Assembly: GCA_905067535.1 (NCBI GenBank)
Contig: CAJHIR010000002.1
Span: 1 to 30,121, forward strand
Length of the DNA stretch: 30,121 nucleotides
Direction of reading: 5' to 3'
DNA from: Candidatus Argoarchaeum ethanivorans
Lineage (GTDB): Archaea > Halobacteriota > Methanosarcinia > Methanosarcinales > EX4572-44
Part shown: piece after piece, positions 1-30,121 of the stretch
How the letters are laid out: every line of letters begins with the position of its first letter
How positions within the stretch are numbered: the stretch's first letter is position 1
The notes under the pieces: model-generated
What the model saw: the letters and a program-made list of their open reading frames with translations, nothing else
Told to the model about the DNA's origin: nothing
Database searches by the model: none
Translations under genes and position numbers: made by a program

Positions 1-135
1 TTTGCTTTTTTCACTGAAATGAGTGAAGCGGAAGTGAAAGAAATAGATGATAAAACGTTTCAATCCCCTATAACGGGTCTTTGCTTTTTTCACCCCGGCG
101 ATACTGATGCCGAAATTGAGAAGGCAATTTATTAA
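1..135 (+). CDS. C-terminal end of an unidentified protein (partial)
   Basis: An open frame enters from the left edge and ends at a TAA at 133-135, giving the last 44 residues of a protein that ends DAEIEKAIY. I do not recognise the family. A 14-base string (TTTGCTTTTTTCAC) occurs twice inside it, at 1-14 and about 80-93, read in the same frame as FAFF and CFFH. The piece is short, so it may be chance; the only support is an uninterrupted frame with a plausible acidic and lysine-rich composition. Confidence 0.3.
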   Translation, partial: FAFFTEMSEAEVKEIDDKTFQSPITGLCFFHPGDTDAEIEKAIY

Positions 136-276
136 CTTCTTATTCCTTGTTTCACGGCATTCTATGGACTTTTACTATATATAAAGGTTACGAAAAAATA
201 ACGCTTGGCGATAACCTCTGTTTTATCACTCCAACATTACCGGTATCCGATCGACATAAATCCCTCTTTCGTGCTG

Positions 277-513
277 CTACAGCTTGGCGATAGTCTTTCC
301 TTTAGGGTCTCCCAGATAATATTTATAACCACATTTTGGACACTCAGACTTTCTCTTATCCCCACAGGGATCTTCAGGGCTATCTATAGTTCCTTCACTG
401 CCATTAAGTCCAGAAGAACAGAAAAAATAGACAAAGTCGGGATTATAATTTTTTATCACATTTACAATTGGCTCGCTTGAGCCTCCAACTGAAAGTATGA
501 GTGTCTTTTTCAT
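277..513 (-). pseudogene. Truncated CARF-like CRISPR-associated protein (Cas02710/TIGR02710 type), N-terminal part only
   Basis: The 78-residue product begins MKKTLILSVGGSSEPIVNVI and continues NPDFVYFFCSSG. This is the first beta-strand, the glycine-rich nucleotide-binding turn and the second strand of a CARF-type Rossmann fold, as in the Cas02710 family of type III accessory proteins. A CPKCG motif follows, and the frame stops after GKTIAKL. Full-length relatives are several hundred residues long, so the rest of the CARF domain and any effector domain are missing. None of the three minus-strand frames below the stop reads as a convincing continuation. A strong ribosome site (GGGGGAG) precedes the ATG, and the gene begins 2 bases after the cas6 stop, so the two were one transcript. 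The family call is from pattern memory and is moderate; the truncation is directly visible. Confidence 0.55.
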
Positions 514-515
514 TC

Positions 516-1460
516 TTACTCCCCCTTAAGCTCATATTTTCCCAATCCATAAACAGTTCCTTTGCCTATGTGAAGGTATTCGCCAAGCGTCAGGTAGGGT
601 ACGAATTCGGCTAAATCTCCTTCAAATGTTATTTCTCCTACGAATCCACCCATTTTCATCCTTGTTGCTTGTCTCTGCGAGTAACGCTCCCAATCATGCC
701 ACTTCAAATCAGAATGGACGGTTTTGACATTCTCTTTTGCTCTTTTAATAAGTCCCTTCCAGTCGAGTTCCCATTTTTCACCACAATGAACCTCGGCAAG
801 CCAGGATAATCTTCGTAGTAGATTTCTAATCAGAATTTCAAAATCTATATCACGGGTAAGTTTCCCCGCGTATTTTATTCTTGTTGGCGTCAGAAAGCGA
901 AGTGTAACCCGGTGGTAATTGAGTTGTGCTGCTTTTCCGGTCAACTCGGCAGAATTTATCACCCATAAATTGTCCTTGAAATGCGAGTCGCCGTCATAAA
1001 TAAGTGTCTTTCTATCTTTAGTAAGGCTGATTACTTTTTCAAGTGAATACTTCCCTTTGCCCTTCCCTATTCCTACTCGCCCAAGTTCTTCAAATGCGAA
1101 GATAAAATAGGGGATGTAGTCTACCGCACGACCAACGAGGATGAGGTAAAAAACCAGATTGTCATCCATTCCATAACGCTGCCTTTCATCCAAGGGAGGC
1201 TCGATAACAAACGGGTGCGGGACATAATCGCCTTTCAATCGCCCCCCTTCTCTAGCTTCCTGCGACACAGAAGTCTCGAACACATAGGAATAGACACATT
1301 CATGCCGAAGCACGCACTTTGCACATTCTCCTTCCCTGTCCACACACACCGCACGCTTCAGAACATGCCCAAAACCACCCCGGAACGTCGAACCCTTGTA
1401 AGGAGGAAGAATAAGCTCCTCCAGTGGTCGTATAATAAATCGGCATTTAGACAGCTTCAT
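516..1460 (-). CDS. cas6: CRISPR pre-crRNA processing endoribonuclease Cas6
   Basis: A 314-residue RAMP-fold protein. Cas6 cuts the repeat in the pre-crRNA to release mature guides for type I or III complexes. The N-terminus (FIIRPLEELILPPYKGSTFRGGFGHVLKRAVC) is the typical Cas6 opening. Two CxxC-like pairs follow (CAKC, then HEC) around residues 46-55. The C-terminus has the glycine-rich RAMP loop (GEYLHIGKGTVYGLGKYEL), and GFVGEITFEGDL lies before it. Length fits the COG5551/PF10040 group. I place the start at the ATG at 1460, with AGGAG ten bases upstream; an in-frame GTG at 1466 is the alternative. A truncated CARF gene follows, and no array or effector cas genes lie in the window, so it is either an orphan or the edge of a locus that continues to the left. 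Confidence 0.85.
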   Translation of the reverse strand: MKLSKCRFIIRPLEELILPPYKGSTFRGGFGHVLKRAVCVDREGECAKCVLRHECVYSYVFETSVSQEAREGGRLKGDYVPHPFVIEPPLDERQRYGMDDNLVFYLILVGRAVDYIPYFIFAFEELGRVGIGKGKGKYSLEKVISLTKDRKTLIYDGDSHFKDNLWVINSAELTGKAAQLNYHRVTLRFLTPTRIKYAGKLTRDIDFEILIRNLLRRLSWLAEVHCGEKWELDWKGLIKRAKENVKTVHSDLKWHDWERYSQRQATRMKMGGFVGEITFEGDLAEFVPYLTLGEYLHIGKGTVYGLGKYELKGE

Positions 1461-1500
1461 CGACACTCTTCTCCTGTCTCATTTTCAGTAGCTCTTTGAG

Positions 1501-1514
1501 TTTAAAATATATAA
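1501..1514 (-). promoter_or_regulatory. Probable TATA box for cas6
   Basis: On the minus strand this reads TTATATATTTTAAA, a good archaeal TATA element, 41-54 bases upstream of the cas6 ATG. Transcription would then begin near 1480 and leave a short leader that holds the AGGAG ribosome site at 1471-1475. Inferred from position and sequence only. Confidence 0.45.
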
Positions 1515-1623
1515 GAGTTCACACTCGTATGTGGCACTGCTACCCCAAAAACCAAACTCATCCGGGGTTCCAGAGGTGTTTTGGAGTTGTATAGAACCAC
1601 GAGATTATATGAGATTAACACCT

Positions 1624-1716
1624 GCAACACCCCGTGTGCAGAAATCAACTCTTGATTGCACAGTACTGCACACAACATGCTTAGAAATAACGAATCTTGA
1701 TTGCGTAGTAATCAGC
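1624..1716. repeat. Degenerate tandem copies of the dispersed hairpin repeat
   Basis: Two neighbouring, imperfect units lie here in the 345-base gap between cas6 and pdxS. Each has a GCA-rich arm, then GAAATCAA or GAAATAACGAA, then CTTGATTGC. The same order (hairpin, AGAAATAAC, TCGATTGC) is seen in the well-preserved copies at 8543-8664, so I read these as decayed members. Nothing else was recognised in this gap: the small open frame across it has no family resemblance and no ribosome site. Confidence 0.45.
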
Positions 1717-1807
1717 AACATCTTCAAAACAATGCCAACACCACGTAACGTGACAGCTCCCTTAAGGTAAAGTTTATCTTGTATGATCATGAATCAGTGT
1801 ACTTATT

Positions 1808-2704
1808 ATGGACATGGAAAAACTTCGACATGGGACGGAATTAATAAAACGCGGCTTTGCAAAAATGCAGAAAGGCGGTGTGATAATGGACGTTACAAAC
1901 AAAGAGCAGGCACGCATTGCTGAAGAAGCTGGTGCTGTTGCTGTCATGGCACTCCAGACTGTGCCGGCTGATATACGTAAAGAAGGTGGAGTCGCACGAA
2001 TGGCGGATCCGGAAATAATAGAGTCAATCATCGACGAGGTAACCATTCCTGTGATGGCAAAAACAAGAATAGGGCACTTTGTAGAGGCAGAAATACTCCA
2101 GGCGATTGGCGTGGACATGGTGGATGAGTCGGAAGTTTTGACGCCAGCCGATGAAATGTATCATATTGATAAAACAGGATTTACGATACCTTTTGTTTGC
2201 GGTGCACGAAACCTCGGGGAAGCTCTGCGACGCATAAATGAAGGTGCAGCAATGATACGCACCAAAGGTGAGGCAGGCACAGGAGATGTAAAAGAGGCAG
2301 TGCGTCACGCAAAACAGATCACAGGTGAAATCCGTGCTCTTGCAGGTAAAAACAAAGAAGAACTGATTAAAACAGCACGAGAAATAGAAGCACCCGTTGA
2401 ATTAGTAGTTGAAACAGCAAAGCTTCAACGCCTGCCAGTGGTAAACTTTGCAGCAGGGGGCATAGCAACACCAGCAGATGCTGCAATGATGATGCAGCTT
2501 GGAGTAGATGGCATATTTGTAGGCTCCGGCATCTTCAAATCAGAAAATCCTGAAAAAATGGCAAAATCTATCGTTGAAGCAGTAAACAACTACGACAAGC
2601 CAGAAATGCTTGCAGAGATCTCAAAAGGAATTGGAAACCCGATGAAAGGAATGGACACGAAAACGATACCGGAATCAGAGATACTTCAAACACGTGGATG
2701 GTAA
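1808..2704 (+). CDS. pdxS: Pyridoxal 5'-phosphate synthase, lyase subunit PdxS
   Basis: A 298-residue (beta/alpha)8-barrel enzyme of the DXP-independent vitamin B6 route. It joins ribose 5-phosphate, glyceraldehyde 3-phosphate and ammonia into PLP. Residues known from the family are visible: D28 in VIMDVT, K85 in [10 protein letters not shown] (the Schiff-base lysine) and K153 in [11 protein letters not shown] (the second active-site lysine). [11 protein letters not shown] and [21 protein letters not shown] are near-invariant family stretches. Length is normal. The partner glutaminase PdxT, which supplies ammonia and is often adjacent, is not next to it or elsewhere in the window, so it must be encoded elsewhere. 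PLP is the cofactor of GlyA, also in this window. Upstream is the decayed repeat region; downstream is grpE after 113 bases. Confidence 0.95.
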
Positions 2705-2817
2705 GTATTATACAGGGTACGCATTTTAAGCCCTTCATCTCAAAATGTTTCGTGAGATTGTATGGCTACGAATAATTAGAACAGTTTGAAGTGTTTTAAG
2801 AGCAGGGGCTTGCAGTT

Positions 2818-3300
2818 ATGAAGCTATACAAATACTACAAAAAAAACCAGTTGCTTAAAATGGCAGAGAAAGAAAAAGCAGAATATCTTGAGTACATAAA
2901 AAGGCTTCAGGCTGAGTTCGAGAACTATAAAAAAAGAGTAGCTCGGGAGCAGGAAGAATTTGTTAAATATGCAAATGAAAAACTTATCAGAGAACTGGTA
3001 GATGTTTACGAGAACCTCGATCGCGCACTTAAAAATTGCAGTGATGATAAAAACGAGGAGTTGGCTAAAGGATTGAACATTGTATACAAACAATTAAGTG
3101 ACATCCTGACGAAAACAGGACTGTCCAGGATAAAAGCAGAAGGTGAGCAGTTTGACCACAATCTACATGAAGTGTTAATGCAAACCGTAACCGATGAAGT
3201 TCCAGAGGATACCGTACTTGAAGAACTGCAGCAAGGATACATGCTTCATGGAAAAGTACTGCGTCATTCAATGGTACGAATTGCAAAACATTCAGAATAA
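2818..3300 (+). CDS. grpE: GrpE nucleotide exchange factor
   Basis: A 160-residue GrpE. It releases ADP from DnaK and so resets the chaperone. A long charged N-terminal helix (about residues 10-50, with YIKRLQAEFENYKKR) is the dimerising coiled coil. The C-terminal beta-wing domain carries the family signature FDHNLHEVLMQ and ends GYMLHGKVLRHSMVRIAK. The start is the ATG at 2818 with GCAGGGG just upstream; an internal Met (LLKMAEKEK) is less likely. It lies 31 bases before dnaK on the same strand. In archaea this chaperone set is thought to have been acquired from bacteria. The N-terminus lacks the long disordered leader of many bacterial GrpE proteins. Confidence 0.93.
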   Translation: MKLYKYYKKNQLLKMAEKEKAEYLEYIKRLQAEFENYKKRVAREQEEFVKYANEKLIRELVDVYENLDRALKNCSDDKNEELAKGLNIVYKQLSDILTKTGLSRIKAEGEQFDHNLHEVLMQTVTDEVPEDTVLEELQQGYMLHGKVLRHSMVRIAKHSE

Positions 3301-3331
3301 ATTAATTTTATAAATACGAGGTAAATAAAAT

Positions 3332-5209
3332 ATGTCTAAGATAATAGGAATCGATTTGGGTACAAGTAACTCGGCAGCAGCAGCATTAATAGGTGGAAAA
3401 CCTACCATTATTCCAAGTGCGGAAGGTACCACGGTTGGTGGAGGAAAAGCCTTCCCGTCTGTTGTAGCCTTCACAAAAAAAGGAGAGCTGCTAGTAGGAG
3501 AGCCAGCGCGCAGACAAGCAGTAAGCAACCCTGAGCGCACAATTACCGCGATTAAACGAAAAATGGGAACAGATTATAAAGTAACCATTGGCAATAAAAA
3601 ATACACACCACAGGAGATTTCATCTTTCATCCTGCAAAAAATAAAAAAGGATGCTGAAGCGTTTCTTGGAGAAAAAGTGGAAAAAGCGGTAATAACTGTT
3701 CCAGCATATTTTAATGATAACCAGAGACAGGCAACAAAAGATGCAGGAAAAATAGCAGGACTGGATGTGGTACGAATCATCAATGAGCCGACAGCAGCTT
3801 CGCTTTCTTATGGGTTAGAAAAATCTGGTGAAATGAAAATACTTGTCTTTGACTTTGGTGGGGGGACACTGGATGTAACCATAATGGAACTTGGAGATGG
3901 TGTATTCGAAGTAAAATCAACGTCTGGTGATACACAACTTGGCGGTACAGATATGGATGAGAAACTCATCAACTACATCGCCGAGGAATTTAAAAAAGAA
4001 CACGGCATTGACCTGAGAAAAGACAAAATGGCAGTGCAGAGACTGAAAGATGCTTCAGAAAAAGCAAAGATAGAGCTTTCATCTGCAATGAGCACAAGCA
4101 TCAACCTGCCATTCATAACTGCTGATGCCAATGGACCAAAGCACCTTGAGATGGAAATGACAAGGGCAAAACTTGAAGAAATTGTGAAAGACGTGGTGGA
4201 GAAGTGTAAAGGATCGATCACACAGGTTCTTGGTGATGCCAAATTACAACCATCGGATGTTAATAAAATCATCATGGTCGGCGGACCCACGCGCATGCCA
4301 ATCGTACAAAAATTTGTAGAAGGCGTTATAAGCAAACCAATCGAAAGTGGTGTGGACCCGATGGAATGTGTTGCATTTGGGGCAGCCATACAGGGTGGAG
4401 TGCTTGCAGGTGAAGTAAAAGACATAGTACTTCTTGATGTTACACCACTGACACTTGGAATCGAAACCCTTGGTGGAGTCAGGACAGCATTAATCGACAG
4501 AAACACGACCATACCAGCAAAGAAAAGCGAAATATTCTCAACAGCAGCAGACAGCCAGACAAGCGTGGATATACACGTGCTCCAGGGAGAGCGGCCGATG
4601 GCTGCCGACAACGTATCACTTGGAAAATTCACACTCGTGGGAATACCAATGGCGCCAAGAGGTATGCCGCAGATAGACGTCACCTTTGATATTGATTCAA
4701 ACGGCATACTTCATGTGACGGCAAAGGACATTGGAACAGGCAAATCACAGGATATGACTATTTCTGCACCGCTTAAGATGTCGGAAGACGAAATCGATGG
4801 AAAAATAAAAGATGCGGAGGAGCATGCGAAAGAAGACGAAAAACGAAAAGAGTTAATAGAGGTTAAAAATCAGGCAGACTCTCTTGTGTATACAACAGAA
4901 AAAACCATCAGTGAACTTGGCGAAAAGGTTCCGGAAGACCAGAAAACAAAAGCCGAAGACGCGGTAAAAAAGCTCAAAGATGCGATTAAAACCGATGATG
5001 TAGACACGATAAAATCAGCAATAGAAGAACTTACAAAAGAAATGCATGCACTGAGTCAGATTCTTTACCAGCAGGCACAGGAGGAACAGGCACAACAGCA
5101 GCAAGCACAGGAAGAGCAGGCACCGGAAACTGGAACTGAAAGTACAACAACTGGTGATGAAGAAAAAGTGGTTGATGTTGACTACGAAGAGGTGGATAAC
5201 AACAAGTAA
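3332..5209 (+). CDS. dnaK: Hsp70 chaperone DnaK
   Basis: A 625-residue Hsp70. ATP binding and hydrolysis by the N-terminal domain control clamping of unfolded peptides by the C-terminal domain. Visible motifs are [12 protein letters not shown] (residues 6-17), [17 protein letters not shown] (about 123-139), [12 protein letters not shown] (150-161) and DFGGGTLDV (174-182). The segment [21 protein letters not shown] lacks the roughly 24-residue insertion of Gram-negative DnaK, so this is the Gram-positive type usual in archaea. A glutamine/alanine-rich tail leads to VDVDYEEVD near the end. A GAGG ribosome site precedes the ATG. grpE is upstream; no dnaJ follows, and the next 580 bases hold only a pseudogene. 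Heat-shock control is likely but no operator is recognisable. Confidence 0.97.
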
Positions 5210-5376
5210 CATTCACCTGTATATTTTATTTACAGAAATAAAAATTGTTATTGATAGAATTTTGGATACTGGATTCACACGTCATCTTTGTCTGCCAATA
5301 ACAACGGCTGTTTCACCTTGTTTTGAATTGATATGACAACCGGGAATAAATCAAACAAAATCATATTAATATTAAT

Positions 5377-5687
5377 CACAGCGTTGGGAAACTAAACGTC
5401 ACCATCAAAAAGCACAATTACCGTGTGTACGAAGGTGAAATTAACGTCTATCCGGTAATCTCGACTAATTCTGCTGGTGCAGAGCGTAACGAATACCTAC
5501 AAGGTGAAAACGTCTCTGTGAAGGCAGAGGGGCTTTCTCCGAATATGAATATATGAATTATACTATCTGGAAGAAGCTTTTCCAGTTCCCCGTGCTTCTC
5601 TGTGGTGAAAAAAGTTATCTCACAATTGCACAAAAACAACCACAACTTACCGGATTATGTTCATTTTTTATCATTAAAAATTATTGA
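5377..5687 (+). pseudogene. Relic of a secreted surface protein (beta-sandwich repeat domains), frameshifted
   Basis: The frame from 5377 reads SVGKLNVTIKKHNYRVYEGE, then VYPVISTNSAGAERNEYLQGENVSVKAEGLSPNMN, and stops at 5554-5556. Changing frame at 5556 continues NYTIWKK, which restores the expected end of the motif. The pattern V-T-I-x-K-H-N-Y-x-x-Y-E-G-x-I, followed by xGExVxVKxxGLxPNxNYTIW, is typical of large secreted cell-surface and peptidase-associated proteins of methanogen-type archaea. Both ends of the gene are lost: there is no start, no signal peptide and no sensible sequence after 5600. Identification is from pattern memory. The near-duplication at the frameshift (AATATGAATATATGAAT) suggests a small slippage event. 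It fills most of the 585-base gap between dnaK and the next gene. Confidence 0.5.
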
Positions 5688-5752
5688 ATATGAAGAATTA
5701 CAGATATCTAAAGTTTTGATGGAGTTTTGCTTATCATTTGTTTTATCATAGC

Positions 5753-5771
5753 GGTTTTAGTACTAAAAACC
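5753..5771. promoter_or_regulatory. Palindrome upstream of the reductase gene, possible operator
   Basis: GGTTTTAGTACTAAAAACC is an inverted repeat about a central AGTACT, 24 bases before the ATG at 5795 and directly ahead of the AGGAGGT ribosome site. It could bind a dimeric regulator or form a short hairpin in the leader. The evidence is symmetry and position only. Confidence 0.25.
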
Positions 5772-5794
5772 TAAATTTTCAATAGGAGGTTTTT

Positions 5795-6928
5795 ATGTAT
5801 GATTTAATCATTATTGGAGCGGGACCTTCTGGATCGGCTGCTGGCAGAATTGCAGGAAAGAAAGGCTTAAAGATCCTCCTAATTGAAAAAGAAATATTTC
5901 CAAGATATAAACCATGTGGCGGTGGCCTTTCAGAACAAGCAATGTCATATCTTGATTTTAAGATTCCCAGAGCTATCATTGAAAGAGATATATTTGGTGC
6001 GAGAGTTCACTTCAGAGGTCGGGTTGTTGAACAGCATAAGGGTTACAGGATAGCGGTCTTAACAAGTAGAAGTGTTTTGGATAACTTTTTACTCGAAAAA
6101 GCTAAAGAAACCGGAATTCAAATAAAAATGGGAGAAAAAATCACTGATTATCAGGAAAATGATGATTATGTAGAGGTTTTCACTAATGATAATATGTATA
6201 AGTCGAAATTTGTCATTATAGCAGAGGGTTCGCATGGCAAATTAAAATATAAAATTCGAAGAAAAGATGAAAAAGATGAATATGCAGTAAGCATTGTTGC
6301 AGAAATTGAAGAGGATACTAAAGCAATAGATAAATATATACATAACGCTATCGACCTTCACTTTGGATATTTCAAACATGGTTACGGGTGGATATTTCCA
6401 CATGAAAAATATTTTTCAGTGGGAATAGGTGGATTGGCAAAAAGCTTGCCCCATCCAAAAAGGAAAATGTTAGCTTTTTTAAATGAAAATAACTTTATCA
6501 GTAATTGTAAGTTGCATTCCCATATAATTCCTGCCGGGGGCATCAAAAGAAGGACAACAAGTCCAAGAGTTATCTTAAGTGGGGATTCGGCTGGATTTGT
6601 AGATTCTTTTTATGGAGAAGGTATTGCTTATGCAATACGATCTGGTCAGATTGCAGTGGAAGTTATTTCTGAAATAATATTAAATAATAAAGATTTAAAA
6701 ACATTAAAAAATTATGAAGTAATTTGCAAGTCAGAATTTATAGATAATTTAAAATATTCATTAATATTATCAAAATTAATACATAGTTATCCTTCAATAT
6801 TTTTAAAAATTTTTACTAATGATGAAGTTATTAACAAATACCTTGAAGTCTTTTCCATGAAAATATCATATAAAAATTATATCAAATGGTTAATTCCAAG
6901 AATGCCAAAGTTTCTCTTAAAATCATAA
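5795..6928 (+). CDS. Geranylgeranyl reductase family FAD-dependent oxidoreductase
   Basis: A 377-residue flavoprotein. Members saturate the isoprenoid chains of archaeal lipids or related prenyl groups. The N-terminus has the FAD dinucleotide-binding motif IIGAGPSGSAAGRIA (residues 6-20) and an acidic strand end (LLIEKE). The family signature PCGGGLS follows at 40-46. The second flavin motif is GDSAGFVDSFYGEGIAYAIRSG in the C-terminal third. An excellent AGGAGGT ribosome site sets the start. The coding sequence is visibly richer in A+T than its neighbours, and it stands alone between a pseudogene and a convergent pyk, so lateral acquisition is possible. The exact substrate cannot be read from sequence: it may be a lipid reductase or a paralogue acting on quinones or other prenyl compounds. 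Confidence 0.82.
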   Translation: MYDLIIIGAGPSGSAAGRIAGKKGLKILLIEKEIFPRYKPCGGGLSEQAMSYLDFKIPRAIIERDIFGARVHFRGRVVEQHKGYRIAVLTSRSVLDNFLLEKAKETGIQIKMGEKITDYQENDDYVEVFTNDNMYKSKFVIIAEGSHGKLKYKIRRKDEKDEYAVSIVAEIEEDTKAIDKYIHNAIDLHFGYFKHGYGWIFPHEKYFSVGIGGLAKSLPHPKRKMLAFLNENNFISNCKLHSHIIPAGGIKRRTTSPRVILSGDSAGFVDSFYGEGIAYAIRSGQIAVEVISEIILNNKDLKTLKNYEVICKSEFIDNLKYSLILSKLIHSYPSIFLKIFTNDEVINKYLEVFSMKISYKNYIKWLIPRMPKFLLKS

Positions 6929-6929
6929 C

Positions 6930-6981
6930 AATATCGTTGGCAGAGAGTTACTGGTTATCTCTGCACAACGAAGTTGTGCAG
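6930..6981. repeat. Copy of the dispersed hairpin repeat between convergent genes
   Basis: A perfect hairpin lies at 6961-6981: CTGCACAAC, a GAA loop, then GTTGTGCAG. The preceding bases (GTTGGCAGAGAGTTACTGGTTATCT) match the reverse complement of the tandem copies at 8543-8664. It sits between the 3' ends of the reductase gene and pyk. No T-run follows, so it is not an ordinary terminator, though it could still affect 3' ends. Confidence 0.7.
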
Positions 6982-7046
6982 TTTATGAAAAGGCTGTAAA
7001 TTGCTTCAGGTAGTACAAAGATGGTTTCAATCATCCGGAATATGGT

Positions 7047-8495
7047 TTACATGACTTTTGGGATGAAGCCATTTTGATCTACTGGTTCTATCATGCTTAC
7101 CCTAATCAGGTTTGTGCTGCCTGCTGTTCCTGTTGGCGTGCCTGCTGTGATAACGATAAGCTCGCCAGGTTTGATTCCTTTCAGCCTGGCAATCTGCTTT
7201 GCACTCTGTATCAATTGATCAGTGTTATCAGTTGCTTCAGTCGTCATTGACTGCACGCCCCAGATAAGTTGCAGCTTCCTGCAGACCTTGCTGATCGTAC
7301 ATAGGGCAATGATTGGCTGTGCCGGCCGGTATCGTGCTATCAATCGTGCTGCACTGCCTGTGCTTGTTGGTGTAAGTATTGCAGAAGCATCAAGATGTTT
7401 AGCAATATTACAGGCTGCCTGGCTGATTGCATCAGGGATGTTGTTAAGTGGTGCAAGATTGCGGCGAAACATCTGCTCTTTAAATTCATCAGAGATTTCG
7501 GTAGCCTGTGCAATTCTCGACATGATCTTCACTGATTGAATCGGGTAGCTGCCATTTGCTGTCTCTTCAGAAAGCATGATTGCGTCTGTGCCATCGAGTA
7601 TGGCATTGGAAACATCTGTAATTTCTGCACGGGTCGGGCGATTGTTCTCCACCATTGAGCGGAGCATTTGAGTGGCTGTAATAACTGGTTTTCCACAATT
7701 GTTACACAGTTTTATTATTTTCTTCTGTATCAATGCCACATCCTCGAGAGGCACTTCAACGCCAAGGTCCCCGCGTGCTACCATGATGCCATCAGATACT
7801 GTTATAATTTTATTTATCTTTTTTATAGCCTCCTGTTTCTCAATCTTCGCAATCACAGCAGTGTCTGCATCAGCATCAGTTATTATGCTCTTTGCTTGCA
7901 ATATGTCTTCTGGCATTCTAACAAAGGATATAGCGATATAGTCTACGTCATTTGCAATCCCAAAAAGCATATCTGCTTCATCCTTTTCTGTAATGGTTGG
8001 TGTGCGAATGATAGTGCTGGGAACGTTTACGCCTTTGTTGGATGTAAGAATGCCGCCATCAATAACAGTACAATGGATAGTTTCTTTTTCAACACTGTTC
8101 ACTACAACTTCTATGGTACCGTCTGCAAAAAGAATTGCATCGCCAGTATGCACCTCCGATGGCAGCTTTGTGTAGTTAATACTGAGCTGTTTGACAGTAC
8201 TGGTTACAGGTTTTGTAGTAATGTCAATGGTACTGCCTGTCTGAAGACTGATCTTTTCGTCTTCAACTCTTCCGATGCGTATTTTTGGTCCTGCAATATC
8301 CTGCAGAATTGCTACCTGTGTTTCAAGCTCGTTTGCGGTTTTTCGTATTAACTGGATAGTTTTTTTATGCTCGGCGTGTGTTCCATGAGAAAAATTAACT
8401 CGTGCAACATCCATTCCAGAAAGAATCATCTCGCGAATCGTGGTTTTACTGCTGCTCGCAGGTCCCATGGTACAGACAATTTTCGTGCGCTTCAT
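7047..8495 (-). CDS. pyk: Pyruvate kinase
   Basis: A 482-residue pyruvate kinase. It makes pyruvate and ATP from phosphoenolpyruvate and ADP. Motifs are TKIVCTMGPAS at the N-terminus, VNFSHG, ILQDIAGPKIRIG, then VIAKIEKQEAIKKIN (catalytic lysine and metal site), GIMVARGDLGVEVPLE, and ITATQMLRSMVENNRPTRAE. A C-terminal regulatory domain follows. The reading frame is open a further 75 codons upstream, but that stretch is only the hairpin repeat read through twice as SAQRSCAV and has no family similarity. The ATG at 8495, preceded by GGTGA, gives the normal N-terminus. Downstream it converges with the reductase gene. It is probably transcribed from within or beyond the repeat region. Confidence 0.96.
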   Translation of the reverse strand: MKRTKIVCTMGPASSSKTTIREMILSGMDVARVNFSHGTHAEHKKTIQLIRKTANELETQVAILQDIAGPKIRIGRVEDEKISLQTGSTIDITTKPVTSTVKQLSINYTKLPSEVHTGDAILFADGTIEVVVNSVEKETIHCTVIDGGILTSNKGVNVPSTIIRTPTITEKDEADMLFGIANDVDYIAISFVRMPEDILQAKSIITDADADTAVIAKIEKQEAIKKINKIITVSDGIMVARGDLGVEVPLEDVALIQKKIIKLCNNCGKPVITATQMLRSMVENNRPTRAEITDVSNAILDGTDAIMLSEETANGSYPIQSVKIMSRIAQATEISDEFKEQMFRRNLAPLNNIPDAISQAACNIAKHLDASAILTPTSTGSAARLIARYRPAQPIIALCTISKVCRKLQLIWGVQSMTTEATDNTDQLIQSAKQIARLKGIKPGELIVITAGTPTGTAGSTNLIRVSMIEPVDQNGFIPKVM

Positions 8496-8542
8496 ACCGT
8501 TCACCTTTACATGAAATATAGCAATGTAATGATAGATAAAAA

Positions 8543-8686
8543 CAGCACAACTTCGTTGTGCAGAAAATAACCGGTAACCTTTAATTCTCGATTGCGCAAG
8601 CACTGCACAACTTCGTTGTGCAGAAATAACGGTTAACGGCCAATTATCGATTGTGCAAGCAATCGAGTGCGTTAGCAATCGAGTGC
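8543..8686. repeat. Tandem 60-bp hairpin repeats upstream of pyk
   Basis: Two units start at 8545 and 8605, exactly 60 bases apart. Each begins with the hairpin GCACAAC-TTC-GTTGTGC, continues CAGAAA(A)TAAC-GGT-AAC, and ends near TCGATTG(C/T)GCAAGCA. After them AGCAATCGAGTGC is repeated directly at 8658-8670 and 8674-8686. The array fills most of the 250-base gap between the NAC gene and pyk. Unlike a CRISPR array, it has no spacers of unrelated sequence and the unit is self-complementary. Related copies lie at 1624-1716, 6930-6981 and 28513-28532. Confidence 0.8.
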
Positions 8687-8745
8687 AGGATAAACAAATG
8701 CGTTTATATTTTCCTGCCAAGAAAAATATAAAAAATAATATTATT

Positions 8746-9087
8746 TTACTCAGAGAGTTTTATTATTGCTTCCGCGATGTCACCATCTGTTTGTTTCAAC
8801 GCTTTATAGGAATCTTCTTTTGTAGCGCCTGTTTGCTCTGCTACGAGTTTTATGTCATCTTCTGATATCTCAGTCTCACGAGGCACTTCCTGTGGTGTAC
8901 CAGTAATCTGGTAGGTTTTATCGCCTTTCACGACCATAATACTGACCGTCGCATCGTTGAATACGATATTCTTTTCACTGGTTTTGATTATTACCTGCTC
9001 CACATTATCGATGTTTTCAACATCAATTCCCATCTGTTTCATCATCTGTTTCATTTTTCGAGGATTCATTCCCATCATTGCACTCAT
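8746..9087 (-). CDS. nac: Nascent polypeptide-associated complex subunit (archaeal NAC)
   Basis: A 113-residue homologue of eukaryotic alpha-NAC. It binds ribosomes and shields emerging polypeptides, acting as a homodimer in archaea. The Met-rich, basic N-terminus (MNPRKMKQMMKQMGID) is characteristic. The NAC beta-barrel follows (about 25-70; VEQVIIKTSEKNIVF, VSIMVVKGDKTYQITG). A UBA domain closes the protein (about 75-113; EDDIKLVAEQTGATKEDSYKALKQTDGDIAEAIIKL). A GAAGGA ribosome site precedes the ATG at 9087. Length is typical of the archaeal family. It lies in the same direction as pyk but is separated from it by the tandem repeats. Confidence 0.93.
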   Translation of the reverse strand: MSAMMGMNPRKMKQMMKQMGIDVENIDNVEQVIIKTSEKNIVFNDATVSIMVVKGDKTYQITGTPQEVPRETEISEDDIKLVAEQTGATKEDSYKALKQTDGDIAEAIIKLSE

Positions 9088-9145
9088 AATATTCCTTCTT
9101 TAATTTCTGTGTTTGTATTTATCATAAGACGCTATTTTGTAAGCA

Positions 9146-9155
9146 ATTTATATGT
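9146..9155 (-). promoter_or_regulatory. Probable TATA box for the NAC gene
   Basis: Read on the minus strand this is CATATAAATT, about 60 bases before the NAC ATG. That predicts a transcription start near 9120 and a leader of roughly 30 bases containing the ribosome site. Position and sequence only. Confidence 0.35.
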
Positions 9156-9359
9156 CATGGTTCAGCAAACGCTCACACTGTTGAGCGTTAACTGGCAGTA
9201 TATGAAAGTTCATACTTCCTTATTTATATATAAAAACTTCGCTAACACTAGTATCTCCGAAATCCATGTATTTGCGGTAGGGTCACTGGCATAATAAGGT
9301 GCTGTACAATACTTGAATTTCGCATAAAAATTGGAAGTAAATATATCTCTTCAAGAAAC

Positions 9360-9455
9360 TGTACACAGCGTGAGGGGGCAGTGGTGGTTGATGTGCGGGG
9401 GACGCTTGATGAGGATGAGGTTGAGGGGAAAGGGTTTTGTTATAGGAGATTGTAA
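9360..9455 (+). pseudogene. C-terminal remnant of a nucleotide-sugar dehydrogenase (first copy)
   Basis: In this frame the bases read GAVVVDVRGTLDEDEVEGKGFCYRRL then stop. This matches the extreme C-terminus of the UDP-glucose/GDP-mannose dehydrogenase family (WecC-like proteins end in a pattern such as VVDxRxxxDxEExxxxGFxYxGxG). Nothing upstream extends the match. A second, different copy of the same tail ends at 10561, so the toxin-antitoxin pair between them is flanked by two remnants of one gene type. The rest of the gap from 9088 to 9483 holds only an A+T-rich TATA-like tract at about 9219-9235. Confidence 0.55.
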
Positions 9456-9483
9456 TCATCTTATAATTAGGAGGCAGGATAAA

Positions 9484-9789
9484 ATGGAGACGCTATCTGT
9501 TGATATTGAGAGAAAAGTGAGGGCGTTGTTGGACGCAGGGTATTACTCAAACAAATCCGAAGTAATAAAAAATGCCATAATAAGCCTATTTCGAGAGAAT
9601 ACGGAGCTGAACGTTACCGTAGCGATAGAACTTTACAAGAAAGGAGAGGTATCCTTGAGTAAGGCGGCGGAGATCGCTGGGGTGACTACAATTGAATTTA
9701 AAGAGATTTTAGGGAAGAGAGGATTTACAAGGGAGATAGAGACGAGACCAGCAGAAGAAATGGACAAGAAGCTCAGGAAATACTTATAG
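9484..9789 (+). CDS. UPF0175 family antitoxin (ribbon-helix-helix)
   Basis: A 101-residue protein. The N-terminus (METLSVDIERKVRALLDAGYYSNKSEVIKNAI) is a ribbon-helix-helix-like DNA-binding segment. The rest (VAIELYKKGEVSLSKAAEIAGVTTIEFKEILGKRG) is the UPF0175/COG2886 helix-turn-helix, in which SLSKAAEIAGVT is the typical core. Such proteins pair with PIN-domain toxins, bind them and repress their own operon. A longer frame runs upstream to 9331, but an AGGAGG ribosome site lies 8 bases before the ATG at 9484, and the upstream part is the dehydrogenase remnant read out of frame. The toxin gene begins one base after the stop. Confidence 0.83.
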   Translation: METLSVDIERKVRALLDAGYYSNKSEVIKNAIISLFRENTELNVTVAIELYKKGEVSLSKAAEIAGVTTIEFKEILGKRGFTREIETRPAEEMDKKLRKYL

Positions 9790-9790
9790 T

Positions 9791-10285
9791 ATGATATTCG
9801 ATGCCGATATACTGAGCATGCTTGGCAAAATAGGTAGAATTGATTTGCTGAGGAAATTGTTTCCGAAAACGAGTCTTGTAATCTCTTTTGAGGTTTACAA
9901 TGAGCTTTTGAGGGCAAAGGAAGCAGGGTATGATTTTGTTGATGATATTTTAGAGCAAGGATTTGGGATTGTTTATCTGGACTCAGAATTGATCAAAGAG
10001 TATGAAGAGAAGAAGATAAAGTTGAGAAATATTCATGCAGGTGAGCTAACATCCATTCTGTTGTCTAAGAGGGAAGGTATGGCTTTTGTGACCAATGATA
10101 GCAAGGCGAAGAGATTTTGCGAAGAGAATGGTGTTGAGTGGTTGGATATTATTGATCTACTCAGGTTATGCTATCAGAAACATGTGCTTGATAGGAGGGA
10201 AATTGAGAAAGTGGTCAGAAAGATTGAAGAAAAGGATAAGATGAGAATAACAAGAAAAGAGGAAATCTTTGCTGATGTGGTGTAA
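9791..10285 (+). CDS. PIN-domain RNase toxin (DUF3368/COG2405 type)
   Basis: A 164-residue PIN-like nuclease, the likely toxin partner of the preceding UPF0175 protein. PIN proteins use clustered acidic residues to bind metal and cut RNA. Visible candidates are D4 and D6 (IFDADIL), the glutamate in HAGELTSILL and the aspartates in FVTNDSKAKRFCEENG. The order and spacing fit the family. A charged, lysine-rich C-terminal tail (about 140-164) is longer than the minimal fold. The one-base gap from the antitoxin indicates translational coupling. The target RNA is unknown. All acidic positions appear intact, so the toxin may be active. Confidence 0.8.
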   Translation: MIFDADILSMLGKIGRIDLLRKLFPKTSLVISFEVYNELLRAKEAGYDFVDDILEQGFGIVYLDSELIKEYEEKKIKLRNIHAGELTSILLSKREGMAFVTNDSKAKRFCEENGVEWLDIIDLLRLCYQKHVLDRREIEKVVRKIEEKDKMRITRKEEIFADVV

Positions 10286-10319
10286 GAGGGATGAAGGCTA
10301 AATGAAGTGGAAAAAGTGA

Positions 10320-10561
10320 TCAAAGGTTCTGATTATGGGTCTTGCTTACAAGGAGAATATGGCTGATATAAGGGAGTCGCCTTCGAGAGGGTTTGTGGAG
10401 GGCGATTTTTTTCACAAGAAATCGAGTAAAAACTGCCCTCCGGGTGGGGTTACAATTTTTGGCTGACGAAGATGGATGGTGTGGCTGTGGCGCATGATGT
10501 GAGGGGGATGACTGAGGGAGGAGAGGCTGAGGAAAAAGGGTTTTGTTATGAAGCATTGTAG
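10320..10561 (+). pseudogene. C-terminal remnant of a nucleotide-sugar dehydrogenase (second copy), frameshifted
   Basis: From 10320 the frame reads SKVLIMGLAYKENMADIRESPSRGFVEG and stops at 10464. This is the opening of the C-terminal domain of UDP-glucose/GDP-mannose dehydrogenases (KVLxLGLAYKxNxxDxRESP). A second frame from 10466 reads TKMDGVAVAHDVRGMTEGGEAEEKGFCYEAL and stops at 10559-10561. That matches the later part of the same domain (DAVVxAVAHD) and the same terminal motif as the copy at 9360-9455. About 50 expected residues are missing between the parts. The gene is clearly dead. It points to a former surface-polysaccharide or glycan locus here. Confidence 0.65.
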
Positions 10562-10573
10562 AGGTAAAATGAT

Positions 10574-10759
10574 ATGAAAGGACCAATACTATCAGATGGA
10601 TATGGGATAAGAGTACATCCAATAGTGTATTCTAAACAGAAGCAGTTGATTCCTGTCGTAAACAAGCCAATCTTATTTTATGCCACTGAGGAGATGATCG
10701 ACGCGGCAAGGTGGATTACTGAAGGTAACGTAAAGATGGGGGCATTGAACAATGCTTGA
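10574..10759 (+). pseudogene. N-terminal remnant of a glucose-1-phosphate thymidylyltransferase-like gene
   Basis: The 61-residue frame begins MKGPILSDGYGIRVHPIVYSKQKQLIPVVNKPILFYATEEMIDA, aligning with the start of RmlA-type sugar nucleotidyltransferases (MKGIILAGGxGTRLxPxTxxxxKQLxPVxNKPxxxY). The catalytic loop GGxGTRLxP is degraded to SDGYGIRVHP, and homology ends after about 45 residues of a protein normally 290-350 long. A GAGG ribosome site survives. The frame ends inside the start of the next antitoxin gene (8-base overlap). With the two dehydrogenase remnants it forms a set of dead nucleotide-sugar genes. Confidence 0.65.
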
Positions 10760-10952
10760 AATAAAAAAGCATTATGTGGTGACTGATGATAACAGGAAGA
10801 GAGCAGTTTTGATAGACATAGAAACATTTGAAAAAGTGGAGGAAATCCTCGAAAGCATTGGTCTCGGCAGGTATATGGAGGAAGTTGAAGGCGAGGAGAT
10901 TTTATCTTCAGACAGCGCAAGACGGTACTATAACGCCTTAAAGAAGGATTGA
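10752..10952 (+). CDS. RelB/Phd-like antitoxin
   Basis: A 66-residue protein, MLEIKKHYVVTDDNRKRAVLIDIETFEKVEEILESIGL and an acidic helical tail. The pattern of a short beta segment (HYVVTDDNRKRAVLIDIETFEKVEEIL) and a charged C-terminal helix is that of small Phd/YefM or RelB antitoxins, which dimerise, bind the operator and wrap the toxin. The exact subfamily is uncertain. The RelE-like toxin gene begins one base after the stop codon. The start overlaps the end of the RmlA remnant, and no strong ribosome site is visible, so translation may depend on a promoter within the remnant. Confidence 0.72.
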   Translation: MLEIKKHYVVTDDNRKRAVLIDIETFEKVEEILESIGLGRYMEEVEGEEILSSDSARRYYNALKKD

Positions 10953-10953
10953 C

Positions 10954-11226
10954 ATGATAACCTGCTCTTATAAAAAGACGTTCTTAAAGGATTTAGTAAA
11001 TCTACCGTCGGTTTATCGGGAACGGATCGAGAAATTGGTCTTTGAGGAGATTCCTGAATTCGACAATATCTTTGGCACGCTGGATATTAAAAAGATGCGA
11101 GGATACAGGGATTACTATCGGATAAGGGTAGGTAAGTATAGAATAGGATGTAAGGTAGAATCGGAGAACAGAATCATCTTTTATAGGGTGAAAAGTAGAG
11201 ATGATATTTACAAAGTTTTTCCATGA
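10954..11226 (+). CDS. RelE/ParE-family toxin
   Basis: A 90-residue toxin of the RelE/ParE superfamily, cognate to the small antitoxin upstream. Visible family traits are YKKTFLKDLVNLP at the start, DIKKMRGYRDYYRIRVGKYRIGCKVE in the middle (the LxGxxxxYRIRxGxYRI core) and IIFYRVKSRDDIYKVFP at the end. RelE members cut mRNA on the ribosome while ParE members target gyrase; the basic YRIRVGKYRIG strand and the terminal arginine/tyrosine residues favour a ribonuclease, but this is inference. The two genes are one base apart. The 214 bases after it (to 11440) show nothing except a weak inverted repeat (ATGGAAC/GTTCCAT, 11349-11373). Confidence 0.82.
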   Translation: MITCSYKKTFLKDLVNLPSVYRERIEKLVFEEIPEFDNIFGTLDIKKMRGYRDYYRIRVGKYRIGCKVESENRIIFYRVKSRDDIYKVFP

Positions 11227-11440
11227 GGGGGAATCGATTCTTGGATGAGATGATAATGCAAAATATCGGCGCAGGCGGGTACTCTGATCCCTGTGGATAT
11301 GACGGCTGCACCGTCAGTAATGGGCACTGTCCTTATTTACACCGCATAATGGAACATTAAAAAATCGTTCCATGTCCGGGGCTTTTCTTCAATATCTTCT
11401 AACATCGCTGGTGCTTTTCCTCTTTTAAATTTGTTAATGA

Positions 11441-11749
11441 AATTCCAGTAGAACTGAAACAATTGAAGAGCACACCACTGTCTCCATTCACATTTGGAAA
11501 GATGTTAAGATTAGGGCGCACGTCTTTTTATGCGTTGTGGGGATGTTGTTGTACAATTATATGCTTTACCTGGTCGATGAGCCGGGTTTGTCGATAGAGC
11601 GATTGGCGGGTCATCTGGATCAGATGAGGCTCGGATTGGTTTATGGCGGGGGAGCGAGTGCAGAGTTCGTGATAGGGGATATGAACAGGGAGACCGCAGA
11701 GGTGTTTTTCAGGCTGCAACTTGGGGGGTCTGCCCCCCATGTGAATTAA
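11441..11749 (+). pseudogene. C-terminal remnant of an IS4/IS1634-like DDE transposase
   Basis: An open frame gives TETIEEHTTVSIHIWKDVKIRAHVFLCVVGMLLYNYMLYLV and then GLSIERLAGHLDQMRLGLVY. The core KIRAHVFLCVVGMLLYNYM followed by a GLSIE-LxxxLxxMRLxLVY block is the C-terminal end of IS1634-type transposases, after the catalytic glutamate. The frame is closed by a stop just upstream (11438-11440), so the N-terminal and catalytic parts are gone. GGGGG-TCTG-CCCCC at about 11727-11740 overlaps its end. From 11750 to 11923 I recognise nothing beyond GC-rich stretches. The insertion sequence may have helped assemble this patch. Confidence 0.6.
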
Positions 11750-11923
11750 ATTTTCGTTAGACCCCACAACTTTCGTAGCCGGGCGGCTCGTTTTTGTGAT
11801 ATCTTATAAACTCCGGTCAAAAGGAGCTTATTCCTCCAACGATGGCACTTGTAGACACCTGAACCAGTGTTGGTAAGGGTGCTTTTCCCCGGAAGCGTAG
11901 AAGGCAGCCACCGGGCGCTTACA

Positions 11924-14900
11924 CTATCTCTTCCTGTAACCGCTATAGATGGCAGCAAGAAGCACAACGACAATGATTACTGCCAGAAACGGTGCCCCGG
12001 AAAGTAGAGATATTGCAGAACTCGCAGCATCGCTTACGGTCCGAACTTCCATTTCATAGCCTTCGACATGCTGGGAAGACTCTGACGCCTTTTGTACATT
12101 CTCACCAACACTTCCCTGCTGTGTCTGGTTAGAGTCGCCCCCTTTAGCTGCTATTATCTTTCCTTGATTCTTGGTTCCACCCCCACTATCATCATTTGTT
12201 GTCTGGCTGCTTGCACTGGTTTTCCCGGTCGCATCATCCATGATCTTACGATATTTGGCGTAAGTTTCATCTGAGACCACATCGGCACCAGGCACCGAGA
12301 CAACGCCTTCTACGAATTTATCAAGGAACGGGTTTCCACAGGTGTGATGGCAGCAGGTGACACCGTGCTCCACGATTGACTCCACATATTCATAGACTAA
12401 CGTGTTTAGCACCTCATCCGATGGTGTCCAGTGTCCCTTGCGTATCGTCTCAAGCATCCTGCCGGTCATGGACTGATATGCGTAAGGATTATTCTCGTTT
12501 GTGAACGTGTTTATATCCATATCCAGATTGTACTTGCCGTTGTATGCACCATTTACGTACACATCATAGACCTGCTGCCACATATTATCGGTGATCATGT
12601 CCGGAATTGTTGCCTCCCAGCCCCAGAGATATTCAACGAATCTGCTCATTTCCCGTCCACCTGCATAACCCTCGCCCATCATCCCCTCGATCCATTTTGG
12701 ATTGAAGTATCTGGTCCTGAGTTCTCTCTGGATTACCGACTCCAGTGTTGATGCGGTTGGACCCTCATCAGGATCACGATTATCAGTAACATAGAAATCA
12801 AGACTGCCCTTTCCCCCACTCGCTGTGTATGCAAGAGCAAGCCCGCCAACGTACTGGAAAACATCGTCATTATCGATGAACCCGTACAGATTCGAGTTCG
12901 TGTTGTGGACGATCGCATCGGTCTGTGCCAGGTTAAGACGGAACATTTCCTCGCTCGAAATACCCCATGAACTGTCGCCATAAATATAATTCATTCGGCT
13001 GATGAAGAGTTCGCCGATCTTTGAACTGTTATTCCAGGTCCCGCTTGCCCCGATTGCGGAATCGAGATTTGGTCCGTAAGTACCGGGTGCCTCAAGAAAG
13101 ATTCTTGACATCGAAAGATACCTTGCTTCTTCTTTGGTATATTTTCCTGTTTCATTCAGGGCCGCAAATATTCTATCCGAGTTCTCTTTGACGTAGTTTG
13201 GACATGCTGTGCCGTTTTGATACGTATCGTTTGCAGTCGCTGCAAGTCGGATCGCACGGTCGATTAATTTCAGCGCGTTTGGAGCAAAGTCTCGTTCCAG
13301 ACCGGATGGAACAACCATAACATCGATTCGCGAGCGATTAAGCTCGCTTACCGGTATCAGTGTGACATTGATGACCTTGTCGTATTCATCCCTGACAGGC
13401 TTTGCCCCGACAAGTCTCAAGATCTCAGACTCAACCACTCCGCCGTCTGTGGTGCACCATGCCCAGAGCACGATTGTGAACTTTCGCGGATAGCTGTTGT
13501 TATGGTCTGTACGGTAGCATTCGATGAGTGCATCTGCCATCTTTGTACCGATCTTGTATGCGGTTTCTGTTGGTATGCGATCCGGGTTTAATGAATGGAA
13601 ATTCCTGCCTGTCGGGAGCGCATCAGGGTCTCTGATTGGATCATCAGCAGTCGATGGTGGGATGTAGCTGCCGTTTAAGCCTTCAAGAGTCCTCTCTACT
13701 TCTACCGTGCAGTTATCAATCCTTCCTGCAAACACAATCGATCGATTCAGATACATAGTGATGTTTGCAGTAACACTTTCATTTGGGGAATATTTACTGA
13801 ATGTGAGGTTCTCCGCCTCTTCTGGAGTTGTTTCATTCAATATCACGTATTCAAGCAGTTTGGTGGTACAGTTGTCCAGTTCTAAATTCTTGTCCAGTTT
13901 TGTAGAATTTGGATAATCGTAATACTCGATCCGATCAGCGACTGCCCCAGTGTAGCCCTTTCTGAGCATTGATTTAATAAGCGAGATTAATGGTTCGCCC
14001 ACAGGCAGCGGCTCGCATGCCGGAGGTTCGCCGAATGTGTGTAGCCCGTAAGGCATAAACTCATTCTTTAGATTGTAGAGATAATCAGCAAGTTCGCTGA
14101 GGAACTCTTCGAAAGCAGGATCGTCTGCTGCGGTTGCGTTCAGTTCAGTAACGTTCATGGTATCGTTGAGATACGTCTCATTTAGGTATAGCTCCAGGTA
14201 GGTTACGATGATCTCGTCTTTGTAGCTTTCCTGCGAGACGTTGTCAACTGCTGCATAATAATCATTGATTGTCTTTAAGAGGTTGGTGTAATTGCCGTAC
14301 AACCCGGCAGCAACGATCGGGGGTGTCAGATGTGTAATCATCGTCGCGCTCCCCCTTCTCTTCGCCTGTGTGCCTTCAGCAATGTTGTCAACGATGTAAG
14401 GGTAGATCACAGGAATATCCTGAATCAGGATTGAAGGCCAGCAATCCTTGCTTGATAGCCCGGTCTCCTTTCCCGGGAGCCACTCCTGTGTGCCGTGTTT
14501 CCCGAAGTGGATGATTGCATCTGCACTGAACTCGTGCTTGAGCCAGAGATAGAATGCAATGTACTGGTGGTGCGGTGGGACGTCTTTGTTATGGTAGAGA
14601 ACTGTATTGTTCTGAAGCCAGCCTCTGGTTGGTTGTGGCGTAAGGATCACGTTTCCGAACGAGAGTTTTGGAATCACAAAGTACTGCTCCCCTGTTGTCT
14701 TGTTCTCCCACGTCATAATCTCGCCTGGAGGCTCCCCCCATCGTTCTGTCACATTTTCCTGCCGCGACTGTTCGAGTTCGTGGAACCATCTGGTATAATT
14801 TTCAACTGGGATCAGGGTTGCGGTCCCGGATTCAACGAGTTTTTCAAGTTCTCCTGGTGCCCATGTCCCGATGTTTGTGCCGTTTAATGTCATCATCTTA

Positions 14901-17611
14901 ACAAGCATGGTTTCGTTTGGAATCTCGCCTTCAATAGTGTATCCTGACAGATTCATGGCGTTTAAGATATTCTGGAGACTTGGAGGAACATTGACGTAAC
15001 ATGCACCGATGTTATCCTTGCCGCCGCCGTGATTGTAGTAGATCATAGCAATCTTCTTATCCTCTTTTGGAACATGGCGGAGATGCCCCCACGAAATTGC
15101 CCGATCGCAGGTCCAGTTAATCTGCTCGTCGATTGGCAGATATTCGTAATCTGATGCGTTCTTTCCAGCAATAACGATCGGGTCGATGATGCCATCGAGT
15201 TCCGGGAGCCCAACCTGGAAGCCGAGATCCATGATCGAGATGCCGTGACTTGTTTCATTCCTCCATAGAGAAGGCGGCATGTAATACAACCGGACTGCCC
15301 TCATTACAGGAACATTCAGGGTTTTTAGGTCTAAAACCCCTTGATCGGAATCATCGAAGTTGATACGGAATGATTTTGTACAGATGATGGCATCAACGAT
15401 CGTGCTGTTGTTTATGAAATAAAACTCTTTTAGATGGGAAGTTCCAGTGAATCCTATGGAAATAACGTTTGCTCCTTTTTCTTCCAGTGTATGGACGAGT
15501 TTCTCTATTTCAGGCGATTTTGTGGATACATGCCAGTTTGCAATGCCAATCGTGATGTTGCTCTGGTTGTAGTGATAACCAGTCTTGTTTGTTTCATCTG
15601 AGTACCACTTAAGGTACTCCCCGGTATCGAAAAAGCACTGGGGCGCATCCGGATGGTGTATAAATGCATCAGGTATTGGAAGCGAATCCTTGATGTTGCC
15701 TATGAGTCCACAGAAATTTACCTCAAGATATGTCAGCAACCGTGCGATATTGGTCTCATTGTAGTTGTCCCAGTACTGGTTGATGAATGGATGCTCTGTC
15801 AGGTTGACATTCCCAAAAATATCGTCATAAGCATCCGAATGAATACTGATGATTGGGACCCCGGTTCCGTTTGCAGTTTCAACTGCATTTTTAATCTTTT
15901 CAGCAGTTTCACCACCAATATGCTCAAGGAATACAAGATCATATCCTGTTAGATTGATTCCACTTTGAATATCAGATGGGTACAATAAGGTGATATTTGA
16001 ATTGCTTCTTTTAGATGTGTTTTCAATGAATTCATGCCGCTCAATCGTGATGAAAATAACTTCCGGTTTTTTTTTGATAATCTGTGTTGTAATCTCGATT
16101 GCCATCGTGGAGTTTTCTGGCGTTATCTCTTCTTTGCCATAATAGAATGTGACCATATCCCTCGCAGTGCTGGTTGCGTTTAATTCGGACTCATTTGCAG
16201 CAAGTGTTGGCTCCGGATCATCCGGATAATTTATCCAGTAGCGCCAGTACTTTCCTTCTGTTTCATTGTTTGAGACTTCTGCAACCGAATCGATGAATGC
16301 GTTGCGTGAGTCGTTGATCGTGAAATTAAATCCACCGCATCCCGCGGCTTTAACAAGTGCACCAAGTGCTGTGGTACGGTTGATCATGTGGTTTGTGCCG
16401 CTGTTGTTTGCTGTGACGTTTAAAGTCTCTCCTTGAAGCAGCACCGTGTTACCCTTCCAGAACCTATCAGGAGTTCCGAATGCGTACAGGTATCCGGTAT
16501 CTGATCCGATGAAGAGGATTCCGTCAGAAATAGATGGAGAGGACATGATATAGTTGCCAGTGTCGTAGCTCCAGCGAAGTGTACCATCGGTTGCATCCAG
16601 TGCATAGACAGTGCCATGACCAGTGTTTGTTCCAAAATAGACAGTTCCGTCTGCAACAGCAGGGGATGACCGTATTACATCATTTACCGATCTATTCCAA
16701 ACCTCATCTCCATTGCTCGCATTGAAGCAGTAAAATCTCTTTTCATCAGAGCCGATATAGACGTTTCCGTATGCGACCGCAGGCGAGGAGAACGTAACCG
16801 TTAGACTGCAATTCCACATCTCACCCTCTTCCATGTCAACAGCGTACATTCTGCTTTCCGTTGCGAAGAATACCACACCATCCTTGATTGCAGGTGTCGT
16901 TGTTACGTCATCTGATGTGTTGAATCTCCACAGAATCGAATGATCGCTGATGTTTACGCAGTACAGCGCAGGGTCGCCGCCAGCGAAGAAAATCCTGCCA
17001 TCAGATGCTGCCGGAGATGTGTATGAACCGATTCCGCCACCGGTTGTGACGTTCCAGAGTTCATTGCCGTCGAAATCGAAGGCATGGAGTGTTCCGTCTG
17101 AAAAACCACTTATAAATACTTTATCTTCATAAACAAGTGGGGAATCTCCAGTCTCATACCAATTCGGACTGGTTTCAATCGTTTCGTGCCAGATTGTCGC
17201 TCCATCCGATGCGTTCACACAGTACAGATCGCCGGTGCACGAACCCACGAAGATCCGGTCTCCTGATATGGCAGGTGTGGATCTGCCCCCCATGCCGCCA
17301 AGTTGGTTTCTCCAGAGGATCTCGCCGGTTGAGTTGTTCAGGCAGAACAATCCGAGATTGCTGTATGCCCCCATTGGGGGACATGTTGCCACATAAACAC
17401 GTTCACCAACGATGCTTACACCGCCTTCGATGCATCCCAACGATGATGGTTTCGTCTTCCAAAGCAGCGTGTCTGTGAGTGGTGCATCCCCGCTCGCGTT
17501 TCCTGTGCGCTCTGGGCCATGGTGGAACTGGGACCAGTCTGCGGATGTTAGAGGCAGGGTGAGTGCTACTAATAAAATTATTGTTAATATTTTTGTGTTC
17601 ATATATGCCAT
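11924..17611 (-). CDS. Surface-anchored fusion: PQQ-type propeller, DUF4430-like domain and CobN/BchH-type chelatase
   Basis: A 1,895-residue protein. Residues 1-24 are a signal peptide (KILTIILLVALTLPLTSA). Residues about 25-385 carry seven to eight repeats ending in patterns such as GDLYCVNASDGATIW and GTVYALDATDGTLRW, a PQQ-type beta-propeller. About 390-495 resembles DUF4430 (TALGALVKAAG...YWRYWINYPDDPEPTLAANESEL), a domain related to the transcobalamin C-terminus. From about 510 to 1790 it resembles CobN and magnesium-chelatase subunit H; HFGKHGTQEWLPGKETGLS (1035-1053) is the signature. A low-complexity linker leads to one membrane helix (PFLAVIIVVVLLAAIYSGY) and a basic end (RKR), giving an outside chelatase domain. 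N-x-S/T sequons are very frequent, as expected of an exported glycoprotein. It stands alone, with no ATPase partner (CobS/T, ChlI/D). Metal or tetrapyrrole handling at the surface is inference. Start: ATG 17611, or 17602. Confidence 0.88.
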   Translation of the reverse strand: MAYMNTKILTIILLVALTLPLTSADWSQFHHGPERTGNASGDAPLTDTLLWKTKPSSLGCIEGGVSIVGERVYVATCPPMGAYSNLGLFCLNNSTGEILWRNQLGGMGGRSTPAISGDRIFVGSCTGDLYCVNASDGATIWHETIETSPNWYETGDSPLVYEDKVFISGFSDGTLHAFDFDGNELWNVTTGGGIGSYTSPAASDGRIFFAGGDPALYCVNISDHSILWRFNTSDDVTTTPAIKDGVVFFATESRMYAVDMEEGEMWNCSLTVTFSSPAVAYGNVYIGSDEKRFYCFNASNGDEVWNRSVNDVIRSSPAVADGTVYFGTNTGHGTVYALDATDGTLRWSYDTGNYIMSSPSISDGILFIGSDTGYLYAFGTPDRFWKGNTVLLQGETLNVTANNSGTNHMINRTTALGALVKAAGCGGFNFTINDSRNAFIDSVAEVSNNETEGKYWRYWINYPDDPEPTLAANESELNATSTARDMVTFYYGKEEITPENSTMAIEITTQIIKKKPEVIFITIERHEFIENTSKRSNSNITLLYPSDIQSGINLTGYDLVFLEHIGGETAEKIKNAVETANGTGVPIISIHSDAYDDIFGNVNLTEHPFINQYWDNYNETNIARLLTYLEVNFCGLIGNIKDSLPIPDAFIHHPDAPQCFFDTGEYLKWYSDETNKTGYHYNQSNITIGIANWHVSTKSPEIEKLVHTLEEKGANVISIGFTGTSHLKEFYFINNSTIVDAIICTKSFRINFDDSDQGVLDLKTLNVPVMRAVRLYYMPPSLWRNETSHGISIMDLGFQVGLPELDGIIDPIVIAGKNASDYEYLPIDEQINWTCDRAISWGHLRHVPKEDKKIAMIYYNHGGGKDNIGACYVNVPPSLQNILNAMNLSGYTIEGEIPNETMLVKMMTLNGTNIGTWAPGELEKLVESGTATLIPVENYTRWFHELEQSRQENVTERWGEPPGEIMTWENKTTGEQYFVIPKLSFGNVILTPQPTRGWLQNNTVLYHNKDVPPHHQYIAFYLWLKHEFSADAIIHFGKHGTQEWLPGKETGLSSKDCWPSILIQDIPVIYPYIVDNIAEGTQAKRRGSATMITHLTPPIVAAGLYGNYTNLLKTINDYYAAVDNVSQESYKDEIIVTYLELYLNETYLNDTMNVTELNATAADDPAFEEFLSELADYLYNLKNEFMPYGLHTFGEPPACEPLPVGEPLISLIKSMLRKGYTGAVADRIEYYDYPNSTKLDKNLELDNCTTKLLEYVILNETTPEEAENLTFSKYSPNESVTANITMYLNRSIVFAGRIDNCTVEVERTLEGLNGSYIPPSTADDPIRDPDALPTGRNFHSLNPDRIPTETAYKIGTKMADALIECYRTDHNNSYPRKFTIVLWAWCTTDGGVVESEILRLVGAKPVRDEYDKVINVTLIPVSELNRSRIDVMVVPSGLERDFAPNALKLIDRAIRLAATANDTYQNGTACPNYVKENSDRIFAALNETGKYTKEEARYLSMSRIFLEAPGTYGPNLDSAIGASGTWNNSSKIGELFISRMNYIYGDSSWGISSEEMFRLNLAQTDAIVHNTNSNLYGFIDNDDVFQYVGGLALAYTASGGKGSLDFYVTDNRDPDEGPTASTLESVIQRELRTRYFNPKWIEGMMGEGYAGGREMSRFVEYLWGWEATIPDMITDNMWQQVYDVYVNGAYNGKYNLDMDINTFTNENNPYAYQSMTGRMLETIRKGHWTPSDEVLNTLVYEYVESIVEHGVTCCHHTCGNPFLDKFVEGVVSVPGADVVSDETYAKYRKIMDDATGKTSASSQTTNDDSGGGTKNQGKIIAAKGGDSNQTQQGSVGENVQKASESSQHVEGYEMEVRTVSDAASSAISLLSGAPFLAVIIVVVLLAAIYSGYRKR

Positions 17612-17651
17612 GCTTCTATTGATCTTATGTCCTATGTTATTTGAGATAACT

Positions 17652-17662
17652 TAAATATCTTT
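17652..17662 (-). promoter_or_regulatory. Probable TATA box for the CobN fusion gene
   Basis: On the minus strand AAGATATTTAA lies about 41-51 bases before the ATG at 17611, which would place the transcript start near 17628. A small inverted repeat (GTTAT-TTGAG-ATAAC, about 17636-17650) sits just downstream of it, where a regulator could bind. Sequence and spacing only. Confidence 0.3.
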
Positions 17663-17754
17663 GTTACGGCTGACCAGATATTCTGCATGGGCTCTGTCAT
17701 TTTTAACCGAACACGTGTGGATACTGCTTACATTTCTGGAGGCAGGATAATTAC

Positions 17755-18576
17755 TTACTTGCGTAATTTCTCTGCCATGCGTACGGCATCAACCGTTGCT
17801 GCCACATCATGCGTTCTGATGATATTAGCTCCCGCGCATACAGCAATTGCAGTTGCAGCAATGCTTCCGTATAGGCGTTCCCCCGGTGGTTTTCCAAGCA
17901 CATCACCTACGAAAGATTTCCTTGAGAGTGCAGCAAGCAAAGGCTTTTGAAAGACGGTGAAGCGTTTAAAATTCTTGATAATTTCAAGATCATGTTTGGT
18001 AGTTCGCATCTCACACCAGCGTCCGATTGCCGGATCAAGGATGATGCGCTCGCTCCCGACTCCATTCTCCTCTGCATTCCGGATAATCCTTGAGAGTGCA
18101 TCAAGAGTGTCAGCAACGCCGACCACGTCTCCTGGCTTGTTTCTGCTTGCCATCAGCATGACCGGGCAATCATATTCTGCTGCAACCCGGCTCAGGTTAC
18201 TGTCACCGGTAAAGCCACTCACATCGTTTATCAGGTCTGCACCAAGATCGAGTGCATCTCTTGCAATCTGTGAGTGCATGGTATCAATGGATACTGGAAT
18301 TTCCGTCACTTCTCGTATTTTTTCAATTGCCGGGATGACTCGACGATATTCACTTGATACAGTAATTTTCGGAGCAGGCGGCCACGTGGACCTTCCCCCG
18401 ATATCTATTATTTCAGCACCATCCTGTATCATCTGCTGAACCGTTTGAATAAGAAGATCAGGTTTAACGACTGATTGCTTGTAAAAGGATTCTACACTGA
18501 GGTTGATTACACCCATGATTCTAACAGGATGTTTATCTCCAACATTCAAACCAGAAATGTTTACATCAGTCATCAT
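17755..18576 (-). CDS. folP: Dihydropteroate synthase family protein
   Basis: A 273-residue TIM barrel that joins a pterin pyrophosphate to an arylamine (p-aminobenzoate or a derivative) in folate or pterin synthesis. Motifs are MGVINLSVESFYK (residues 21-33; MGxxNxxxxSF), AEIIDIGGRSTWPPAP (the loop usually written DIGxESTRPGA), VSIDTMHSQIARDAL, ADLINDVSGF, LDPAIGRW, ALSRKSFVGDVLG and IIRTHDVAATVDAVRMA. The second loop differs from the bacterial consensus (R for E, W for R), so the arylamine substrate may not be plain p-aminobenzoate. The start overlaps the folD stop as ATGA, so the two are translationally coupled. It is last in the glyA-folD-folP operon. Confidence 0.85.
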   Translation of the reverse strand: MMTDVNISGLNVGDKHPVRIMGVINLSVESFYKQSVVKPDLLIQTVQQMIQDGAEIIDIGGRSTWPPAPKITVSSEYRRVIPAIEKIREVTEIPVSIDTMHSQIARDALDLGADLINDVSGFTGDSNLSRVAAEYDCPVMLMASRNKPGDVVGVADTLDALSRIIRNAEENGVGSERIILDPAIGRWCEMRTTKHDLEIIKNFKRFTVFQKPLLAALSRKSFVGDVLGKPPGERLYGSIAATAIAVCAGANIIRTHDVAATVDAVRMAEKLRK

Positions 18577-19442
18577 AAGTTGTGCTGGAGTTTTGCAGCC
18601 TCTATTGTGTGCTCCATCAGTATAGCAATGGTCATCGGCCCAACACCACCGGGAACCGGGGATATCAGTTTCACTTTTTCGATGACACTATCAAAGTCCA
18701 CATCCCCGTAGACCTTCTCACCAACCCAGGTGACCCCTACATCGAAGATGATAACACCTTTCTTTACCATATCTTTTGTTATCAGGCCTTTCACACCTGT
18801 AGCTACAATCAGTATGTCTGCTCGAAGTGTATGCTCCTTAAGATTTTGGGTGTACACATGACATGTTTCAACAGTAGCATTTCGATTTAGTAGCATGATT
18901 GATGTGGGTTTTCCTACCACATTGCTGTGGCCCACAACCACCACGTTTTTGCCGAGCACCTCGATATGATATTCTTCCAGGGCACGGATGATGCCTTCTG
19001 ATGTACATGGCACGAACCTTTCTTTGCCTATCAGCATGCTTCCCATATTTAACGGATGAAACCCATCCACATCCTTCGAAGGTTCGATTGCAGACATTAC
19101 CGCATGTTCATCGATGTGTTCCGGCAGTGGTAGCTCCACCAGAATGCCGTTTATCTCAACCCGATTATTCAGTTCATCTATGAGGTTAATAATCTCCTCC
19201 TTCGTTGCGTCTTCACTATAATTGTGAACTTCTGATCGAATGCCTGCACGTTTACATGCCCACTCTTTCAACTTGACGTATAGCTTGGAAGGTGGATGCT
19301 CTCCGACAAGTATGGTTGCAACGGTTGGCTGGATACCTTTTTCTTTAAGTTTTTCAACTTCTCTTTTAACACTGTCTTCGATTTTATCAGCTATTCCTCG
19401 CCCATCGATTATTCGTGGATCTATTATTTCATCGTTCTGCAT
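18573..19442 (-). CDS. folD: Bifunctional methylene-tetrahydrofolate dehydrogenase/cyclohydrolase FolD
   Basis: A 289-residue cytosolic enzyme that interconverts methylene-, methenyl- and formyl-tetrahydrofolate. Key features are VGEHPPSKLYVKLKEWACKRAGI (Tyr and the catalytic Lys four residues later), GILVELPLPEHID, PSKDVDGFHPLNMG, PCTSEGIIRALEEYHIEVLGKNVVVVGHSNVVGKPTSIMLLNRNATVETCHV (the Rossmann nucleotide site) and the C-terminal PVPGGVGPMTIAILMEHTI. Length is normal. It lies 13 bases after glyA, with an AAAGGG-type ribosome site, and overlaps folP by four bases. Its presence beside the H4MPT enzyme Mtd indicates that the cell runs separate folate and methanopterin C1 pools, or an H4F pathway for biosynthesis only. 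Confidence 0.96.
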   Translation of the reverse strand: MQNDEIIDPRIIDGRGIADKIEDSVKREVEKLKEKGIQPTVATILVGEHPPSKLYVKLKEWACKRAGIRSEVHNYSEDATKEEIINLIDELNNRVEINGILVELPLPEHIDEHAVMSAIEPSKDVDGFHPLNMGSMLIGKERFVPCTSEGIIRALEEYHIEVLGKNVVVVGHSNVVGKPTSIMLLNRNATVETCHVYTQNLKEHTLRADILIVATGVKGLITKDMVKKGVIIFDVGVTWVGEKVYGDVDFDSVIEKVKLISPVPGGVGPMTIAILMEHTIEAAKLQHNL

Positions 19443-19455
19443 CCCAAACCCTTTC

Positions 19456-20694
19456 CTAAACTAATACCGGATATTGTTTGCAGAGTTCATGCACCTGATC
19501 ACTTATGCGATCCAGTTTTGCTGCATCATAACGATTATGGATTGCATCTGATATGCAGTCTGCTATGATGCGCATTTCATATTCCTTCATTCCCCTGGTG
19601 GTTACTGCCGGAGTGCCGACTCGAATACCACTTGTGATAAAAGGCCCTCTGGTCTCGAAGGGAATAGTGTTCTTATTTAATATAATGTCAACTTTACTGA
19701 GAAAGGCTTCTGCATCTTTACCGGTCAGGTCATATTCCGTAAGATCGACCAACATGAGGTGAGTGTCGGTACCACCTGCTACCAAACGCATACCATTATT
19801 ACCCAGTTCTTCTGCTACAGCTTTTGCATTTTTAACGATTTGTTTCTGGTATTCTACAAATGCTGGCGTCTGCGCCTCTTTGAAGGTTACTGCCTTTGCT
19901 GCAATTGCGTGCATGAGTGGCCCGCCCTGGATGCCAGGAAAGATCGTCTTATCAATTATTTTAGCATGTTCTTCTTTGCATAAGATTACGCCGCCACGTG
20001 CTCCCCGCAGTGTTTTATGCGTGGTAGTGGTGACAAAGTCAGCATAAGGTACCGGGCTCGGATGTACACCTGCTGCAATAAGCCCGGCGATGTGTGCGAT
20101 ATCTGCCATCAAATAGGCACCAACATCATCTGCAATCTCCCTAAATCGTTTAAAATCAAGAAGCCTTGGATATGCACTTGCACCCGCCACAATAAGTTTT
20201 GGCTTATGGGTACGGGCAAGTTCAGCAAGATTGTCATAGTCGATGGTCTCTGTTTGTTTATCCACGCCGTATGGTGCGACCTTGTAGAACTTACCTGAAA
20301 AACTCACCGGGCTGCCGTGTGAAAGATGTCCCCCGTGTGAAAGGTCCATACTTAATATGGTGTCGTTGAAGTCTAACACTGCGAAGTAGACTGCCATGTT
20401 TGCAGCAGTACCAGAGTGGGGCTGCACGTTCACATGCTCTGCACCAAAGAGTTGCTTTGCCCGCTCTATGGCAAGGTTTTCTGCCATGTCTACATACTCA
20501 CAACCACCGTAGTATCTCTTGCCTGGGTAGCCTTCTGCATATTTATTAGTCATTACAGAACCCTGCGCTTCCATTATTGCTTTGCTTATATAATTCTCTG
20601 ATGCAATCAGATTGATCTTATGCTCCTGCTTTTCTGTTTCAAGCCGCATGATTTCTGCAATCTCGGGATCAACATTTGTAATATAACTGGCCAT
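19456..20694 (-). CDS. glyA: Serine hydroxymethyltransferase
   Basis: A 412-residue PLP enzyme converting serine and a tetrahydropterin into glycine and the methylene carrier. Visible motifs are [45 protein letters not shown] at the N-terminus (more than one stretch of it invariant), [33 protein letters not shown] and the PLP lysine in [20 protein letters not shown]. The C-terminal [14 protein letters not shown] is also typical. GGAAGGA precedes the ATG at 20694. The neighbourhood (folD, folP) suggests it uses tetrahydrofolate, whereas SHMT of many methanogens uses H4MPT; this is inference. It heads the operon, with an A+T-rich TATA-like tract at about 20740-20752. Confidence 0.96.
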
Positions 20695-21311
20695 TTTTCA
20701 TTCCTTCCAAATATTTATAGTCGTTCTAACAACTTTCACCATACATAAATTTCTTCCCATATCAAGTATTTCATTGGACAGTTGTGAGATACTGCCAAAT
20801 TAACTTTAAGAGTTCTGGTTTCTAATTTGACAGGTCTTTTTTGTTCTATCAAGGCTTCTTTGGTTTTGTCATGGGAATGTGTATTGTTAGAAAACTCACA
20901 AGTAATGATTTACCTGAGGCTGTTACATTATGTGGTGTCGCAGTTGAAACGTTGGAGTCTCTTCATAGGTGTTTGGATAAGAGATTAAACCGATCAACTC
21001 TATGGCTCTCTTGTATCTCGCGTTGCAGTGAACTTATAACCTATCCAAAAAATCAGAAGCATTTTGTGGTTAGCTCAGTATCTCCAAACAATATGTCTAT
21101 GTGAGATAGCCCCACCTAACTAACATCTATAGATATTTGATAAGATGTGGATATATTATCGATGACTCCCTGATGCTTCATCAACCTGCACCCCCATGTT
21201 GCTGTGTCGTGGAAGTGGCCACCTTATCATATATTCTTGTATCGCGCAACACACTCATAGAATCCAAAAACATATATGTGAATTAACCAATTCCATGTTG
21301 TGTGATTGATT
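20695..21311. other. Divergent intergenic region between glyA and mtd
   Basis: About 617 bases separate two divergent operons. A plus-strand frame of 87 codons at 20841-21104 (internal ATG 20871, MGMCIVRKLTSNDLPEAVTL) has no ribosome site and no family I recognise; I do not call it a gene. The right part contains A+T-rich TATA-like stretches (21222-21234 and 21268-21279). No hairpin repeat copy or RNA gene was seen. Confidence 0.4.
21268..21279 (+). promoter_or_regulatory. Probable TATA box for mtd
   Basis: AAACATATATGT lies about 33-44 bases before the ATG at 21312. A transcript would start near 21300 and leave only about ten untranslated bases. No clear Shine-Dalgarno motif precedes the ATG, so mtd may be almost leaderless. 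Inference from spacing. Confidence 0.35.
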
Positions 21312-22133
21312 ATGGTGAAAGTAGGATTTGTAAAAATGGGAAATATTGGTACGTCTCTCGCAATTGATCTGCTGTTTGATGAGATCGCAGAGCGTGAAGA
21401 CATTAACACCAGAACTTTTAGCAGTGGAGCAAAGATGGGCAAAGAAGAGGCAGACGATACAAAACACTTCAAAAGATGGTATCCGGATCTCTTAATCATG
21501 GTAAGCCCCAATCCAAGTGCACAGGGACCAGCTGAGGCACGAAGGATCTGGAAAGACGTGCCTACAATAATAATATCTGATGGGCCAACTAAAAAAGACG
21601 AACGGCAAAAATTAGCAGATGCAGGCTTTGGATACATTATTCTGCCTGTCGATCCTCTCATCGGTGCAAAAAGAGAATATCTTGATACAGTGGAAATGGT
21701 TAACTTCAATGCCGAGGTGAATAAAACCCTTGCATTTACTGGTGCAATAAGGCTTGTGCAGGAAACAATCGATGGTGTGATCGAAGAGATTGAAGCAGGT
21801 GAAACATTGAACTTGCCTCACATTCTTGCAAAGCCAGAAAAATGTATAGAATATGGTGGTTTCTCAAACTCATACGCAAAAGCGAAGGCACTTGCAGCAC
21901 TGCACATTCTATTAAAAGCTGCTGAAATCAACTCCAAAGCATGCTTTGGCATGAAAGGGATCGAAGCAATCACACTCACAACAGCAGCAGGGCATGAGAT
22001 GGTAAGAACTGCTTCAATGCTTGCAGACGAAGCACGGGAAATCGAGAAATGCAATGATACAGTATCACGAAAACCACACGCCAGGGATGGCAAAATATTG
22101 TCCAAAACCAGGTTGTACGAAAAACCAGAGTAA
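21312..22133 (+). CDS. mtd: F420-dependent methylenetetrahydromethanopterin dehydrogenase
   Basis: A 273-residue enzyme that reversibly reduces methenyl-H4MPT to methylene-H4MPT with reduced F420. This is a central step of methanogenesis and of its reverse. The N-terminus MVKVGFVKMGNIGTSLAIDLLFDE, SSGAKMGKEE, VSPNPSAQGPAEARRIWKDVPTIIISDGPTKK and the C-terminal SRKPHARDGKILSKTRLYEKPE are strongly conserved family stretches. Length is normal. The frame could begin at a TTG at 21306, but the ATG at 21312 matches the family start. bioB follows 16 bases after the stop on the same strand. Mtd is the strongest marker in the window for a methanogen-type C1 pathway. Confidence 0.97.
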   Translation: MVKVGFVKMGNIGTSLAIDLLFDEIAEREDINTRTFSSGAKMGKEEADDTKHFKRWYPDLLIMVSPNPSAQGPAEARRIWKDVPTIIISDGPTKKDERQKLADAGFGYIILPVDPLIGAKREYLDTVEMVNFNAEVNKTLAFTGAIRLVQETIDGVIEEIEAGETLNLPHILAKPEKCIEYGGFSNSYAKAKALAALHILLKAAEINSKACFGMKGIEAITLTTAAGHEMVRTASMLADEAREIEKCNDTVSRKPHARDGKILSKTRLYEKPE

Positions 22134-22149
22134 TTCTTAAAAGACATCT

Positions 22150-23130
22150 ATGGTGTGTTTTGAAGAACTCAAATCAAAAATACCGAGAGGACACAAGCTC
22201 ACAAGGGAAGAAGCACTACTCTTACTGAATCTTGGGAATGCTGAAACAATCGAGCTATCCTCTCTTGCAAATACAATAACACGTAGATACCATGGGAATA
22301 TTGTTGATACATGCTCTATTGTCAATGCCAAATGCAGCTTGTGTGGTGAGGACTGTAGTTTCTGTGCCCAATCGGTACATAATCACACAAACATCACACC
22401 ATATCCACTGATGCAGACAGCAGACCTGGTTGATCTTGCCAAACGTGGTGAAAATATGGGGGCAAACCGGTTTTCTCTTGTTACCAGTGGATTAAGCCTC
22501 AACCAGAAAGAGTTTGGCAGTATACTGCACACAATAAAACAGATCAAAGAAAAGACCAGCCTATCAGTCTGCGCCTCTATTGGAGCAATCACTGGAAAAA
22601 GAGCAGCGATGCTTAAGGATGCTGGTCTAACGCGCATCCACCACAACCTTGAAACTTCAAAGAGTTTTTTTGCTTCGATGTGCAGCACCCATACTTATGA
22701 GCAGAGAATCAACACAGTTAAGATTGCAAAAGAAAGCGGGCTTGAAGTTTGCTCTGGCGGAATCATCGGGCTTGGGGAGACGCCCGCTGATCGAATAGAA
22801 CTTGCACTTGCTCTAAAAAAACTGAATGTTGATGCTGTTCCAATCAACATCATAACACCAATTGCAGGAACCCGGCTTGAGAACATCGTTCCGCCATCAC
22901 CACTTGAAATAATTAAAACCATAGCAGTGTACAGACTTATTCTACCAGACAAGAGTCTCATACTTGCAGGAGGACGTGAATCTGGTCTTCGCAGCCTTCA
23001 AAGCCTTGCACTGATCAGCGGAGCCAATGGAATACTTCTTGGAAACTACCTTACAACAAAAGGCCAGAGCCCACAAAAAGACCTGCAGATGATTGCTGAT
23101 CTTGGACTAACGGTGCACAGTTATGTTTAG
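22150..23130 (+). CDS. bioB: Biotin synthase (radical SAM), variant auxiliary-cluster ligands
   Basis: A 326-residue radical SAM enzyme that inserts sulfur into dethiobiotin. C65-x3-C69-x2-C72 (LCGEDCSFCAQS) binds the [4Fe-4S] cluster and is followed by the BioB-specific AQS. Other family stretches are CASIGAITGKRAAMLKDAGLTRIHHNLETS and VCSGGIIGLGETPADRIELA. Two cysteines matching E. coli C128 and C188 are present. By eye, the C97 position is serine (NRFSLVTSG) and the R260 position is isoleucine (LILAGGRE); extra cysteines C55 and C62 stand before the motif. This resembles a second BioB class from obligate anaerobes rather than the E. coli type. bioW begins inside its last codons (8-base overlap), which supports a biotin role over HmdB-like relatives. 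Confidence 0.9.
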   Translation: MVCFEELKSKIPRGHKLTREEALLLLNLGNAETIELSSLANTITRRYHGNIVDTCSIVNAKCSLCGEDCSFCAQSVHNHTNITPYPLMQTADLVDLAKRGENMGANRFSLVTSGLSLNQKEFGSILHTIKQIKEKTSLSVCASIGAITGKRAAMLKDAGLTRIHHNLETSKSFFASMCSTHTYEQRINTVKIAKESGLEVCSGGIIGLGETPADRIELALALKKLNVDAVPINIITPIAGTRLENIVPPSPLEIIKTIAVYRLILPDKSLILAGGRESGLRSLQSLALISGANGILLGNYLTTKGQSPQKDLQMIADLGLTVHSYV

Positions 23131-23962
23131 TCTTCGAATGAGAGCAAGTGTTGGTAGGAGGCATGTCTCAGGTGCAGAGAGGATCATCCCTAAAAAAGAC
23201 ATCCCACTGGTAGTAGAAGAGCTATCAAATAGAGCGGCAACGCATGAAAACGGCATTCCAGACATTATCCACATAACAATTGAGAAAATAACAGATGTGA
23301 TCCAGTACATACCAGCACTGCCACTTACAAGCGTAACAATCAAAAGCCACGTGCAGGCAAAAGAGATTGCCGTGAATGCCCTTATTCATAGCGGCATTCC
23401 GGATACTGCTGCGCATCATGCCCTCGAACTACTTCAGAAAGGGCCAGCACCTGATGGAGGGAACATGAGGGGTGCGATAATTATGAACTGTGAGAATAAA
23501 AAGCGGCTTGAACCAGACAGTTTCAGAGGAGTACGTGTAACACGAATGGATATGAAGTTAGAAGCGGTAGAAGCACTTAGAAAAGAATTATCAACTTTAA
23601 AACTTGATAAACGAACAAAGATAATCAGAGAAGCCATAACCCTTGCAAGCAAGGTAGCTAATTTTAAAACGATTGCAGAGTTGTGTATATCAGACAACCC
23701 ATCAAACCACGTTGGGTACGTAGCGTCAAAGAAACTTGGATTCTTGCGTATACCTCATCTTAAAAAAACCGGATCGTCTGCTGGTGGAAGAGTGTTTTTT
23801 GTAAGAACAGGTATAAACCTTCACGAATACATTAACTACCTCGAACATGTACCTGTTATCGTTGACCGGATAAGTGGTGTTCGAACAGTATCTGCCATAA
23901 CTACTCAGTCACCCGGTTGTTCCATGATTGATAGTCTTTTACAGGTTGTATCCTACATTTGA
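23123..23962 (+). CDS. bioW: 6-carboxyhexanoate-CoA ligase (pimeloyl-CoA synthetase)
   Basis: A 279-residue BioW. It activates pimelate to pimeloyl-CoA with ATP, the entry to biotin ring synthesis. Typical stretches are MFSLRMRASVGRRHVSGAERI at the N-terminus, PDGGNMRGAIIMNCENKKRLEPDSFRGVRVTRMD, AELCISDNPSNHVGYVASKKLGFLRIPHLKKTGSSAGGRVFFV and the C-terminal domain. Length is close to the B. subtilis enzyme. The ATG at 23123 lies within the end of bioB, so translation is coupled. The remaining steps (BioF, BioA or BioK, BioD) are not in the window. The gene is tail-to-tail with nusA, 24 bases apart. A free pimelate supply is implied. Confidence 0.93.
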   Translation: MFSLRMRASVGRRHVSGAERIIPKKDIPLVVEELSNRAATHENGIPDIIHITIEKITDVIQYIPALPLTSVTIKSHVQAKEIAVNALIHSGIPDTAAHHALELLQKGPAPDGGNMRGAIIMNCENKKRLEPDSFRGVRVTRMDMKLEAVEALRKELSTLKLDKRTKIIREAITLASKVANFKTIAELCISDNPSNHVGYVASKKLGFLRIPHLKKTGSSAGGRVFFVRTGINLHEYINYLEHVPVIVDRISGVRTVSAITTQSPGCSMIDSLLQVVSYI

Positions 23963-23986
23963 ATCCACACTAAAGAAGACTAACTT

Positions 23987-24418
23987 TCATTGAATAACTA
24001 CTTCATCAATGTCATGGTGCCTGCTAACAATCGTTTTTACCCTACCTATGTTTCGACCCCCCCTACCTATAGCGAAGCCCCTCTCCCCGGCAGATACGTT
24101 TAAATAAGCAATACGCTTACCTTTTTTCTCCTCTATATTAATATTTTTAATTGAGACTGGTTGGATAACATTTTCTATGAACTCACGCACATCATCAGAA
24201 TACTCTATGATCTCTATCTGTTTATTGATCATCGACTTTACGCGATTGACATGGTCACCACTTTTACCAATAGCTGCACCCATATCTTCACTTTTTACAA
24301 CAAATGTTACTTTATTAAGCTCGTCATCTATCATGCAATCTATCGGGGATGCCCCTGTTATCTGCTCAAACAGTACAATGTATCGCATCCCGTCTGTGTC
24401 AAGTTTAACTTCACTCAA
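23987..24418 (-). CDS. nusA: Archaeal NusA-like transcription factor
   Basis: A 143-residue protein with two KH RNA-binding domains and no S1 or N-terminal domain, as in the archaeal NusA family. GKSGDHVNRVK (about residues 52-62) and GRGGRNIGRVK (about 119-129) are the two GxxG loops. It is thought to bind RNA and assist elongation or termination. The start is a TTG at 24418, overlapping the L30e stop as TTGA, so it is coupled to rpl30e; no ATG fits. In most euryarchaea rps12, rps7 and elongation factor genes come next, but here the operon ends against bioW. Confidence 0.9.
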   Translation of the reverse strand: MSEVKLDTDGMRYIVLFEQITGASPIDCMIDDELNKVTFVVKSEDMGAAIGKSGDHVNRVKSMINKQIEIIEYSDDVREFIENVIQPVSIKNINIEEKKGKRIAYLNVSAGERGFAIGRGGRNIGRVKTIVSRHHDIDEVVIQ

Positions 24419-24705
24419 GATGAGAGGCCTCTAAGTGCAGTAATATCGCTTTCATCACCTTCAAGTACTGCAAGGGCAGCTATCGAAAAAGGTTTCCCAC
24501 ACGCAGTTCCAAGTTCCACTCCATTGCCATTATATTCAATCAAATCGTCAATATTGATCTTATTTTTTAACTCTGGTGGGCAGGTTGAAGCTGCAACCAC
24601 GATCTTTGCCAGACCGCTATCTACATTTTTAATTACCTGTTTTGCACCAATTACTACCTTACCTTTCTTAATGACATTTCTCAGTATACTATCTATCTCA
24701 ACCAT
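24415..24705 (-). CDS. rpl30e: Ribosomal protein L30e (eL30)
   Basis: A 96-residue L7Ae/L30e-fold protein of the large ribosomal subunit. The N-terminus (MVEIDSILRNVIKKGKVVIGAKQVIKNVDSGLAKIVVAASTCPPELK) and the later CGKPFSIAALAVLEG are the standard RNA-binding face. It lies 14 bases after rpoA2 and overlaps nusA by four. Its position in the rpo operon is the normal archaeal one. Confidence 0.94.
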   Translation of the reverse strand: MVEIDSILRNVIKKGKVVIGAKQVIKNVDSGLAKIVVAASTCPPELKNKINIDDLIEYNGNGVELGTACGKPFSIAALAVLEGDESDITALRGLSS

Positions 24706-24719
24706 AATAATTCAAACCT

Positions 24720-25856
24720 CTATGTTGTTTTTGCTATCAGTCTTACATTGCCTGTCCCGAGCTTGACCGGTTGCCCTACGATCACGTTTTCCGTCACACC
24801 ACCCAATTCATCAATATCACCTCTTATGCCTGATTCCAACAGGTGATGTACAGTAACCTCGAAAGCAGCTCTTGCAAGCACACTTGCTTTTTCGCCTGAT
24901 ATGCCGTGCCGTCCAATTTGTTTAACCTCACCGTCGCAGGTCATAATGTCTGCAACAAGCATCACATGGCGGATATCAACGGTTAAACCCTGTTCTCTTA
25001 GTGTAGCCATTATTTCGTCTATGATTGACTGCCGGGCAGCTTCAATACCGAGCACCTCTGCCATTTCAAGGATATTATTTGTTCGTGTGCGGGTTGCATC
25101 CACACCACCTACTTCCATAACACTTTTGAGAGCAGAACCCTCGGTGTACAGGATGTATTCGTCGCTCTCCTTACGGATTACCACCCTTTTTATTTCTTTG
25201 ATCCCCTTCAAGTGAACAGATCGTATCTTCTTAGCAAGCTGGAGCAGTTCGCGATACGATACCTCTTCAGGAGATGTAGTAAGAGCATACTCGTTTAATT
25301 TTACAGGCAAGCCTATTGCATCCCCTACTTTTAATGCTACTTCCTCTGCAGTCATGTTTCGCATCTCAAGAGCCTTTGGACTGAGATTTACAGTAATTTC
25401 CATCAAAGAAACATCGGTTGTAATGTCTCCTAAATGGTAAAGAATTGTTGATTCTATCTCCCACGCAATATCCCGTGATTTATTTCTGTCATTGCCATAC
25501 TCTTTTTCAAGATAAATCGTTAACATCGGGGTGCTTGGATTCTTGCGTGCATCCACCAGTTCAATAATTCGTGGAAGTCCAAGAGTTACATTTATTTCAG
25601 CCACACCAGCGTAATGGAAGGTACGCATAGTCATCTGTGTGCCAGGCTCGCCAATGGATTGAGCGGACACGACACCAGCAGCTTCGTAGGGGGGGATGGA
25701 TGATTGCTTATATCGTTTAAGTGTAAGCTCAATGATTTTTTCAAGTTCCTCTTCGGTTAACTCTTGCTTTTCAAGTTCACTGATTAAAGTTTCACATATC
25801 TTCAGTGGAATCGGTAAGCCTCGAATTCTTGAATTTATTACGTCTGAATCAATCAT
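24720..25856 (-). CDS. rpoA2: DNA-directed RNA polymerase subunit A''
   Basis: A 378-residue protein, the C-terminal part of the largest polymerase subunit, split from A' as in archaea. [57 protein letters not shown] carries the trigger-loop region that closes on the incoming nucleotide. The jaw and cleft region follow, then [35 protein letters not shown], conserved near the C-terminus. The start overlaps the rpoA1 stop by eight bases. No intein is present, although this gene is a frequent intein site. Length is typical. Confidence 0.97.
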
Positions 25857-28488
25857 TTTGTCCTCTTGTAGTTAACACGGTATCGATGATGCGTGCGATG
25901 CTTTCCCTTGTTCCAAAATCTCCTTTCATTGGATCAAGTCCATCTTCTCCATACTTGAATTGTACGATCATGCCTCTGGTATCCCTTACTGTTTCATCAT
26001 ACTGCACTTCCAGATCCTGCAGTGCATTAACCATCCTTCGCTGCAAATACCCGGATTGTGAAGTACGAACAGCAGTATCCACCAGTCCTTCACGTCCACC
26101 TATGGCATGGAAGAAATACTCGGTTGGAGATAAGCCTTTTTTATAGCTTGACTTGACAAAACCGTGTGCATCTGCACCACGATCACCTCGTTTATAGTGA
26201 GAAAGAGTTCTATCATTATAGCCTCTCTGGATACGTTCTCCTCGCACAGCCTGCTGCCCGATGCAACCAGCCATCTGGGTAAGGTTGAGCATTGAACCTC
26301 TTGCACCCGATTGTGCCATAATTACTGCTGAATTGGAAAGACCAAGATGTCTACCTGCAATCTCACCGGCATTGTCTCTTGCTGTTCCAAGTTCCTGCAT
26401 GATTCTCATCTCCAGTGTTTCGTCGATGCTTCGTCCTGGTAATTGTTCCAGTTCTCCAGCGTTATAAGCTGAGATGAGCTTTTTAACATGCTCTTCTGCA
26501 TCATGCAGTACTTCATCAATCTGCACACTTGCTTCGTTAGGCACATCTTCATCACTTATCCCAAAGCTTAACCCTATTTTCATAATAGCACGTATGGCAA
26601 GTCGTGTCATATCATCAACAAATCTTCGAGCATTTTCCGCACCATATTCCTTGTAAATCTTATCGAGGATTAAACTTTTAAACGCTCCCACTGCCTTTTC
26701 ATCAATAGAGCCGTATTTAACCACCCCATCTTCGATTATCACGTATGCTTCACGTTCACATTTCTCTTTCTTGCACACATCACAGTGTTCGCATATTTCT
26801 GCTTTGAATTCAAGAGATAATCCTTTTGGTAATATCATGCTGAAAATCTGCCTGCCAGTCCAGTAAGGCTTTCCATTTTCATACCCGGCAGGCTCTACAA
26901 GTTCCCCGATATTAGATTTTTTCAGAAGCTCAAGAGCCTCTGCTTTGTGTATTTTTTTATCTCTATTGGTAAGCAGGTACGATCCAGAGATGTGATCGTG
27001 TATGCCGCCTATGATTGGTCCGCCAAACCTTGGGGAAAGAATATTCTGATCCACGTGCATCAGTATTTTTGCCTCTGCTCTCGCTTCTTCTGTCTGAAGC
27101 ACATGAAGGTTCATCTCATCACCATCAAAATCAGCATTATATGGTGGACAGACTGCTGGATTCAATCGGAAAGTCTTTCGTGGAAGTACCTTTACTTCAT
27201 GAGCCATAATACTCATCCGATGCAATGAAGGCTGTCTGTTAAAGAGCACTATATCGCCATCTTTTAAATGTCTCTCTATCTTCCAGCCAACTTCCATCGT
27301 CGTAATAAGCTCCTCAGTATTTTTATCTGCAATCTTGATGCGATGTCCATCGCTTCGAATTACGTAGTTTGCACCTGGATGCTGCTGTGTTCCTCTTGAC
27401 ACATATTTTTTTGCCTCGTCGATGTTTCGTGGCGTTATATTCATGGTTATGGTCATTTCCTTTGCAATTTCTTCTGGCACTCCTACCTCTTTGATGCTAA
27501 TATTTGGATCAGGAGATATGACCGTTCGTGCTGAAAAGTTAACACGTTTTCCTGACAGGCTGCCCCTGAATCGACCCTCTTTCCCCTTTAATCGCTGGGA
27601 CAATGTTTTGAGTGGACGACCTGAACGATGGCGTGCTGGCGGCACACCTGACACTGTGTTATCTATGAATGTGGTAATGTGATATTGGAGTAACTCCCAC
27701 AGGTCTTCTATGATTAATTGTGGGGCTCCTGCCTCTCGATTTTCCTGGAAACGCTGGTTGATTCTGATAATATCCACAAGCTTGTGGGTGATATCATCCT
27801 CACTTCGCTGTCCTGATTCAAGTGTGATAGACGGCCGCATGGTTACAGGAGGTACTGGCAGTACCGTTGGAAGCATCCATTCCGGACGTGCACTTTTTGG
27901 ATCCATGCCCATTACTTCCATGTCTTTATCAGATATCTTCTCAAAGAGGTCCCTGATGTCTGCAGGCATCAGTTTATGTTTATCCTCAACATACGTGGTC
28001 GGCTTTTCAAATTTAACCTCAAGCTGCCGCTCACCACAATAAGGGCATTCCTTTATCTTTCGAGCTTCCTTGAATACCGTGTTTACCACATCTTCAACAG
28101 GCTGCCCCAACCTCTGTTTAGCATATATATCATCTAAATATTTCATCTTTTCTAATGGATTTAACAAGAGTGACCCGCATGATCTGCACACTGCACGCAG
28201 AATCTTTCGAATCAGTTTTGCAAAACCTACATGAATAACAGGTGCTACCAGTTCGATGTGGCCAAAGTGTCCCGGGCATTCACCTGCCCGCTGTCCACAT
28301 GTTTTACAGCGAAGCCCTGGATCGATGACACCAAGTCTTGTATCCATTAAACCCATATCAATAGGAAAACCATCATCATCATAAGTATCTGCTGTTATTA
28401 TTCTGGTAACACTCATTTTTCTAAATTCTTTTGGGGATATGAGCCCAAATTTGATTTTGCCAATTTTTTTTGGAGTTGAGTGAATCAT
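25849..28488 (-). CDS. rpoA1: DNA-directed RNA polymerase subunit A'
   Basis: An 879-residue catalytic subunit. The N-terminal zinc site is [20 protein letters not shown] (about residues 61-80), with a second cysteine cluster CRSCG...CPYCG. The active-site magnesium triad is [13 protein letters not shown], near residue 450. The bridge-helix region is [25 protein letters not shown]...[43 protein letters not shown]. No intein. The ATG at 28488 is preceded by a weak AGG, and the 54-base spacer from rpoB holds a copy of the hairpin repeat, unusual within so compact an operon. Confidence 0.97.
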
Positions 28489-28512
28489 ATATTAAAACCT
28501 ATTTTAGTATTT

Positions 28513-28532
28513 CTGCACAACGTTGTGTGCAG
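28513..28532. repeat. Hairpin repeat copy in the rpoB-rpoA1 spacer
   Basis: CTGCACAACGTTGTGTGCAG keeps the arms of the dispersed hairpin (CTGCACAAC and GTTGTGCAG) but lacks the 3-base loop and has an extra TG in one arm. Only the hairpin core is present, without the 60-bp body. It could act as an intra-operon RNA processing site or simply be tolerated. Confidence 0.6.
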
Positions 28533-28542
28533 TCTTTCATAT

Positions 28543-30121
28543 TTATACTGCATCCTCTAATACCAATCTTGGTGCAACACCAAGTGATTTCATTTCATCC
28601 AGTAGCAGCTTAAAGGCATAGCTCATCTCAACTAAATGAATGTCAGTATTAGCACCACAATTGCTGCAGAATACCCTGTTGCTGCGGCGATCAATCATTG
28701 CAATCATGCCGCAGTGCCCACAGACATACTCTTTCACTTTATCAGATTCATCGAGCAGACGTTCTTTTAATACCATGGCAGCACCGTGCCCAAGGAGCAC
28801 ATCACGTTCCATCTCTCCAAACCGCAGACCTCCCTCTCTTGCACGTCCTTCTGTTGGCTGGCGGGTGAGTACCTGTATTGGTCCACGTGAACGTGCATGC
28901 ATCTTGGAAGCTACCATGTGATAGAGCTTTTGATATAGAATAACTCCTACAAACACATCAGCTAAAATACGTCTTCCTGTCACCCCATCATAGAGCACTT
29001 CTTTTCCAGTATGGGCGTATCCTGCTTTTTGCATAGCAGCCCGCATGTCTACCTCTTCCTCACCTGAAAACGGTGTGGCATCAACTCTCCGTCCCTGCAA
29101 GCTTCCAACCTTGCCGCCAATCATCTCAAGCACATGCCCTACAGTCATTCGTGAAGGGATTGCATGTGGGTTAATAATAAGATCAGGGATCATGCCATTT
29201 TCTGTAAAAGGCATGTCTGCATAGGGCACTATTAAACCTATAACACCCTTTTGACCATGCCTGGATGCGAACTTATCTCCTATTTCCGGTATTCGCTGGT
29301 CCCTGGTCCTCACTTTTGCAAGGCGAGCGCCACTTTCAGTTTCGGTGAGTATTACGGTATCGATGATGCCTTTTTCATTGGAGCGCACTGTAACAGAGCT
29401 CTCTCGCCTTTGCTGTGGACTTAACCCGAGATCTGTCGGCTCTTCAAGAAACCGCGGTGGGCTTGTTTTTCCAATCAATACATCGTTTGGTCCAACACGG
29501 GTTTCAGGGTTTGGAAGTCCATCGGCATCAAGATGGGCATAAGCTTCAGAACCACGTGCTCCTCGCACCTCTGAATCAGGTATTTCAAACCTGTCAAGGT
29601 GTCCGCCAGGATATTTTCGCTCCTCCCCTTCCTGTGTACGAAAGAAGTGGCTCCGTCCAAGACCCCTCTCGATTGAGCCTTTGTTTATAACAAGAGCATC
29701 TTCGATGTTGTAGCCTTCATAAGACAGTACTGCTACTACGAAGTTTTGTCCTGATGGACGCTGATCAAATCCAATAGCTTCAGCAGTCTGCATATTAACA
29801 ATCGCCTTTTGTGGATAATGAAGCATGTGAGCTCTTGTGTCCTGTCGAAGTTTGAGATTTGCTGACGAGACGCCGAGTGATTGTTTCATCATGCCTGCAC
29901 CCATCGTATTTCTTGGAGACGCGTTGTGCTCTGGAAATGGAACCATCCCGGTACAGATTCCAAGTATCAAAGCAGGATTGACTTCAAGGTGTGTGTGTTG
30001 TTCGGTAAGGTCTTCTTCATTAATAGCGACAAGCGTGTTTTCTTCTTCTTCAGCATCGACGTATTCAACCAGACCTTCGTTTACCAGATCTTCAAAGATT
30101 AGTTTGCCACTATTTATATCC
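28543..30121 (-). CDS. rpoB: DNA-directed RNA polymerase subunit B (or B'), partial at window edge
   Basis: The C-terminal 525 residues are visible; the gene continues past the right edge with the frame still open ([21 protein letters not shown] is near the edge). Signature regions are [52 protein letters not shown] (active-site lysines), [55 protein letters not shown] and a C-terminal zinc ribbon CGHCG...CSNCG. Whether B is one chain or split into B'' and B', as in many methanogens, cannot be decided, since the split would lie beyond the edge. An internal TTG at 29970 is not the start. Confidence 0.96.

Follow-up and report, generated by a model that had tools for sequence, protein, structure and literature searches.

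The heme de-chelatase HmuS of Bacteroidota, encoded in the operon hmuYRSTUV, does not require ATP according to its published description, and HmuU and HmuV are assigned in the published record to the powering of HmuR. The Mg-chelatase subunit ChlH/BchH is ATP-driven, as stated in PMC12583661. In the literature searched, an archaeal operon of the hmu type or with an exported CobN was not described, and the main text of Chadwick 2022 contains none of the terms 'CobN', 'chelatase' and 'cobalamin'.

P0001 is a protein of a GoM-Arc1 ethane oxidiser and is encoded in the window, i.e. the whole stretch of 30,121 nt that was analysed. It is a class-I chelatase-type protein from the lineage of HmuS, predicted to lie outside the cytoplasm on a membrane anchor, and not a cytosolic cobaltochelatase.

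Gene and domain architecture

Translation of the minus frame 11924..17611 gave an uninterrupted 1895 aa, and the plus frame was filled with stops. The coordinates proposed in a first-pass annotation of the DNA were thereby confirmed, with the gene on the minus strand. Its features are:

11924..17611, minus: gene of P0001, a predicted exported, membrane-anchored propeller-DUF4430-CobN protein of 1895 aa (single ORF, Pfam, NCBIfam)
17540..17611, minus: predicted signal peptide, residues 1-24, MAYMNTKILTIILLVALTLPLTSA (sequence by eye and a hydropathy window of 2.01 in the first 60 aa; cleavage site guessed)
16472..17536, minus: eight-bladed PQQ/BamB-type beta-propeller, about residues 26-380 (Pfam, AF2, Foldseek)
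16097..16471, minus: DUF4430-like domain, about residues 381-505 (Pfam E 0.0044, under cut-off; above cut-off in homologues L058 and L062)
15779..16096, minus: chelatase head region (domain I), residues 506-611 (alignment to HmuS; AF2 model of 545-1744)
12410..15778, minus: CobN/ChlH/HmuS chelatase body, residues 612-1734 (Pfam 1053.8 bits; Foldseek)
14468..14509, minus: active-site motif 1, HFGKHGTQEWLPGK, residues 1035-1048, with H1039 at catalytic His538 of HmuS (alignment)
12842..12871, minus: active-site motif 2, NDDVFQYVGG, residues 1581-1590, with D1583/Q1586 in the columns of HmuS His1209/Glu1212 (alignment)
12332..12355, minus: juxtamembrane Cys/His motif CCHHTCGN, residues 1753-1760 (common to exported members)
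11939..12007, minus: C-terminal transmembrane anchor, about residues 1869-1891, followed by YRKR (sequence; hydropathy 2.79)

The closest relatives by best-segment identity were L001 (89% over residues 38-1895, cut by a contig end), L003 (84%, residues 2-1895) and L002 (78%, residues 1-1895). A Pfam scan of the entire protein placed CobN-Mg_chel at residues 612-1734, spanning profile positions 2-1089 of 1090, and propeller models at about residues 45-380. The layout foreseen by the first-pass annotation, with propeller, CobN/BchH region and C-terminal helix on a single polypeptide, was recovered by Pfam, AF2 and inspection of the sequence.

The AF2 model of residues 22-562 contained eight four-stranded blades, counted from the strand list (block-mean pLDDT 75-96), as the earlier estimate of about eight had suggested, and Foldseek revealed a resemblance to designed propellers and BamB. 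The cut-off for PQQ-dependent dehydrogenases was missed (TIGR03075, 51 bits of 480). DUF4430 was not listed at E 0.01 in the scan of the entire protein. When the segment was scanned in isolation, PF14478 was detected with 17.9 bits against a gathering cut-off of 23.8. Both the propeller and a DUF4430-like segment were found, the latter below the Pfam cut-off. At the same place, the relatives L058 (24.4 bits) and L062 (34.3 bits) scored over the cut-off and L064:1455 (19.4 bits) under it. AF2 on this segment gave no resolved fold (pLDDT <50, 11 sequences). We take DUF4430 to be a putative corrinoid-binding domain.

The propeller-DUF4430 module is also present in stand-alone propeller proteins and in P0089, where it is joined to a Peripla_BP_2 substrate-binding domain with B12-, iron- and heme-binding proteins as best PDB matches. 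A search of 119 genomes for this fusion (E 1e-60) yielded, among the matches listed, none that extended into this domain (157-383) past residue 332. The triple combination in P0001, emphasised earlier, is real but not rare, since 49 of the best 120 N-terminal matches listed, the window's own included, also carry CobN. Dockerin matches occur in L062, in the neighbouring propeller proteins at L037 and L004 and, weakly, in L064:1455 (E 0.016). Together with the propeller and glycosylation they would fit a surface adhesion or scaffold protein whose chelatase domain is a relic. Such a role is very unlikely, as P0001, like most exported members, retains its active-site residues, and about half of these members are encoded near DUF2162-ExbB-DUF2149 genes.

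Export and the lack of an ATPase partner

P0001 contains 64 N-x-S/T sequons versus 19.6 +/- 3.8 in composition shuffles, a density of 3.4 per 100 aa, whereas the 20 cytosolic archaeal CobN examined have 0.08-0.47. The dense sequons noted earlier were thus substantiated; the export signature and the membrane anchor were likewise evident from sequence and hydropathy, with no sign to the contrary. Signal peptide, sequons and anchor together place P0001 outside the membrane. The protein is not unique: exported 'CobN' proteins rich in sequons form a large clade in Methanosarcinales, to which it belongs, and the first-pass annotation had rightly stated that CobN-like proteins occur on archaeal surfaces.

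Database names ('cobaltochelatase subunit CobN') and NCBIfam similarity would make P0001 an ordinary cobaltochelatase subunit acting with ChlI/D ATPases. This is exceedingly improbable given the location outside the membrane and scores that fall short of every listed NCBIfam model for cobN/bchH (NF004645, 1178 bits of 1619 for residues 530-1895; TIGR02257, 590 of 822). The window has 37 ORFs of at least 100 aa, and a Pfam scan of 20 of them detected no CobS/T or ChlI/D, in agreement with the earlier remark that no ATPase subunit is nearby. Moreover, genome G001 encodes another, cytosolic CobN adjoining an ATPase of the ChlID type (777.7 bits, slightly short of the cut-off), and five near-complete genomes (G009, G013, G017, G041 and G045) contain CobN of the exported, long-frame kind only, with no TIGR02442 match better than 2.3e-6 and thus no good ChlI/D match.

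Chelatase fold and active site

P0001 belongs to the CobN/ChlH/HmuS class-I superfamily, with a complete CobN-Mg_chel domain and the HFGxHG motif. The AF2 model of residues 545-1744 (pLDDT 85.1) matched HmuS best in Foldseek (9d26, E 8.9e-72, TM 0.82/0.78), followed by CobN (7c6o, E 2.2e-70, TM 0.80/0.81); several Foldseek VIA rows omit the chelatase head. HmuS was the best PDB match by whole-protein sequence score as well, and ChlH (4zhj) scored best for residues 600-1210 alone. The kinship with CobN/BchH asserted earlier therefore holds for the fold, but among characterised relatives the ATP-independent HmuS, which the first-pass annotation did not name, comes closest by whole-protein sequence score. 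The tree separated 52 exported proteins and HmuS from 11 cytosolic proteins, CobN and ChlH (100/98), so that the lineage of P0001 sides with HmuS.

The fold is complete and the catalytic His and Glu are kept in the alignment, and the protein appears suited to metal-tetrapyrroles as had been proposed. The catalytic His (H1039) is present in 59/65 exported and 20/20 cytosolic archaeal proteins, the catalytic Glu (E1079) in 63/65 exported proteins. The column of residue 1583 contains Asp in 48 of the 65 exported proteins, His in 9, Glu in 4, Met in 3 and Gly in 1. The HmuS motif LSLDHxxEFMGG was not found in P0001, which has IDNDDVFQYVGG there; nine exported archaeal paralogues do have His in the column of His1209. 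At the place of motif 2, 15/20 cytosolic archaeal paralogues have GCCC. A motif of the CCHHTCGN type is present in 64/65 exported proteins (49 exact) and 0/20 cytosolic archaeal proteins.

The catalytic His is missing from six of the 65 exported paralogues, and four of these six are encoded next to further exported copies. This loss, and the sharing of the propeller-DUF4430 module with the substrate-binding domain of P0089 and with stand-alone propeller proteins, would agree with a non-catalytic tetrapyrrole receptor, whose chelatase fold binds intact corrinoid or heme and hands it to a DUF2162 permease. We regard this as rather unlikely, because H1039, E1079 and D1582 are kept in P0001 and its clade, beyond the needs of a receptor.

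Partner genes

Relatives of P0001 are frequently linked, without an ATPase, to genes for DUF2162, an ExbB-like protein and the ExbD-like DUF2149, in an arrangement that resembles hmuTUV. One or more of these genes shared the examined stretch with 34/65 exported ORFs; the other 31, some on short contigs, had none of the three there. In 23 loci of 20 genomes, an exported CobN and a partner share the strand and are at most 1.6 kb apart, giving 24 such pairs. Among the P0001-type proteins only L062 had partners in the stretch examined, with one gene between (1/11; 10/11 none). The partners are absent from the 30,121-nt window, and the first-pass account of the neighbourhood consequently missed them. 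In sister genomes the set is present elsewhere, away from the P0001-type gene. DUF2149 was detected in 60/196 genomes of the phylum, all 60 of which have a CobN-family gene (exported and cytosolic kinds pooled); it is likewise present in G005 and G034, in which short CobN was the only kind detected, and in G003 and G046, where no CobN was found. Its VANxFD motif is kept in 31/31 aligned ORFs.

DUF2162 occupies the position before ExbB and is a candidate HmuT; none of its 118 profile matches bore a Bacteroidota name. A role as DsbD/CcdA-like electron conduit was not supported (hhalign probability 0.7%, E 0.078, against 13 position-picked ORFs, at least one not DsbD-like). The DUF2162 gene is present in cultured Methanosarcina, Methanolobus and Methanococcoides, the first of which is amenable to genetic manipulation. 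Upstream of P0001 lie the folate genes SHMT, FolD and DHPS, which recur at L037 with a propeller-dockerin ORF between; since they are missing at Ethanoperedens L003, they were taken as neighbours by position only and not as an operon.

Substrate

P0001 could act as a heme de-chelatase like HmuS. It would strip Fe(II) from heme, perhaps heme set free from the consortium's multiheme cytochromes, with iron entering via Fe(II) transporters. Besides the sequence and structural matches and the tree, this reading draws on the ExbB/DUF2149 pair of the hmu operon, on a DtxR-type repressor and hemC 4-6 kb from the L001 orthologue, and on two CobN-like 'BtuS' proteins of M. barkeri that vary with iron source according to published work. 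The heme ligands Met79/His254 of HmuS align with I565/S747; because H564 lies one residue ahead of the Met79 column, a shifted ligand is possible. The Met-rich insertion of HmuS domain IV was not found: residues 1193-1302, the 110-residue stretch that separates the two aligned blocks, include 2 Met. Overall, we consider heme de-chelation unlikely.

The regulator adjoining the DUF2162-ExbB-DUF2149 set in L096 combines an ArsR-HTH with DUF4430 (E 4e-9). In 39 genomes having both, the ArsR-DUF4430 regulator is found by DUF2162/DUF2149 in 8 and elsewhere in 31; six genomes contain it without DUF2149. Regulators of this type stand by CbiM/CbiQ in G017 and G036, although Pfam did not see DUF4430 in the G017 regulator adjoining CbiM. 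Literature searches on DUF4430 and CblR returned nothing useful. A cobalt or corrinoid substrate is favoured only in an indirect way, since the active-site pair is of the CobN type and DUF4430-type regulators stand beside cobalt transporters. Of the earlier suggestion of cobalamin or F430, the cobalt/corrinoid part thus gains indirect support, and nothing favours F430.

Proposed function

We tentatively propose that P0001 is a putative surface (de)chelatase of the HmuS lineage, coupled to the proton-motive force and acting on corrinoids or other metal-tetrapyrroles, a reading that is quite possible. At the cell surface, propeller and DUF4430 would capture a metal-tetrapyrrole, with a corrinoid as the likeliest ligand; the chelatase body would exchange or remove its metal, which the juxtamembrane Cys/His motif may take over. 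The DUF2162 permease would import metal or ligand, and the ExbB/DUF2149 pair would provide proton-motive force instead of a CobST/ChlID ATPase.

A more specific version, doubtful but conceivable, is an ATP-free machine on the archaeal surface in which the ExbB/DUF2149 motor energises the exported CobN/HmuS-type subunit directly to pull cobalt or another metal from corrinoids or porphyrins of the environment. DUF4430 would then serve as a ligand reader on both sides, in the ArsR-type regulator inside and as capture domain outside. These archaea lack an outer membrane that could be energised. If the motor acts on exported CobN here, HmuU/V in Bacteroidota would therefore act on HmuS/T and not on HmuR only.

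The proton-channel pair encoded next to many cousins in place of an ATP-burning partner suggests a harvest of metal cofactors at the cell surface. If true, the working of HmuU/V would have to be revised, a salvage route for cofactor metal would be added to anaerobic alkane-oxidising consortia, and many 'cobaltochelatase' entries would be mis-described. The exported clade with HmuS, the three-gene partner set, the C-terminal Cys/His signature and the DUF4430-sharing regulator by cobalt-uptake genes in some genomes form the basis for a testable answer.

Comparison with known systems

The cobN-exbB-exbD-tonB cluster on pSZ77 of Geobacter lovleyi (PMC3403914), likened by description, also joins a CobN-like gene to an ExbB/ExbD pair with no CobS/T found; it differs in that its host is Gram-negative and has TonB as well as receptors in the outer membrane. 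Mg-chelatase ChlH/BchH (PDB 4zhj) shares fold and HFGxHG motif with P0001, but has a different second motif and lies on the opposite side of the tree. Cobaltochelatase CobN (PDB 7c6o), which acts with CobST, has the same fold and the DDxFQ active-site pair of P0001. Unlike this protein and the cytosolic archaeal CobN with its ChlID-type ATPase, P0001 is exported, shows no ATPase partner and branches on the opposite side.

P0001 is not HmuS, because it keeps the catalytic His/Glu but has the CobN-type Asp/Gln (D1583/Q1586) in place of His1209/Glu1212. It further differs in the added propeller and DUF4430, in the single C-terminal anchor of the mature protein, in its archaeal host and in that the hmu partners are not linked to it within the window. 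With HmuS (PDB 9d26) it shares the fold, the side of the tree, a predicted membrane-anchored, extracytoplasmic location, the residues His538 and Glu577 and a Cys motif near the C-terminus (CSGFVCDN in HmuS, aligned with CCHHTCGN), and the hmu operon contains ExbB-type and DUF2149 genes, as do the surroundings of many archaeal relatives of P0001.

Domain order and predicted surface location

The window protein P0001 is a single intact ORF of 1895 aa on the minus strand (11924-17611). The order proposed in the first-pass annotation, i.e. signal peptide, propeller, DUF4430-like domain, CobN region and C-terminal helix on one polypeptide, was recovered.

Features of P0001 from the N- to the C-terminus (all encoded on the minus strand)
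N-terminus: signal peptide, an export segment in the sequence
After the signal peptide: propeller of PQQ/BamB type, eight blades in the AF2 model
After the propeller: DUF4430-like segment, a weak match
After the DUF4430-like segment, before residue 612: chelatase head
Residues 612-1734: complete CobN-Mg_chel domain (Pfam)
C-terminal to CobN-Mg_chel: CCHHTCGN motif, then a low-complexity linker
C-terminal end: membrane helix, last residues YRKR

The NCBI model NF004645 covers residues 530-1895 with a score under its cut-off. P0001 has close relatives in Ca. Argoarchaeum ethanivorans and Ca. Ethanoperedens thermophilum, which makes a GoM-Arc1 ethane oxidiser the most likely source of the window. 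A CRISPR Cas6-type endoribonuclease gene lies close to the window edge (516-1466, minus strand). In G001, the region L001:9776-12735, at 4-7 kb from the P0001 orthologue, contains hemC along with genes for a DtxR-type repressor and a tetrapyrrole methylase.

Among the best 120 of at least 500 matches to the N-terminal part, 49 carried CobN, the window's own included; Methanothrix and Methanogasteraceae were among their names. P0089, another protein, has a propeller of this kind and two DUF4430 stretches after a Peripla_BP_2 domain, and the best PDB matches of that domain were vitamin-B12-binding, iron-binding and heme-binding proteins. Stand-alone propeller proteins with dockerin matches adjoin the fused gene in the stretches L037 and L004.

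P0001 is predicted to reside outside the cell, given the export and anchor segments which hydropathy revealed at its ends and its excess of sequons. The dense N-x-S/T sequons noticed earlier were borne out, with 64 in P0001 versus 19.6 ± 3.8 expected from composition. The CobN family of relatives and window comprised 86 distinct ORFs of at least 1100 aa, assigned by length as exported (n = 65, >1340 aa, L007 excepted) or cytosolic (n = 20); L004, cut by a contig end, was excluded from both groups. Sequons per 100 aa ranged from 1.23 to 3.38 in exported versus 0.08 to 0.47 in cytosolic ORFs, with no overlap. Exported ORFs complete at both ends had hydrophobic ends, the exceptions being the C end of L058 and of L064:1455 and the N end of L075:2098.

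Active site

The available text on HmuS, the ATP-independent heme de-chelatase of Bacteroidota (PDB 9d26), describes catalysis by His538 with Glu577, opposite Asp1208/His1209 and Glu1212 (PMC12583661). P0001 retains His538 (H1039), Glu577 (E1079) and Asp1208 (D1582); among the 65 exported proteins these are kept in 59, 63 and 59, respectively. The chelatase reading of the first-pass annotation withstood this alignment: the metal- and tetrapyrrole-binding residues are not all lost, catalytic H1039 and E1079 being kept. The HmuS-defining His1209 and Glu1212, however, are absent from P0001, which has D1583 and Q1586 instead. Since CobN 7c6o (SDDYFQ) has identical letters at these two positions, P0001 falls outside HmuS by its defining residues and resembles CobN at that site.

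The active sites of the exported clade are not uniform. The HmuS-type DHxxEF was present in nine of the 65 proteins, seven of which read FDHxYEFFGG and measure 1868-2078 aa where complete. L052:5754-11930 and its relatives (about 2060 aa) belong to these exported archaeal CobN with DHxxEF; the CobN match of L052:5754-11930 has a gap holding SpaA and fn3_3-type Pfam matches (1216-1273), perhaps in place of the Met-rich insertion of HmuS. Six exported proteins no longer have the catalytic His (IFAIFTGIEMMPGK is an instance).

Exported CobN proteins without the catalytic His
L053:1605-6164
L049:7770-12326
L056:6764-11350
L057:15662-19900
L060:226-4758
L071:1-4215

Four of these six adjoin other exported copies, and they are possibly receptor or regulatory subunits. 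The residue before the HmuS Met79 column was His in 19, Met in 33 and others in 12 of 64 exported rows. This His occurs in all 11 P0001-type proteins and also in 5 of 20 cytosolic rows; the pattern is no more than suggestive.

Of the 20 cytosolic archaeal CobN (loci L005 and L007-L023), 15 have GCCC where 7c6o has SDDYFQYHGG (e.g. CGCCCYFGTHGG). In the part of the tree that holds the cytosolic proteins, the deepest row is a cytosolic-looking CobN with DLDHYYEFFGG (L041:170-3955, G014).

Partner genes and energy supply

Several cytosolic archaeal CobN genes adjoin a ChlID-type ATPase; the long subunit detected by TIGR02442 lies beside them in, e.g., G001 C10, G008 C65 and G019 C13. Genomes G009, G013, G017, G041 and G045 (99% complete) contain long-frame CobN only, and none had a TIGR02442 match better than E 2.3e-6. 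Exported CobN therefore cannot depend on a ChlID-type ATPase everywhere. Split ChlI/ChlD-like pairs occur in genomes without a CobN match (G007, G010, G018) and also in several exported-CobN genomes such as G021 and G033. ATP is likewise not needed by HmuS, according to the available part of PMC12583661.

Neighbour clustering revealed three recurrent gene families near exported CobN, identified by Pfam in one example each as DUF2162 (3.9e-66), MotA/TolQ/ExbB (2.2e-10) and DUF2149 (2.3e-31), in the order DUF2162-ExbB-DUF2149 wherever all three are present. After removal of a spurious small ORF (L012) and six duplicated places from 31 raw pairs, 24 exported-CobN/partner pairs within 1.6 kb remained, in 23 loci of 20 genomes and all on the same strand. 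A partner was present within the examined stretch for 34 of the 65 exported ORFs and absent for 31, some on contigs of 5-8 kb. None of the three families occurs in the window, and only one of 11 P0001-type proteins has a partner in its stretch (L062, one ORF between).

The motif VANxFD at the start of the DUF2149 membrane segment is invariant in 31 of 31 aligned ORFs and is reminiscent of the membrane Asp in ExbD/TolR/MotB. Several lower-scoring kinds of DUF2149 exist. Further ExbB and DUF2149 pairs of the GoM-Arc1 family were seen in stretches L098, L099 and L101-L105, none of which holds an exported CobN.

Counting exported and cytosolic CobN together, 37 of 60 relatives encode both CobN and DUF2149, 18 neither, three CobN only (G038, G047, G054) and two DUF2149 only (G003, G046, both <80% complete); in G005 and G034, DUF2149 is present and only short CobN was seen. 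In 196 genomes of the phylum (at least 90% complete, except G001), all 60 with DUF2149 have CobN, 63 have CobN only and 73 neither, again with both kinds of CobN pooled. Fisher values for this co-occurrence overstate the evidence because the genomes are not independent.

Regulator context and substrate

In the sister genomes G004 and G002 the DUF2162-ExbB-DUF2149 set is located on another contig without CobN (L096, L097), adjoined by hemB in G004. The gene divergent from the set in L096 encodes an ArsR-type HTH with DUF4430 (Pfam, E 4e-9, over cut-off), the domain type weakly matched in P0001; the protein is probably a ligand-sensing regulator, judging from its domains.

ArsR-HTH + DUF4430 regulators
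L096:10768-11292
L188:5106-5612

Homologues were found in 70 of 119 Methanosarcinales genomes. By coordinates, the regulator lies beside DUF2162/DUF2149 in eight of the 39 genomes known to encode the regulator as well as these genes (G002, G004, G057, G167, G181, G185, G235, G239); six scanned genomes with the regulator lack DUF2149. Thirteen regulator regions were examined, two without a regulator ORF. CbiM and CbiQ cobalt-transporter genes (over NCBIfam cut-offs) were near the regulator in G036 and in one of two G017 regions, a ChlID-type ATPase match lay about 1 kb away in G005, and the G057 region contains a CobN operon; no such gene was recognised by eye in the remaining regions. DUF4430 passed the cut-off in the regulators of L096 and L188 and fell short of it in those of L181, L189 and L193; Pfam did not report the domain in L186, which is the G017 regulator located beside CbiM. 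That regulators of this kind adjoin the partner set in some genomes and CbiM/CbiQ in a few others is the chief, though indirect, ground for favouring cobalt or corrinoid over heme as substrate.

Proposed function and comparison with known systems

The propeller and DUF4430 would capture the ligand, and the chelatase body, by its fold and residues, would exchange the metal. The C-terminal Cys/His motif might, speculatively, hand over the metal and DUF2162 might provide an import route. Linkage in relatives and the absence of an ATPase suggest that ExbB/DUF2149 supply a proton-motive drive.

The exported clade with its partner set, C-terminal motif and DUF4430 regulator link was not found in the literature searched. 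Databases carry annotations for the exported CobN-like family itself, and the available text of PMC12583661 refers to it as unexplained; two M. barkeri members, named BtuS, respond to the iron source, as stated in the accessible part of PMC10846266. In hmuYRSTUV of P. gingivalis and P. intermedia, CobN is followed by a hypothetical gene and then ExbB-type and DUF2149 genes (PMC10434189, available part). HmuT, termed a putative permease in the available part of PMC13227078, may correspond to DUF2162 by its gene position. By analogy with HmuS, metal removal rather than insertion is the favoured direction of the reaction.
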